From: Ancylobacter mangrovi
GTDB lineage: Bacteria > Pseudomonadota > Alphaproteobacteria > Rhizobiales > Xanthobacteraceae
Direction of reading: 5' to 3'
DNA: 64,000 bases
Assembly (NCBI RefSeq): GCF_024752355.1
Contig: NZ_JANTHZ010000002.1
Coordinates: 682,001 to 746,000 of the forward strand
Part shown: piece by piece, positions 1 through 64,000 of the stretch
How positions within the stretch are numbered: the first letter of the stretch is position 1
How the letters are laid out: each line of letters begins with the position of its first letter
Translations under genes and position numbers: made by a program
Notes under the pieces: generated by a model
Told to the model about the DNA's origin: nothing
Databases searched by the model: none
Seen by the model: only the letters and a program-made list of their open reading frames with translations

Positions 1-1260
1 GGCGATGCCGGTCAGCGGGTCGAGGCTGGCGAGCGAGCTGAGGCGCCGGTTGGCGCTGCGCAGCGCGTTCTCGCGCCGGGTCAGCTCCTCGGTCATGGAT
101 TCGAAGGCGACCGCCAGCGGCTGGATCTCGGTGATCAGGGTCGGTGCCCGCTCGGTCTCGATCGCCTCGCCGCGGCCGAAGCGCACCAGCCGGTTGGCGA
201 GCGCGCGCACCGGCGCCACGATCAGCCGCTCGCCGGCGATCCACAGGCCGAGGAAGATGATGCAGCTCGCCAGCAGCAACGTCATGCCGGCCTGGAAGGT
301 GGCGCGCTCGATCGGCGTCAGGATGGTGCGCTCGTCGACGCCGACCAGCAGGTGCATGTTGGTGGAAGGCAGGCGGCTGTAGCCGTAGATGCGGCGCACG
401 CCATCCGGGCCCTGGGCGGTGACCGTGCCGCTGGTGCGGCTGAGCGAGGGGGCGACGAAGGCCTTCTGCCCCATCTCGCGGCCGATCAGCGCCGGGTCCT
501 CGGGATAGGTGATCATGACCCGGCCCGCCGGGTCGACGATCATCATCTCGGCGCCGGGCCCAAGCTCGCTGACGATCTCGAGCGGGAACAGCTCGCGGAT
601 ATCGACCCGCGCCACCAGCACGCCGGCGACCCGGCCGCCCGGCGCCACCAGCGACTGGGCGGCATAGACGCTCGGCAGCCCGGTGACGAAGGAGCGCGCC
701 ACCGTGTCGATCGAGGGGATACCGCGCATGGCGATGCGGAAATAGTCGCGCCCGGACAGGTCGAGGCCCTCGGCGTTCGGCGAGGTGCCGCAGCGCACGA
801 TGCCGTTGGCGGCGGTGACGGCGAGCGAATCCGCCACCGGCACCACCTCCAGCACGCGGCCGAGGCGCGAGCAGATCTCCGGCGTGCTGGGCGTGAGGCC
901 GGGATCGGGTGGCGGGGCCTGTGGGTCGGTGCCCGGCGAGAAGCTGAACGCGTCCTCCGGCGTCATCTGGCTGTCGGAGGCGAGGGTCGCCAGCATGGTG
1001 CGGATCGAGACCAGGGCGTTCTGGTACTGGGAGACGCCGCGCTCGGTAACTTCGAACACATGGCGCTCGGCAGCGGCGAGGTCGCTGCGTTCGAGCCGGA
1101 CGATGCTCATCGTGCGCTCGGCAATAACCAGCGTCATGGCCAGCGCGGCGAGGAAGCCGAGACGTAGGCGAAGGCTGACGGTGCGCGAGGGCTTTACCTC
1201 GCCCTGCCGGCGCCGCAGGCGGTCGACGCCATCGGCACCCGGCTGGTTGTCCTCGGTCAC
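1..1260 (-). CDS. Membrane diguanylate cyclase (sensor domain + HAMP + start of GGDEF), 3' part outside window
   Basis: Reads leftwards and runs off the window; 420 codons are visible from a GTG at 1260 (an in-frame TTG lies just upstream). After a basic N-terminus there is one hydrophobic segment (about residues 30-45). A large extracytoplasmic region with dCache-like features follows (sequence around SGRDYFRIAM and later a YSRLPSTNMHLLVGVD stretch). A second membrane segment and a HAMP-like linker come next, and the visible end, SLASLDPLTGIA, is the typical beginning of a GGDEF domain. The likely role is a membrane sensor that makes c-di-GMP. Whether the catalytic GGDEF signature is intact, and whether an EAL domain follows, cannot be seen. 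It is divergent from yggS. Confidence 0.75.
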   Translation of the reverse strand, partial: MTEDNQPGADGVDRLRRRQGEVKPSRTVSLRLRLGFLAALAMTLVIAERTMSIVRLERSDLAAAERHVFEVTERGVSQYQNALVSIRTMLATLASDSQMTPEDAFSFSPGTDPQAPPPDPGLTPSTPEICSRLGRVLEVVPVADSLAVTAANGIVRCGTSPNAEGLDLSGRDYFRIAMRGIPSIDTVARSFVTGLPSVYAAQSLVAPGGRVAGVLVARVDIRELFPLEIVSELGPGAEMMIVDPAGRVMITYPEDPALIGREMGQKAFVAPSLSRTSGTVTAQGPDGVRRIYGYSRLPSTNMHLLVGVDERTILTPIERATFQAGMTLLLASCIIFLGLWIAGERLIVAPVRALANRLVRFGRGEAIETERAPTLITEIQPLAVAFESMTEELTRRENALRSANRRLSSLASLDPLTGIA

Positions 1261-1365
1261 GGCCAATCCCGGGTCGGCGTATCTGCCATTGCAGGGAGTT
1301 ATCGTTGCGGCACGAACGCCAAGAAGTGAGATACAGCAAGAACCGCATGTTTCAAGCCGCTTTCC

Positions 1366-1394
1366 TTGACAATGGCCCCGTCACCTCGCATTGC
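1366..1394 (+). promoter_or_regulatory. Possible sigma70 promoter for yggS
   Basis: A perfect TTGACA lies at 1366-1371, with only a poor -10 candidate 17 bp further on. It sits in the divergent gap about 50 bp upstream of the yggS ATG. The -35 element is clear; the assignment as a promoter is inference. Confidence 0.3.
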
Positions 1395-1420
1395 GGGCGC
1401 GTCGCCGGCCGGAGATCAGC

Positions 1421-2104
1421 ATGACAGTGGAGCAGGACAGCCTGGTGGTCCACCGCCTCGCCGAGGTGCGGGCCCGCATCGAGCGTGCCTGCCGCGACGC
1501 CGGGCGCGCGCCGGACGAGGTCCACCTCGTCGCCGTCTCCAAGACCTTCGAGGCGGCCCACATCGCGCCCGCCATCGAGGCCGGCCAGCGCCTGTTCGGC
1601 GAGAACCGGGTGCAGGAGGCGAAGGGCAAGTGGCCGGCCCTGCGTGCCGCGCATCCCGACATCGAGCTGCACCTGATCGGCCCGCTGCAGACCAACAAGG
1701 TGCGCGAGGCGCTGGCGCTGTTCGACGTCATCCATACGCTCGACCGGCCCTCGCTCGCCGCCGCCCTCGCCAAGGAGCTGGCCCGGCCGGAAGCCCGTCC
1801 CGCGCCGCGCCTGCTGGTGCAGGTGAATACCGGCGAGGAGCCGCAGAAGGCCGGCGTCGCGCCCGAAGAGGCCGACGCCTTCATCGCCACCTGCCGCGAT
1901 ACCCACGGTCTCGCCGTCGAGGGGCTGATGTGCATCCCGCCGGCGGACGAGCCGGCGGCGCCGCATTTCGCCCTGCTCGCGACCATTGCGCGGCGCAACG
2001 GGCTGTCGACGCTTTCCATGGGCATGAGCGGCGATTTCGAGACCGCAATCGGCCTCGGCGCCACCTATGTGCGGGTGGGCAGCGCGATCTTCGGCGGACG
2101 CTAG
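1421..2104 (+). CDS. yggS: YggS/PROSC family pyridoxal-phosphate homeostasis protein
   Basis: A 227-residue single-domain alanine-racemase-N-like barrel. The PLP-binding lysine is K41 in HLVAVSKTFE, and the family motifs FGENRVQEA, LHLIGPLQTNK and GLMCIPPADE are all present. The C-terminal phosphate-binding part SMGMSGDFETAIGLGATYVRVGSAIFG is complete in sequence. The family keeps free PLP in balance and has no known catalytic turnover. The ATG at 1421 was chosen over an in-frame TTG at 1391 because homologues begin near it. It stands alone, convergent with the L,D-transpeptidase gene. Confidence 0.93.
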   Translation: MTVEQDSLVVHRLAEVRARIERACRDAGRAPDEVHLVAVSKTFEAAHIAPAIEAGQRLFGENRVQEAKGKWPALRAAHPDIELHLIGPLQTNKVREALALFDVIHTLDRPSLAAALAKELARPEARPAPRLLVQVNTGEEPQKAGVAPEEADAFIATCRDTHGLAVEGLMCIPPADEPAAPHFALLATIARRNGLSTLSMGMSGDFETAIGLGATYVRVGSAIFGGR

Positions 2105-2132
2105 GCCGGACACGAATCCAAGTCCATCGACG

Positions 2133-2735
2133 TCAGCCGACGTGGATGCGCGTGCGCGGCGACAGGCGCGCCAGCAGGCGCAGCAGGTCCGCCCGCCGGA
2201 AGGCGACGCAACCGGCGGTCGGCGCGAAGCCCTCGCGGGCGAGATGCAGGAACACGGCCGATCCGCGCCGCGCCTGCCGCGGGCGGGTGTTGTGGTCGAG
2301 CACGATCACGAGGTCGTAGAGCCCGTCGGCGCGCCACATCCGCTCGTGCGAGGGCGCGAAGGGAAGGCGCACCGGCCGGTTGTAGCGCCCGTCCTCGGGG
2401 TCGTCGCACCAGCCGTCCTCCGGCCGGGTCGGGCGAGTGGGGAGGAGGCTGCGCGGCCGCTGGCGGAGATGATCGCCGCGGAAGCGCAACTCGCGCGGGT
2501 GCCACAGCCCTGCCGGCGTCGCACCGTCGCCCTCGCGCTTGTCGCGCCTGATTCCCCCCGCGCCGAGCACGACTGGTATGGGGTGACCTTCCGTGAGCAC
2601 GAGGCCGCGCGTTTGCCGGCCCGGAAGGGCGACGACACGCAGCCCGGACAGGCTCCGGGCGCGTTTCGTGGGGGATTTCGTACGGTTAGGACCGCGAAGG
2701 GCCTTCTTCTTCACGCGTTTTCCGTTCACGATCAC
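2133..2735 (-). CDS. L,D-transpeptidase (YkuD) family protein
   Basis: About 200 residues. The recognisable part starts at RVVALPGR and carries GGIRRDKREGDGATPAG, the histidine of AVFLHLAREG and the catalytic cysteine motif PTAGCVAF, the usual (S/T)xGC of the YkuD fold. The protein has no obvious signal peptide from this start, as in many short alphaproteobacterial members. Such enzymes form 3-3 peptidoglycan crosslinks or attach proteins to peptidoglycan; which one applies here is unknown. The start is uncertain: the frame is open to 2900, but that would overlap the next gene, so a GTG at 2735 (or 2744/2729) is proposed. Confidence 0.8.
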   Translation of the reverse strand: MIVNGKRVKKKALRGPNRTKSPTKRARSLSGLRVVALPGRQTRGLVLTEGHPIPVVLGAGGIRRDKREGDGATPAGLWHPRELRFRGDHLRQRPRSLLPTRPTRPEDGWCDDPEDGRYNRPVRLPFAPSHERMWRADGLYDLVIVLDHNTRPRQARRGSAVFLHLAREGFAPTAGCVAFRRADLLRLLARLSPRTRIHVG

Positions 2736-2887
2736 GTCACGAACCCGCTCGTGTCCTGCACCGCGGGCTGCCGACTCTTGCCGAACGCGCCCGGCCTGCC
2801 TAGTCGGGTGGCCCACGGCAATCCATCCAGCGCCGCGCGAGAGTGAACGTGCGGCGTGGCGCGAACAAGAGGTTCGGGAGAGCGGAC

Positions 2888-3574
2888 ATGGCGAATGCAC
2901 AGCGGGTCCTGGTGGTCGACGACGACAATGAGCTGCGCGAGGCGCTGGTCGAGCAGCTCTCGCTCTATGACGAGTTCGAGGTCGTCGCCGTCGATTCCGC
3001 CCAGGCCGCGATGAGCGCGGTCGACGACAGCCGCATCGACCTGGTGCTGATGGATGTCGGCCTGCCCGACATGGACGGGCGCGAGGCGGTGCGCAAGATG
3101 CGCGAGGGCGGCTTCAAGGCGCCGGTCATCATGCTGACCGGCCACGACACCGACAGCGACACCATCATGGGGCTGGAGGCGGGCGCCAACGACTACGTGG
3201 TGAAGCCGTTCCGCTTCGCCGTACTGCTGGCGCGCATCCGCGCCCAGATGCGCTCGCACGAGGCGAGCGAGGACGCGGTCTTCACCATCGGACCCTACAC
3301 CTTCCGGCCCGGCGCCAAGATGCTGGTGACCGACCGCAACTCCAAGATCCGCCTGACCGAGAAGGAAACCGCGATCCTGCGCTATCTTTACCGTGCCGGT
3401 AAGAAGCCGGTGGCGCGGGAAATCCTTCTGCAGGAGGTCTGGGGCTACAACTCCGGCGTAACCACCCACACGCTGGAAACGCACATCTACCGTCTGCGGC
3501 AGAAGATCGAGAAAGACCCCTCGCATCCCAACCTGCTCGCGACCGAAGCCGGCGGCTACAAGCTGCTCCCCTGA
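2888..3574 (+). CDS. OmpR-family two-component response regulator
   Basis: A 228-residue protein. The receiver domain has acidic D11-D13, phospho-acceptor D56 in LVLMDVGLPD, and the conserved lysine in DYVVKPF. A winged-helix DNA-binding domain follows, ending THTLETHIYRLRQKIE...AGGYKLLP. The ATG at 2888 follows a GGGAGA ribosome site. No histidine kinase is adjacent. A cyclic-nucleotide-binding gene follows on the same strand, an arrangement I recall for the CenR/OtpR-type regulators of Brucella and relatives, so this may be that envelope-related essential regulator; orthology is inference. Confidence 0.93.
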   Translation: MANAQRVLVVDDDNELREALVEQLSLYDEFEVVAVDSAQAAMSAVDDSRIDLVLMDVGLPDMDGREAVRKMREGGFKAPVIMLTGHDTDSDTIMGLEAGANDYVVKPFRFAVLLARIRAQMRSHEASEDAVFTIGPYTFRPGAKMLVTDRNSKIRLTEKETAILRYLYRAGKKPVAREILLQEVWGYNSGVTTHTLETHIYRLRQKIEKDPSHPNLLATEAGGYKLLP

Positions 3575-3634
3575 CCGGACGCATGCGCCCGGTCCGCCGA
3601 GATTCCGCTGTGAGGCCGGAGAGTTCGCCGTCGG

Positions 3635-4120
3635 ATGTCCATTGAGGACGATATCGCACTGCTCGACCGGGTGCCGCTGCTGCGGCTGCTGGGAAAGGAC
3701 GTGCTGCGGGTCCTTGCCATCAGTTCGGACACAAGGCCGCTGGCGGAAGGCGAGATCCTGTTCCGCGAGGGCCAGTTCGCCGAGGCCGCCTATGTGGTGG
3801 CCAAGGGGCGCCTGCGCCTGAACCGCGAGGACCCCGCGCTCGCCCGCCGGCCCGGGCAGAAGGCGGAGGCCGGGCCGGGCTCGCTGCTGGGCGAGATGGC
3901 GCTGATCACCGAGACCAAGCGCCCCGCCACCGCGACGGCGATCGAGGAGTCGGTCGTCATCCGCATCCCGCGCGTGTTCTTCCTGCGCACCATCGAGGGC
4001 TATCCCGACGCCGCTGTGCGGATCGGCCGCGAGCTGAGCGGGCGGGTGCGCGACACGCTGGGCGAGCTCGATGTGGTGCGCGCGAAGATCGAGGCGCTCG
4101 ACACCCCGCCGCGCCGTTAG
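3635..4120 (+). CDS. Small cyclic-nucleotide-binding domain protein
   Basis: 161 residues, essentially one CRP-type cNMP-binding beta-barrel (about residues 15-125) without a DNA-binding helix-turn-helix. The phosphate-binding cassette is visible as GSLLGEMALITETKRPATATA, with the E and R expected to contact the cyclic nucleotide. It follows the response regulator by 60 bp on the same strand and is probably cotranscribed. The role is presumably a cytoplasmic sensor or regulatory subunit; the ligand is not shown by sequence. Confidence 0.85.
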   Translation: MSIEDDIALLDRVPLLRLLGKDVLRVLAISSDTRPLAEGEILFREGQFAEAAYVVAKGRLRLNREDPALARRPGQKAEAGPGSLLGEMALITETKRPATATAIEESVVIRIPRVFFLRTIEGYPDAAVRIGRELSGRVRDTLGELDVVRAKIEALDTPPRR

Positions 4121-4233
4121 CGCGGGCGCCGCCGTCGCCCGTTCACGCGGCCGGCGAAACCCTCTACCCTCGGGCCCGTCCTTGCCGCCCCTGGCGCGCC
4201 CCCGCTTCCACGCCGAACCACGCTCCGCTCGCC

Positions 4234-4659
4234 ATGATCCCGGTCACTCCCCGCCTCTGGCTCGACGAGAACGAGATCGAGGAGAGCTTCGTGCGCGCCT
4301 CCGGGCCGGGCGGGCAGAACGTCAACAAGGTCTCGAGTGCGGTGCGGCTGCGCTTCGACGTGCGCGGCTCGCAGACCCTGCCGGCGGCGGTGAAGGCGCG
4401 GCTCGAGCGCATCGCGGGGCGGCGGCTGACCAATGAGGGCGTGATCGTGATCGTCGCCCAGCGCTACCGCACCCAGGAGCGCAACCGCGAGGACGCGCTG
4501 GAGCGGCTGGTTGAGATGGTGCGCGAAGCGGCGGTGGCGCCGGTGGTGCGGCGCCCGACCCGCCCCACGCTCGGCTCCAAGATGCGGCGGCTGGAAGGCA
4601 AGGCGCGGCGCTCGGGCGTCAAGGCGCTGCGGCGCGAGCGGCCGGCGGGGGAGGACTGA
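4234..4659 (+). CDS. arfB: Alternative ribosome-rescue factor / peptidyl-tRNA hydrolase ArfB
   Basis: 141 residues. The class-I release-factor GGQ motif is at residues 26-28 in ASGPGGQNVNK, and the basic C-terminal tail (GSKMRRLEGKARRSGVKALRRER) is the kind that enters the mRNA channel of stalled ribosomes. It lacks the codon-recognition domains of RF1/RF2, as expected for ArfB/YaeJ. It hydrolyses peptidyl-tRNA on non-stop ribosomes. It stands alone between the cNMP-binding gene and the convergent SDHAF4-like gene. Confidence 0.93.
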   Translation: MIPVTPRLWLDENEIEESFVRASGPGGQNVNKVSSAVRLRFDVRGSQTLPAAVKARLERIAGRRLTNEGVIVIVAQRYRTQERNREDALERLVEMVREAAVAPVVRRPTRPTLGSKMRRLEGKARRSGVKALRRERPAGED

Positions 4660-4678
4660 GGGAGCCCTCGCGTCCGGC

Positions 4679-4936
4679 TCAGAAGTCCGAGGCGATGCCC
4701 TTCACTTCCCAGTCGCCATAGCGCACCGGCTCGGGGCCGTCGCGCCCGTCGATCTCCTTCGGCGCCTCAGCTGGATGGCTGGCGGCACGCCGGGCGGCAG
4801 CCTCCGCGAGCGCGCGCTCGGCGGCGGGGGTGAGGGCGCGACGCGGCGCGCCTGCATCCGCAGTCGCATCCGCCGGGGCCGTCGTCCGGGCCATCGCGGG
4901 GGCTTTCGCGCCCCTGTCCGTCTCGCTCTCGTCCAT
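4679..4936 (-). CDS. DUF1674 / SDHAF4-like succinate dehydrogenase assembly protein
   Basis: About 85 residues. The C-terminal block GPEPVRYGDWEVKGIASDF is the diagnostic signature of DUF1674 (SDHAF4 family), which in mitochondria binds the flavinated SDH catalytic subunit during complex II assembly. The N-terminal half is low-complexity and alanine-rich. The start at 4936 is uncertain; in-frame ATGs lie at 4945 and 4954. No sdh genes are nearby, so the bacterial role is taken from family knowledge. Confidence 0.8.
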   Translation of the reverse strand: MDESETDRGAKAPAMARTTAPADATADAGAPRRALTPAAERALAEAAARRAASHPAEAPKEIDGRDGPEPVRYGDWEVKGIASDF

Positions 4937-5128
4937 GGCCGCCATTGGAAACATCGGAGCGCCCGGCGCGTCAAGGCGGGCCCTGCCCTGCCCACTCCGG
5001 CTTTCCTTACGTAAAAGCCATGATCGCGCGATCTTGCGCCAGCCTGTCGCGCTTCCCATCCTATTTCCACGAGCCGTCGCCGTCGCCGCATCCGCCGGCG
5101 CGCGGGAGGCGGCGCTGACGAGGACGAG

Positions 5129-6145
5129 ATGAACTATTTCCGCACGGCGATCCTGCTGGCCGGCATGACGGCCCTGTTCATGGGCGTCGGCTTCCTGATC
5201 GGCGGCCAGAACGGCATGGTGATCGCGCTGCTGTTCGCCGGCGGCATGAACATCTTCAGCTACTGGAATTCCGACCGCATGGTGCTGTCCATGTACGGCG
5301 CCCGCGAGGTCGACCAGGCGAGCGCGCCGGAATTCCATGCCCTGATCGCCGAGCTGGCTGCGAGTGCCGACCTGCCCATGCCGCGCGTCTACCTGATCGA
5401 CAACCCCCAGCCCAACGCCTTCGCCACCGGCCGCAACCCGCAGAACGCGGCGGTGGCGGCGACCACCGGGCTCGTCGGTTCGCTGTCGCGCGAGGAGATC
5501 GCCGGCGTGATGGCGCACGAGCTGGCGCACATCAAGCATTACGACACGCTGACCATGACCATCACCGCGACGCTGGCGGGCGCGATCTCGATGCTCGCCA
5601 ACTTCGCGCTGTTCTTCGGCGGCAACCGCAACAACAACAACCCGTTCGGCGTGATCGGCACCATCGCCATGATGGTGCTCGCGCCGCTGGCGGCGATGGT
5701 CGTGCAGATGGCGATCTCGCGTTCGCGCGAATACGAGGCCGACCGCGAGGGCGCCGCGATCTGCGGCCAGCCGCTCTGGCTCGCCTCGGCGCTGGCGAAG
5801 ATCGCCAATGCCGCCCACCGCATCCCCAACATGGCGGCCGAGCACAACCCGGCGACCGCGCACATGTTCATCATCAACCCGCTGTCCGGCCAGCGCATGG
5901 ACAGCCTGTTCTCGACCCATCCCGCGACCGAGAACCGCATCGCCGCGCTGCAGGAGCTGGCCCGGCAGATGGGCGGCGCCGCTCCTGCCGCCAGCTGGAC
6001 CGGCCGCCCGGCGCCCCGCGCCGAGGACCGCCCGGGCGACCCCTGGGGCCGGCGCGGCGCGAGCCCGCCCGCCGCCGGGCCGTGGGACACGCCGTCCGCC
6101 CGCCCTTCCGCGCAGGAGCGCCCGCGCCGCGGCCCGTGGGGCTGA
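5129..6145 (+). CDS. htpX: Membrane zinc metalloprotease HtpX (M48B)
   Basis: 338 residues. Two N-terminal membrane segments (about 5-25 and 30-45) precede the HELAH zinc-binding motif at residues 130-134. A second pair of membrane segments follows (about 140-190) and then the zinc-binding glutamate region [10 protein letters not shown]. HtpX degrades misfolded inner-membrane proteins. The proline/arginine-rich C-terminal tail of about 50 residues (from [12 protein letters not shown]) is longer than in the enterobacterial protein and looks disordered. The gene is monocistronic, followed by tRNA-Thr. Confidence 0.95.
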
Positions 6146-6255
6146 GCCGCTAGCGGCCGCCGGCCATCGACCTGCCCATAGGAGCGGGCCGGTGCGAGGC
6201 GGCCCTGCTCGGCGCTTGAACTCTTTGCCCTTCGCGGTTATCAGAAGCGCCGCGT

Positions 6256-6331
6256 GCCGCTTTAGCTCAGTTGGTAGAGCATCGCATTCGTAATGCGAGG
6301 GTCGCGTGTTCGAGTCACGCAAGCGGCACCA
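6256..6331 (+). tRNA. tRNA-Thr (CGT)
   Basis: A full cloverleaf can be folded. The acceptor GCCGCTT pairs with AAGCGGC, the D arm is GCTC...GAGC, and the anticodon arm is TCGCA-TTCGTAA-TGCGA with anticodon CGT. The T arm is GCGTG-TTCGAGT-CACGC, discriminator A, and CCA is encoded. 76 nt including CCA. Confidence 0.96.
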
Positions 6332-6474
6332 TTTCCCTCTTTGACAATCCATCGTCGCGACGGACCCGGCTTTGGCCCGGCCGGCACGACGCCCTTGCGG
6401 CATGTGCGTCGCGCGTGCCCTCTTCCCGTGCCGCGCGAAGCGCGCTAGCAGCGGGCGGGGAGGCGACCGATCCG

Positions 6475-7932
6475 ATGACCTTCGAAACCGCAGCGACCCC
6501 CGAGGCCGCCATCGACCGGCTGGAGAGGCTCTACAGCGCCGCGCGCGACGCGCTGCGCCACGACCTCGACCGCTTCTTCGAGACCGGGCAGGCGCCGGAC
6601 ACGCGCGAGCGGGCGCGCTACCGCTACCCGCTGCTGCGCGTCAGCTACGCGCCCGGCGCCACGCCGGAGAACCGCACCAAGCGCGGCTACGCCAAGTTCG
6701 CCGCGCCGGGCGTCTACCAGACCACGGTGACCCAGCCGGCCGCCTTCCGCAGCTATCTCATCGAGCAGCTTCGGCCGCTGGTGGAGGAATATGGCGCGCG
6801 GATCGAGACCGGGATCGGGGTGGAGGAGATCCCCTACCCCTACGCGCTCGAGGGCGGCGACGAGCTCGGGCGCGGCAAGGTCACCGCCTCGCAGCTCGCG
6901 CGGCATTTCCCGACCCCGCTGCTGTCGCTGGTGGGCGACGAGATCGCCGACGGCACCTTCGAGCTGGTGGAGGGCGAGCCGCGCCCGCTGTCGCTGTTCG
7001 ACGCGGTGCGGGTCGACTTCTCGCTGCGCCGGCTCGTCCACTATACCGGGACCGACTGGCGCGCCTTCCAGCCCTGGATCCTGCTCACCAACTATCACCG
7101 CTATGTCGACCAGTTCGTGCGGCTCGGCCTCGCCGAGATCGAGGCCGGCACCGCCGAGGCGCTGGTGGCGCCGGGCGGGGTGCGGATCGACCGCGCCAAT
7201 ATCGACGCCGGCGCGGCGGAGCGGGTCATGTCGGCGCTGTGGCACCGCTACCAGATGCCGGCCTACCATCTGGTGCGGCCCGGCGGGGCGGGCGTGACGC
7301 TGGTGAATATCGGCGTCGGGCCTTCCAACGCCAAGACCATCACCGACCACCTCGCGGTGCTGCGCCCGCATTGCTGGCTGATGGTCGGCCATTGCGGCGG
7401 GCTGCGGCAGACCCAGGTGATCGGCGACTACGTGCTCGCCCACGCCTATCTGCGGCAGGACGGCATCCTCGACGAGCTGGTGCCGCCCGACATTCCCATT
7501 CCCGCCCTCGCCGAGGTGCAGGTGGCGCTGCAGCAGGCGGCGGCCGAGGTCACGGGCGAGGCGGGCGACCTGCTGAAGCAGCGCCTGCGCACCGGAACGG
7601 TGGTGACGCAGGACGATCGGAACTGGGAGCTGCGCTGGGCCAAGGAGCGCCGGCGCATCAACCTCTCGCGCGCCATCGCGGTCGACATGGAATCGGGCAC
7701 CGTCGCCGCGCAGGGCTACCGGCTGCGGGTGCCCTACGGCACGCTGCTGTGCGTCTCCGACAAGCCGCTGCATGGCGAGATCAAGCTGCCCGGCGCGGCC
7801 AACGCCTTCTACGAGCGGGCGGTGAGCGAGCATCTCAGGATCGGCCTCGCCGCGCTCGACCGGCTGCGCGAGGCCGGCACGGCGATCCATTCGCGCAAGC
7901 TGCGCTCCTTCGACGAGCCGCCGTTCCGCTAG
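6475..7932 (+). CDS. amn: AMP nucleosidase
   Basis: 485 residues, the usual length for Amn. The N-terminal Amn-specific domain (RLYSAARDALRHDL..., then RYRYPLLRVSYAPG) is followed by a C-terminal nucleoside-phosphorylase-fold domain with VTLVNIGVGPSNAKTITDHL, MVGHCGGLR and the substrate-binding AIAVDMESGTVAAQGYR. The enzyme hydrolyses AMP to adenine and ribose 5-phosphate, adjusting adenylate pools. The ATG at 6475 was chosen because the upstream frame is not conserved-looking. A LysR gene follows on the same strand 104 bp later, with no evident functional link. Confidence 0.93.
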   Translation: MTFETAATPEAAIDRLERLYSAARDALRHDLDRFFETGQAPDTRERARYRYPLLRVSYAPGATPENRTKRGYAKFAAPGVYQTTVTQPAAFRSYLIEQLRPLVEEYGARIETGIGVEEIPYPYALEGGDELGRGKVTASQLARHFPTPLLSLVGDEIADGTFELVEGEPRPLSLFDAVRVDFSLRRLVHYTGTDWRAFQPWILLTNYHRYVDQFVRLGLAEIEAGTAEALVAPGGVRIDRANIDAGAAERVMSALWHRYQMPAYHLVRPGGAGVTLVNIGVGPSNAKTITDHLAVLRPHCWLMVGHCGGLRQTQVIGDYVLAHAYLRQDGILDELVPPDIPIPALAEVQVALQQAAAEVTGEAGDLLKQRLRTGTVVTQDDRNWELRWAKERRRINLSRAIAVDMESGTVAAQGYRLRVPYGTLLCVSDKPLHGEIKLPGAANAFYERAVSEHLRIGLAALDRLREAGTAIHSRKLRSFDEPPFR

Positions 7933-8036
7933 AAAGCGCGCCGCGCGGGGCACGGGCGGCCCGGCGCTTGTCGTCGATGCGTATCGCGCATAGATCCTCG
8001 TCCATTGATCTGAACTTCCGATCGATGGAGGGGCGT

Positions 8037-8999
8037 ATGCGCTATCCGGACCTCGAGATCGACCTCGTGCGCGCCTTCGTCGCGGTGGCGGAGGCCGGCG
8101 GCTTCACCGCCGCCGCCGGGGCGGTGGGGCGCTCGCAATCGGCGGTGAGCCAGAAGATATTGCGGCTCGAGGACATGCTGGGCCGGCGCCTGTTCGAGCG
8201 CACCAGCCGCTCGCTGTACCTCACCCGCGACGGCGAGGCGTTCCTGGTCTCGGCGCGGCGCATCATAGAGCTCAACGACGCCACCGTGCGCGGCCTGCTC
8301 GAGCCCGCTCCGTTCGGCAGCCTGCGGCTCGGCGTGGCGGAGGACTTCATCCCGCGCCAGCTCCCCGCCCTGCTGGCGCGGTTCGCGCGGCTCTACCCGC
8401 AGGTCCAGCTCGAACTGAGGACGGGGCTGAGCTGCGAGTTGCTGGAGGCCTACGACGCCGGCGCGCTCGACGTGGTGATCGCCAAGCGCGACGGGCGCGC
8501 CCAGCGCGGGCGGGTGATCTGGCGCGAGCCGCTGGTGTGGATGGCGGCGTCCGGCTTCGTGGCCGACCCGGAAGGGCCGGTGCCGCTGGTGCTGCTGTGC
8601 CCGCCCTGCACCTATCGCGAGGTGATGGTGCGCGCGCTCGACGGCGCCCGGCGCGACTGGTTCGCGGCCTGCACCGCCTCCAGCCTGATGGGCGTCCATG
8701 CGGCGGTGGAGGGCGGGCTCGGCGTCACCGTGCTCGGCCGCTCCTTCGTGCAGGAGGGCATGCAGGTGCTGGAGCCCTCCGACGACTGGCCGCCGCTGCC
8801 GATGACCGAGATCGTCGTGATCGGCGACGAGGGCGACGGGGCGGGCCTCGTGCGCCCGCTGCTGTCCTTCCTGACCGAGAGCCTGTCGGCGTCGCGGAAC
8901 GGGGCGGAGCTCGCCGCGCCGGCGCCGTTCGCGCGCGCGGTGCGGCCGGTGGCGCCGGGGCCGGTAGCCGATGGCGCTCGCCGCTCAGGTATCGTATAG
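8037..8999 (+). CDS. LysR-family transcriptional regulator
   Basis: 320 residues. The N-terminal winged helix-turn-helix has the LysR pattern (LVRAFVAVAEAGGFTAAA, then RSQSAVSQKILRLEDMLG, then LYLTRDGEAFL). It is followed by a periplasmic-binding-protein-like effector domain. The ATG at 8037 has GGAGG spaced 7-8 nt upstream; another in-frame ATG is at 8025. The last ~30 residues (from FARAVRPVAPG) are an unusual Ala/Pro-rich tail. The target is unknown; no divergent gene is present to suggest one. Confidence 0.9.
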   Translation: MRYPDLEIDLVRAFVAVAEAGGFTAAAGAVGRSQSAVSQKILRLEDMLGRRLFERTSRSLYLTRDGEAFLVSARRIIELNDATVRGLLEPAPFGSLRLGVAEDFIPRQLPALLARFARLYPQVQLELRTGLSCELLEAYDAGALDVVIAKRDGRAQRGRVIWREPLVWMAASGFVADPEGPVPLVLLCPPCTYREVMVRALDGARRDWFAACTASSLMGVHAAVEGGLGVTVLGRSFVQEGMQVLEPSDDWPPLPMTEIVVIGDEGDGAGLVRPLLSFLTESLSASRNGAELAAPAPFARAVRPVAPGPVADGARRSGIV

Positions 9000-9057
9000 G
9001 AGCCTCGCCTGTTCGTGCGCCGCAGCGCGCCGAATCGGGCCATGCGCAGGCATGCAG

Positions 9058-9144
9058 GCGGGTGTGGCGGAACTGGTAGACGCGACGGACTCAAAATCCG
9101 TTTCTGGTGACAGAGTGTCGGTTCGAGTCCGACCACCCGCACCA
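9058..9144 (+). tRNA. tRNA-Leu (CAA)
   Basis: An 87-nt class II tRNA. The acceptor GCGGGTG pairs with CACCCGC, and the anticodon arm ACGGA-CTCAAAA-TCCGT gives anticodon CAA. There is a long variable arm (around TCTGGTGACAGA), T-arm GTCGG-TTCGAGT-CCGAC, discriminator A and encoded CCA. Confidence 0.96.
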
Positions 9145-9240
9145 GGCGCCGCGGCGGGGGGCGCAGCCGTACATGCCCGGGCACCGGGCCGTTTCCTTCG
9201 CGCCCGAACCCTCTTCGCAGATGACTATTGAACCGTCGGC

Positions 9241-10332
9241 CTAGCCGGGGCGGCCGACAGGTTGCTGCTGGGTGATGCAGTGGATGTTGCCGCCGCCGAG
9301 CAGCACCTCGCGCGTCGGCACGCCGACCACCTCGCGGTCCGGGAACAGCCGGGCGAGGATGGCGCGCGCCTCCTCGTCATGGGCGGGGTCGAGCAGCGGC
9401 ATCAGCACGAATCCGTTGCCGATGTAGAAATTGACGTAGGAGGCGCCGAGCCGCTCCTGCGCGTGGCGCTGGTAGCTGTTGCCCACCGGCGCGTCGGCGA
9501 TCGCCTCGCCCGCCGTGCGGTAGAGCGGGCCGGGCAGCGGCAGCCGCACCACCTCGATCGGCCGGCCGCGGGCGTCGGTGGCGCGGCTCAGCCGCTCGAA
9601 GGCATCGCGCGAGATGGCGTGCTGCGGGTCGGCGGGGTCCTCGCACCATGTCAGTGCCACGACGCCCGGCCGCACGAAGCAGGCGAGATTGTCGATATGG
9701 CCGGAGGTCTCGTCGTCGACGAGGCCGGCGCCGAGCCAGATGACCCGCGAGGCGCCGAGATGGTCCATCAGGTGCTGCTCGATCTCCTCGCGCGAGAGAT
9801 CGGGGTTGCGGTTCGGGTTGAGCAGGCACTCCTCGGTGGTCAGCACCGTGCCTTCGCCGTCGACATGGATCGAGCCGCCCTCCAGCACCAGCGGGGCGGC
9901 GTAGCGCGGGGCGCGCTCGACCTCCAGCATCTTGGCGGCGATCAGTTCGTCCTGGTCGGAGGGCGCGTAGAGGCCGCCCCAGGCGTTGAACATCCAGTCG
10001 ACGCCGCGCAGGCGGCCCTGGGCGTCGGTGACGAAGGTGGCGCCGGCATCGCGGCACCAGGCATCGTCGCTCGAGGTTTCGACGAGGCGCACCGAGGCCG
10101 GCAGCATGTCGCGCGCGCGGCGCCACTGCCGGGCCGAGACCATCATGGTGAGCGGCTCGAAGCGGGCGATGGCGGCGGCGACCTCGGCGAAGGCGGCCTG
10201 CGCGGGGCCGGCGCCCTCGCGCCAGTTGTCCAGCCGCTCCGGCCAGATCATCCAGCAGCCGGCGTGCGGCTCCCATTCCGCGGGCATGCGGAAGCCGTCG
10301 GCGGCGGGCAGGCTGGTCAGCGTCTCGGCCAT
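9241..10332 (-). CDS. aguA: Agmatine deiminase
   Basis: 363 residues, the family length. It starts MAETLTSLPAADGFRMPAEW and contains the agmatine deiminase landmarks EPHAGCWMIWPER, LVETSSDDAWCRDAGATFV, LEGGSIHVDGEGT and GHIDNLACFV. The catalytic cysteine is C352 in GGGNIHCITQQQP. It converts agmatine to N-carbamoylputrescine and ammonia. It lies 76 bp downstream of aguB on the same strand, so the two enzymes form the plant-type agmatine-to-putrescine route. An upstream in-frame extension to 10698 overlaps aguB and was rejected. Confidence 0.95.
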   Translation of the reverse strand: MAETLTSLPAADGFRMPAEWEPHAGCWMIWPERLDNWREGAGPAQAAFAEVAAAIARFEPLTMMVSARQWRRARDMLPASVRLVETSSDDAWCRDAGATFVTDAQGRLRGVDWMFNAWGGLYAPSDQDELIAAKMLEVERAPRYAAPLVLEGGSIHVDGEGTVLTTEECLLNPNRNPDLSREEIEQHLMDHLGASRVIWLGAGLVDDETSGHIDNLACFVRPGVVALTWCEDPADPQHAISRDAFERLSRATDARGRPIEVVRLPLPGPLYRTAGEAIADAPVGNSYQRHAQERLGASYVNFYIGNGFVLMPLLDPAHDEEARAILARLFPDREVVGVPTREVLLGGGNIHCITQQQPVGRPG

Positions 10333-10408
10333 CTGGGCGCTCTCGGTACGGGAACTCGGCTTCGGGAACGGCGAGGCTAGGGAATTGGCGGCGAACTGGG
10401 CGTGGGAC

Positions 10409-11299
10409 TCAGCGGAGCGGGCGGGTCGGCGCCTGCCCGTCGAGCGACAGCAGCGGCGCGTAGAGCTCCGGCCGGCGGTCGCGGAACACGCCCCAGGAGC
10501 GGCGCTGATGGGCGATGGCGTCGAGGTCGAAGGTGGCGGTGAGCACGCCCTCCTCTTCCCGTCCGGCCTCGGCGACCTTGGCGCCGGTGGGGTCGGCGAT
10601 GAAGGACGAGCCGTAGAAGGTGATCGAGGTGCCCGCCCGCCCGGGCTCGGTGCCCACCCGGTTGGAGGCGATGAGCGGGGTGAGGTTGGCGCCCGCATGG
10701 CCCTGCATCACCCGCTGCCAGTGGGCGGAGGAATCGAGCGTGGCGTCGTGCGGCTCGGAGCCGATGGCGGTGGGATAGAGCAGCACCTCGGCGCCGAGCA
10801 GCGCCATGGCGCGGGCGCATTCGGGGAACCACTGGTCCCAGCAGATGCCGACGCCGATGCGCCCGACCGCCGTGTCCCAGACCCGGAAGCCGGTGTCGCC
10901 GGGCGAGAAGTAGAACTTCTCCGTGTAGCCCGGCCCGTCGGGTATGTGGCTCTTGCGGTAGAGACCCAGCACCGCGCCGTCGGCGTCGAGAATCGCGATG
11001 GAGTTGAAGGTCGCCTGCCCGGCGCGCTCGAAGAAGCTGACCGGCAGCACCACGCCGAGCTCGCGCGCGAGGCGGGAGAAGCGGGCGATCAGCCGGTTGC
11101 CCTCGAACGGGGCGGCGAGCTCCAGGAAGTCGTAGAGCTGGTCCTGGCAGAAATAGGGGGTCTCGAACAGCTCCTGCAGCAGGATCAGGCGGGCGCCGCG
11201 CCCGGCCGCCTCCCGGACCAGCGCCTCGGCGCGATCGCAATTGCCGTCGATGTCCCAGTCGCAGTGCATCTGGGTGGCGGCAACGGTGAGGGCACGCAT
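10409..11299 (-). CDS. aguB: N-carbamoylputrescine amidohydrolase
   Basis: 296 residues of nitrilase fold. The catalytic triad is visible as E in LILLQELFETPYF, K in LYRKSHIPDGPGY and C in GICWDQWFPECARAMALLGA. It hydrolyses N-carbamoylputrescine to putrescine, CO2 and ammonia. It is the first gene of the aguB-aguA pair. The ATG at 11299 (MRALTVAATQMHCDWD) matches the start of homologues; an in-frame extension to 11338 is not favoured. Confidence 0.95.
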   Translation of the reverse strand: MRALTVAATQMHCDWDIDGNCDRAEALVREAAGRGARLILLQELFETPYFCQDQLYDFLELAAPFEGNRLIARFSRLARELGVVLPVSFFERAGQATFNSIAILDADGAVLGLYRKSHIPDGPGYTEKFYFSPGDTGFRVWDTAVGRIGVGICWDQWFPECARAMALLGAEVLLYPTAIGSEPHDATLDSSAHWQRVMQGHAGANLTPLIASNRVGTEPGRAGTSITFYGSSFIADPTGAKVAEAGREEEGVLTATFDLDAIAHQRRSWGVFRDRRPELYAPLLSLDGQAPTRPLR

Positions 11300-11367
11300 A
11301 GGGGGTCTCCGATGGGGGGCTTCAATGGGGGCCTTCAATGGGCTGGGCTGGCGCGCGGCCCCGCGCG

Positions 11368-11418
11368 ACTCAGTTCACCGCACGAATCAGTTGACGGCGC
11401 GAGTCAGTTCACCGCGCG
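11368..11418. repeat. Three tandem 17-bp repeats over the 3' end of the DUF2794 gene
   Basis: Copies at 11368-11384, 11385-11401 and 11402-11418 share the pattern A(C/A/G)TCAGTT(C/G)AC(C/G)GC(A/G)CG. Read on the minus strand each copy encodes Arg-Ala-Val-Asn-stop. Because 17 is not a multiple of 3, the three stops fall in three different frames. The first copy met in translation is the real C-terminus of the DUF2794 protein. Confidence 0.9.
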
Positions 11419-11781
11419 CAGTGGCTTCTCGAGCACCGCGATCACGCGCCGGAGCTCATGGCCGCGCTTCAGGATGAGCCCGGTCTGCGACACCACCGTG
11501 TAGGCGCCCTGGCGGCGGGCGAGGCGCGGGTCCTTCTCGATCCGGTAGATCGGGACCTCGGTGGCTCGTCGGAAGATGGAGAAGACGGCGCGGTCCCTGG
11601 TGAAGTCGATGGCGTAATCGCGCCATTCGCCGAGCGCCACCATGCGGCCGTAGAGATCGAGGATCCGGTCGAGTTCCCGCCGGTCGAAGGTGACGAGATC
11701 GACGCGACCGGCAGCCGGTGCGGCCGCCGGCAAGGCTATGGGGTCGGTATCCGCCACACGCGTCCTCCCACTGTGGTTCAT
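11404..11781 (-). CDS. DUF2794 family protein
   Basis: 125 residues. The region VDLVTFDRRELDRILDLYG and the later RDYAIDFTRDRAVFSIFRR ... VPIYRIEKDPRLARRQGAY match the small alphaproteobacterial DUF2794 family, which has no known function. No membrane segment or signal peptide is seen. The gene is the upstream member of a possible minus-strand run DUF2794-aguB-aguA, but a 104-bp gap containing the 17-bp repeats separates it from aguB. Confidence 0.85.
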   Translation of the reverse strand: MNHSGRTRVADTDPIALPAAAPAAGRVDLVTFDRRELDRILDLYGRMVALGEWRDYAIDFTRDRAVFSIFRRATEVPIYRIEKDPRLARRQGAYTVVSQTGLILKRGHELRRVIAVLEKPLRAVN

Positions 11782-12132
11782 CGCTTCGTCATGATCGGCC
11801 CGGCGGGCGCCGGCTTCAAGTCACTTTCGCCCCCGCTCGCCGCAGCGTGTCCGCAGGGGCGGCGCGAAGGACGCTGCGGCAGGTGCCGCCGGGCACGCGA
11901 ATGCGCCCGCAAAGCGCTGGTATCCGGGCGCGGGCGGCGTTCACGGGCTCGTTAGCCGAAATCACAGCCTCGCCCGAATTCGGCCTTGGGCGCGCCCATC
12001 CCGGGGGCGATTTTCTCACCATAGCGTCGGGCCGGTTCGCGAAGCGCATCGGTTTCCCAGCCCCCCAGCCCCCCGCGGCGTCAGTGGATCGGCCCGACGT
12101 TATCTCAGGTTCAATCCCCGAATTGCTCTTCA

Positions 12133-12162
12133 GGGCCGGTGCTTCACCGGCCCTTTTTCTTT
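12133..12162 (+). terminator. Strong intrinsic terminator without a preceding gene
   Basis: The stem GGGCCGGTG / CACCGGCCC (9 bp, CTT loop) is followed at once by TTTTTCTTT. The T tract exists only on the plus strand, so it cannot serve the flanking minus-strand genes. Confidence 0.8.
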
Positions 12163-12175
12163 GGCGGTTACAGCG

Positions 12176-12208
12176 CAACGAGCGGCGCCTGCAGGCCGCC
12201 GCTCGTTG
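12176..12208 (-). terminator. Perfect 12-bp hairpin downstream of the DUF1223 gene
   Basis: The arms CAACGAGCGGCG and CGCCGCTCGTTG are exact complements around a 9-nt loop. It lies 20 bp past the DUF1223 stop in the minus direction. No T run follows, so it is either a weak terminator or an mRNA 3'-end stabiliser. Confidence 0.45.
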
Positions 12209-12227
12209 TCCCTCGCGGGCCGCGATC

Positions 12228-13157
12228 TCAGTGCAGGGGTTGCAGCGCCGCGCCGACGATCTTGCCCGGCTCGGCGAAGCTGCCGGACTGGACGAGGATC
12301 GCGACCGAATCGGCCTGCTGGCCGGGCTGGGCGCCGACCGTGGTGTCGAAGCTGACCTTGCGGCCATCCCAGTCGCCGAGCTTGGTCCAGCCGCGCACCA
12401 CGTTGTGATAGGTGATGCGCGAGCCCTCATTCTCGCCGCGGCCGATCTCGACCGTCATCCGGCTGGCGACGGGGCAAAGCCAGACCTCGCCGGGCATCGC
12501 GGTCGAGGGCCCGTCGCCGACGACGACATGGATGCGCCCGCCGTCGCGCGCCTCGACCGAGACCGGCACCGTCGGCGCAGCGATCGAATCGACGACGTGC
12601 TCGAGCGCCGGGCGGTCGGAGCCGATGGTCATGGCGGTGCCGTTCACCACCGCCTGCGGGGTGAACATCTTGCCGTCGCCGCGCAGCCGGGCATAGGCCT
12701 TCTGGCGCAGCGAGTGGCCGTGCTTGGCCAGCGTGTCCTTCCAGCCGAGATAGTCCCAGTAATCCACCGCCATGGTCAGGGCGATGACGTTGGGCTGCTC
12801 GGAGAGCTCGCCGAGCAGCTTGTCGGCCGGCGGGCAGGAGGAACAGCCCTGGCTGGTGAAGAGCTCGACCACCGCGCGCGGCGAGGGAATGGCGTGCGCA
12901 ACGTCGTCGGCATCGCCGGCACGGGCCGGCGGGGCGGCGACCAGCGCCGACAGCAGGAGCAGGCCGCCGGCGACGGCGAGGCGCGCAAGGGCGGGCGGAT
13001 TCGAGGAGGCTCGGGCGAGCCCGCGTTCCGCCCGATGTTCGCCCGACGGCCGTTCGCCCGTCCCGCATTCGCCTGCCGGCGCTCGCCCATGGAGCCGGTG
13101 GACGCGGGCAAGGCGTGCCCGCAGGCGGGGGGCGGCGATGGACAGGCAGGCGGTCAT
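12228..13157 (-). CDS. DUF1223 secreted thioredoxin-fold-like protein
   Basis: 309 residues from the ATG at 13157. The DUF1223 hallmarks are VVELFTSQGCSSCPPADKLL near the N-terminus of the mature part and VDYWDYLGWKDTLA, followed by FTPQAVVNG. The CSSC pair resembles a thioredoxin-type redox site. A hydrophobic stretch ending PPARAGDADD looks like a signal peptide, but about 55 residues precede it in this model, so the true start may lie further in (no good ATG is seen). The function is unknown; an envelope thiol role is inference. It is flanked by unrelated genes. Confidence 0.8.
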   Translation of the reverse strand: MTACLSIAAPRLRARLARVHRLHGRAPAGECGTGERPSGEHRAERGLARASSNPPALARLAVAGGLLLLSALVAAPPARAGDADDVAHAIPSPRAVVELFTSQGCSSCPPADKLLGELSEQPNVIALTMAVDYWDYLGWKDTLAKHGHSLRQKAYARLRGDGKMFTPQAVVNGTAMTIGSDRPALEHVVDSIAAPTVPVSVEARDGGRIHVVVGDGPSTAMPGEVWLCPVASRMTVEIGRGENEGSRITYHNVVRGWTKLGDWDGRKVSFDTTVGAQPGQQADSVAILVQSGSFAEPGKIVGAALQPLH

Positions 13158-13605
13158 CTCGTGCGGAACGTCCTCGACGTGCTGGACCGCGAAGCGTCCT
13201 GTATCCGCCCGACCGATGCCGGAGGGATGGCGGACTGGCTCGGGTCCGTTCGATCTCGCATCTCGTCCGCCGGGCCTCGATGCCGGGCGGAACTCACGCT
13301 AGGCAATAGGACGCCGGAGCGGGAGGCACCAGTCACATTCGGGTGTCGCGGCGCACGGACCGGTGAAGAGGATACCGCCGTCGTGCACCCGCGGGCGGGA
13401 GCGGCGGGGATGGATCGAAATACCGTTGGGGAAGGCGCGCGGGCGAGCCGTGGGGCGGGCTCCGGGGCAGGCTGCGGGGCGAGGGTCGGGCCGGATCTCG
13501 CGACGGGTGCGGGAGGCGCCGCGCGGCCGGCGGAAGGCGTTCGCCGCCGTAGGGAGAAGGGCCGGCGCGGAAGCTGTCCGCCCCGCGCCGGCCCGGTCGT
13601 CATGG
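13158..13605. other. 448-bp region without a supported gene
   Basis: Between the DUF1223 start and the acnA stop several overlapping frames are open on both strands, as expected at this GC content. None shows a recognisable domain or a good ribosome site. The only structure noted is the hairpin just past acnA (13559-13594). Confidence 0.5.
13559..13594 (-). terminator. Hairpin downstream of acnA
   Basis: A perfect 12-bp stem (GGGCCGGCGCGG / CCGCGCCGGCCC) with a 12-nt loop begins 11 bp after the acnA stop. On the minus strand it is followed by CTTCTCCCT, a poor T tract, so termination may be partial. Confidence 0.55.
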
Positions 13606-16290
<2,685 letters not shown>

Positions 16291-16505
16291 GGCAAAAGGG
16301 TCCCCGCTTTGATATGGCGCGGATGCGTGGGGGCCTTGGAGGCAGGAGACGTTGCGGGCTATAGCTCGCGCGGCCTTTACCTAAGGCGACAGCGCATCGT
16401 TAGGATTTCTATATAGAGCCATTTCAAACTCCGATCCTAGGGGCGTGGGGCGATGCGTCGAAAAATTGTGCGTCGCGGCGTCCGGTATCGGGTGGAGGGA
16501 CATGC

Positions 16506-17132
16506 ATGCGCCTCGTCGCCGAGGGGCTGAGCTGCCGTCGCGGCGCCCGCCTGTTGTTCGAGGGTCTCGACCTCGACCTGCCGGCGGGCCGCGCGCTCGT
16601 CGTCACCGGGCCGAACGGCACCGGCAAGTCGTCGCTGCTGCGCCTTCTGGCGGGGCTGGCGAGCCCGGCTGCGGGCACGGTGCGCCTCGAAGGAGCGGCG
16701 GAGCCGGACGATTTCGGCACCGAGGTGCACTATCTCGGCCATCTCGACGCCCAGAAGGCCTCCCTCACCGCCCGCGAGAGCCTCGGCTTCTGGCGCGCCA
16801 TGCTCGGCCGGCCCGCGCTCACGGTGGAGGACGCGCTGGAGACGGTGGGGCTCGGCGGGCTCGGCGGGCTGCCAGTGGCGGTGCTCTCGGCCGGGCAGAA
16901 GCGGCGCCTCGCGCTCGCCCGGCTGCTGGTCGCCGAGCGCCCGCTCTGGCTGCTCGACGAGCCGACGACGGCGCTCGATGCCAGCGCGCAGCTCCTGTTC
17001 GCCGGGCTCGCGCGCGCGCATGTGAACAGAGGCGGGCTGATCGTGGCGGCGACCCACGCCCCGCTCGACCTCGGCCCCTCCGACACGCTCGACCTCGGCG
17101 CGCGGCGCCCATTGAATCCGGTGGCGGCGTAA
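16506..17132 (+). CDS. ccmA: Haem exporter ATP-binding subunit CcmA
   Basis: 208 residues, short as usual for CcmA. The Walker A is GPNGTGKSS, the signature LSAGQKRRLALARLL, and Walker B with switch LWLLDEPTTALD ... AATHAPLDL. The last motif keeps the H-loop histidine. With CcmB (and normally CcmC/CcmD) it forms the ABC complex that releases holo-CcmE during cytochrome c maturation. ccmB follows after 24 bp. Confidence 0.93.
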   Translation: MRLVAEGLSCRRGARLLFEGLDLDLPAGRALVVTGPNGTGKSSLLRLLAGLASPAAGTVRLEGAAEPDDFGTEVHYLGHLDAQKASLTARESLGFWRAMLGRPALTVEDALETVGLGGLGGLPVAVLSAGQKRRLALARLLVAERPLWLLDEPTTALDASAQLLFAGLARAHVNRGGLIVAATHAPLDLGPSDTLDLGARRPLNPVAA

Positions 17133-17156
17133 GGTGGGCGTCATGGGGCGGCATTC

Positions 17157-17828
17157 ATGAGGCAGGCATTCCTGGCGCTGCTGCGGCGCGACCTGGCGCT
17201 GGCGACCCGCGCCGGCGGCGGGGCCGGGCTCGGCGTGGTGTTCTTCCTCGCTGTGGTGGTGGTCACGCCCTTCGCCATCGGCCCGGACCTCGCCCTGCTG
17301 GCGCGGATCGGCCCAGCCATATTGTGGATCGGCGCGCTGCTGGCCTCGCTGATCGGCCTCGACCGCCTGTTCGCCGCCGATGCCGAGGACGGCTCGATGG
17401 ACCTGTTCGCGCTGCTCGACCTGCCGCTGGAGCTGATCGCCGCGGCCAAGGGGCTGGCGCACTGGATCGCGACCGGGCTGCCGCTGGTGGTGGCGGCGCC
17501 GGTGCTGTCACTGCTGCTCAATCTGGAGCCGGCGGCGATCGGCGCGCTGACGCTGACGCTGCTGGTGGGCACGCCCGCCATCACCTTTCTCGGCCTGGTC
17601 GGCGCCGCCTTCGCCAGCGCCTTCCGGCGCGGGGGGCTGCTGGTGGCGGTGCTGGTGATGCCGCTCACCATACCGGTGCTGATCTTCGGCGTGGCGGCGA
17701 CCGGCGCGGCGCTGGGCGGGACGGTGCCGTTCGGTATGCCGTTCCGGGTGCTCGCCGGGCTGTCGCTCGCCGCGCTGGTGCTCGGCCCGGTGGCGGCGGC
17801 CGCGGCCCTGCGCGCGACACGCGAATGA
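17157..17828 (+). CDS. ccmB: Haem exporter membrane subunit CcmB
   Basis: 223 residues with six predicted membrane segments. Family features are the N-terminal FLALLRRDLALATRAGGGAG, the loop DRLFAADAEDGSMDLF, and LPLELIAAAKGLAHW. It is the permease partner of CcmA in the cytochrome c maturation ABC complex. In most relatives ccmC, ccmD and ccmG follow directly; here the next gene is atpH after 301 bp. Confidence 0.93.
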   Translation: MRQAFLALLRRDLALATRAGGGAGLGVVFFLAVVVVTPFAIGPDLALLARIGPAILWIGALLASLIGLDRLFAADAEDGSMDLFALLDLPLELIAAAKGLAHWIATGLPLVVAAPVLSLLLNLEPAAIGALTLTLLVGTPAITFLGLVGAAFASAFRRGGLLVAVLVMPLTIPVLIFGVAATGAALGGTVPFGMPFRVLAGLSLAALVLGPVAAAAALRATRE

Positions 17829-20213
<2,385 letters not shown>

Positions 20214-20254
20214 TCGTCGCATTGCGCGCTCGAGGGCACGGGAGTCGAGGGTAG

Positions 20255-22605
<2,351 letters not shown>

Positions 22606-22676
22606 TCGCGTCCGCCCGGCGCCCGTCATGGGCGCGGGGCGGTGATCGCCCGTTCTGACGCGCCTCTGGAGGATCC

Positions 22677-23093
22677 ATGGCCAACTTCCCGTTCGAACTC
22701 GTCTCGCCTGAGAAGCTGATCTATTCCGGCTCGGTGAGCGAAGTCGTGGTGCCGGGCACGGAAGGTGAATTCGGCATTCTCGCCGGCCACTCGCCCTTCG
22801 TCTCGACCCTGAAGCCGGGCGTCCTCACCATCCGCGGCGACGGCGCGACCAAGAAGCTGTTCGTGCGCGGCGGCTTTGCGGAGGCCAACCCGCAGGGCCT
22901 GACGGTGCTGGCGGAAATCGCCATCCCGCTCGAGGAGATCCGGCCCGAACGCCTCGCGCAGATGATCAAGGACGCCGAGGAAGACGTCGAGGACGCCAAG
23001 GACGAGGTCACCCGGGCCAAGCGCCTGGTGATGCTCGAGGCGCTGAAATCGGCGTCGGCGGCGATCCAGGCCGACGGGCACACCGCCCACTGA
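22677..23093 (+). CDS. atpC: F1 ATP synthase epsilon subunit
   Basis: 138 residues. The N-terminal beta-sandwich (FELVSPEKLIYSG, VPGTEGEFGILAGHSP) is well conserved. The C-terminal helical hairpin is short and acidic (DAEEDVEDAKDE). Last gene of the operon, preceded by a GGAGG ribosome site and followed by an intrinsic terminator. Confidence 0.96.
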   Translation: MANFPFELVSPEKLIYSGSVSEVVVPGTEGEFGILAGHSPFVSTLKPGVLTIRGDGATKKLFVRGGFAEANPQGLTVLAEIAIPLEEIRPERLAQMIKDAEEDVEDAKDEVTRAKRLVMLEALKSASAAIQADGHTAH

Positions 23094-23130
23094 ACCGGCC
23101 TCGCCACAATTCGAGAGCACACTGCGATTC

Positions 23131-23154
23131 GGGCCGCCTTGCAGCGGCCCTTTT
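23131..23154 (+). terminator. Intrinsic terminator of the atpHAGDC operon
   Basis: The stem GGGCCGC / GCGGCCC with loop CTTGCA is followed by TTTTC, 37 bp after the atpC stop and just before tenA. tenA therefore probably has its own transcript, or receives only read-through. Confidence 0.8.
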
Positions 23155-23173
23155 CATGTCCGGAGGATCCAGC

Positions 23174-23863
23174 ATGACCGACGCCGCCCGCCCGACCGCC
23201 GCGACCTTCAGCGCGCAGGCCTGGCAGGCCAACCTGCCGGTCTACGAGGCGATCCGGACCATGCCGTTCAACATGGCGCTGGCCGACGGCACGCTCCCGG
23301 GCGAGCGCTTCCGCCACTACATGATCCAGGACGCGCACTACCTGATCGCCTTCGGCCGCGCGCTCGCCATCGCCGCCGCCAAGGCCGACGACGCCGACGG
23401 GCTGGTGCAGTTCGCGCAGGCGGCGCAGGTGGCGGTGATCGTCGAGCGCTCGCTGCACACCGACTTCTTCCGCAGCTTCGGCGTCGACCCGGCCGAGTTC
23501 GAGGGGACCGAGATGTCCCCGGTCTGTCACCACTATACGAGCTTCCTGATCGCCACCGCGCACGCGGAATCCTATCCCGTCGTGCTGGCGGCGCTGCTGC
23601 CGTGCTTCTGGATCTATGCCGAGATCGGGCGCGACATCCTCGCCCGCGCGGTGCGGCCCAACGCCTATGACGCCTGGATCGACACCTATGCCGGCGAGGA
23701 GTTCCACGAGGCGGTGCGGGCGGTGATCGCGACCACCGACAGGGCGGCGGCGACCGCCTCGCCCGACGTGCTGGCGCGCATGCACGAGGCCTATCGCCGG
23801 GCGAGCCAGCTCGAATGGATGTTCTGGGATTCGGCGTGGCGCCTCGGCGCGTGGCCGCTCTGA
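23174..23863 (+). CDS. tenA: TenA family protein (aminopyrimidine aminohydrolase type)
   Basis: 229 residues, all-helical TenA fold. It has YMIQDAHYLIAFGRALAIAA, the active-site cysteine in LAALLPCFWIYAEIG, and the C-terminal glutamate motif YAGEEFHEAV. Members salvage thiamin by hydrolysing aminopyrimidine breakdown products or thiamin. The ATG at 23174 has GGAGGA upstream. No other thiamin gene is adjacent; a GntR regulator follows on the same strand. Confidence 0.9.
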   Translation: MTDAARPTAATFSAQAWQANLPVYEAIRTMPFNMALADGTLPGERFRHYMIQDAHYLIAFGRALAIAAAKADDADGLVQFAQAAQVAVIVERSLHTDFFRSFGVDPAEFEGTEMSPVCHHYTSFLIATAHAESYPVVLAALLPCFWIYAEIGRDILARAVRPNAYDAWIDTYAGEEFHEAVRAVIATTDRAAATASPDVLARMHEAYRRASQLEWMFWDSAWRLGAWPL

Positions 23864-24086
23864 CAGGCGGCCGCTCTAGCGTGCCGCCGGTCCGCAGGGC
23901 GAAGGCGCCCGCGGGGGGCAGAAATTTCGGGCCTGCCCGGCGCATACGCGTTCGCCGGACGGGGCCTGTCTACGGGATGAGGATACCGCCGGCCGAGATG
24001 CCCGTGCCGATGCCATTGCCGACGCCGATGTCATGGCGCCCGGCCCGGAAAGGTGCTCATATCTCGCCGAAAATGTCGGGCTGCTG

Positions 24087-24815
24087 ATGGACGAGGTCAC
24101 CACCAACATACAGGGCACGGCCCGCGGCCGGTCGGAAGCGCCGATACGCGCGCGCATCCTGCAGGCCATCTTCGAGCGGCGCCTGCCTCCGGGTGAGAAG
24201 CTGACGGAGGACCGGCTGGCCGAGCTGTTCGGCGTCAGCCGCACCGTGGTGCGCCAGGCGCTGTCGCGGCTGGCGCAGGACGGCATCGTCGAGCACCTGC
24301 CGAACCGGGGCGCCTTCGTCGCCGCGCCGAGCCGGGCGGATGCGCGCCACGTGCTGGAGGCGCGGGCGGTGGTCGAGCCGGAAATCGCCGGGGCGGCGGC
24401 CTGCCGCTGCGATGCGCATGCGCTCTCGCGGCTGCGCCGGCATGTCGAGACCGAGGACAGCGCGCGCGCCGGCGGCGACCGCGGGGCGCTGGTGAGGCTG
24501 ACCGGCGAGTTCCACGTCGTGCTGGCCGAATCGGCCGGCAACCCGGTATTCGTGCGGCTGCTGACCGAACTGCAGGCGCTGAGCTCGCTGTCGATCCTGC
24601 TCTATGCGCGCGGCGAGCACTCCGCCTGCCCGCCCGACGAGCACCACCGGATCGTGGCGGCGATCGAGCGCGGCGACGCGGAGGGCGCGCAGCAGCTCAT
24701 GCGCGAGCACATCGCCCATGTCGCGGCGGAGATGGACTTGAGCGAACCGGTCGAGCGGCCGACGGGCCTCGCACAGGCGCTGGGCATCAAGCCGCGCGCG
24801 CCGAGGCATCGCTGA
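24087..24815 (+). CDS. GntR-family regulator with FCD effector domain
   Basis: About 242 residues. An N-terminal winged helix (RILQAIFERRLPPGEKLTEDRLAELFGVSRTVVRQAL) is followed by a helical FCD domain. That domain has the metal/ligand-site pattern EFHVVLAESAGNPVF and DEHHRIVAAIERGDAEGAQQLM. It represses or activates a catabolic or salvage target that cannot be named. It lies 223 bp downstream of tenA. The start is uncertain (24033 or 24087); 24087 gives the usual length. Confidence 0.87.
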   Translation: MDEVTTNIQGTARGRSEAPIRARILQAIFERRLPPGEKLTEDRLAELFGVSRTVVRQALSRLAQDGIVEHLPNRGAFVAAPSRADARHVLEARAVVEPEIAGAAACRCDAHALSRLRRHVETEDSARAGGDRGALVRLTGEFHVVLAESAGNPVFVRLLTELQALSSLSILLYARGEHSACPPDEHHRIVAAIERGDAEGAQQLMREHIAHVAAEMDLSEPVERPTGLAQALGIKPRAPRHR

Positions 24816-24863
24816 TGTCGCGGCGCGGGGCGCCGGAGCGTCGCGCGACCAAGATGAGGCGAA

Positions 24864-25145
24864 TCAGCGGCGGCGACCCGGGGGCGGACGGCGCTGGCCG
24901 CTGCCGATCGGCGGCGTCGGACCACCGGTCTTGTGGCGGAAGTTGATCCGTCCACGCTCGAGATCGTAAGGCGACATCTCGACGACGACACGGTCGCCGA
25001 CAATGGTGCGGATGCGGTTCTTCTTCATCTTGCCCGCCGCATAGGCAAGGATTTCGTGCTCGTTATCGAGCACGACGCGGAAATTCCCGTCGGGCAGAAC
25101 TTCGGTGACGGTTCCGTCGAACTCGAGCAGTTCTTCTTTCGCCAT
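24864..25145 (-). CDS. infA: Translation initiation factor IF-1
   Basis: 93 residues. An S1-like OB-fold domain ([24 protein letters not shown], then [16 protein letters not shown], then [15 protein letters not shown]) is followed by a Gly/Pro/Arg-rich tail of about 20 residues, longer than the 72-residue E. coli protein. Ribosome site GAGGAGA precedes the ATG. It lies downstream of the DEAD-box helicase gene on the same strand after 207 bp. Confidence 0.95.
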
Positions 25146-25352
25146 TGGCTCTCCTCATTGGACTAGGCCGGCTACGCCGACAGGCACATAACCCGACGAC
25201 GACGTTTTGTCTCGCTTCGCGCCGCTTCCGGGGCAAGGAATCCGGTAAATCGCGCGGGTTCGGCACGGGACGGGCGCGTCGGCGCCCGGCCCGCGGGGCA
25301 TGAACGGCCCGGACGGGCGCGGCATCGGCCGGCCCGTCGGGGCGCGTCAGGC

Positions 25353-27023
25353 TCAGGCCGGGCGGAAGCGGCGCGGCGGGCGACGCTCCTCGCGCGGGGC
25401 GCCCTCGCGGTGCTGCCCGTCGCGATGCTGGCCCTCGTGGCGGCCGCCCTCATGGCGCGGCTTGCCGCCCTCGTGCCGGGACTTGGTCTCGTGACGGTGG
25501 CCGTCGGGACGCCCCTCGGCGCGCACGAGCCCTTCGGGACGGCTGCGCTCGCGGCGCGGACCGTCGGCCCGGTGCGCGTCGGCGCGGTGGCCTTCGGTGC
25601 GCTGACCTTCGGCCCGGTGCCCCTCGCGGCGCGCCCCGTCATGACGCGAACCGTCCTGACGCGAACCGTCCTGACGCGCGCCGTCCTGGCGTTCGCCCTC
25701 GCGCGGGCCGCGCTCGGAGCGGAAGCCGCCCCGCTCGCCGCCGCGCTGGAACGGGCGCTCGCCCTCGGGACGCGGCCCGCGGCGCCCGTCGCGCGGCGCG
25801 CCCCGGCCCTCGCCGCGATTCTCGCGCGGACCGCGCTCGCGGCCCTCGATGCCGGCTTCGCGCGGCGCGCCCTCGCGGCGCGGCGGGCGACGGTCCTCGG
25901 AGGGGATGGTGATGCGGATCAGGCGCTCGATTTCGCGCAGAAAGGCGCGCTCCTCGCCGTCGCAGAACGAGATGGCGATGCCCTCGCGGCCGGCGCGCGC
26001 AGTGCGGCCGATGCGGTGGACATAGCTCTCGGGCACGTTCGGCAGGTCGTAGTTCACGACATGGCTCACGCCCGGCACGTCGATGCCGCGGGCGGCGATG
26101 TCGGTCGCCACCAGCACCTTGACGCGGCCGTCGCGGAAGGCGGCGAGCGCGCGCTCGCGCTGCGGCTGCGACTTGTTGCCGTGGATCGCCTCGGCCGAGA
26201 TGCCGGCCCCGGCGAGGCCCTTCACCACACGGTCGGCGCCGTGCTTGGTGCGCGAGAAGACGAGCGCGCGGTCGAGCCCTTCGCCCGAGAGCACCTCGAC
26301 CAGCAGGTTCGGCTTGCCGGCGCGGTCGGTGAAGATGACCTTCTGCTCGATCTTGTCGGCGGTCTTGGCGACCGGGGTCACCGCCACGCGCACCGGATCG
26401 GTGAGGAGCTGGTCGGCGAGCTTCTCGATCTCCTTCGGCATGGTGGCCGAGAAGAACAGGTTGCGGCGCTTGGCCGGCAGCTTGGCGACGATGGCGCGGA
26501 TGGCGTGGATGAAGCCCATGTCCAGCATCTGGTCGGCCTCGTCCAGCACGAACACCTCGATCATGTCGAGGCGCACCGCGCCGTTCTCGACGAGGTCCAC
26601 CAGCCGGCCGGGGGTGGCGACCAGCACGTCGACGCCGCCGGCGAGCGAGCGGGCCTGCCGGCCGAGCGGCACGCCGCCGATGGCGAGCGCGGTGGAGGGA
26701 CGCACATGGCGGCCATAGAGACGGAAGCTCTCGAGGATCTGGCCGGAAAGCTCGCGGGTCGGGCTCAGCACCAGCACCCGGGCGGAGCGGCGCTCAGGCC
26801 GGCGGCGCTGGGTGACGAGGTGATGCAGGATCGGCAGCGCGAAGGCGGCCGTCTTGCCGGTGCCCGTCTGGGCGATGCCGATGAGGTCGTGGCCGGCCAG
26901 CACCAGCGGCACGGCCTGGGCCTGAATCGGGGTGGGAACGGTGTGATCGGCCTCGGTAAGGGCCTTGACGATCGGCTCGGCAAGGCCAAGTTCGGCGAAA
27001 GTGTTCAAGCGACGTTCTTTCAT
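25353..27023 (-). CDS. DEAD-box RNA helicase (RhlE-like) with long charged tail
   Basis: 556 residues. The helicase core covers about residues 1-375: Q-motif region, AQTGTGKT (I), PTRELSGQ (Ia), VLDEADQML (II), FFSATMPKEI (III), VLVATDIAARGIDVPGV (V) and HRIGRTARAGREG (VI). The remaining ~180 residues are low-complexity Arg/Gly/Glu/His with repeats such as RQDGS and HRADG, probably an RNA-binding disordered tail. The likely role is remodelling rRNA or structured mRNA. The ATG at 27023 is preferred over an upstream codon at 27047. Confidence 0.93.
   Translation of the reverse strand: MKERRLNTFAELGLAEPIVKALTEADHTVPTPIQAQAVPLVLAGHDLIGIAQTGTGKTAAFALPILHHLVTQRRRPERRSARVLVLSPTRELSGQILESFRLYGRHVRPSTALAIGGVPLGRQARSLAGGVDVLVATPGRLVDLVENGAVRLDMIEVFVLDEADQMLDMGFIHAIRAIVAKLPAKRRNLFFSATMPKEIEKLADQLLTDPVRVAVTPVAKTADKIEQKVIFTDRAGKPNLLVEVLSGEGLDRALVFSRTKHGADRVVKGLAGAGISAEAIHGNKSQPQRERALAAFRDGRVKVLVATDIAARGIDVPGVSHVVNYDLPNVPESYVHRIGRTARAGREGIAISFCDGEERAFLREIERLIRITIPSEDRRPPRREGAPREAGIEGRERGPRENRGEGRGAPRDGRRGPRPEGERPFQRGGERGGFRSERGPREGERQDGARQDGSRQDGSRHDGARREGHRAEGQRTEGHRADAHRADGPRRERSRPEGLVRAEGRPDGHRHETKSRHEGGKPRHEGGRHEGQHRDGQHREGAPREERRPPRRFRPA
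25646..25690. repeat. 15-bp tandem repeat within the helicase tail
   Basis: GCGAACCGTCCTGAC occurs at 25646-25660 and exactly again at 25661-25675, with a diverged copy at 25676-25690. On the minus strand it encodes the pentapeptide repeats RQDGS/A, so copy-number change would stay in frame. Confidence 0.85.
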
Positions 27024-27266
27024 AAGCGATCCCGGCCGCGCGCGCACAGGCGAGCGGACCGCGGATCACGAGGGTCCATAAGACACCCCGCGTGGCCTGG
27101 GACGTCGATGAATTGGGATGATGAGGGCTGATGACTGCCGCGGATGAACCGTAGCGGACGTCGAGCAACGCGGCCCCGATACGGACGAGCGCCCGTACAC
27201 GGCGCCTATGTGGCCCAGATGGGTGTCGATTTCAAGGCGTTACCGTCCGCGTTATAAGGTTGAAGC

Positions 27267-28010
27267 ATGTTTCCTGACGTCGTTGACCTCCGCAGCTTCT
27301 ATGCCCAGCCCCTCGGCGTGGTGACGCGCCGGCTCATCGGACGCGCGATCCGCGCCCGATTCGACAATGTGCGTGGCCTGTCCGTGCTCGGCATCGGCTA
27401 TGCGACGCCCTATCTCGGCGTGTTCCGCGAGGAGTGCGAGCGCACGCTCGCCTTCATGCCGGGCGCACAGGGGGTGACGCGCTGGCCCTCCGCCGCGCCC
27501 ACGCTAGCCGCGCTGGTCGACGAGACCGAGCTGCCGCTGCGCGACGCCATGGTCGACCGCATCCTCGCCGTGCACCTGCTGGAGATGACCCCGGATGCCG
27601 AGGACATGCTGCGCGAGGCGTGGCGCGTGCTGGCGCCGGGCGGGCGGCTGCTGTGCGTGGTGCCGAACCGGCGCGGGGTCTGGGCGCGGGTCGACAACAA
27701 CCCGTTCGGCCATGGCCGGCCGTTCTCGCGGGCGCAGATCACCGACCTGCTGCGCCGCGCCCTGTTCACGCCGGTCGGCTGGGGCGAGGCGCTCTACATG
27801 CCGCCGGTGGGGCGCAACTGGTTCCTGCGCTCGGCGGTGGCGTGGGAGCGGTCCGGCGCCACGCTGTCGCTGCCCTTCGCGGGCGTGCACATCGTCGAGG
27901 CCACCAAGCAGGTCTACAAACCCGTGCCGATGAAGCGCAAGAGCGCGCGCCTGCGCGTGCCCGTGCTGGAGCCGGTGCTGGCGCCGCAGCCGGCGGGCCT
28001 GCGTGGGTGA
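27267..28010 (+). CDS. Class I SAM-dependent methyltransferase (type 11)
   Basis: 247 residues. The SAM-binding glycine motif is GLSVLGIGYATPYLG, with the later motif REAWRVLAPGGRLLCVVPNR typical of methyltransferase type 11. A C-terminal basic tail (KPVPMKRKSARLR) follows. The substrate is unknown. Relatives in this order often sit next to a hydroxyacylglutathione hydrolase gene, which is not present here. Convergent with metW. Confidence 0.88.
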   Translation: MFPDVVDLRSFYAQPLGVVTRRLIGRAIRARFDNVRGLSVLGIGYATPYLGVFREECERTLAFMPGAQGVTRWPSAAPTLAALVDETELPLRDAMVDRILAVHLLEMTPDAEDMLREAWRVLAPGGRLLCVVPNRRGVWARVDNNPFGHGRPFSRAQITDLLRRALFTPVGWGEALYMPPVGRNWFLRSAVAWERSGATLSLPFAGVHIVEATKQVYKPVPMKRKSARLRVPVLEPVLAPQPAGLRG

Positions 28011-28026
28011 GGGCCGGGCGGGCGCC

Positions 28027-28710
28027 TCAGTCCTTGCGCGAGAGCAGGAACACGGCCTGCTCGCCGACCAGGTTCCACACCGACCAGGGCCAGTTGAAGC
28101 GCACCTTCTGGCCGTAGCCGTTCAGCGCCACCGCGTGGTCGATCCGCGCGCCGACCGCCTCCACCAGCCCGACGAAGTCGCGGATGGTGCAGAAATGGAT
28201 GTTCGGCGTGTCGTACCAGCTATAGGGCAGGTTCTCGGTCGCCGGCATGCGCCCGTTCAGCAGCAGGTCGAGCCGCATGCGCCAGAAGCCGAAATTAGGG
28301 AACGAGACCACCGCGTGGCTGCCCACGCGCAGCATCTGCTCCAATACCCAGCGCGGCCGGCGGGTGGCCTGGATGGTCTGCGACAGGATCACGTAGTCGA
28401 AGGCGTTGTCGGGATAGTCGGCGAGGTCGATGTCGGCGTCGCCCTGGATCACCGCCAGCCCGCGCGACACGCTGGCGTTGACGCCCTCGCGCGAGAGCTC
28501 GATGCCGCGCGCGTCGCATTTGCGGCTCGTCGCCAGCAGCTCCATCAGCTCGCCGTCGCCGCAGCCGACGTCGAGCACGCGCGAGCCCGGCTGCACCATC
28601 TCGGCGATGGTGACGAGGTCGACGCGGGCGCCGGAATCGACGCGCGCCGCCTCCTTCATGGTGAGGTCGCGGGTCTTCGGGGCCCTGAAGCCGAAATCGC
28701 GCAGCGCCAT
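28027..28710 (-). CDS. metW: Methionine biosynthesis protein MetW
   Basis: 227 residues. A small methyltransferase-like fold with SRVLDVGCGDGELMELL, a Tyr/Gln region ILSQTIQATRRP, and the MetW-specific SFPNFGFWRMRLDLLLNGRMP and LPYSWYDTPNIHFCT. It works with MetX in homoserine acylation; genetic linkage of metX-metW is the rule in alphaproteobacteria. It follows metX by 14 bp on the same strand. The start at 28710 is set by MALRDFGFRAP. Confidence 0.93.
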   Translation of the reverse strand: MALRDFGFRAPKTRDLTMKEAARVDSGARVDLVTIAEMVQPGSRVLDVGCGDGELMELLATSRKCDARGIELSREGVNASVSRGLAVIQGDADIDLADYPDNAFDYVILSQTIQATRRPRWVLEQMLRVGSHAVVSFPNFGFWRMRLDLLLNGRMPATENLPYSWYDTPNIHFCTIRDFVGLVEAVGARIDHAVALNGYGQKVRFNWPWSVWNLVGEQAVFLLSRKD

Positions 28711-28724
28711 CGAGAACCTCCCGC

Positions 28725-29915
28725 TCACCGTATGCCGACGCCGCGCGCCGCCGCGTCGAGGAAGCCGCGCGTGATCGCGAACAGCTCCGGCTCGTCGAGC
28801 AGGAAGGCGTCGTGGCCCTTGTCGGTCTCGATCTCGGCGAAGGAGACCGAGGCGCCGGCGGCATTCAGCGCATGCACCACGGCGCGCGAATCCGGCGTCG
28901 GGAACAGCCAGTCCGAGGTGAAGGAGATGAGGCAGAACCGGGTCGTGGTGCCGCGGAAGGCGTTGGCCAGCACGCCGCCATGCTCGGCCGCGAGGTCGAA
29001 ATAGTCCATCGCCCGCGTGACGTAGAGATAGGAATTGGCGTCGAAGCGGTCGACGAAGGCCTCGCCCTGGTGGCGCAGATAGGATTCCACCTGGAAGTCG
29101 GCGTCGAAGCTGAAGGTGTGGCCGTCGCGGTCCTGCAGCCGGCGGCCGAACTTGCGGTGCAGCGAGCCGTCCGACATGTAGGTGATGTGCGCGGCCATGC
29201 GCGCGACCGAGAGCCCGCGGCGCGGGCTGGTGCCGGCGGCGAGGTAGCGCCCGCCCTGCCAGTCCGGATCGGCCATGACCGCCTGCCGCCCGACCTCGTG
29301 GAAGGCGATGTTCTGCGCCGAATGGCGCGCGGCGGTGGCGATCGGCATGGCGGCGAAGACGCGCTCGGGGTAGCTCGCCGCCCATTGCAGCACCTGCATG
29401 CCGCCCATGGAACCGCCGACCACCGCCAGCAGCCGCTCGATGCCGAGATGCTCGACCAGCATCGACTGGGCCCGCACCATGTCGCGGATGGTCACCACCG
29501 GGAAGTCGAGCCCGTAGGGCGCGCCGGTCGCCGGATTGGTCGAGGACGGGCCGGTGGTGCCGAGGCAGCCGCCGAGCACGTTCGAGCTGATGACGAAGAA
29601 GCGGTCGGTGTCGATCGGCTTGCCGGGCCCGATCAGCGTCTCCCACCAGCCCGGCTTGCCGGTGACGGGATGGACGTTGGCCGCGTGCTGGTCGGCGGTG
29701 AGGGCGTGGCAGACCATGATGGCGTTGGAGCGCGCCGCGTTCAGCGTGCCATAGGTCTGGTAGCCGATCTGGAACGGGCTCAGCACGGCGCCGGAATCGA
29801 GCCGCAGCGGCCTGTCCGCGCCGAAGCGCACCACCGGGGAATGGGGATGATCGGCCTCCCCGCGCGCCGGCTCGGCGATGCGGGCGCCGGGACTGAGCGT
29901 GACGCTGTCTGCCAT
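28725..29915 (-). CDS. metX: Homoserine O-acyltransferase MetX
   Basis: 396 residues of alpha/beta-hydrolase fold. The nucleophile serine sits in [15 protein letters not shown], with upstream IVCH-type motif [15 protein letters not shown] and the [16 protein letters not shown] region. The late Asp and His of the triad are in [10 protein letters not shown] and DKGHDAF. It transfers acetyl (possibly succinyl) to homoserine, the first committed step to methionine. First gene of metX-metW. Confidence 0.95.
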
Positions 29916-29921
29916 CTTTAC

Positions 29922-29955
29922 CGTCCTACCGGACGAAGAGTTCGTTTTATCGAAC
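29922..29955 (-). promoter_or_regulatory. metX leader with two short hairpins
   Basis: On the minus strand, just upstream of the metX ATG, are two hairpins. One is GTTCG-ATAAAA-CGAAC (29955-29940) and the other CGTCC-GGTA-GGACG (29935-29922). A TTGACA -35 element lies upstream (29989-29984). The arrangement suggests a short structured leader; I could not match it to the SAM-II riboswitch core. Confidence 0.4.
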
Positions 29956-30048
29956 GATCCAAATGATCCGACCGTGCCGGCTTGTCAATATCGGGTAGGG
30001 CCAGATTTTGTTTTGCGCGCGGCGCGCGCGGCGCTAGGACATCCGCCC

Positions 30049-30987
30049 ATGGACACGAAAACCGACAGCGGGGTCAAGCGGCCCGCCGCGGAGGCCGCCT
30101 CGTCCGTCGCGCCGGCCGGCGCGACGGTGGACCTCGCGGCGCTGCGCGCCGAGATCGACCGCATCGACGCGGGCATGCACGCCCTGCTGATCGAGCGCGG
30201 CGAGATCATCGACCGGCTGGTCGAGGTGAAGCGCTCGCGCGGCGCCGAGGGCGGCTCGGCCTTCCGCCCGGCGCGCGAGGCCTCGATGATGCGCCACATC
30301 GTCGACCGGCACCGCGGCATCCTCCCGCTCGACACGGTCGAGGGCATATGGCGGGTCATCATCTCGACCTTCACCTATGTGCAGGCGCCCTACGCGGTCC
30401 ATGCGGACCTCGCCACCGGCGAGGCGGCGATGCGCGACACGGCGCGCTTCCATTTCGGCTTCACCGTGCCCTTCGTCGCCCATATGGGCGCGTCCGGCGT
30501 GGTGGCGGCGGTCGCCGGCTCGAAGGGCGACCTCGGCCTTGTACCGGCCTTCGCCGCGCCCGCCACCGGCGCCTGGTGGACGGCGCTGGAGAGCGAGAGC
30601 GCGCCCAAGATCATCGCCCGCCTGCCCTTCGTCGAGCGTGCCGACCACCCCGCCGGCCTGCCGGTATTCTGCATCGCCCATCCGGTGACGGACGGGGCGG
30701 TGACCGAGGTCGAGACCTGGAGCCTGCATGTCGCCGGCTGGACCGCGCAGGCGGCGCGCGCGCTCGCCCCGCTGGCCGAGGTGCTGGCCGTGCCCGACCG
30801 CAGCCTCGACGGCGCGGCGCTGCTGGCCTCGATCCCGCTCGGCGGCGAGGTGGGGCTCGACACGGTGCTGGCGGCGCTGCGGGCCTCGGGCGCCTCGGTG
30901 CGCTCGGCCGCCCTCGTCGGCAGCCATGCCAGCCGCTATACCCACCCCCCGCAGCCCGAGCCGGCCCATCCGGCCGCGAAGGGCTGA
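30049..30987 (+). CDS. Chorismate mutase with C-terminal domain of unknown role
   Basis: 312 residues. Residues ~25-110 form an AroQ-type chorismate mutase helix bundle ([29 protein letters not shown], then [14 protein letters not shown]). The ~200-residue remainder has [18 protein letters not shown] and GDLGLVPAF, faintly like the periplasmic-binding-type fold of prephenate dehydratase. I cannot see the dehydratase TRF motif. It starts the operon chorismate mutase-hisC-tyrC, so it feeds prephenate to tyrosine/phenylalanine synthesis. Confidence 0.88.
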
Positions 30988-31025
30988 CGGCTTTCCCCCC
31001 GCCCTCTTCCCCCGGAGTTCCCCCG

Positions 31026-32168
31026 ATGTCGTCCGCGTCCGCCCCCAGCCGTCCCGTCCCGCGTCCCGGGGTGCAGGCGATCGAGGCCTATGTGCCGGGC
31101 AAGGCGGAAGCGGGCGCCGGCGTGAAGGTCTACAAGCTCTCGGCCAACGAGACGCCGATCGGCCCCAGCCCGAAGGCGATGGAGGCGTTCCGCGCCGCTG
31201 CCGCGCTCGAATTCTACCCCGACGGCTCCTCGACGAAGCTGCGCGAGGCGATCGGCGCCGCCTACGGGCTCGACCCGGCCCGGATCGTCTGCGGCACCGG
31301 CTCGGACGAACTGATCACCCTCACCACGCTGGCCTTCGCCGGGCCGGGCGACGAGGTGCTCTATTCGCAGTACGGCTTCCTGGTCTACCGGATCGCCACG
31401 CTGGCGGCCGGCGCGACGCCGGTGGTGGCGCCGGAGAAGGACTATCACAGCGACGTCGACGCGCTGCTGGCGGCGGTGAGCGAACGCACGCGCATCGTCT
31501 TCCTCGCCAACCCGAACAACCCGACCGGCACCTACATCCCGGCCGAGGAGGTGCGCCGGCTGCAGCGCGGCCTGCCGCCGCATGTGCTGCTGGCGCTCGA
31601 TTCGGCCTATGCCGAATATGTCCACCGCGAGGATTACGAGGCGGGCACCGAGCTCGCCGAGAGCTGCGCCAACGTCGTGATGCTGCGCACCTTCTCCAAG
31701 ATCCACGGCCTCGCCAGCCTGCGCGTGGGCTGGCTCTACGGGCCGGCCGAGGTGGTGGACGCGGTGAACCGCATCCGCGGCGCCTTCAACGTCTCCGCGC
31801 CCGGCATCGCCGCGGCGACGGCGGCGGTGGGCGACACCGCCCATGTCGAAGCGGCGGTGGCGCATAACGATGTGTGGCTGCCCTGGTTGACCGAGCAGCT
31901 CACCGCGCTCGGGCTCGACGTCACGCCGAGCGTGGCGAACTTCCTGCTGGTGCATTTCCCCGACGAGCCGGGCCGGACCGCGCGCGAGGCCGACGCCTTC
32001 CTGATGCAGCGCGGGCTGATCCTGCGCCGGGTCGATGCCTACGGCCTGCCGGGGGCGCTGCGTCTCACCGTCGGCACCGAGGAGGCGAACCGGCTGCTGG
32101 TTGACGCGCTCTCCGCATTCATGGGCCGCAACGCGCCGGCCGAAGCGAGCGCGGGCCATGGTGCTTGA
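31026..32168 (+). CDS. hisC: Histidinol-phosphate / aromatic aminotransferase HisC
   Basis: 380 residues, fold-type I PLP enzyme. Landmarks are [33 protein letters not shown], and the PLP lysine in [15 protein letters not shown]. Members act on histidinol phosphate and also on aromatic keto acids. Lying between chorismate mutase and prephenate dehydrogenase, it probably serves tyrosine/phenylalanine synthesis as well as histidine. Its 3' end overlaps tyrC by 11 bp. Confidence 0.93.
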
Positions 32169-33093
32169 TCCGCCGCTGGCGCGCCCGCTGCTCGGGCGCC
32201 TCGTCGTCATCGGCATCGGCCTGATCGGCTCGTCGATCCTGCGCGCGGCGGGCGCGCGAAGCCTCGCCGGCACGCTGGTCGCCTATGACGCGGCCGAGGC
32301 GGTGCGCGCGCGCGTCGGCGAGCTCGGCATCGCCGATGAGGTGGCCGCGACCCCGGCCGAGGCGGTGGCCGACGCGGACATCGTCATATTGTGCGTGCCG
32401 GTCGGCGCCATGGGCGCGGCCGCCGAGGCGATCGCGCCGCATCTGAAGCCCGGCGCCATCGTCTCCGACGTCGGCTCGGTGAAGGGCGCGGTGTTCACCG
32501 CGCTGCGCGCGCACCTGCCCGAAGGCGTGCACATCATTCCCGGCCATCCGGTGGCGGGTACCGAATATTCCGGCCCCGATGCGGGCTTTGCCACCCTGTT
32601 CCGGAACCGCTGGTCGATCCTCACCCCGCCGGAGGACGCGGACCCCGACGCGGTGGCGCGGCTCACCGGGCTGTGGACCGCGATGGGCGCCAATGTCGAG
32701 ACCATGAGCGTGGAGCACCACGATCTGGTGCTCGCCATCACCTCGCACGTGCCGCACCTGATCGCCTACAACATCGTCGGCACGGCGGCGGACCTCGAGG
32801 AGGTCACGCAGTCCGAGGTGATCAAGTACTCGGCCGGCGGCTTCCGCGACTTCACCCGCATCGCGGCCTCCGACCCGACCATGTGGCGCGACGTGTTCCT
32901 CAACAACCGCGAGGCGGTGCTCGAGGTGCTGGGCCGCTTCACCGAGGACCTGATCGCGCTGCAGCGGGCGATCCGCTGGGCCGAGGGCGACAAGCTGTTC
33001 GAGCTGTTCACCCGCACCCGCGCCATCCGCCGCTCGATCATCGAGATCGGCCAGGAGACGGCGGCGCCGGATTTCGGCCGCGAGCGGGGGTGA
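32158..33093 (+). CDS. tyrC: Prephenate / arogenate dehydrogenase
   Basis: 311 residues. The NAD-binding start is [17 protein letters not shown]. The conserved catalytic-domain histidine is in [19 protein letters not shown], and the C-terminal helical block has [17 protein letters not shown]. It converts prephenate (or arogenate) oxidatively to the tyrosine precursor. Which substrate it prefers cannot be told from sequence. Translationally overlaps hisC. Confidence 0.93.
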
Positions 33094-33143
33094 CCATGGC
33101 GTCGGCGCCCCCCGCGCCGATTCTCTTGCCGAAAGGTTGCCCG

Positions 33144-33524
33144 ATGAAAATGACCGCCGCCGCCGCGCTGACCCTCGCTCTTCTTGCCGCGCCCGCGGCC
33201 CGGGCGCAGGGCGTCGATTCGCTCACCGGCCGCGTCTGGGTCGAGGCCAATCCGGCGAACAAGATGCCCGGCACGATGCTCGTCTTCTTCACCGACGGCA
33301 CGCTCTTGATGGATTCGTGCTGGGAGACCTACGCCCTGCGCAAATGGACGCGCACCGCGCCGAACGCCGTCTCGTGGGACGAAGATGGCGCGAGGGTCTC
33401 GGCTACCGTCACCAAGCTCACCGCCACCGATCTCACCCTGAAGGTGAAGGCCGGTCCTGACGTGGTGGAGCACCGCTATTCGCGCCCCAAGGTGCCGTTC
33501 GTCTGCCCGAATATGAAGCGTTAG
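33144..33524 (+). CDS. Small secreted protein of unknown function
   Basis: 126 residues. A clear signal peptide (MKMTAAAALTLALLAAPAARA, cleavage near AQG) precedes about 105 residues of probable beta-sheet. These have two cysteines (in MDSCWETY and PFVCPNMKR) that could form a disulphide. I do not recognise the family; the RVWVEANPANKMPGTMLVFFTDG pattern is faintly META- or lipocalin-like. It follows tyrC by 50 bp. An ATG at 33096 gives a longer N-terminus but a poorer signal peptide. Confidence 0.72.
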   Translation: MKMTAAAALTLALLAAPAARAQGVDSLTGRVWVEANPANKMPGTMLVFFTDGTLLMDSCWETYALRKWTRTAPNAVSWDEDGARVSATVTKLTATDLTLKVKAGPDVVEHRYSRPKVPFVCPNMKR

Positions 33525-33614
33525 GGTGCCGTCCATCTGGCCACGAAGACAACACAGGCCGATCGCATCCTCTCCCGCGGCAGGCGTGATCGCTTGTCGA
33601 CAGAGGAGGCACCC

Positions 33615-33854
33615 ATGAAGTCGAAGCTTCACGACCCGGTGTTCCAAGACCCCAGCGACAACACGAATCCGGGCACGCAAATCCTCGATAACAAGATCAT
33701 CGGAAATGGCTCGGCGGCGCGTGCCGGCGACATTCAGGGCGATGGCGGGCCAATCGACGGCACGATCGTCGGAGATGGCGCTCGGGCCAAGCGCGCGAAG
33801 GCGGCAGGGCAGTCCACAACGATGAACATGAGCAAGATCATCGGCAACGGATGA
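33615..33854 (+). CDS. Small protein with repeated (I/V)xG(N/D)G motifs, unknown
   Basis: 79 residues from an ATG with GGAGG 9 nt upstream. Hydrophilic, no cysteine, no membrane segment. Short motifs recur: IIGNG (28-32), IQGDG (40-44), IVGDG (51-55) and IIGNG (75-79), at steps of 12, 11 and 24 residues. The C-terminus ends exactly on the last motif. I know no family for it. It lies between the small secreted protein and the convergent mmsA, separated from mmsA by a bidirectional terminator. Confidence 0.65.
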   Translation: MKSKLHDPVFQDPSDNTNPGTQILDNKIIGNGSAARAGDIQGDGGPIDGTIVGDGARAKRAKAAGQSTTMNMSKIIGNG

Positions 33855-33893
33855 CGGCCCCGAGACGTATCGTGGTCGTATCGCCGTGAGATA

Positions 33894-33922
33894 AAAATGC
33901 CCGGCATCATGCCGGGCATTTC
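33894..33922. terminator. Bidirectional intrinsic terminator
   Basis: ATGCCCGGC / GCCGGGCAT (9-bp stem, ATCAT loop) is flanked by AAAAA on the left and TTTC on the right. On the minus strand it ends mmsA transcription with TTTTTAT; on the plus strand it can serve the small repeat-protein gene. Confidence 0.85.
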
Positions 33923-33957
33923 AAGTTCGTTAGCCGGGTCAGGAGCCTTGCGGCGCC

Positions 33958-35448
33958 TCACCCCGTCGTCGGCATGACGAACTGGGCGCCCTCGCGGATG
34001 CCGGTCGGCCATCGGGCGGTGGTGGTCTTCATCTTGGTATAGAAGCCCACGCCCTCCATGCCGTAGACGTTGCGGTCGCCGAACACCGAGCGCTTCCAGC
34101 CGCCGAAGGAATGGAACGCCACCGGCACCGGGATCGGCACGTTGATGCCGATCATGCCCGCCTTGGCGTCGCGGTCGAAGGCGCGGGCGGAATCACCGTC
34201 GCGGGTGAAGATGGCGGCGCCGTTGCCGTACTCGTGGTCGTTGACCAGCTTCAGCGCCTCGTCGAAGCGGTCGACGCGGACCACCGAAAGGACGGGGCCG
34301 AAGATCTCTTCCTTGTAGATCTTCATCTGCGGCGTCACCCGGTCGAACAGGCAGCCGCCGATGAAGTAGCCGTCCTCGTAGCCCTGCAGCTTCAGGCCGC
34401 GCCCGTCGACCACCAGCTCGGCGCCCTCGGCGACGCCAGTGTCGACATAGCCCGAGACCTTGGCGAGGTGCTCTTTCGTCACCAGCGGGCCCATCTCGCT
34501 GTCGCGGTCGAGGCCGGGGCCAACCTTCAGCCCGCGCACCTTCGGCACCAGCTTCTCCATCAGCGCGTCGCCCACGCCCCCGACCGCCACCGCGACCGAG
34601 ACCGCCATGCAGCGCTCGCCGGCCGAGCCGTAGCCCGCGCCCATCAGCGCGTCGACGGTCTTGTCGAGGTCGGCGTCGGGCATGACGACGAGGTGGTTCT
34701 TCGCCCCGCACAGCGCCTGCGCGCGCTTTCCGTGCGCGGCGGCGGTCTTGTAGACATACTCGCCGATCGCGGTGGAGCCGACGAAGCTCACCGCCGCGAC
34801 GTCGGGATGCGTCAGCAGCGCGTCGACCGCCTCCTTGTCGCCCTGCACCACGTTGAACACGCCGGCCGGCAGCCCGGCCTCGGCCAGCAGCTCGGCCAGC
34901 ATCAGCGAGGCGGTCGGGTCCTTCTCGGAGGGCTTGAGCACGAAGGTGTTGCCGCAGGCGAGCGCCACCGGGAACATCCACATCGGCACCATGGCCGGGA
35001 AGTTGAACGGGGTGATGCCCGCGACCACGCCTACCGGGTGGCGGGCGGAGAACACGTCGACCCCGCGCGCGACCTGCTCGGTGAAGTCGCCGCGCATCAG
35101 GTGCGGGATGCCGCAGGCGAACTCGACCACCTCGATGCCGCGCGTGACCTCGCCCTTGGCGTCCTCGAAGGTCTTGCCGTGCTCCTTCGTGATCGCGGTG
35201 GCGATCGCGTCGATGTCGCGGTCCAGCAGCGCCTTGAACTTGAACAGGATGCGCGCGCGGGTCAGCGGCGGGGTGTCGGCCCAGGCGGGGAAGGCGCCGG
35301 CGGCCGCGGCGACCGCCTCGCCCGTCGTCGCGGCGGAGGCGAGCAGCACCTCGCCGGACTGGGCGCCGGTGGACGGATCGAAGACCGGGGCGCTGCGGCC
35401 CGTGGTGGTGGCAAGCCTGCCGCCGATGTAATGACCGATGACCGCCAT
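33958..35448 (-). CDS. mmsA: Methylmalonate-semialdehyde dehydrogenase (acylating)
   Basis: 496 residues, full ALDH length. Catalytic cysteine is in [13 protein letters not shown], with the MmsA-type [13 protein letters not shown] in place of the usual general-base glutamate region. Cofactor motif [23 protein letters not shown] is present. It oxidises methylmalonate (and malonate) semialdehyde to propionyl- (acetyl-) CoA in valine, myo-inositol and beta-alanine catabolism. Divergent from a LysR gene. The ATG at 35448 ([10 protein letters not shown]) was chosen over one at 35493. Confidence 0.94.
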
Positions 35449-35525
35449 CGCGACCTCTCCTAAGGGCAAATTCGGGCATGACCCAGCGGGCATGCGCGCG
35501 GGAATGGGATGGCAGCGTTGTGCTT

Positions 35526-35546
35526 GTTGAAACTTCTCACTTCAAC
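35526..35546. promoter_or_regulatory. Candidate LysR operator between mmsA and its divergent regulator
   Basis: GTTGAA-N9-TTCAAC is an exact 6-bp inverted repeat with LysR-box spacing (T-N11-A). It lies in the 145-bp divergent gap, about 80 bp from mmsA and 50 bp from the LysR gene. Seen in sequence; binding is inferred. Confidence 0.5.
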
Positions 35547-35593
35547 GGCCATGATTTCCCATCCGTTGTGCACGGAAAGGCCAAATCGGGCTC

Positions 35594-36511
35594 ATGGACT
35601 GGGATCACCTGCGCATCTTCCTCGCCGTGGCGCGCGCCGGCCAGATGCTGGCGGCGGCGCGCCAGCTCGGGCTCGACCATGCCACGGTCGGGCGCCGGCT
35701 CGGCGCGCTCGAGGCCAGCCTCGGCGCCAAGCTGCTGGAGCGGCGCACCACCGGCAGCGAGCTCACCCCCGCCGGCGAGCGGCTGCTCGTCCATGCCGAG
35801 CGGGTGGAGACGCAGATGCTGCAGGCGCAGGCGGCGCTCGGCAATGTCGACCTCGCGCTTGCCGGCACGGTGCGGATCGGCGCGCCGGACGGGTTCGGCA
35901 CCTATTTCCTCGCCTCCCGGCTCGGGCGCCTCGCCGAGGAGCATCCGGGGCTGACGATCCAGCTCGCGCCGCTGCCGCGCAGCTTCTCGCTGCCCAAGCG
36001 CGAAGTGGACATCGCGGTCACGCTGCAGCGCCCGGCCGAGGGGCGGCTGGTGGCGCGCAAGCTCACCGACTACAGCCTCAGCGTCTACGCCTCGCGCGAC
36101 TATCTCGCCCGCACCGGGCCGATCGACCGGCTGGCCGACCTCAACGGAAGGCTGCTGGTGACCTATGTCGCCGACCTCGTCTACAGCCCGGCGCTCGACT
36201 ATTTCGAGGCGCTGCGCGAGATCGAGGCGCGGCGGCTGGAATGCGCCAGCGTGGTCGGGCAGATGGAGGCGGTGCGCGCCGGCGCCGGGGTCGGCATCCT
36301 GCACGACTATGCCGCGCGCGGTCACGAGGAGCTGGTGCCGCTGCTGCCGGAGCTGAGCTTCCGGCGCGCCTACTGGCTCGTCACCCATGCCGACATCCAC
36401 GAATTGCGGCGCATCCGCGAGGTGGAGGGCTTCATCGTCGCGGCGGTGCGCGAGACGCGGCACCTGTTCGTGTCCGCGCCGGCGGCGTCAGCGCAGGCCG
36501 AAGCCGGATAG
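35594..36511 (+). CDS. LysR-family regulator, probable regulator of mmsA
   Basis: 305 residues. The N-terminal helix-turn-helix (WDHLRIFLAVARAGQMLAAA, then LDHATVGRRLGALEASLG) belongs to the LysR subgroup with an ATVGRR recognition helix. A substrate-binding-like effector domain follows. Its divergent position to mmsA with a shared LysR-like operator suggests it controls mmsA. The last 24 bp overlap the convergent TctC-type gene. Confidence 0.92.
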   Translation: MDWDHLRIFLAVARAGQMLAAARQLGLDHATVGRRLGALEASLGAKLLERRTTGSELTPAGERLLVHAERVETQMLQAQAALGNVDLALAGTVRIGAPDGFGTYFLASRLGRLAEEHPGLTIQLAPLPRSFSLPKREVDIAVTLQRPAEGRLVARKLTDYSLSVYASRDYLARTGPIDRLADLNGRLLVTYVADLVYSPALDYFEALREIEARRLECASVVGQMEAVRAGAGVGILHDYAARGHEELVPLLPELSFRRAYWLVTHADIHELRRIREVEGFIVAAVRETRHLFVSAPAASAQAEAG

Positions 36512-37453
36512 CAGGCTGCGCACCCGCGCCAGCTCGGCATTGAGGAAGATGCGGAAGGGCGGGCCGATCAGCACGTCGCTCGACCAGCTGTACTGGAACA
36601 GCGCGGCGCGCCAGGCGAGGCTCGCGAGCATGCGCCCGACCATCGCCTGCAGGCGGGCGGCGTCCGCCGCGTCGACGCCGGGCGGCGCGAACACGCCGCG
36701 CCAGTTGGAGATCTCGATGTCGGCGCCCTGCTCGAAGCAGGTGGGAATGGCGATGCCGGGCAGGCGCTGCGGCGAGGAGATGGCCAGCCCGCGCAGCCGG
36801 CCGATCGCGATGTCGTCCTGCAGCGCGCTGAGGCTGTCCACCACGCAGTCGGCCCCGCCGGACGTCACATAGTCGACCGCGCCCTTGCCGCCGACGAAGG
36901 CGCGGTAGGGAATGGCGCTCGCGCGGACGCCGGCCGCGCGACCGATCAGGCCGACGAACAGATGGTCGACATTGCCGCGATTGCCGCCGGCGAAGCTGAC
37001 CGAGCCGGGATGGTGGGCCAGCTCGGCGAGGATATCGCGCAGGGAATCGGTCTCCGAGTCATGCGCGACCGCAAGCACCATGTACTCGTTGGTCAGCCGG
37101 GCGATCGGCGTGAGGCGGGAGAGATCGGCGGGGACGCGGCCGAGCAGCACGGCGCCGATCATGCCGAGCCCGCCGACGAGCAGCGTGTCGGGCCGGCCGT
37201 GATAGCGGGTGAGGAAATCGGCGATGCCGGCGGCGGCGCCTGCGGTTTCGTAGAGCAGCCCGACATCGGCGACCGCGCCGCTCTCGATCAGGCTTTCCTG
37301 CATCGCTCTTGCCGTGCGGTCCCATCCGCCGCCCCGGGTCGAGGGGACGAACAGCGTCAGCGGGTCGAGCGCCGGGGGCCCGGGCTGGCCCCGGGCCGCT
37401 TGCGTCCCCGCGAGCGTCGCGGCCGCTCCGGCAATGAACAGGCGACGGTCCAT
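36488..37453 (-). CDS. TctC/Bug-family tripartite tricarboxylate transporter binding protein (orphan)
   Basis: 321 residues. A Tat-like signal (MDRRLFIAGAAATLAG ... ARG) is followed by the Bug-family pattern: LFVPSTRGGGWDRTARAMQ, a VGGLGMIGAVL stretch, SFAGGNRGNVDHLFVGLI, and IPYRAFVGGKGAVDYVTSGGADC. Such periplasmic proteins bind carboxylates for TctAB permeases. No tctA or tctB is nearby, so it is one of the common orphans. A possible signalling or shared-permease role is inference. It overlaps the 3' end of the LysR gene. Confidence 0.87.
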   Translation of the reverse strand: MDRRLFIAGAAATLAGTQAARGQPGPPALDPLTLFVPSTRGGGWDRTARAMQESLIESGAVADVGLLYETAGAAAGIADFLTRYHGRPDTLLVGGLGMIGAVLLGRVPADLSRLTPIARLTNEYMVLAVAHDSETDSLRDILAELAHHPGSVSFAGGNRGNVDHLFVGLIGRAAGVRASAIPYRAFVGGKGAVDYVTSGGADCVVDSLSALQDDIAIGRLRGLAISSPQRLPGIAIPTCFEQGADIEISNWRGVFAPPGVDAADAARLQAMVGRMLASLAWRAALFQYSWSSDVLIGPPFRIFLNAELARVRSLLSGFGLR

Positions 37454-37587
37454 AAGTTCTTGCGTATTCAAAGCCTGCGCCACTGCCGCGGAAAGGTCGA
37501 CCCCGGCCGGCATAACCTTTCGTAAGGGCAGGCGCCAAGGGTTCACGCGTGGCACCGGTGCTTCGGCGCCCGGGTGTCACATGAACA

Positions 37588-37638
37588 ACACGAAATTCGT
37601 GTGAAACTATACTATAGTACTACAGTCTCTCCTGTCCA
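37588..37638 (-). promoter_or_regulatory. Putative promoter/operator of the TctC-type gene
   Basis: Read on the minus strand: TGGACA (37638-37633), a 16-bp spacer, then TATAGT (37616-37611). The palindrome TAGTACTA (37615-37622) overlaps the -10. A perfect 15-bp palindrome ACACGAA-A-TTCGTGT (37588-37602) covers the expected start site. The AT-rich patch is striking in this GC-rich context. Confidence 0.5.
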
Positions 37639-37730
37639 CGCGCGGGATGCGCGCGGAGCAGCCTCGCCCCGACCTGCGGCGAGGTTAAGACACGATTGCG
37701 GGAGGAGCGGGCGGCAGCGGCCGGGCGGAT

Positions 37731-38429
37731 TCAGGCGCTCGCGCGCGAAGCCGTCCCGTCGCGCTCGGCGCGGCTGCGGACCAGGAAATCCACCAGCGAG
37801 CGGCCGGCGCCGCGAATGTGCTCGCGGGTCAGCTCGGCCGCGCGGGTGGCATCGCGCGCCTCGCAGGCGGCGAGGATCGCCTCGTGCTCGCGCCGCGCGC
37901 GCTCCATGCCGTCGGTCATGACGAGCTGGATCCGCGAGTAGCGGTCGACCCGGTCCAGCGCCGCGTTGATGGCCTGCAGGAAATAGGGGCGGTTGGCGGC
38001 CTCATAGAGCGCGTAGTGGAAGTCGCGGTTGAGTTCGCCCCAGTGCACGCTGTCGGGCTCGCTCGCGAAGGCGGCCGCGATCTGCCGCGCCCGGCGCAGC
38101 GCCTCGTCCGTCATGCGCGGCACCGAGGCCTTCAGCATCTCCGGCTCCAGCAGCGCGCGGTACTCGAAGATCTCGCTCACCTCCTCGGTCGAGAGGGTGG
38201 TGACGACGGCGCCGCGATAGCGCTGGGTCGAGACGAGGCCCTGTTCCTCGAGCCGGGTCAGCGCCTCGCGCACCGGGATGCGGCTGACGTTGAACATGCG
38301 CGCGATGCGGTCCTGGCGCAGCGCCTCGCCCTCCGTCAGGTCGCCCTTGACGATGGCTTCGCGCAGCGCCTCGAAGATCACCTCCGAGGCGGACGCCATC
38401 TGGCCGATATCGACGGACCGGACCTTCAT
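37731..38429 (-). CDS. GntR/FCD-family regulator of the hydroxyproline cluster
   Basis: 232 residues. GntR winged helix (VIFEALREAIVKGDLTEGEALRQDRIARMFNVSRIPVREALTRLEEQGLV) followed by an FCD ligand domain with LNRDFHYALYEAANRPYFL and REHEAILAACEARDATRAAELTREHI. It is divergent from the four-gene hydroxyproline operon with a 97-bp gap that contains a palindrome. It is likely the local repressor, relieved by hydroxyproline or a breakdown product. The ATG at 38429 was chosen over 38468. Confidence 0.92.
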   Translation of the reverse strand: MKVRSVDIGQMASASEVIFEALREAIVKGDLTEGEALRQDRIARMFNVSRIPVREALTRLEEQGLVSTQRYRGAVVTTLSTEEVSEIFEYRALLEPEMLKASVPRMTDEALRRARQIAAAFASEPDSVHWGELNRDFHYALYEAANRPYFLQAINAALDRVDRYSRIQLVMTDGMERARREHEAILAACEARDATRAAELTREHIRGAGRSLVDFLVRSRAERDGTASRASA

Positions 38430-38469
38430 CGCCTCATCCTCTCCCGAACTCAAAAAAGGATATTGCAAA

Positions 38470-38479
38470 TTGGATCCAA
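38470..38479. promoter_or_regulatory. Palindrome in the GntR/hydroxyproline divergent promoter
   Basis: TTGGATCCAA is a perfect 10-bp palindrome set in an AT-rich stretch, 41 bp from the GntR gene and 47 bp from the deaminase gene. Palindromes of this size are typical operators of FCD-type GntR proteins; the pairing with this regulator is inferred. Confidence 0.55.
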
Positions 38480-38526
38480 AAAACAGATGCTCAGGCCGAA
38501 ATCCCCATCACCGCAGGAGCTGACCC

Positions 38527-39423
38527 ATGTGGGCAGGTGTGCTTCCGGCCGTTACCGCCAAGTTCACCGAGGCTGGCGCCCTCGATCACAAGGAGATGGA
38601 GCGCTGCTTCGCGCGCCAGATCGCGGCGGGCGTCGACGGGCTGATCGTCAACGGCTCGCTCGGCGAGGGGCCGATGCTCTCCCATGACGAGCGGCTCGAG
38701 GTGCTGGCGCTCGCCCAGTCGGTGGCCGGCGCCCGCCCGGTGCTGATGACCATCGCGGACGCGGCGACGCGCGACTGCGCAACGCTCGCCTCCCGCGCCG
38801 CCAGGGCCGGCGCCTCGGGCCTGATGGTGGTGCCGAGCCTCGTCTACCACACCAACCCGAAGGAAACGGTCGCCACGCTGAAGGCGGTGGCCGAGGCGGG
38901 CGACCTGCCGGTGATGATCTATTCCAACCGCATCGCCTACCGGGTCGACGTGACGGTCGAGATCCTGGAGGAGCTGGCGAAGGATTCCCGCTTCGTCGCG
39001 ATCAAGGAATCCTCCGACGACATCCGCCGCACCACCGACATCATCAACGCACTGGGCGAGCGCTATGACGTGTTCACCGGCGTCGACAACCTCGCCTTCG
39101 AGGCGCTGGCGGTGGGCGCGGTGGGCTGGGTCGCCGGCCTCGTCATCGCCTTCCCGGAGGAGACGGTCGCGATCTACCGGCTGATGAAGGCCGGGCGCTA
39201 TGCCGAGGCGCTGGCGATCTACCGCTGGTTCCGCCCGCTGCTCGACCTCGACGTGTCGAGCTACCTGGTGCAGAACCTGAAGCTGGTCGAGGCGCTGGTG
39301 ACCGGCACCACCGAGCATGTGCGCGCCCCGCGCCTGCCGCTGGAAGGCGAGCAGCGCGCCAAGGTCGAGAAGATCGTCGCCGAGGCGCTGGCCACCCGGC
39401 CGCTGCTCGCCAAGGCGGCGTGA
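38527..39423 (+). CDS. DHDPS-family protein, probable pyrroline-4-hydroxy-2-carboxylate deaminase
   Basis: 298 residues, Schiff-base TIM barrel of the dihydrodipicolinate synthase family. The substrate loop is VNGSLGEGPMLS, the tyrosine is in MIYSNRIAYRV and the catalytic lysine in FVAIKESSDD. In a cluster with 4-hydroxyproline epimerase and a D-amino-acid dehydrogenase, the likely reaction is conversion of pyrroline-4-hydroxy-2-carboxylate to alpha-ketoglutarate semialdehyde. First gene of the operon, 97 bp from the divergent regulator. Confidence 0.87.
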   Translation: MWAGVLPAVTAKFTEAGALDHKEMERCFARQIAAGVDGLIVNGSLGEGPMLSHDERLEVLALAQSVAGARPVLMTIADAATRDCATLASRAARAGASGLMVVPSLVYHTNPKETVATLKAVAEAGDLPVMIYSNRIAYRVDVTVEILEELAKDSRFVAIKESSDDIRRTTDIINALGERYDVFTGVDNLAFEALAVGAVGWVAGLVIAFPEETVAIYRLMKAGRYAEALAIYRWFRPLLDLDVSSYLVQNLKLVEALVTGTTEHVRAPRLPLEGEQRAKVEKIVAEALATRPLLAKAA

Positions 39424-39502
39424 CGGCCTTCCGGGCCGGCGGCGCCCGCGCGCCCCGGCCTTCAGGGACGGCGCCGGTGCCTCCCGCCTGAACGAGCGCT
39501 CC

Positions 39503-40747
39503 ATGTCCGCCTCGGACGACATCATCGTCATCGGTGCCGGCATCGTCGGCCTCGCCTCGGCCTTCCACCTGCAGGGCGAGGGCCTGAAGGTGCGGCTGGT
39601 CGAGCGCGGCGGCGTCGCCGAGGGCGCGAGCATGGGCAATGCCGGCGCCCTCGCCTTCACCGACATCCTGCCGCTGGCCTCGCCCGGCATCCTGCGCAAG
39701 GCACCGCGCTGGCTGCTCGACCCGCTCGGCCCGCTGTCGATCCCGCCCTGCTACCTGCCGCGCCTCGCGCCGTGGCTGCTGCGCTTCTGGCGCGCCAGCC
39801 TGCCGGACCGGCAGGCGCGCTCGATCGCCGCCCAGAGCGCGCTGATGCAGGTTGCCTCCGGCGCGATGGAGGCGATGGTGCGCGAGGCCGGGCTTTCCGG
39901 CCGGCTGCGCGGCGACGGCAATCTCCAGCTCTATGAGAGCGAGGCGGAACTTGCCGCCGCGCTGCCGGGCTGGACCGCGCGCGAGGCGGAAGGCATCGCC
40001 TTCGAGCATGTGCGCGGGGCGCGGCTCGCCGAGCTGCAGCCCGGCCTGTCGCCGCGCTTCACCGCCGGCACCTTCACCCCGCACTGGAAGACGGTCGACG
40101 ATCCCTATCATTTCGCGCTGGCGCTGTTCGACGCGGTGATGGCGCGCGGCGCGGCGATCTCGCATGGCGAGGTGAGCGCGCTCGAGCCGCAGGGCGAGCG
40201 GGTGCGCGTGCGGCTGGCCGATGGCGGCGCGCTGGAGGCGGGCCATGTGGTGCTCGCCGCCGGCGCCTGGTCGCGCCCGCTGGCGACGATGCTGGGCGAC
40301 CGCGTACCGCTGGAAACCGAGCGCGGCTACAACACCACCCTGCCCGCCGGCGCCTTCGATCTGAGGCGCCAGCTCACCTTCGGCGGTCACGGCTTCGTGG
40401 TCACGCCGCTCGCGACCGGCATCCGCGTCGGCGGCGCGGTCGAGCTCGGCGGGCTTCGCGCGCCGCCCAATTTCGCCCGCTCCGAGGCGATGCTGAAGAA
40501 AGCCGCCGCTTTTCTCCCGGGGCTGAGGACGACGGGCGGGCGGCAGTGGATGGGCTTTCGCCCCTCGCTGCCCGACAGCCTGCCGGTCATCGGCCGCTCG
40601 GCCGCCTCGCCCCGAGTGGTCTATGCTTTCGGCCACGGCCATCTCGGCCTCACCCAGAGCGCGGGCACCGGCCGGCTGGTGGCCGACCTCGTGACCGGCC
40701 GCAGCCCGGCCATCCCGCTCGACCCGTTCCGTCCCGACCGCTTCTGA
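39503..40747 (+). CDS. FAD-dependent D-amino-acid dehydrogenase, probable D-hydroxyproline dehydrogenase
   Basis: 414 residues. The dinucleotide-binding motif DDIIVIGAGIVGLASAFHLQ is at the N-terminus, with the DadA-type GASMGNAGALAF. The C-terminal FAD contact is MGFRPSLPDSLPVIGRS, then FGHGHLGLTQSAGTG. It should oxidise cis-4-hydroxy-D-proline to pyrroline-4-hydroxy-2-carboxylate and pass electrons to the respiratory chain. Second gene of the operon, between the deaminase and the epimerase. Confidence 0.9.
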   Translation: MSASDDIIVIGAGIVGLASAFHLQGEGLKVRLVERGGVAEGASMGNAGALAFTDILPLASPGILRKAPRWLLDPLGPLSIPPCYLPRLAPWLLRFWRASLPDRQARSIAAQSALMQVASGAMEAMVREAGLSGRLRGDGNLQLYESEAELAAALPGWTAREAEGIAFEHVRGARLAELQPGLSPRFTAGTFTPHWKTVDDPYHFALALFDAVMARGAAISHGEVSALEPQGERVRVRLADGGALEAGHVVLAAGAWSRPLATMLGDRVPLETERGYNTTLPAGAFDLRRQLTFGGHGFVVTPLATGIRVGGAVELGGLRAPPNFARSEAMLKKAAAFLPGLRTTGGRQWMGFRPSLPDSLPVIGRSAASPRVVYAFGHGHLGLTQSAGTGRLVADLVTGRSPAIPLDPFRPDRF

Positions 40748-40778
40748 CCCCGACCGCTTCTGATATCGAGCTCACCCC

Positions 40779-41780
40779 ATGGCGCGACACAGCTTCTTCT
40801 GCATAGACGGCCACACCTGCGGCAATCCGGTCCGGCTCGTCGCCGGCGGCGGGCCGGCGCTCGAGGGCGCCACCATGCTGGAGAAGCGGGCGCATTTCCT
40901 TCGCGACTACGACTGGATCCGCACCGGGCTGATGTTCGAGCCGCGCGGCCACGACATGATGTCGGGCTCGATCCTCTACCCGCCGACGCGGCCGGACTGC
41001 GACGTCGCGATCCTGTTCATCGAGACGTCGGGCTGCCTGCCCATGTGCGGGCACGGCACCATCGGCACCGTCACCATGGCGATCGAGCACGGGCTGGTCA
41101 CGCCGCGCGTGCCGGGCGTGCTGATGCTCGACACGCCGGCCGGGGTGGTGAAGGCCGAATACCGGCAGGAAGGCCAGTATGTGGAGGAGGTGCGCATCAC
41201 CAACGTGCCCGCCTTCCTCTACGCGCAGGGCCTGAGCGCCGACTGCCCGGGCCTCGGCGAGATCAGCGTCGACGTCGCCTATGGCGGGAATTTCTACGCC
41301 ATCGTCGAGCCGCAGGACGGCTATCGCGACATGTCCGACTTCACCGCCGGCGAGCTGATCGGCATGAGCGGGGCGCTGCGCCGCGCGCTCAACGCCAAGT
41401 ATGAATTCGTGCACCCGACGATGCCGGATATTCGCGGCCTGTCGCACATATTGTGGACCGGGTTGCCGCGCCACAACGAGGCGCATGCGCGCAATGCGGT
41501 GTTCTATGGCGACAAGGCGATCGACCGCTCGCCCTGCGGCACCGGCACCTCCTCGCGCATGGCCCAGCTCGCCGCGCTCGGCCGGCTGAAGGTCGGCGAC
41601 GAGTTCGTGCATGAGAGCATCATCGGCTCGCTGTTCCGCGGGCGGGTCGAGGCGGCGGCGAAGGTGGGGGACCGCGAGGCGATCATCCCCTCCATCGGCG
41701 GCTGGGCGCGGATGACCGGCTTCAACACCCTCTTCATCGACGAGCGCGACCCGTTCGCGCACGGCTTCGTCGTGGTCTGA
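40779..41780 (+). CDS. 4-hydroxyproline epimerase
   Basis: 333 residues of the proline racemase superfamily. Both catalytic cysteines are present: C90 in LPMCGHGTIG and C253 in RSPCGTGTSS. Together with the gene order this points to 4-hydroxyproline 2-epimerase, turning trans-4-hydroxy-L-proline into the cis-D isomer. Proline racemase activity is a less likely alternative. 31 bp after the dehydrogenase gene and 9 bp before the paralogue. Confidence 0.92.
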   Translation: MARHSFFCIDGHTCGNPVRLVAGGGPALEGATMLEKRAHFLRDYDWIRTGLMFEPRGHDMMSGSILYPPTRPDCDVAILFIETSGCLPMCGHGTIGTVTMAIEHGLVTPRVPGVLMLDTPAGVVKAEYRQEGQYVEEVRITNVPAFLYAQGLSADCPGLGEISVDVAYGGNFYAIVEPQDGYRDMSDFTAGELIGMSGALRRALNAKYEFVHPTMPDIRGLSHILWTGLPRHNEAHARNAVFYGDKAIDRSPCGTGTSSRMAQLAALGRLKVGDEFVHESIIGSLFRGRVEAAAKVGDREAIIPSIGGWARMTGFNTLFIDERDPFAHGFVVV

Positions 41781-41789
41781 AGGATCGCC

Positions 41790-42824
41790 ATGCGCTCGTC
41801 GAGGCTCATCCACATCGTCGGCTGCCATGCGGAGGGCGAGGTCGGGGACGTCATCGTCGGCGGCGTCGCCCCGCCGCCGGGCGAGACGCTGTGGGCGCAG
41901 TCGCGCTTCATCGCCAGCGACAAGGGCCTGCGCAACTTCGTGCTGCAGGAGCCGCGCGGCGGGGTGTTCCGGCACGTGAACCTGCTAGTGCCGCCCAAGG
42001 ACCCGCGCGCCCGGATGGGCTTCATCATCATGGAGCCCGAGGACACGCCGCCCATGTCGGGCTCGAACGCCATCTGCGTGGCGACGGTGCTGCTCGACAC
42101 CGGCATCGTGCCGATGGAAGAGCCGCAGACGCGCATGGTGCTGGAGGCGCCGGGCGGGCTTATCGAGGTGACGGCCGACTGCGCGGGCGGCAAGGCGCGG
42201 CGCATCACCGTCCTCAACCACCCCTCCTTCGCCGACCGGCTCGACGCCCGGCTGGAGGTGGAAGGGCTCGGCACGCTCACGGTCGACACCGCCTATGGCG
42301 GCGACAGCTTCGTCATCGTCGACGCAAAGGCGCTGGGCTTTTCCATCCGCCCGGACGAGGCCAGGGACCTCGCCGAGACCGGGATGCGGATCGTGAAGGC
42401 GGCCAACGCGCAGCTCGGCTTCCGCCACCCGGAGAACGCGGAATGGGACCACATCTCGTTCTGCCAGTTCGCCGCCCCGCTCACCCATGAGGACGGCATC
42501 GCCAGCGGGGCCAACGCGGTGGCCATCCGCCCCGGCAAGATCGACCGCTCGCCGACCGGCACCGGCTGCTCGGCGCGGATGGCGGTGCTGCACGCCAAGG
42601 GGGTGCTGAAGGTGGGCGATGGCTTCATCGGCCGCTCGATCATCGATTCGCGCTTCGACTGCCGGATCGAGCGCGAAACCACCATCGGCGGCCGGCCGGC
42701 CATCGTGCCGGCGATCAGCGGCCGGGCCTTCCTCACCCACACCGCCCAGCTCATGGTCGACCCCGACGACCCGTGGCCCTCGGGCTACCGGCTCTCCGAC
42801 ACCTGGCCGGTCTGGGAGCCCTGA
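41790..42824 (+). CDS. Proline-racemase superfamily paralogue lacking both catalytic cysteines
   Basis: 344 residues, full length and clearly related to the preceding epimerase. The two catalytic positions read S90 ([11 protein letters not shown]) and T256 ([10 protein letters not shown]) instead of Cys/Cys. Thr at the second position is the known mark of trans-3-hydroxy-L-proline dehydratases, which normally keep Cys at the first. The Ser/Thr pair suggests a dehydratase-like or otherwise altered activity. Last gene of the operon, 9 bp after the epimerase, so certainly cotranscribed. Confidence 0.88.
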
Positions 42825-42830
42825 GCGATC

Positions 42831-43298
42831 TCAGCCGCCAACGCCGGCCGGCGCGGCCGCGCCGTGGTGATGGTGCCGGCATTCATTGTGGTCGGCGAGG
42901 ATCTCGATCACCCGGCACTCGCCCACATGGCCGTGCGAGCAGCCTTCCACCATGCGCGCCAGCTCCGCCTTCAGCGCAGTGAGGCTGGCGATGCGGCGCT
43001 CCACCTCGGCGAGGTGGTCGCGGGCGATGGCGTCGGCGACGGCGCAGGACTGCTCCGGCCGGTCCTGGAGCTGGAGCAGGGTGCGGATCGCCTCGATCTC
43101 GAAGCCGAGCTCGCGGGCATGGCGGATGAAGGCCAGCCGGTGCCGATCGGACTCGCCATAGGCCCGGCGCCCGCCCTCGGTGCGCGGCGGGGCCGGCAGC
43201 AGGCCGATCTCCTCGTAGTAGCGGATGGTCGGCACCTTCACGCCGCTCGCGCGCGCGACCTCGCCGATGCTGAAGCGGCCTTCGTTCTCGCTCGTCAT
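42831..43298 (-). CDS. MerR-family zinc/cadmium-responsive regulator (ZntR/CadR-like)
   Basis: 155 residues. MerR helix-turn-helix (FSIGEVARASGVKVPTIRYYEEIGLL) is followed by the dimerisation helix. Metal-site cysteines are C85 (QSCAVADAI), C120 and C128 (CSHGHVGEC), plus C140 next to HHHH near the end. The pattern is that of divalent-metal sensors. It is divergent from the ZntA-type ATPase with a classical MerR operator between, and convergent with the proline-racemase paralogue 6 bp away. Confidence 0.92.
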   Translation of the reverse strand: MTSENEGRFSIGEVARASGVKVPTIRYYEEIGLLPAPPRTEGGRRAYGESDRHRLAFIRHARELGFEIEAIRTLLQLQDRPEQSCAVADAIARDHLAEVERRIASLTALKAELARMVEGCSHGHVGECRVIEILADHNECRHHHHGAAAPAGVGG

Positions 43299-43304
43299 TC
43301 GCGC

Positions 43305-43335
43305 TTGCTCCTCTAGTCGCTAGAGGAATTAGGCT
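43305..43335 (+). promoter_or_regulatory. MerR-type operator/promoter of the zntA-like gene
   Basis: TTGCTC (-35, 43305-43310) and TAGGCT (-10, 43330-43335) are separated by a 19-bp spacer, longer than the usual 17. The spacer region carries the perfect inverted repeat CCTCTAG-TCG-CTAGAGG (43310-43326). This is the architecture on which MerR proteins untwist DNA to activate transcription. Confidence 0.85.
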
Positions 43336-43364
43336 CGCGCCGACACTGAGACAAGAGGTGGATC

Positions 43365-45632
43365 ATGTCGGCGCTGAAGACCCGCTACCGTATCGATGGC
43401 ATGGACTGCGCGTCCTGCGCGTCCAAGATCGACACCGCGGTGCGCCGGGTGAAGGGCGTGGAGGAGGTGTCGGTCTCGGTCACGGCCGGCACCATGACGG
43501 TCGAGCACGAGGGCGCGGACCTCGCCGTGCTGGAGCGGCGGGTCTCCGGCCTCGGCTACACCATCATGCCGCTGGCGGCCGGGAACGATCCCGGGCCCGC
43601 CGCGAAGGGCCATGGCCACGGCCCGTGCGACGGGCACGACCACGCTCATCACGATCATGACCATCATGATCACGACCACGCGCACGACCACGATCACGCG
43701 CACGGCCATTCCCATGGCGAGGCGGCGCGCGCGCCGGCCGGCCATGCGCACAGCCACCTGCCGAGCGACGTGCCGTGGTGGCAGACCGGCAAGGCGCGCC
43801 TGACGCTGGTCTGCGGCGCCGCGCTGGCGGCGGCCTATGTCGCCGGCCATTTCGTGCCGGTGCTCGATCCCTGGATCTTCATCGCCGCGCTGCTGGTCGG
43901 GCTGGTGCCGATCGCCCGCCGCGCGGTGATGGCCGCGCTTGCCGGCACGCCGTTCTCGATCGAGATGCTGATGACCATCGCCGCCGTCGGCGCGGTGATC
44001 ATCGGCGCCGGCGAGGAGGCGGCGGCGGTGGTGTTCCTGTTTCTGGTCGGCGAGCTGCTCGAGGGTGTCGCCGCCGGGCGGGCGCGCGAGAGCATCCGCT
44101 CGCTCACCGCCCTGGTGCCGAAGACCGCGCGCCTCGTCGAGAACGGGGCGACCCGCGAGGTGCCGGCCGAGAGCCTCACCGTCGGCGCGACCATTCTGGT
44201 GCGCCCGGGCGAGCGGATTCCGGCCGACGGCGAGGTGATCGAGGGCGCGAGCTCGGTCAACGAGGCGCCGGTGACGGGCGAGAGCGTGCCGGTGGCCAAG
44301 GCCGCGGGCGACCCGGTGTTCGCCGGCACGGTGAACGGCGAGGCCGCGCTCACCGTGCGCGCCACCACCGAGCCTTCCGACAACACCATCGCCCGCGTCG
44401 TACGCCTCGTCGAGGAAGCGCAGGAGAGCAAGGCGCCGACCGAGCGTTTCATCGACCGCTTCTCGCGCTGGTACACGCCGTTCGTGGTGGTGCTGGCGGC
44501 GCTGATCGCCGTCGTGCCGCCGCTCGTCGCCGGCGCCGCCTGGGACGAATGGATCTACAAGGGGCTCGCCATACTGCTGATCGGCTGCCCCTGCGCACTG
44601 GTCATCTCGACCCCGGCCGCCATCGCCGCGGGTCTCGCCGCCGGCGCGCGGCGCGGCCTGCTGATCAAGGGCGGGGCGGTGCTGGAGACGCTGCGGCTCG
44701 TCGGCCTGGTGGCGCTCGACAAGACCGGCACGCTGACCGAGGGCAAGCCGAAGGTGACCGACATTGTGGCCTTCGAAGGTGACGAGGCCGCGCTGCTCGG
44801 CCGCGCCGCCGCGCTGGAGGCGGGCTCGACCCATCCGCTGGCGAGCGCGGTCCTCGCCGAGGCGCAGGCGCGCGGCATAGAGCCGGCGCCGGTGCGCGAC
44901 GCCGGTGCGGCGAGCGGCGAGGGCGTGAGCGGCACGGTGGACGGGGCGGCGCTGTTCCTCGGCTCGCCCAAGGCCGCGATGGCCCGCGCCAGCCTGTCGG
45001 CGGAGCAGCAGGCGGCGATCGAGCGCCTCAACGACGACGGCAAGACGGTCGCGGTGCTGCTGGCCGACGGCGCCGCGCAGGGGCTGATCGCCATGCGCGA
45101 CGAGCCGCGCGCCGATGCCGCGGAGGGCCTCGCCAGCCTCGCCCAGGCGGGCATCCGCACGCTGATGCTCACCGGCGACAATGAGCGCACGGCGCGGGCG
45201 ATCGGCCGCGATCTCGGCATCGAGGTGCGCGCCGGGCTGATGCCGGCCGACAAGCAGCGCATCGTCGGCGAGCAGAAGGCGAGCGGGCTCAAGGTCGCCA
45301 AGGTCGGCGACGGCATCAACGACGCGCCTGCGCTCGCCACCGCCGATGTAGGCATCGCCATGGGCGGGGGCACCGACGTGGCACTGGAGACGGCGGATGC
45401 GGCAGTTCTGCACGGGCGGGTCGGCGACGTGGCGGCGATGATCGCGCTGTCCAGGGCGACCATGCGCAACATCCACCAGAACATCGCCATCGCGCTGGGG
45501 CTGAAGGCGGTGTTCCTCGTCACCACCATCGCCGGCATCACCGGCCTGTGGCCTGCGATCCTGGCCGATACGGGGGCGACCGTGCTGGTGACGGCCAACG
45601 CGCTCCGGCTGCTGGGGCGGCGGGCGGACTGA
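43365..45632 (+). CDS. zntA: Zinc/cadmium/lead-exporting P-type ATPase
   Basis: 755 residues. An N-terminal heavy-metal domain has metal-binding C15 and C18 (GMDCASC). A His-rich linker follows with 17 histidines between residues 83 and 117. The P1B core has membrane metal site C408-P-C410, phosphorylated D452 in DKTGTLTEG, and GDGINDAPALATADVGIAMG. The CPC motif with a His-rich linker fits Zn/Cd/Pb export to the periplasm. Controlled by the divergent MerR protein. Confidence 0.93.
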   Translation: MSALKTRYRIDGMDCASCASKIDTAVRRVKGVEEVSVSVTAGTMTVEHEGADLAVLERRVSGLGYTIMPLAAGNDPGPAAKGHGHGPCDGHDHAHHDHDHHDHDHAHDHDHAHGHSHGEAARAPAGHAHSHLPSDVPWWQTGKARLTLVCGAALAAAYVAGHFVPVLDPWIFIAALLVGLVPIARRAVMAALAGTPFSIEMLMTIAAVGAVIIGAGEEAAAVVFLFLVGELLEGVAAGRARESIRSLTALVPKTARLVENGATREVPAESLTVGATILVRPGERIPADGEVIEGASSVNEAPVTGESVPVAKAAGDPVFAGTVNGEAALTVRATTEPSDNTIARVVRLVEEAQESKAPTERFIDRFSRWYTPFVVVLAALIAVVPPLVAGAAWDEWIYKGLAILLIGCPCALVISTPAAIAAGLAAGARRGLLIKGGAVLETLRLVGLVALDKTGTLTEGKPKVTDIVAFEGDEAALLGRAAALEAGSTHPLASAVLAEAQARGIEPAPVRDAGAASGEGVSGTVDGAALFLGSPKAAMARASLSAEQQAAIERLNDDGKTVAVLLADGAAQGLIAMRDEPRADAAEGLASLAQAGIRTLMLTGDNERTARAIGRDLGIEVRAGLMPADKQRIVGEQKASGLKVAKVGDGINDAPALATADVGIAMGGGTDVALETADAAVLHGRVGDVAAMIALSRATMRNIHQNIAIALGLKAVFLVTTIAGITGLWPAILADTGATVLVTANALRLLGRRAD

Positions 45633-45655
45633 GCGCCCGCCGGCCAACGCCCTCT

Positions 45656-47038
45656 CTATTTGGCGAGTTGCTTCAGCCAGCGCTTGGCCTGGCTGCGCAC
45701 GTTCTTCGGCGCGGTGCCGCCATAGGAGGTGCGGCTCGCCACCGACTTGACCACGGAGAGCACGCCGAACACCTCCTCGGTGATGCGCGGCTCGACCTCC
45801 TGCATCTCGCCCAGCGGCAGCCGGTGCAGCGCCACGCCCTTCGCCGCCGCCAGTGCGACGATGCGGCCGGTGACGTGATGGGCCTCGCGGAAGGGCAGGC
45901 CGAGCACCCGCACCAGCCAGTCGGCGAGATCGGTGGCGGTGGAATAGCCCTGGCCGGCGGCGGCCTTCAGGTTCGCCTCGTCCGGCACCATGTCGCGCAC
46001 CATGCCCGCCGTGGCGGCGATCATCAGCGAGAGAGTGGAGAGGGCGTCGAAGGCGCCTTCCTTGTCCTCCTGCATGTCCTTGGCATAGGCGAGCGGCAGG
46101 CCCTTCATCACCATGAGCAGCCCGGAGAAGGCGCCGGCGATGCGCCCGATCTTGGCGCGCACCAGCTCGGCGGCGTCCGGGTTGCGCTTCTGCGGCATGA
46201 TCGAGGAGCCGGTGGTGAAGCGGTCGGAGAGCTTGAGCAGGCCGGTCAGCGGCGAGGTCCAGATCACCACTTCCTCGGCGAAGCGGGTCATGTGCATGGC
46301 GCAGATCGAGGCCGCCGCCAGCGTCTCCAGCACGAAGTCGCGGTCGGACACCGAATCCAGCGAGTTCGCGGTCGGGCGGTCGAAGCCGAGCGCCTTGGCG
46401 GTGGCCGCGCGGTCGATCGGGAACGAGGTGCCGGCGAGCGCGGCCGCGCCGAGCGGGCATTCGTTCAGCCGTGCGCGGGCATCCGCCAGCCGGCCGCGGT
46501 CGCGCCCGAGCATCTCGACATAGGCGAGCAGATGGTGGCCGAAGGTCACGGGCTGCGCGGTCTGCAGATGGGTGAAGCCCGGCATCACCGTGCCGGAATG
46601 GATCAGCGCCTTCTCCGCCAGCGCCTGCTGCAGGTCGCGGACCTGGGCGTCGAGCGTGTCGATGGTGTCGCGCACATAGAGCCGGAAGTCGGTCGCCACC
46701 TGGTCGTTGCGCGAGCGCGCCGTGTGCAGGCGGCCGGCCGGCGGGCCGATCAGCGCGGCGAGGCGCGATTCCACGTTCATGTGGATGTCCTCAAGCGCCC
46801 GCTGGAAGGTGAAGCCGCCCGATTCGATCTCTGACAGGATCGTGTCTAGACCTGCGAGGATCTTTTCGGCATCAGCTTTTTCGATGATGCCCTGGGCCGC
46901 CAACATCGAGGCATGCGCCTTCGAGCCGGCTATGTCCTGCGCGAACAGGCGCTGGTCGAAGCCGATGGAGGCGTTTATCTCCTCCATGATCGCGTCGGGG
47001 CCGGTCTCGAAACGGCCGCCCCACATCTTGTTGCTCAT
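45656..47038 (-). CDS. argH: Argininosuccinate lyase
   Basis: 460 residues, family length. Fumarase-superfamily signature [12 protein letters not shown] and the argininosuccinate motifs [34 protein letters not shown] and [15 protein letters not shown] are present. It makes arginine and fumarate, the last step of arginine synthesis. Divergent from tlpA with only 27 bp between the start codons, the usual alphaproteobacterial arrangement. The lysA gene that often follows argH is not here; the convergent zntA-like gene ends 23 bp away. Confidence 0.97.
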
Positions 47039-47065
47039 GTTGACTTTTTCTCCGCGAGGACGGTC

Positions 47066-47851
47066 ATGACCGAACGACCTGAGAACACGCCGCCGGCCGC
47101 CGGCCCGGCCGACGGGACGGGGCCGGGCCGCCCGAAGGGGCGCGTTGCCCTGATCCTGGTGGCCGCCGTCGTTCTCGGCGCTGCCGCCGGGCTGGCAGGC
47201 GTATACGGGATTGAAGGTGGAGCGCGCAACGTCGTTGCGAGCGCGCCGGCCCCGTCCGCCACCCCGTCCGCGGGGAGCGACGCCACGTGCGCGGCGGCGA
47301 GCGAGACCGGGAGGCGCATCGCCGACCTCGCCAAGGGCGAGCTCGCCGCCTTCGCCCCGACGCTCAGCCCGACCCGCATTCCCGACCTCGCCTTCCTCGA
47401 CGCGCAGGGCAAGGCGACGCGGCTTTCGGCCGTGGGCGGGAACGGGCTGAAGCTGGTCAATGTGTGGGCCACCTGGTGCGTGCCGTGCCGCAAGGAGATG
47501 CCCGCGCTCGACGCGCTGCAGGGCGCGATGGGCGGCGACAAGGTGGGCGGCACGGCGGGCGGGACCGACTTCGAGGTGGTGGCGATCAACATCGACACCC
47601 GCGACCCGGACAAGCCGAAGAGCTTCATGAAGGAGATCGGGGTGCAGAACCTCGCGCTCTACGCCGACCCCAAGGCGCAGAGCTTCCAGGACCTCCGGGC
47701 CGTCGGGCGCGGCTTCGGCCTGCCCACGACCATGCTGGTGACCGCCGATGGCTGCGAGATCGGCCATATCGCCGGCCCGGCGGAATGGGCGAGCGAGGAC
47801 GCACAGGCGCTGATCCGCGCCGCGCTGTCCGATGCCGGGCCGAAATCCTAG
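47066..47851 (+). CDS. tlpA: Membrane-anchored thiol:disulfide reductase TlpA
   Basis: 261 residues. One N-terminal membrane anchor (about residues 27-47) precedes a periplasmic thioredoxin domain with redox pair C138/C141 in [14 protein letters not shown] and cis-proline in FGLPTTMLV. An additional cysteine lies near residue 75. In Bradyrhizobium TlpA reduces partners for cytochrome aa3 copper-site assembly. The divergent argH neighbour supports orthology. Confidence 0.92.
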
Positions 47852-47918
47852 GACCGACGTTCTGATGCCGAACGGGCAGGCGGGCGGTTTCGGGTCGCGC
47901 CGGGCGCGATAAGGCGCT

Positions 47919-48965
47919 ATGGCGGCGCACCCGCGTCAGGAGCCCGCGCCCTTGTCCCTCTCCCGCGACCACGGACGCCCGCCCGCCGCCGGCCGCGACG
48001 CCATCGGCACGGCGCCGCGCGCGCCGGCACCCGCTTCCGGCACGGCCCCGCAGCCCATGTCCGCCGGCGACTGGGCGGTGCTCGCCCTGCTGGGGCTGAT
48101 CTGGGGCGGCTCGTTCTTCTTCGGCAAGATCGCCATCGCCGAGATGCCGCCGCTCACCATGGTGCTCGGCCGGGTCGGCATCGGCGCGCTGGTGCTGCTG
48201 GCGGTGACGCTCGCGAGCGGGGTCCGCTTCCGCCTCACCCTGGGGCTGGCGCTCGGCATCGCCGGGCTGGCGATGCTGAACAACGTCATCCCGTTCGGCC
48301 TGATCGCCTGGTCGCAGCAGCACCTGCCGAGCGGCCTGTCGGCGATCCTCAACGCGGCGACGCCGCTGTTCACCGTGCTGGTGGCGCAGGCCTTCACCCG
48401 GGACGAGAAGCTCTCGGCCAGCAAGCTGGCCGGGGTCGGGCTCGGTTTTGCCGGGGTGGCGGTGATGATGGGGCCGGCGCTGCTGGGCGAGCTCGGCGGC
48501 CACCAGCTTCCCGCCCAGCTCGCAGCGATCGGCGCGACGGTCTCCTACGGCTTCGCCGCGGTCTACGCCCGGCGCTTCCGCGGGCTGCCCCCGCTCGCCA
48601 TGGCGCTGCTTCAGCTCACGGCGGCGAGCCTGATCCTGCTGCCGGTGGTGGCGCTGGTCGAGCGGCCCTGGAGCCTGCCCGTGCCGTCGGCCACCGCGCT
48701 TGCCGCGCTGGCCGGGCTCGGCGTGCTCTCGACCGGGATCGCCTACGTCCTGTTCTTCCGCATCGTGGCGCGGAACGGGGCGACCAACATCTCGCTGGTG
48801 ACGCTGCTGGTGCCAGTGAGCGCGATCCTGCTCGGCGCGCTGTTCCTCGGCGAGGCGCTGGAGCCGCGCGAGGTCGCCGGCTTCGGCCTGATCGCGCTCG
48901 GGCTGGCGGCGATCGACGGGCGGCCGGTGCGGTGGGTCGCGGGACGGGTCCGCGCCGGGCGGTGA
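47919..48965 (+). CDS. EamA/DMT-family transporter
   Basis: 348 residues from the first ATG. After a ~45-residue proline/alanine-rich N-terminus there are ten predicted membrane segments in two EamA repeats ([21 protein letters not shown] in the first, [20 protein letters not shown] starting the second). Probably a metabolite exporter; the substrate is unknown. An in-frame ATG at 48057 ([12 protein letters not shown]) would remove the disordered N-terminus and may be the true start. Confidence 0.9.
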
Positions 48966-48992
48966 GGCGCTTTTTGTAGACCGGAACGGGTG

Positions 48993-49874
48993 CTAGCGGG
49001 TCGGGACCGGCTTCTCGCCGCGATAGTCGTAGAAGCCGCGCTGGGTCTTGCGGCCGAGCCAGCCGGCCTCGACATATTTCACCAGCAGCGGGCAGGGCCG
49101 GTACTTGGAATCGGCCAGCCCCTCGTGCAGCACCTGCATGATCGACAGGCAGGTGTCGAGGCCGATGAAGTCGGCGAGCTGCAGCGGGCCCATCGGGTGG
49201 TTGGCGCCGAGCCGCATCGCGGTGTCGATGGCGTCGACCGAGCCGACCCCCTCGTACAGCGTGTAGATCGCCTCGTTGATCATCGGCAGCAGGATGCGGT
49301 TGACCATGAAGGCGGGGAAGTCCTCCGCCACCGCATAGGTCTTGCCGAGCCGGGTGACGAAGAGCTTGGCGAGCTCGAAGGTTTCGTCCTCGGTGGCAAT
49401 GCCGCGCACCAGCTCGACGAGCTGCATCAGCGGCACCGGATTCATGAAGTGAATGCCGATGAAGCGCTCCGGCCGGTCGGTGGAGGCGGCGAGCCGGGTG
49501 ATGGAGATCGACGAGGTGTTGGTGGCGAGGATCGTCTCCGGCTTCAGGAACGGGCAGACGGTGGCGAAGATCTTGCGCTTCACCTCCTCCTTCTCGACCG
49601 CGGCCTCGATCAGCAGGTCGACGTCGGCGAGGTCCGTGGTCTGGTCGGTGCCGCGGATGCGCGTCAGCGCGGACTGCTTGTCGTCCTCGGAGTACAGGCC
49701 CTTGGCGACCTGCCGGACCATGTTGCCGTTGATGGTGGCGAGGCCCGACTTCACGCGGTCGATTTCGAGATCGTTCAGCACCACGTCGTAGCCCGCCAGC
49801 GCGCACACATGCGCGATGCCGTTGCCCATCTGGCCGGCGCCGATGATGCCGACGCTCTTGATCTCGAAAGCCAT
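48993..49874 (-). CDS. hbdA: 3-hydroxybutyryl-CoA dehydrogenase
   Basis: 293 residues. NAD-binding GIIGAGQMGNGIAHVCALAGY and the catalytic histidine region IGIHFMNPVPLMQLVELV are present, with the C-terminal ADFIGLDTCLSIMQVLHEG. It oxidises 3-hydroxybutyryl-CoA to acetoacetyl-CoA (or the reverse), tied to PHB and butyrate metabolism. It follows etfB-etfA on the same strand after 97 bp, a conserved order; electron transfer flavoprotein may couple to related acyl-CoA oxidation. Confidence 0.95.
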   Translation of the reverse strand: MAFEIKSVGIIGAGQMGNGIAHVCALAGYDVVLNDLEIDRVKSGLATINGNMVRQVAKGLYSEDDKQSALTRIRGTDQTTDLADVDLLIEAAVEKEEVKRKIFATVCPFLKPETILATNTSSISITRLAASTDRPERFIGIHFMNPVPLMQLVELVRGIATEDETFELAKLFVTRLGKTYAVAEDFPAFMVNRILLPMINEAIYTLYEGVGSVDAIDTAMRLGANHPMGPLQLADFIGLDTCLSIMQVLHEGLADSKYRPCPLLVKYVEAGWLGRKTQRGFYDYRGEKPVPTR

Positions 49875-49971
49875 GGTTGACCTTGTCCCGCCTGGTCTGT
49901 CCGTCGCTGCTGTCCGCCGATGCCGCCCGCCGGCCCCGTTCATGCTGCTACCCCCCGAGTATAGAGCGACG

Positions 49972-50928
49972 TCAGCCTTTTGCCTTAGCTATTTCGGCTG
50001 TGAGTTCCGGCACGATCTGGAACAGGTCGCCCACCATGCCGTAATCGGCTACCTGGAAGATGGGGGCTTCCTCGTCCTTGTTGATCGCCACGATCACCTT
50101 CGAATCCTTCATCCCGGCGAGATGCTGGATGGCGCCGGAGATGCCGACCGCGACATAGAGGTCGGGTGCCACCACCTTGCCGGTCTGGCCGACCTGCCAG
50201 TCATTGGGCGCATAGCCGGCGTCGACCGCCGCGCGCGAGGCGCCCACCGCGGCGCCCAGCGTGTCCGCCAGCGGCTCGATCACCTTGGCGAAATTCTCCG
50301 CCGAGCCGACGGCCCGCCCGCCTGAGACGATCACGCGGGCGGCGGTCAGCTCCGGCCGCTCGCTGGCCGCGATCTCCTCGCCGACGAAGCGCGTGCCCGC
50401 GGGCGCGGCCACCGGCGTCGCGGCGCGCACCGGGGCCGAGCCCTCCTCGCCCGCCGCCGCGAAGGAGGCGGTGCGGATGGTCAGCACCTTCTTCGCCTCG
50501 CCCGAGCGCACGCGCTGGACGGCGTTGCCGGCATAGATCGGGCGGTCGAAGGTGTCGGGCGCCACTACGGCGATGACGTCGGAGACCTGCATCACGTCGA
50601 GCAGCGCGGCGATGCGCGGCATCACGCTCTTCCAGATCGCGGTGGAGGGGGCGACGAGCGCGCCGTAATCGGCCGCCAGCGCCACGCCGAGCGCGGCAAG
50701 CGGCTCGGCGAGCTGATGGGCATAGGCCGCGTCCTCGCAGACCACGACCTCGTCGACACCGTTGAGCCGCGCGGCGGCCTCGGCGGCGGCGCGGCAGTCG
50801 GAGCCCGCCACCAGCATGTGGACCGGCGCGCCGAGCGCCTTCGCCGCCGTCAGCGCGCGGGCGGTGACGGGGTTGAGATGGGTGCCGTCATGTTCGGCGA
50901 AGAGCAGGGTGGGCAGCATGTCGGCCAT
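49972..50928 (-). CDS. etfA: Electron transfer flavoprotein alpha subunit
   Basis: 318 residues. The C-terminal FAD domain carries [42 protein letters not shown] and [22 protein letters not shown]. With EtfB it carries electrons from acyl-CoA dehydrogenases to ETF:quinone oxidoreductase. Two bases after etfB. Confidence 0.97.
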
Positions 50929-50930
50929 GG

Positions 50931-51680
50931 TCAGAGCACTCCCGCCTGCTTGAGGTCGCCGACCAGCTCGGCCACCGAGGAAACCTTCTTGCCGGCGGTG
51001 CGGCCGGCCGGCTCGACGGTGGAGAGCACCTCAAGGCGCGGGGCGAGGTCGATGCCCCATTCGGCCGGTGCCTTCTCGGCGATCGGCTTCTTCTTCGCCT
51101 TCATGATGTTGGGTAGGCTGGCATAGCGCGGCTCGTTGAGCCGCAGATCCGTGGTCAGCACGGCGGGCAGGTCGAGGCTGAGCGTCTGCAGGCCGCCGTC
51201 GATCTCGCGGGTGACGTCGAGCGAGCCCTCGCCGACCACCACCTTGGAGGCGAAGGTCGCCTGGGGCCAGCTGAGCAGCGCCGAGAGCATCTGGCCGGTC
51301 TGGTTGCAGTCGTCGTCGATGGCCTGCTTGCCGAGGATGACGAGGCCGGGCGCCTCCTCCTCGACCACCTTCTTCAGCAGCTTGGCGACGGTGAGCGGCT
51401 CGACGCCGGCGTCCTCGGTCTTCACCCAGACGCCGCGGTCGGCGCCCATGGCGAGGGCGGTGCGGATGGTCTCGTCGGTCTTGGCCGGGCCGATGGAGAC
51501 GGCGATCACTTCGCTCGCCTTGCCGGCCTCCTTGAGGCGCAGCGCCTCCTCGACGGCGATCTCGTCGAAGGGGTTCATCGACATCTTGATGTTGGCCAGC
51601 TCCACGCCCGAGCCGTCCGGCTTCACGCGGATCTTCACGTTGTAGTCGACCACCCGCTTCACGGGCACCAGGATCTTCAT
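50931..51680 (-). CDS. etfB: Electron transfer flavoprotein beta subunit
   Basis: 249 residues. It starts [20 protein letters not shown] and has the ETF-beta motifs [36 protein letters not shown] and the C-terminal [11 protein letters not shown]. Binds AMP structurally and partners EtfA. The ATG at 51680 follows GGGAGA; an in-frame GTG lies six bases earlier. First gene of etfB-etfA-hbdA. Confidence 0.97.
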
Positions 51681-51907
51681 CACCACATCTCCCGCCCCCG
51701 CGGACCTTCAGGGAATCCGCGCCGGGCAGCCGCATTTCGAAGATGGCGATGCCGCCGCAAGGCAGGGTAGCGTTTCGGGGGCGGCATCGACCCGCGGAAA
51801 ACGCCCGGAAACTATGGACCAGCCCGGGGCGTGTCAACGCATCGGAACCGTCAATATTCCGGCCCGCCGCCCGGTCGGCGCCCCACCGGCGACGGCCGGA
51901 CCGGCGC

Positions 51908-52627
51908 TCAGACCGGCGGCGCCCCGTCTGGCGTGCCGTCGCGGGTGGTGACCCAGAGCGGCACCCCCTTGCGGCGCATGAACACGACCAGCACCGCGCC
52001 GGCGACGAGCCCGCCAATATGCGCCCACCAGGCGGTGTCCTGCTCGCCGGTGGTGGCGAGGTTCCAGAGCTGGAAGCCGATCCACGCCCCGAGCGGCCAG
52101 ATGGCGGGCACGCGCAAAGGCACGCGCAGGAACATCAGCACCCAGATGCGCACATTGGGATGCAGCATCAGATAGGCGCCGACCAGCCCCGATATGCCCG
52201 CCGAGGCCCCGACCAGTGGCGAAGCCGAATCGGGCATGGCGAGCGAATGGGCGAGGCCGCCGGCGACGCCGCACAGAAGATAGAAGGCGAGGAAGCGGGC
52301 ATGGCCGAGCGCGTCCTCGACATTGTCGCCGAACACCCAAAGGAACGCCATGTTGCCGATCAGGTGCAGCCAGCCGCCATGCAGGAACATGTAGCTGACG
52401 AGGGTCAGCTCGGGCGGCAGGCGCACATATTCGGACGGCAGCACGGCCGCGTGGTTCACCACCGCCGGGATGGCGCCGTAGCCGAAGGCCGAGGCGACGT
52501 CGATCTCGGGCCGGTAGCCGTGCTGGATCAGCACGAACACCGCCACGTTGACCGCGATCAACCCCCAGGTCACGTAAGGGTAGGTGATGCCTTCCAGCGG
52601 GTTGTCGTCGTTGAAGGGCAGCAGCAT
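51908..52627 (-). CDS. Rhomboid-family intramembrane serine protease
   Basis: 239 residues with six predicted membrane segments. The serine motif is VGASAGISGLVGAY, the catalytic histidine is in AWWAHIGGLVAG, and the HGGWLHLIGNM motif of loop 1/TM2 is present. It cleaves substrates inside the membrane; these are unknown. It starts 8 bp after the adenosyltransferase gene and is probably in its operon. A much longer upstream frame overlaps that gene and is not used. Confidence 0.92.
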   Translation of the reverse strand: MLLPFNDDNPLEGITYPYVTWGLIAVNVAVFVLIQHGYRPEIDVASAFGYGAIPAVVNHAAVLPSEYVRLPPELTLVSYMFLHGGWLHLIGNMAFLWVFGDNVEDALGHARFLAFYLLCGVAGGLAHSLAMPDSASPLVGASAGISGLVGAYLMLHPNVRIWVLMFLRVPLRVPAIWPLGAWIGFQLWNLATTGEQDTAWWAHIGGLVAGAVLVVFMRRKGVPLWVTTRDGTPDGAPPV

Positions 52628-52635
52628 GGCGCGCC

Positions 52636-53313
52636 TCAGTCGCCCCGGCCCGCGGCGGGCACCCAGAGCACGTCGCCGGCCGTCGCGCCGCCGGCGCGGG
52701 CGTTCGCCGCCCGGCTCATGACAAAGAGCAGGTCCGACAGGCGGTTGAGATATTTCACCGCCTCCGGCGAGACCCTCTCGCCCGGCGCCTGCGCCAGCTC
52801 GACCACCATGCGCTCGGCGCGCCGGCACACGGTGCGCGCGACATGCAGATGCGCCGCCGCCGCGGTGCCGGCCGGCAGCACGAAGGAGCGCAGCGGCTTG
52901 AGCGGCGCGTTCAGCATGTCGATGTCGCGCTCCAGCCGGTCGACCTGCGCGGCGACGATGCGCAGCGGCTCGTAGCCGGGGTCCTCGCCGGTGTCGGGCG
53001 TGGCGAGGTCGGCGCCGAGGTCGAACAGGTCGTTCTGGACCCGCGCCAGCATGGCGTCGATGTCGGCGTAGACGCCCTGCGCCAGCGTGGTCTCGATCGG
53101 GTTGGCCGCGAAGGCGGCCTTGGCGATCACGTCCTCGGTCGGGCCGGCATTGGAGCCGGTGTGAAGCCGCGCCACGCCGATCGCGGCGTTGGTCTCGTCC
53201 ACCGTGCCGTAGGCGTCGACGCGCAGGTCGTATTTCGCCCGGCGTTCGCCGGTGCCGAGCGCGGTGGTGCCGTCGTCGCCGGTGCGGGTGTAGATGCGGT
53301 TGAGCACGACCAT
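52636..53313 (-). CDS. ATP:cob(I)alamin adenosyltransferase, PduO type
   Basis: 225 residues. The N-terminal ATP motif MVVLNRIYTRTGDDGTTALGTG and the cobalamin-side helices (YLNRLSDLLFVMSRAAN) are intact, as is PAGTAAAAHLHVARTVCRRAER. Makes adenosylcobalamin for methylmalonyl-CoA mutase and similar enzymes. Residues ~53-82 look like an insertion of about 25-30 residues compared with the compact form I know. Lies downstream of the twin-TM gene and upstream of the rhomboid gene. Confidence 0.93.
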   Translation of the reverse strand: MVVLNRIYTRTGDDGTTALGTGERRAKYDLRVDAYGTVDETNAAIGVARLHTGSNAGPTEDVIAKAAFAANPIETTLAQGVYADIDAMLARVQNDLFDLGADLATPDTGEDPGYEPLRIVAAQVDRLERDIDMLNAPLKPLRSFVLPAGTAAAAHLHVARTVCRRAERMVVELAQAPGERVSPEAVKYLNRLSDLLFVMSRAANARAGGATAGDVLWVPAAGRGD

Positions 53314-53336
53314 CGCCGTCGGGTGTCCCTGCGGCC

Positions 53337-53540
53337 TCAGCCGTGATTCATCAGGATGATGGTGGCGAGCACGAAGCACAGCGCCACCGCCTGCAGCAGC
53401 ACGCGCCACTGCATGAGCTTCTGCGAGCGCATCGGCGACCCGCCGCGCGCCATGTTGACGAGGCCGAGCACCAGCACGACCGCGACCGCGCCGAGCGCGA
53501 TCGGCAGCACGACGAATTTGGCGATGGTCACGAGGTCCAT
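53337..53540 (-). CDS. Twin transmembrane (HIG1-domain-like) protein
   Basis: 67 residues, two membrane segments (about 8-27 and 47-64) joined by the basic loop RGGSPMRSQKLMQWRVLLQ. The MRSQKLMQWRVLLQ pattern is typical of the HIG1-like twin-TM proteins found next to the PduO-type adenosyltransferase in this order. HIG1 proteins modulate cytochrome oxidase in mitochondria; a similar role here is inference. Confidence 0.82.
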   Translation of the reverse strand: MDLVTIAKFVVLPIALGAVAVVLVLGLVNMARGGSPMRSQKLMQWRVLLQAVALCFVLATIILMNHG

Positions 53541-53632
53541 CGAGCTCTCCCGCAGCTCGGCGAGGGATCGGCCCGGCACGGGTCCGCCCACATCGGCACG
53601 CTTTATCTGGTAGGACGCCGGCTGGTCTAGCG

Positions 53633-54109
53633 TCAATTCATGGCGAGAATGGCAGCATTCAGCGCGGTCGCATAGGACACCCAGAGGAGATAGGGGACCA
53701 TCAGCCAGCCGGCGGTGGAATCGATGCGCGCGCAGGCGAGAATGGTGGCGAGGATGGCGAGCCACAGCGCCCCGATCACCGCCATCCCCCAGCCGATCGC
53801 CTCGAAGCCGAAGAAGACCGGCGTCCACAGCGCGTTGAGCGCGAGCTGGAGGAACCACAGCCCGACCGCGCGCCGCCGCTCCGGCGAGGGGTTGTGGAGC
53901 TGCCACAGCCGCCACAGCGTCACCGCCATCAGCACGTAGAGCACGGTCCAGACCAGCGGGAACAGCGCGTCGGGCGGGGTCCAGGCCGGCTTGGCGAGCG
54001 CGGCGTACCAGGTCGGGATCTGCGGCGTGGTGACGAGCGAGCCGACGGCGCCGACCGCCAGGCACAGGCCGACCGCCAGCACGAGGCGGAAGAAGGACAG
54101 GGTCTTCAT
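53633..54109 (-). CDS. tspO: TspO/MBR-family membrane protein
   Basis: 158 residues with five membrane segments. The family pattern is clear: WYAALAKPAWTPPDALFPLVWTVLYVLMA, then LALNALWTPVFFG, then LMVPYLLWVSYATALNAAI. TspO binds porphyrins and in Rhodobacter tunes photosynthesis genes in response to oxygen. Upstream of the twin-TM gene on the same strand with a 92-bp gap. Confidence 0.94.
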   Translation of the reverse strand: MKTLSFFRLVLAVGLCLAVGAVGSLVTTPQIPTWYAALAKPAWTPPDALFPLVWTVLYVLMAVTLWRLWQLHNPSPERRRAVGLWFLQLALNALWTPVFFGFEAIGWGMAVIGALWLAILATILACARIDSTAGWLMVPYLLWVSYATALNAAILAMN

Positions 54110-54219
54110 CGGGCTTCTCCCGGCTGATTCGTCGGTTGCGTGCCTCTTATAGTCGTCATTCGCCGTTCCGGCCGAAGCCATACGGGGCCGGGGCGGGGTT
54201 GGATCATCCCGCCCGCATG

Positions 54220-55197
54220 TCAGCCGGCCTGACCGCGCGCACTGAGCGGGCCCTCCGCCCCGCGCGGGCCGGCGGTGCGGGCGGCGAGGTCGCGGAAGGC
54301 GGAGGAGGCGCCGTCGAGCCGCGCGGTCCAGGCGGGATCGGGGGTCTGGCCGTCGATAGCGATGTCGTAGGCCTGCAGCAGCGAGGCGATGGAGAGCGGC
54401 TCGATCAGCGCCGCCTTGAGCGCCCAGGCGGCGATGAAGGCGAACACCACGCCGAAGCCGGAGAGCCCGCCCGGCAGCAGGATGGCGAGGCCGAGCGCCG
54501 GGCCGAGCAGGATCAGCAGGATCACCGCCGCCAGCGCGTATTCCATCAGCGCGATCCACACCGCGTTGCGGGCCATGGCGCCGGCGTTCTGCGCGTAGAG
54601 CACCAGCCCGTCGCGCGCCGCCTCGGCCGGCTCGGTGCCCTCGCGGCGGATGATGTAGGCGAGGATGATCTCGTCCACGAGGCCGAGCGCGATCTTCAGC
54701 ACCGCGTTGACGAAGGCGTTGAGCGCGCGCATACCGGGAATCCAGCCGGTGAGCAGGTTCAGCATGCCCACCAGCGCGCGCACCACGCCGCGGATCAGCA
54801 GGTCGATGCCGAACAGCACGTTGACGGCGAGGAAGCGCGCGTTCACCGCCGCGGTCGCGTAGGCGATCTGGTCGCTGCCGGTGGGAAGCTCCTTGCCGTG
54901 CAGCAGCGCGTCGAGCGCGGCGACGTGGCCGGCCTTGACGATGTAGACGAGGTACTGGCGCGCCCACCACAGGATGGCCCAGACGAGGCCGAAGCCGCCC
55001 AGCGCGCCGATCATCGCCCCGGTCGAGGGCCCGTCACCGGCGAACAGGTGGCCGACGCTCCAGCCGATGCCCGCGCCGAGGCCGACCGAGACCGCGAAGC
55101 CGGTGCAGATCGCCGCATAGACCACGAGCCGCAGCAGCACGAACGGCCAGGTGCGCAGCACCAGCCGGAACGAGGCCGCGAAGGAAAAGTCCCACAT
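54220..55197 (-). CDS. Polytopic membrane protein of unknown function
   Basis: 325 residues with about seven or eight hydrophobic segments and a soluble C-terminus ending in low complexity. I recognise no functional motif. The N-terminus MWDFSFAASFRLVLRTWPFVLLRL and a central GTEPAEAARDGLVLYAQN resemble conserved membrane proteins of unknown role found in this order. It starts 110 bp past the end of the host-attachment-family gene. Confidence 0.75.
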   Translation of the reverse strand: MWDFSFAASFRLVLRTWPFVLLRLVVYAAICTGFAVSVGLGAGIGWSVGHLFAGDGPSTGAMIGALGGFGLVWAILWWARQYLVYIVKAGHVAALDALLHGKELPTGSDQIAYATAAVNARFLAVNVLFGIDLLIRGVVRALVGMLNLLTGWIPGMRALNAFVNAVLKIALGLVDEIILAYIIRREGTEPAEAARDGLVLYAQNAGAMARNAVWIALMEYALAAVILLILLGPALGLAILLPGGLSGFGVVFAFIAAWALKAALIEPLSIASLLQAYDIAIDGQTPDPAWTARLDGASSAFRDLAARTAGPRGAEGPLSARGQAG

Positions 55198-55215
55198 GCC
55201 GGCCCCCCGACCGCC

Positions 55216-55261
55216 CGAAAAACGAATCCCCGCCAGCCGGCCGTCGGGCAGACTGGCGGGG
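55216..55261 (-). terminator. Intrinsic terminator of the host-attachment-family gene
   Basis: On the minus strand the stem CCCCGCCAG / CTGGCGGGG (9 bp, 16-nt loop) is followed within a few bases by CGTTTTTC, about 45 bp past the stop codon. Confidence 0.65.
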
Positions 55262-55306
55262 AAGCGTAGAACCGTTTGCGGCCGGTGGGAAATGGTCGCC
55301 GGCGGA

Positions 55307-55765
55307 TCAGGCGGCGAGGTGCTTCTCGATCTCGTAGACCGGCAGCTTGACCATGTCGCGGTCGACCTCGGCGCCGATCGCCTCCTTCAGCGCCGGGCTG
55401 TAGAACGGGCGCAGCACGCCGAGCGCGCGCGGTGCGGCGACGATGACGAGCGACTTCACCTCGCCCTTCGCCACCGCGGCGTCGAGCTTGCCGGCGAGTT
55501 CGCGCAGGAAGTCGCGCTCGGCCTCGTCGTGCCAGTCGGTCGGCTCGACCGAGGAGCGCGCGGGGCTCGCGGACTGGTGCACGCGGCCGGGCGCGTCGGT
55601 GCCCTGCGCGCCGGTGGGCGGATTGTCCTGCTCGTGCACCTCATGGGTGCGCAGGTTGGGAAAGGTGGCGTCTCCCTTGTTGCACAGGATCAGGGCCTTG
55701 CGCCCGTCGCACACGACGACCCACGCGCCGGCCTCGATCTTGATCTTGTCGTAGCTGGTGCTCAT
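55307..55765 (-). CDS. Host-attachment-family protein (baeRF-like)
   Basis: 152 residues, cytoplasmic. It has AGAWVVVCDGRKALILCNKGD near the N-terminus, SVEPTDWHDEAERDFLRELAGKLD in the middle and VIVAAPRALGVLRPFYSPALKEAI near the end. These match the family first linked to plant-cell attachment in Agrobacterium and related to eRF1-like domains. The real biochemical role is unknown. Single gene with its own terminator. Confidence 0.85.
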   Translation of the reverse strand: MSTSYDKIKIEAGAWVVVCDGRKALILCNKGDATFPNLRTHEVHEQDNPPTGAQGTDAPGRVHQSASPARSSVEPTDWHDEAERDFLRELAGKLDAAVAKGEVKSLVIVAAPRALGVLRPFYSPALKEAIGAEVDRDMVKLPVYEIEKHLAA

Positions 55766-55926
55766 TCACGCCTCCTTGCACGCTTCTGCGAACGTCACGC
55801 GGCAATGGGCGCATGGCCCGTGGCGCCGCGCCTTGACCTTGGTCAAGCGGGGCGGGGCGGCGAAGTTCCACGACTGCGGGAGGGAAGCGGCGGGAGAAAA
55901 CCGTCTGGCCGGATGCCCGGCGGCCG

Positions 55927-56757
55927 TCAGAGCCGGCCTTCGCGGGCGCGGCGGATGGCGGCGTTGAGCTCGCCGCCATACACGAAGATCGAGGCGGTGG
56001 TGTAGAGGAAGACGAGGGCGATCATCACCGAGGCGAGGCCGGCATAGGTGGTGACGTAGTTGCCCGCGAACTCGGCGAGGTAGCGCCCGAAGGCGGCGCC
56101 GGCGGCGAGCCACAGGCCGAGCGTGACGAGGATGCCCGGCGCCACTTCGGCGAGCGCGCGCCGCCCGGCCGGCAGCCACATATGGGCGACCACCAGCGCC
56201 ACGATCAGGATCGCCGAGGTCGCGGCGTAGCGCAGGAAGGTGACGACCCAGCCGAAGGGCTGCAGCGCCGGCACCCAGCGCACCGCCGCCAGCCACAGCA
56301 CCGGGCCGAGCACCACCAGGAAGGACAGCGCCAGCAGCCCGGCGGCGCCGACCACCACATAGCCGATCGATTCCAGCCGCAGCCAGTACCAGGCGCGGCT
56401 CTCGCGCACGCCATAGGCGCGGTTGAGGCCGATGCGCAGGCTCTCGATGCCGTTGGAGGAAAAGTAGATCGCCAGGATGACGCCGAAGGTCAGCACGTCG
56501 GTGCGCACTTGCGTGAGCACGTTGCGGATCTCGCTGCCGATGGGCGCGGCGACCTGCGCCGGCCAGGCCTCCAGCATGAGCTGGACGGTCTCGTCAGCGA
56601 GGTTCTTGAAGTCGAAGAAGGCCGCCAGCGATGTGACGAAGATCAGGAACGGGAACAGCGACATCAGCGCGGACAGCGCGATGTGGCTCGAAATGGCCCA
56701 GCCGTCGTCCTCGACGAAGCGCCAGAAGGCGTCCCAGGAGATGTCGAAGGCACGCAT
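55927..56757 (-). CDS. YihY/BrkB-family inner membrane protein
   Basis: 276 residues with six membrane segments. The family motifs [54 protein letters not shown] and the end [35 protein letters not shown] are present. Once called ribonuclease BN, the family has no proven enzymatic role. Divergent from proA. The ATG at 56757 was chosen; an upstream codon at 56829 adds a basic, unconserved stretch. Confidence 0.92.
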
Positions 56758-57046
56758 CAAGACAGCCGGTCTCCTCGAGCGAAGCAGGCAGGTGCTGCGT
56801 GACATCGGACGTCGCGGCGCAAATGGCAAGCCTGTCGGGCAGGAAACTGCCCCATGGAGAGCTCATGCGGCGCGGGTGGGGCCGCCGGCGGCGCCTTGCG
56901 CGCGCTGCCGGCCGGGCATCCCCGCGCAAGCGTCGGAGCGGCCCCGCAAATTCGCTTTGGCGCGAGCGGCGCGGGCTGTGGTAGATAGGGCGCCCGTTTC
57001 ACGACCCTTCGATGAATTTCGACGAGAGACACACCGAGTAACTGCC

Positions 57047-58384
57047 ATGTCCGCCGCCATCCCCTCCTCCCTGCGCGCCGTTCCCCCCGCCGAGACCCGT
57101 TCCGGCGAGCCGGCCTGCCCGCCGGAGGACGTGGCCGCGATCATGGCCGGGATCGGCTCCCGTGCCCGCGCGGCCGCGCGCATCCTCGCCAACACGCCGG
57201 CGGCGGCGAAGGAGGCCGGCCTGAAGGCGGCCGCCGGAGCGATCCGCGCCGAAGCAGGTGAGATCCTCGACGCCAATGCGCAGGACGTTGCCGCGGCGCG
57301 TGCCTCCGGCATGGGCGCCTCCATGCTCGACCGGCTGACGCTGACGCCCGAGCGGCTGGAGGCGGCCGCGCGCGGGGTCGAGGAGATCGCCGAGCTGCCC
57401 GATCCGGTCGGCAAGGTGACCGAGCGCTGGGAACGGCCGAACGGCCTGGTGCTGGAGCGCGTGCGCACCCCGCTCGGCGTCGTCGGCGTGATCTATGAGA
57501 GCCGGCCCAACGTCACCGCCGACGCTGGCGGCCTGTGCCTGAAGGCCGGCAATGCGGTGATCCTGCGCGGCGGCTCGGACAGCTTCTATTCCAGCCGGGC
57601 GATCCACGCGGCGATGGTGCGCGGGCTGACCGCGGCCGGCCTGCCGGCGGACGCGATCCAGCTCGTGCCGACCCGCGACCGCGCGGCGGTGGGCGAGATG
57701 CTGGCCGGGCTCGGCGGCAATGTCGACGTGATCGTGCCGCGCGGCGGCAAGAGCCTCGTCGCCCGGGTGCAGAGCGAGGCGCGGGTGCCGGTGTTCGCCC
57801 ATCTCGAAGGGCTGGTGCACGTCTATGTCGACAAGGGCGCCGATCTCGACAAGGCGCTGACCATCGTGCGCAACGCCAAGCTGCGCCGCACCAGCATCTG
57901 CGGGGCGGCGGAGACGCTGCTGATCGATCGTGCCGGAGCCGGAACGTTTCTGGCGCCGCTGGTCACCATGCTGCTCGACGCGGGCTGCGAGGTGCGCGGC
58001 GACGCGGACGTGCAGGCGGTCGACCCGCGCGTGCTGCCCGCCACCGAGGAGGACTGGCGCACCGAATATCTCGACGCGGTGATCGCGGCGAAGGTGGTGG
58101 ACGGGCTCGCCGCGGCGATCGACCATATCGAGACCCACGGCTCGCACCACACCGACGCGATCATCACCGAGGACCAGGCCGCGGCCGACACCTTCCTCGC
58201 CGAGGTCGATTCGGCGATCGTGGTGCATAACGCCTCGACCCAGTTCGCCGATGGCGGCGAGTTCGGCTTCGGCGGCGAGATCGGCATCGCCACCGGCCGC
58301 ATGCACGCGCGTGGCCCGGTCGGCGCCGAGCAGCTCACCTCGTTCAAATATCGGGTGCGCGGCACCGGCCAGATACGCCCGTGA
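57047..58384 (+). CDS. proA: Gamma-glutamyl phosphate reductase
   Basis: 445 residues. ALDH-like fold with the catalytic cysteine in [17 protein letters not shown] and the substrate region [21 protein letters not shown] and [24 protein letters not shown]. It reduces gamma-glutamyl phosphate to glutamate semialdehyde in proline synthesis. The N-terminal ~25 residues are an unconserved extension. proB is not adjacent. nadD overlaps its stop by 4 bp. Confidence 0.96.
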
Positions 58385-59007
58385 CCCCGCCGGCGCCTTC
58401 GCCGCAGACGCGCATTCCCCCGCTCGCGCCGGGGATGCGCATCGGCCTCTATGGCGGCAGCTTCAACCCGCCGCACGCCGCCCATCGCGCGGCGAGCCTG
58501 CTCGCGCTCAAGCGGCTGGGGCTCGACCAGGTGTGGTGGCTGGTGACGCCCGGCAACCCGCTGAAGGACAATGGCGCCCTGCCCTCGCTCACCGCCCGGC
58601 TCGAAGCGGCGCGGGAGGTGGCGCATCACCCGCGGCTGGTGCCGACCGGGCTCGAGGCGGGGCTCGGCACCCGCTACAGCTTCGACACGGTGGCGGCGCT
58701 GACGCGGCGCTTCCCCGAGGTGCGGTTCGTCTGGCTGATGGGGGCGGACAACCTCGCCACCTTCCACCGCTGGCAGCGCTGGCGCGACATTGCCAGTCTG
58801 GTCCCGATCGCGGTGATCGACCGGCCGGGCTGCACCTTCCCTTCCATGACCTCGCCGGCGGCGACCGCGCTCGCGCGCTGGCGCCGGGCGGAGGAGGACG
58901 CGCCGTGCCTTGCGGGGGCCGCAGCGCCCGCCTGGGTGTTCCTGCACGGGCTGAAATCGCCGCTCTCTTCCACCCAACTGCGCGCCGCCGCGGCACGCCC
59001 GGGGTGA
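58381..59007 (+). CDS. nadD: Nicotinate-nucleotide adenylyltransferase
   Basis: 208 residues from a GTG start overlapping proA (GTGA). Nucleotidyltransferase motif [17 protein letters not shown] and the C-terminal [14 protein letters not shown] are present, with [16 protein letters not shown] between. Makes NaAD from nicotinate mononucleotide and ATP. Part of the conserved proA-nadD-rsfS-rlmH chain. Confidence 0.95.
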
Positions 59008-59149
59008 CGCCGGCGCGTGACGCTGAGTCAATGTGGCGAACCGGCGGTTGAAAGGGGGCCGGTTCGGTCTTATCTTAACCGCGCATCAACGGCGGGATTC
59101 CGTCGTGATCGTTGCCGAAATGTCGAGAGGATCCGGACCCCTGTCCATC

Positions 59150-59563
59150 ATGGCGCTCTCAGCAGCCGCCTCCACCCCGGCGACTGCACCCGTCTCCGAA
59201 GCGCGCTACGACGCCGAGGAGATTTTGGCCCTCGTTCTGGCCCGTCTGGAAGACGACAAGGCCGAGGACATCGTTTCCATCGAACTGCGCGGCAAGACGA
59301 CCATCGCCGACTACATGGTGGTGGCCACGGGCCGTTCCCAGCGCCACGCGGGCGCCGTCGCCGAACACCTTGTCGAAGCGCTGAAGGCGCGCGGCGTCAA
59401 GGGCATTCGGGTCGAGGGCATGCCGGCGTGCGACTGGGTGCTGATCGATGCCAGCGACGTCATCGTCCACATCTTCCAGCCGGAAGTGCGCGGCTTCTAC
59501 AACATCGAGAAGATGTGGTCGGGCGCGCTCGCGAGCGGCTCGTCACGCACGACGCGCGGCTGA
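59150..59563 (+). CDS. rsfS: Ribosome silencing factor RsfS
   Basis: About 137 residues. The family core is [33 protein letters not shown], then [40 protein letters not shown]. It binds ribosomal protein L14 and keeps subunits apart in starvation. The start is uncertain: ATGs at 59150 and 59120 and codons up to 59033 are in frame; 59150 gives the usual length. Followed by rlmH after 10 bp. Confidence 0.93.
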
Positions 59564-59573
59564 GTCGCGCAGG

Positions 59574-60056
59574 GTGAGGCTGCTGATCGTTGCGGTGGGC
59601 CGGCTGAAGGCCGGGCCCGAACGCGAGCTCTGTGCGCGCTATCTCGACCGGGCCTCCAAGTCCGGCCGTGCGCTCGGGCTCTCCGGCCCGGACGTGGTCG
59701 AGATCGCGGAAAGCGCGGCGCGCCGCCCCGAGGACCGGATGGCGGACGAGGGCTCTTCGATCGTCGCCGCGCTGCCGGAGGAGACCGCCGTGCTCGGGCT
59801 CGACCCGCGCGGCGCCGCGGTGAGCAGCGAGGAGCTCGCCGCCGACATCGCCGCCCTGCGCGACCGGGGCGTGCGCGCGCTGTCCTTCCTGATCGGCGGG
59901 GCGGACGGGCTGAGCGATCAGGCGCGCTCGCGGGCCGACCAGCTCATCGGCTTCGGCCGTGCCACCTTTCCCCACCAGCTGGTCCGGGTGATGATGGCCG
60001 AGCAGATCTACCGGGTCGCCACCATCCTGGCCGGGCATCCCTATCACAAGGGCTGA
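59574..60056 (+). CDS. rlmH: 23S rRNA pseudouridine(1915)-N3-methyltransferase RlmH
   Basis: 160 residues from a GTG start. SPOUT fold: start [19 protein letters not shown]-binding [13 protein letters not shown] and the C-terminal knot [29 protein letters not shown]. Methylates the pseudouridine at position 1915 of 23S rRNA. In the chain rsfS-rlmH. Confidence 0.96.
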
Positions 60057-60132
60057 CGGCGAGGGCGGCCGACGGAACACGGTGGCGCTTTCGCTAACGC
60101 TTTGTTAACCACCCGGGCCCTCCCTTGCCCAG

Positions 60133-61491
60133 ATGCGCCTCGCCGACATGATCACCGGCCGTTCCCACCGTCGCCCGTCCGCCTGCCGTCCCGCTCCGGG
60201 CCGGCTCGGGGCGGCGTGCATGGTGGCGGCGGTGTGGCTGGCCTGTGGCGCCCCGCTCGCCGCGCAGACCGCCGCCGACCCGAAGGACGCGGCCGCCCAG
60301 CACCAGCGGCGGATCGAAGAGCTCGACGCCGACATCAAGGGCAGCAAGGCCGAGCAGGAGCGCCTCGCGAGCGAGATCGCCGACCTGAAGGGCGACCGGA
60401 CCAAGCTCAACGCCGCCCTGCTCGACACCGCGAAGAAGGTCCGCGACGTCGAAGGCAAGCTCGATGCCAGCGAGCAGCGCCTGCTCCAGCTCAACCGCGA
60501 AGCGTCCGACATCCGCGAATCGCTCGACGCGCGCCGCTCCGTGCTCGCCGAGGTGCTGGGCGGGCTGGTGCGGCTCGGCCGCCGCCCGCCGCCGGCGCTG
60601 CTGGTGCGACCCGACGACGCCTTGAAATCGGTGCGTTCGGCGATGCTGCTCGGCGCCGTGCTGCCGGAGCTGAAGGCCGAGACCGAGATGCTCGCCACCG
60701 AGCTGGCGGCGCAGGAGCGGGTGCGCCAGGAGAGCGCCCGCGAGCGCGACGCTCTCGCAGAATTGAAAGACAGCCTCGCCGGCGAGCGGCGCCGCACCGC
60801 GGCCCTGATCGACGAGCGCCAGAAGTCGCTCGAGGCGAGCGAGGCGGCGCTGCAGAGCGAGCAGCAGCACGCCGACGCGCTGGCTGCCGAGGCGAGCAAC
60901 GTGCGCGACCTTCTCGCCCGCGTCGAGACCGAGATCACGGCGGCGCGCAAGGCGGCCGAGGCCGCGAAGGCGGCGCAGAACAAGGCGGGGCAAGGCCCGG
61001 CCGATCGGCTGGCGGCGCTGCAGGATCCGGGCCGGCTGACCCCGGGCATCGCCTTCGCCGACGCCAAGGGGCTGCTGCCGCTGCCCGCCGGGGGGACGGT
61101 GCTGAAGGCGTTCGGCGCCGATGACGGATATGGCGGGCAGGAAAAGGGGGTCTCGTTCGGCACCCGGACGGAGGCGCAGGTGACCGCCCCGAGCGACGGT
61201 TGGGTGGTCTATGCGGGGCCGTTCCGCTCCTATGGTCAACTATTGATCATCAATGCCGGCGGCGGATACCATATTCTTCTGGCGGGAATGGATAAGATAA
61301 CCGTTGAGCTCGGACAGTTCGTGCTGTCGGGCGAACCCGTGGCGGTAATGGGGCAAGGACCACAATTGGTGTCGTCGGTCGGCCTTGGAACTGCCCAACC
61401 CATTCTTTACGTCGAGTTCCGTAAGGACGGTAATTCGATTGACCCAACCCCCTGGTGGGCGACGAGCGAGAGCGAGAAGGCACGCGGATGA
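60133..61491 (+). CDS. EnvC-like murein hydrolase activator with degenerate LytM domain
   Basis: 452 residues. After a signal region (cleavage near PLAAQ) come two long coiled coils (about 55-140 and 190-300) and a C-terminal LytM/M23 domain. The M23 zinc ligands appear lost: the HxxxD position reads EKGVSFGT and the final HxH strand reads ILYVEFR, with only the H of GGYHILLAG kept. This is the pattern of EnvC activators that switch on amidases at the septum. Its TGA overlaps the ATG of ctpA. Confidence 0.88.
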   Translation: MRLADMITGRSHRRPSACRPAPGRLGAACMVAAVWLACGAPLAAQTAADPKDAAAQHQRRIEELDADIKGSKAEQERLASEIADLKGDRTKLNAALLDTAKKVRDVEGKLDASEQRLLQLNREASDIRESLDARRSVLAEVLGGLVRLGRRPPPALLVRPDDALKSVRSAMLLGAVLPELKAETEMLATELAAQERVRQESARERDALAELKDSLAGERRRTAALIDERQKSLEASEAALQSEQQHADALAAEASNVRDLLARVETEITAARKAAEAAKAAQNKAGQGPADRLAALQDPGRLTPGIAFADAKGLLPLPAGGTVLKAFGADDGYGGQEKGVSFGTRTEAQVTAPSDGWVVYAGPFRSYGQLLIINAGGGYHILLAGMDKITVELGQFVLSGEPVAVMGQGPQLVSSVGLGTAQPILYVEFRKDGNSIDPTPWWATSESEKARG

Positions 61492-62837
61492 TGCGTAGGA
61501 CGTCAGTGTTTCTCATTGGAGCGGCGGCCGGCGCGCTTGTCGCGGTGGGCGCCACGCAGCCGCGGCTGCTGCTGCAGCCGACGCAGGCCATGGCGGCCGC
61601 CTCGGATACCTACCGGCAGCTCAATCTGTTCGGCGACGTGTTCGAGCGGGTACGCGCCGACTACGTGGACAAGCCCGACGATGGCAAGCTGATCGAGGCG
61701 GCCATCAACGGCATGCTCTCCTCGCTCGATCCGCACTCCACCTACATGGACGCGAAGGACTTCCGCGACATGCAGGTGCAGACCCGCGGCCAGTTCGGCG
61801 GCCTCGGCATCGAGGTCACCATGGAGGACGGGCTCGTCAAGGTGGTGGCGCCGATCGACGACACCCCGGCCGCCAAGGCCGGCGTGCAGGCCGGCGACCT
61901 GATCTCCAAGCTCGACGGCGAGGACGTGAAGGGCCTCACCCTGAGCCAGGCGGTCGAGAAGATGCGCGGCGCGGTGTCGACCCCGATCAAGCTCACCATC
62001 ATCCGCAAGGGCCAGGACAAGCCGATCGAGGTGACCCTGGTTCGCGACATCATCAACATCAAGTCGGTGCGTTCGCGGGTCGAGAACGGCGACATCGGCT
62101 ACATCCGCATCACCTCCTTCAGCGAGCAGACCGGCGACGGGCTGAAGAAGGCGATCGAGGACCTGACCAAGCAGATCGGCGAGGACAAGCTCAAGGGCTT
62201 CATCATCGACCTGCGCAACAATCCCGGCGGCCTGCTCGACCAGGCGATCGACGTGTCCGACACCTTCCTCGACCATGGCGAGATCGTCTCGACCCGCGGT
62301 CGCGAGGCGGACGAGACCGAGCGGCGCAACGCCCGCCCGGGCGACCTGAGCGACGGCAAGCCGGTGATCGTGCTGGTGAACGGCGGTTCGGCCTCGGCCT
62401 CCGAGATCGTGGCCGGCGCGCTGCAGGACCACAAGCGCGCGACCATCCTCGGCTCGCTCACCTTCGGCAAGGGCTCGGTGCAGACCGTGATCCCGGTGTC
62501 GGGCAACGCCGCGATCAAGCTGACCACGGCGCGCTACTACACGCCGTCGGGCCGCTCGATCCAGGCCAAGGGCATCCAGCCCGACATCGAGCTGGTGCAG
62601 GACGTGCCGGCCGACATGAAGGAAAAGGCGGAAGCCGCCGGCGTCGAGATCACCCATGGCGAGGCTTCGCTCAAGGGTCACCTCAAGAACGGCGAGGACG
62701 AGAAGACGGGTTCGCCCGCCTATGTGCCGCCGGACCCGAAGGACGACACCCAGCTCAAGCTGGCGGTCGACCTGATGGAAGGCGTGCAGAAGAACGCCGC
62801 CTATCCGGCCGACCCGAAGGCGGCCGTGCCGAACTGA
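61488..62837 (+). CDS. ctpA: Carboxy-terminal processing protease CtpA (S41)
   Basis: 449 residues. Signal/anchor at the N-terminus (RRTSVFLIGAAAGALVAVGA), a PDZ domain (about 85-165: GGLGIEVTMEDGLVKVV), then the S41 core with catalytic serine in VNGGSASASEIVAGAL and lysine in GSLTFGKGSVQT. Processes envelope proteins in the periplasm. Coupled to the EnvC-like gene by an ATGA overlap; ended by a strong terminator. Confidence 0.96.
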   Translation: MMRRTSVFLIGAAAGALVAVGATQPRLLLQPTQAMAAASDTYRQLNLFGDVFERVRADYVDKPDDGKLIEAAINGMLSSLDPHSTYMDAKDFRDMQVQTRGQFGGLGIEVTMEDGLVKVVAPIDDTPAAKAGVQAGDLISKLDGEDVKGLTLSQAVEKMRGAVSTPIKLTIIRKGQDKPIEVTLVRDIINIKSVRSRVENGDIGYIRITSFSEQTGDGLKKAIEDLTKQIGEDKLKGFIIDLRNNPGGLLDQAIDVSDTFLDHGEIVSTRGREADETERRNARPGDLSDGKPVIVLVNGGSASASEIVAGALQDHKRATILGSLTFGKGSVQTVIPVSGNAAIKLTTARYYTPSGRSIQAKGIQPDIELVQDVPADMKEKAEAAGVEITHGEASLKGHLKNGEDEKTGSPAYVPPDPKDDTQLKLAVDLMEGVQKNAAYPADPKAAVPN

Positions 62838-62863
62838 GCCGGTGCCTTCGCGCTGCGATATCG

Positions 62864-62897
62864 GAAACCCCGCCACCGTGCGGGGTTTCTTCGTTTT
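62864..62897 (+). terminator. Intrinsic terminator after ctpA
   Basis: GAAACCCCGC / GCGGGGTTTC (10-bp stem, CACCGT loop) followed by TTCGTTTT, 27 bp after the ctpA stop. Confidence 0.85.
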
Positions 62898-62987
62898 GGG
62901 CGGCTTTTTCGTTCCGGGGCGATCCCTGCCGCCGCAAGACCTTCGCCTTGCCGCGATCCTGCCTTGGTCCGGGTCGACAAGAGCGCC

Positions 62988-63395
62988 ATGAGATCGCCTG
63001 ATGACCCGTCGGCGCCTGCGCCGGCCGCCACGCATGAGCCTGCCGGTCCGCTCGACCGCGACGCGGTGCGCGATGGCGATCTTTCCAACGCCGCCTTCGG
63101 TATCTTCGGCCTCGCCGGCCTTGCCATCGTCGCCGTCGCGTCGGTCTGGTTCCTGACCCGGCCCGGCGCGGACGAGGATGTCGGCCTCGACCGCCTGTTC
63201 GCGACCGAGAACGCGCCGGTCCCGGCCGACGCGCCGATGCTGCGCTCGGGCTTCGACCTCGATTCCGTTCCCGGCGGCGGGCCCGGCGGCTTCACCTTCC
63301 TCGACGGTGCCACCGGCGAGCGCGAGGTGATCGGCACCGTGCCGGCCCCGGCTTCCGCGCGGGCCGACGTCGAGCCGGTGACGGTCACCCGCTAG
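62988..63395 (+). CDS. Single-pass membrane protein of unknown function
   Basis: 135 residues. A Pro/Ala-rich N-terminal ~40 residues, one membrane segment (around AAFGIFGLAGLAIVAVASVWFL), then a glycine-rich extracytoplasmic part with SGFDLDSVPGGGPGGF. I recognise no family. In many relatives a YibQ-type divergent polysaccharide deacetylase lies between ctpA and rppH; this protein sits in that position but is far shorter and lacks the deacetylase domain. An upstream TTG at 62964 is possible. Confidence 0.6.
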   Translation: MRSPDDPSAPAPAATHEPAGPLDRDAVRDGDLSNAAFGIFGLAGLAIVAVASVWFLTRPGADEDVGLDRLFATENAPVPADAPMLRSGFDLDSVPGGGPGGFTFLDGATGEREVIGTVPAPASARADVEPVTVTR

Positions 63396-63530
63396 CGACG
63401 CCCTCCCCGTGGGCGCTCCGGCAGGGCGGCGCTAAGCATAATGCGAGGCTTGCCTACGCGCCGTCACAGGACCCGCCTATGATTGCCCGGCGGCGACACG
63501 CCCGCCCGTCCATCGTGAAGTCCGGCCAAG

Positions 63531-64000
63531 ATGACCCCGTTCGAACAGCTTCCCTATCGCCCCTGCGTCGGTGTCGTGCTCGTCAATCGCGCGGGACTGG
63601 TGTTTCTCGGCCAGCGCGTCGGCGGCCCCGAGCATGTCGACACCTATCATTCCTGGCAGATGCCGCAGGGCGGCATCGACGAGGGCGAGCAGCCGGGCGA
63701 GGCGGCGCTGCGGGAGCTCTATGAGGAGACCAATGTCTGCTCGGTGGAGCCGCTCGGCGAGTCCGCCGAATGGCTCGCCTACGACCTTCCCGAGCCGATC
63801 GCGCGCTCGGCCTGGAGGGGGCGCTATCGCGGGCAGAAGCAGAAGTGGATCGCGCTGCGCTTCACCGGCGAGGACAGCGAGATCGACGTCACCCGCCCGG
63901 GCGGTGGCAAGCACAAGCCGGAATTCATCAACTGGCGCTGGGAGCACCTCGCGCGGACGCCCTCGCTGATCATCCCGTTCAAGCGGCCGGTCTACGAGCA
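63531..64000 (+). CDS. rppH: RNA pyrophosphohydrolase RppH (3' end outside window)
   Basis: 156 codons are visible before the window ends. Nudix box [23 protein letters not shown] is intact, preceded by [19 protein letters not shown] and [13 protein letters not shown] and followed by [16 protein letters not shown] and [16 protein letters not shown], all typical of RppH. It removes pyrophosphate from 5'-triphosphate RNA ends and starts mRNA decay. The frame is still open at base 64000, consistent with a protein of about 165-170 residues. Confidence 0.95.

Follow-up and report, generated by a model that had tools for sequence, protein, structure and literature searches.

A probable Ser/Thr-type trans-3-hydroxy-L-proline dehydratase encoded in a hydroxyproline gene cluster of Ancylobacter mangrovi

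The gene at 41790..42824 on the plus strand of the analyzed 64,000-nucleotide stretch of Ancylobacter mangrovi DNA (the window) encodes a 344-residue protein of the proline racemase superfamily. The protein resembles Type II trans-3-hydroxy-L-proline dehydratases (T3LHypD) in its matches to the family models NF047722 and PF05544 and in its identity to the protein of the solved structure 4K7G. Judged from its sequence, it is very probably, in the main, a trans-3-hydroxy-L-proline dehydratase that forms pyrroline-2-carboxylate. Our confidence stops short of near-certainty because cluster 3 of the superfamily, which holds the relatives B9K4G4 and 1TM0, is described in PMC4113996 as mixed in function, with some promiscuity between 4HypE and t3HypD activities, and its member D0B556 is reported there to epimerize 3-hydroxyproline. 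The gene belongs to ordinary hydroxyproline catabolism. The preliminary description of this DNA was correct in its observation, which is already explained: the Ser/Thr dyad, the hydroxyproline gene cluster, and the possible dehydratase function stand, and the unfamiliarity of the dyad and the idea of a non-catalytic partner do not.

The dyad is formed by Ser90 (codon TCG, 42057-42059) and Thr256 (codon ACC, 42555-42557), which confirms that Ser and Thr replace both catalytic cysteines. The remaining cysteines of the protein are C12, C96, C131, C225, C260, and C291. A shift of the catalytic cysteines to C96 or C260 was considered and rejected, as both residues also occur in 4K7G and lie six and four residues away from the dyad positions. 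The upstream paralogue, a 4-hydroxyproline 2-epimerase (40779..41780, plus strand; NF010578, 602.4 bits against a cut-off of 376), carries a Cys/Cys pair at Cys90 (LPMCGHGTI) and Cys253 (DRSPCGTGTS). It shares the superfamily and the gene cluster with the Ser/Thr protein, to which it is 31% identical. The two genes are separated by nine base pairs (41781-41789), as previously noted, and an AAGGA stretch resembling a ribosome-binding site precedes the ATG of the Ser/Thr gene.

The open reading frame is not a chance frame, since it matches PF05544 of Pfam with 442.4 bits over residues 9-334, and all 80 listed named relatives keep Ser90 and Asn93, with Thr or Cys at position 256. The T3LHypD equivalog model NF047722 covers residues 1-340 with a score of 649.6 bits, above its cut-off of 550. 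The protein stays below the cut-offs of all five other listed NCBIfam models of the proline racemase family. These include NF045511 (200.3 bits against 540), which we infer to describe the Cys/Thr dehydratase type, the 4-hydroxyproline 2-epimerase model NF010578 (204.2 bits against 376; the protein has neither a Cys/Cys nor a Ser/Cys pair), and the proline racemase model NF010576 (245.2 bits against 556; Cys/Cys pair lacking).

The three best of 17 matches among solved structures are 4K8L (586.6 bits), 4K7G (580.2 bits), and 1TM0 (566.0 bits); each of them has Ser and Thr at the two dyad positions in the printed alignments. The alignment to 4K7G is gap-free over residues 1-341, with Ser90, Asn93, and Thr256 matched. 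Met89, Ser90, Gly91, Ser92, Asn93, Asp252, and Thr256 are common to both proteins. A protein encoded on plasmid pAtS4e of Allorhizobium ampelinum S4 (formerly Agrobacterium vitis S4) has a translation equal to the 4K7G chain at all positions of the printed alignment, and is 73.8% identical to the window protein over residues 1-340. Close identity to a characterized Ser/Thr enzyme had been named in the preliminary description as an observation that would refute the novelty of the dyad, and it is present here. The identity, together with the NF047722 score, supports the suggestion that the protein could be a dehydratase.

A statement in PMC4113996 (eLife 2014) lists 4K7G as t3HypD of A. vitis S4, and others describe B9K4G4/Avi_7022 as a t3HypD solved with bound pyrrole-2-carboxylate. 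From these statements combined it follows that 4K7G is B9K4G4; the plasmid record has a different locus tag. According to the legend of Figure 5D, the catalytic Ser90 of B9K4G4 is positioned by Asn93, and the orientation of Thr256 is non-catalytic; the legend of Figure 9 presents 1H NMR of trans-3-hydroxyproline dehydration. One sentence in the section on 4HypE structures labels B9K4G4/Avi_7022 as a 4HypE with Ser93 and Cys255. We read this label as a slip, because it contradicts the figure legend, section 12, and the deposition statement of the same paper. PMC4364671 (PLoS One 2015) states that Ser-Thr proteins had recently been annotated as T3LHypD, and terms them Type II. The Ser/Thr dyad is thus already known, with descriptions since 2014, and the view that it is an unfamiliar type is refuted by 4K7G and the Type II label.

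B9K4G4 shares the Ser90/Thr256 numbering, as well as Ser92, Asn93, and Asp252, with the window protein. Its genomic surroundings differ: the B9K4G4 gene has ABC-transporter and oxoprolinase genes as neighbours, and the 25-kb stretch of pAtS4e examined contains an Ldh-family gene, but no 4HypE gene was found in it. The gene of another Ser/Thr protein, 68.2% identical to that of the window, is clustered with genes for 4-hydroxyproline epimerase, DAO, Ldh-family, and aldehyde dehydrogenase proteins. Unlike in the window, its epimerase and dehydratase genes are separated by approximately 1.7 kb of other coding sequence, which may encode aconitase X. Type I T3LHypD enzymes, such as human L3HYPDH, resemble the window protein in superfamily, in the assigned reaction, and in the Thr of the second face, but their first site is occupied by Cys where the window protein has Ser. 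The dehydratase 7QPO, also of known structure, matches the window protein distantly, with 129.5 bits.

The catalytic mechanism can be modelled on the solved relative, for which Ser90, positioned by Asn93, is reported as the catalytic residue. In the window protein, Ser90 would likewise abstract the α-proton of trans-3-hydroxy-L-proline. The protonated Ser90 may then aid the departure of the 3-hydroxyl from the same face, which would amount to a syn elimination. The predicted product, Δ2-pyrroline-2-carboxylate, would convert to Δ1-pyrroline-2-carboxylate. Thr256 would occupy the opposite face, at the second acid/base site of the epimerases, without acting as an acid or base, so that elimination rather than racemization would take place. 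The reduction of pyrroline-2-carboxylate to L-proline would fall to a pyrroline-2-carboxylate reductase whose gene lies at another place in the genome. The lone OCD-family match in the genome (G000:C15:554456-555397) scores 416.1 bits with the pyrroline-2-carboxylate reductase model NF004793 (cut-off 322). No such reductase gene adjoins the dehydratase gene, as the OCD gene lies approximately 127 kb before the start of the window. The genome also has six Ldh_2-family matches.

The hydroxyproline cluster proposed earlier is supported by three genes upstream of the dehydratase gene and on the same strand. In addition to the 4-hydroxyproline 2-epimerase, these are a DHDPS-family gene (38527..39423, plus strand; PF00701, 164.5 bits), which is below the NCBIfam cut-offs and whose putative specificity is taken from the cluster, and a gene for an FAD-dependent D-amino-acid dehydrogenase or oxidase (39503..40747, plus strand; PF01266 DAO, 212.6 bits), which is below the NCBIfam cut-offs shown. 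The product of the latter probably acts on cis-4-hydroxy-D-proline, given the composition of the cluster and statements in PMC4113996. The same paper gives a composition of the trans-4-hydroxyproline branch that matches the DHDPS, DAO, and epimerase genes, and reports several species with proximal 4HypE and t3HypD genes that use both hydroxyprolines. We propose that the epimerase, DAO, and DHDPS proteins constitute a separate trans-4-hydroxyproline branch, and that the two branches would share the gene cluster and not a catalytic complex. The annotation of the window is thereby settled, with the cluster most likely handling both trans-4- and trans-3-hydroxyproline.

A GntR/FCD-family regulator gene (37731..38468, minus strand; PF07729 and PF00392 over cut-off) is divergent from the cluster. 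Beyond it lies a gene for a TctC-type tripartite tricarboxylate transporter receptor (36488-37555, minus strand; PF03401, 60.7 bits), a possible candidate for the uptake protein of the cluster. A convergent MerR-family regulator gene (42831..43298, minus strand; PF09278, PF13411, and PF00376 over cut-off) bounds the cluster, and probably goes with the P-type-ATPase-like open reading frame at 43365, as read from the open reading frames. The genome was searched for a counterpart of the aldehyde dehydrogenase encoded in the S. meliloti hydroxyproline cluster; the best-scoring of 13 matches is only 31% identical, so that no close match was obtained for the enzyme of the last step of the trans-4-hydroxyproline branch. 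The aldehyde dehydrogenase gene at 33958-35493 of the window was rejected as a ketoglutarate-semialdehyde dehydrogenase, as its product resembles methylmalonate-semialdehyde dehydrogenase (TIGR01722, 693.9 bits against 448.5).

The nine-base-pair spacing had been taken to argue for joint function of the epimerase and the Ser/Thr protein. The argument is weak: of the 24 genomes of the genus in which the two genes lie near each other on a single contig, 21 have the matches approximately 1.15-1.48 kb apart (counted by hand from coordinates), and three, those of the window, G121, and G126, have them directly adjacent. An enolase-family gene, related to cis-3-hydroxyproline dehydratase and assigned by NF043002 as scored on the copy of locus L011, is present within 300 nucleotides of the orthologue in 22 of the 25 loci of the genus. 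The three loci without it are again those of the window, G121, and G126. Elsewhere in the window genome there is no close orthologue of the cis-3-hydroxyproline dehydratase, the best-scoring of 19 matches being 32% identical. Since the enolase-family gene is absent at the window locus, the short spacing may reflect its loss, or an arrangement that never included it.

The cis-3-hydroxyproline dehydratase that the window genome thus lacks could in principle be replaced by the Ser/Thr protein, acting on cis-3-hydroxyproline or another hydroxylated substrate. We consider such a role highly improbable, because Ser/Thr orthologues of 84-85% identity co-occur with the enolase-family gene at loci L011-L016, and because, as stated in PMC5144071, the proton and hydroxyl are anti in cis-3-hydroxy-L-proline and syn in the trans-3 isomer. 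There is just as little to recommend the idea that the protein accompanies the Cys/Cys epimerase without being catalytic itself, which is suggested by the absence of both cysteines and by the nine-base-pair spacing. It finds no support, since PMC4113996 presents the 73.8%-identical relative, which shares the dyad, as an enzyme solved with a bound ligand. In addition, the active-site positions are conserved, and an epimerase gene more than 60% identical to that of the window lies within 5 kb in only 21 of the 80 listed named relatives, a lower bound given that some of their contigs are short.

Somewhat more weight, although still little, goes to the possibility that, despite its Ser/Thr dyad, the protein chiefly epimerizes 3- or 4-hydroxyproline at C2, or works promiscuously as both epimerase and dehydratase. 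The heterogeneity of cluster 3 and the activity of D0B556 speak for it, and the Ser/Thr structures 4K8L and 1TM0 are about as near to the window protein as 4K7G. However, a second 4HypE would be unneeded beside the high-scoring Cys/Cys epimerase next door, and the Thr256 reported as non-catalytic in PMC4113996 leaves no obvious second acid/base for a two-face proton transfer.

The distribution of the gene is patchy in the wider family, with any NF047722 match in 12 of 119 genomes and a match over the cut-off in four. Within the genus, the cut-off is passed by a match in 25 of 30 genomes and by none in the remaining five. In the tree, the orthologues of the same-genus genomes G022 and G103 are identical, over the stretch compared, to those of Ancylobacter polymorphus and A. 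aquaticus, which makes an origin of the window in Ancylobacter (Xanthobacteraceae) most likely. The 80 named relatives, which are 72-85% identical to the window protein and were kept among at least 566 confirmed relatives, have Ser90/Asn93/Thr256 in 70 cases and Ser/Asn/Cys in the other ten (L017, L018, L020 of Bosea sp. 117, L053, L063, L067, L073, L080, L081, and L088). The orthologues of the genus are divided into 20 with Ser/Thr and five with Ser/Cys (L118, L122, L125, L128, and L130). As these five Ser/Cys orthologues pass the NF047722 cut-off, with 650.7-655.7 bits and thus no lower than the window protein, the model is blind to the difference between the two dyads. At four of the five loci the epimerase gene shares the contig of the orthologue and precedes it by approximately 1.2-1.35 kb; in G139 it is located on another contig.

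Among the 108 rows with more than 60% identity, 93 have an ACN codon at position 256 and 15 have a TGY codon. The Thr and Cys codons are two bases apart, and a single misread base is therefore no explanation of the alternation. A tree of 89 rows (76 Ser/Thr, 12 Ser/Cys, and one outgroup; rows below 44% identity and later genus loci excluded) requires at least four changes of the Ser/Cys label, three of which are forced by well-supported branches. The named Ser/Cys orthologues are mostly nested among Ser/Thr proteins, apart from L053, which is placed outside the other close relatives. Two of the 12 Ser/Cys rows are distant (45-49% identity), and their long branches are flagged as unsure. A cis-3 dehydratase gene is present in the locus of six of the ten Ser/Cys and 13 of the 70 Ser/Thr named relatives, which are not independent of one another. 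A tie between the Ser/Cys dyad and this gene was rejected beyond the status of a lead, as within the genus the gene occurs with both dyads (17 of 20 Ser/Thr and all five Ser/Cys loci).

We speculate that residue 256 could be a simple switch between elimination and epimerization in near-identical enzymes. If it is a true switch, the Thr/Cys alternation could underlie the functional heterogeneity that PMC4113996 describes for the cluster. The wider point is modest: a curated annotation model mixes both dyads, and the alternation is the sole part of the present observations that may deserve follow-up.

The genome encodes a third protein of the proline racemase family (L003, G000:C12:338600-339610), whose dyad positions are occupied by Cys (MCGHGT) and Gly (DRSPGGTGTS). 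It is below the cut-offs of all six NCBIfam models that it matches. The Cys/Gly pair is aligned at the same sites in two genomes of the same family (L100 and L102).
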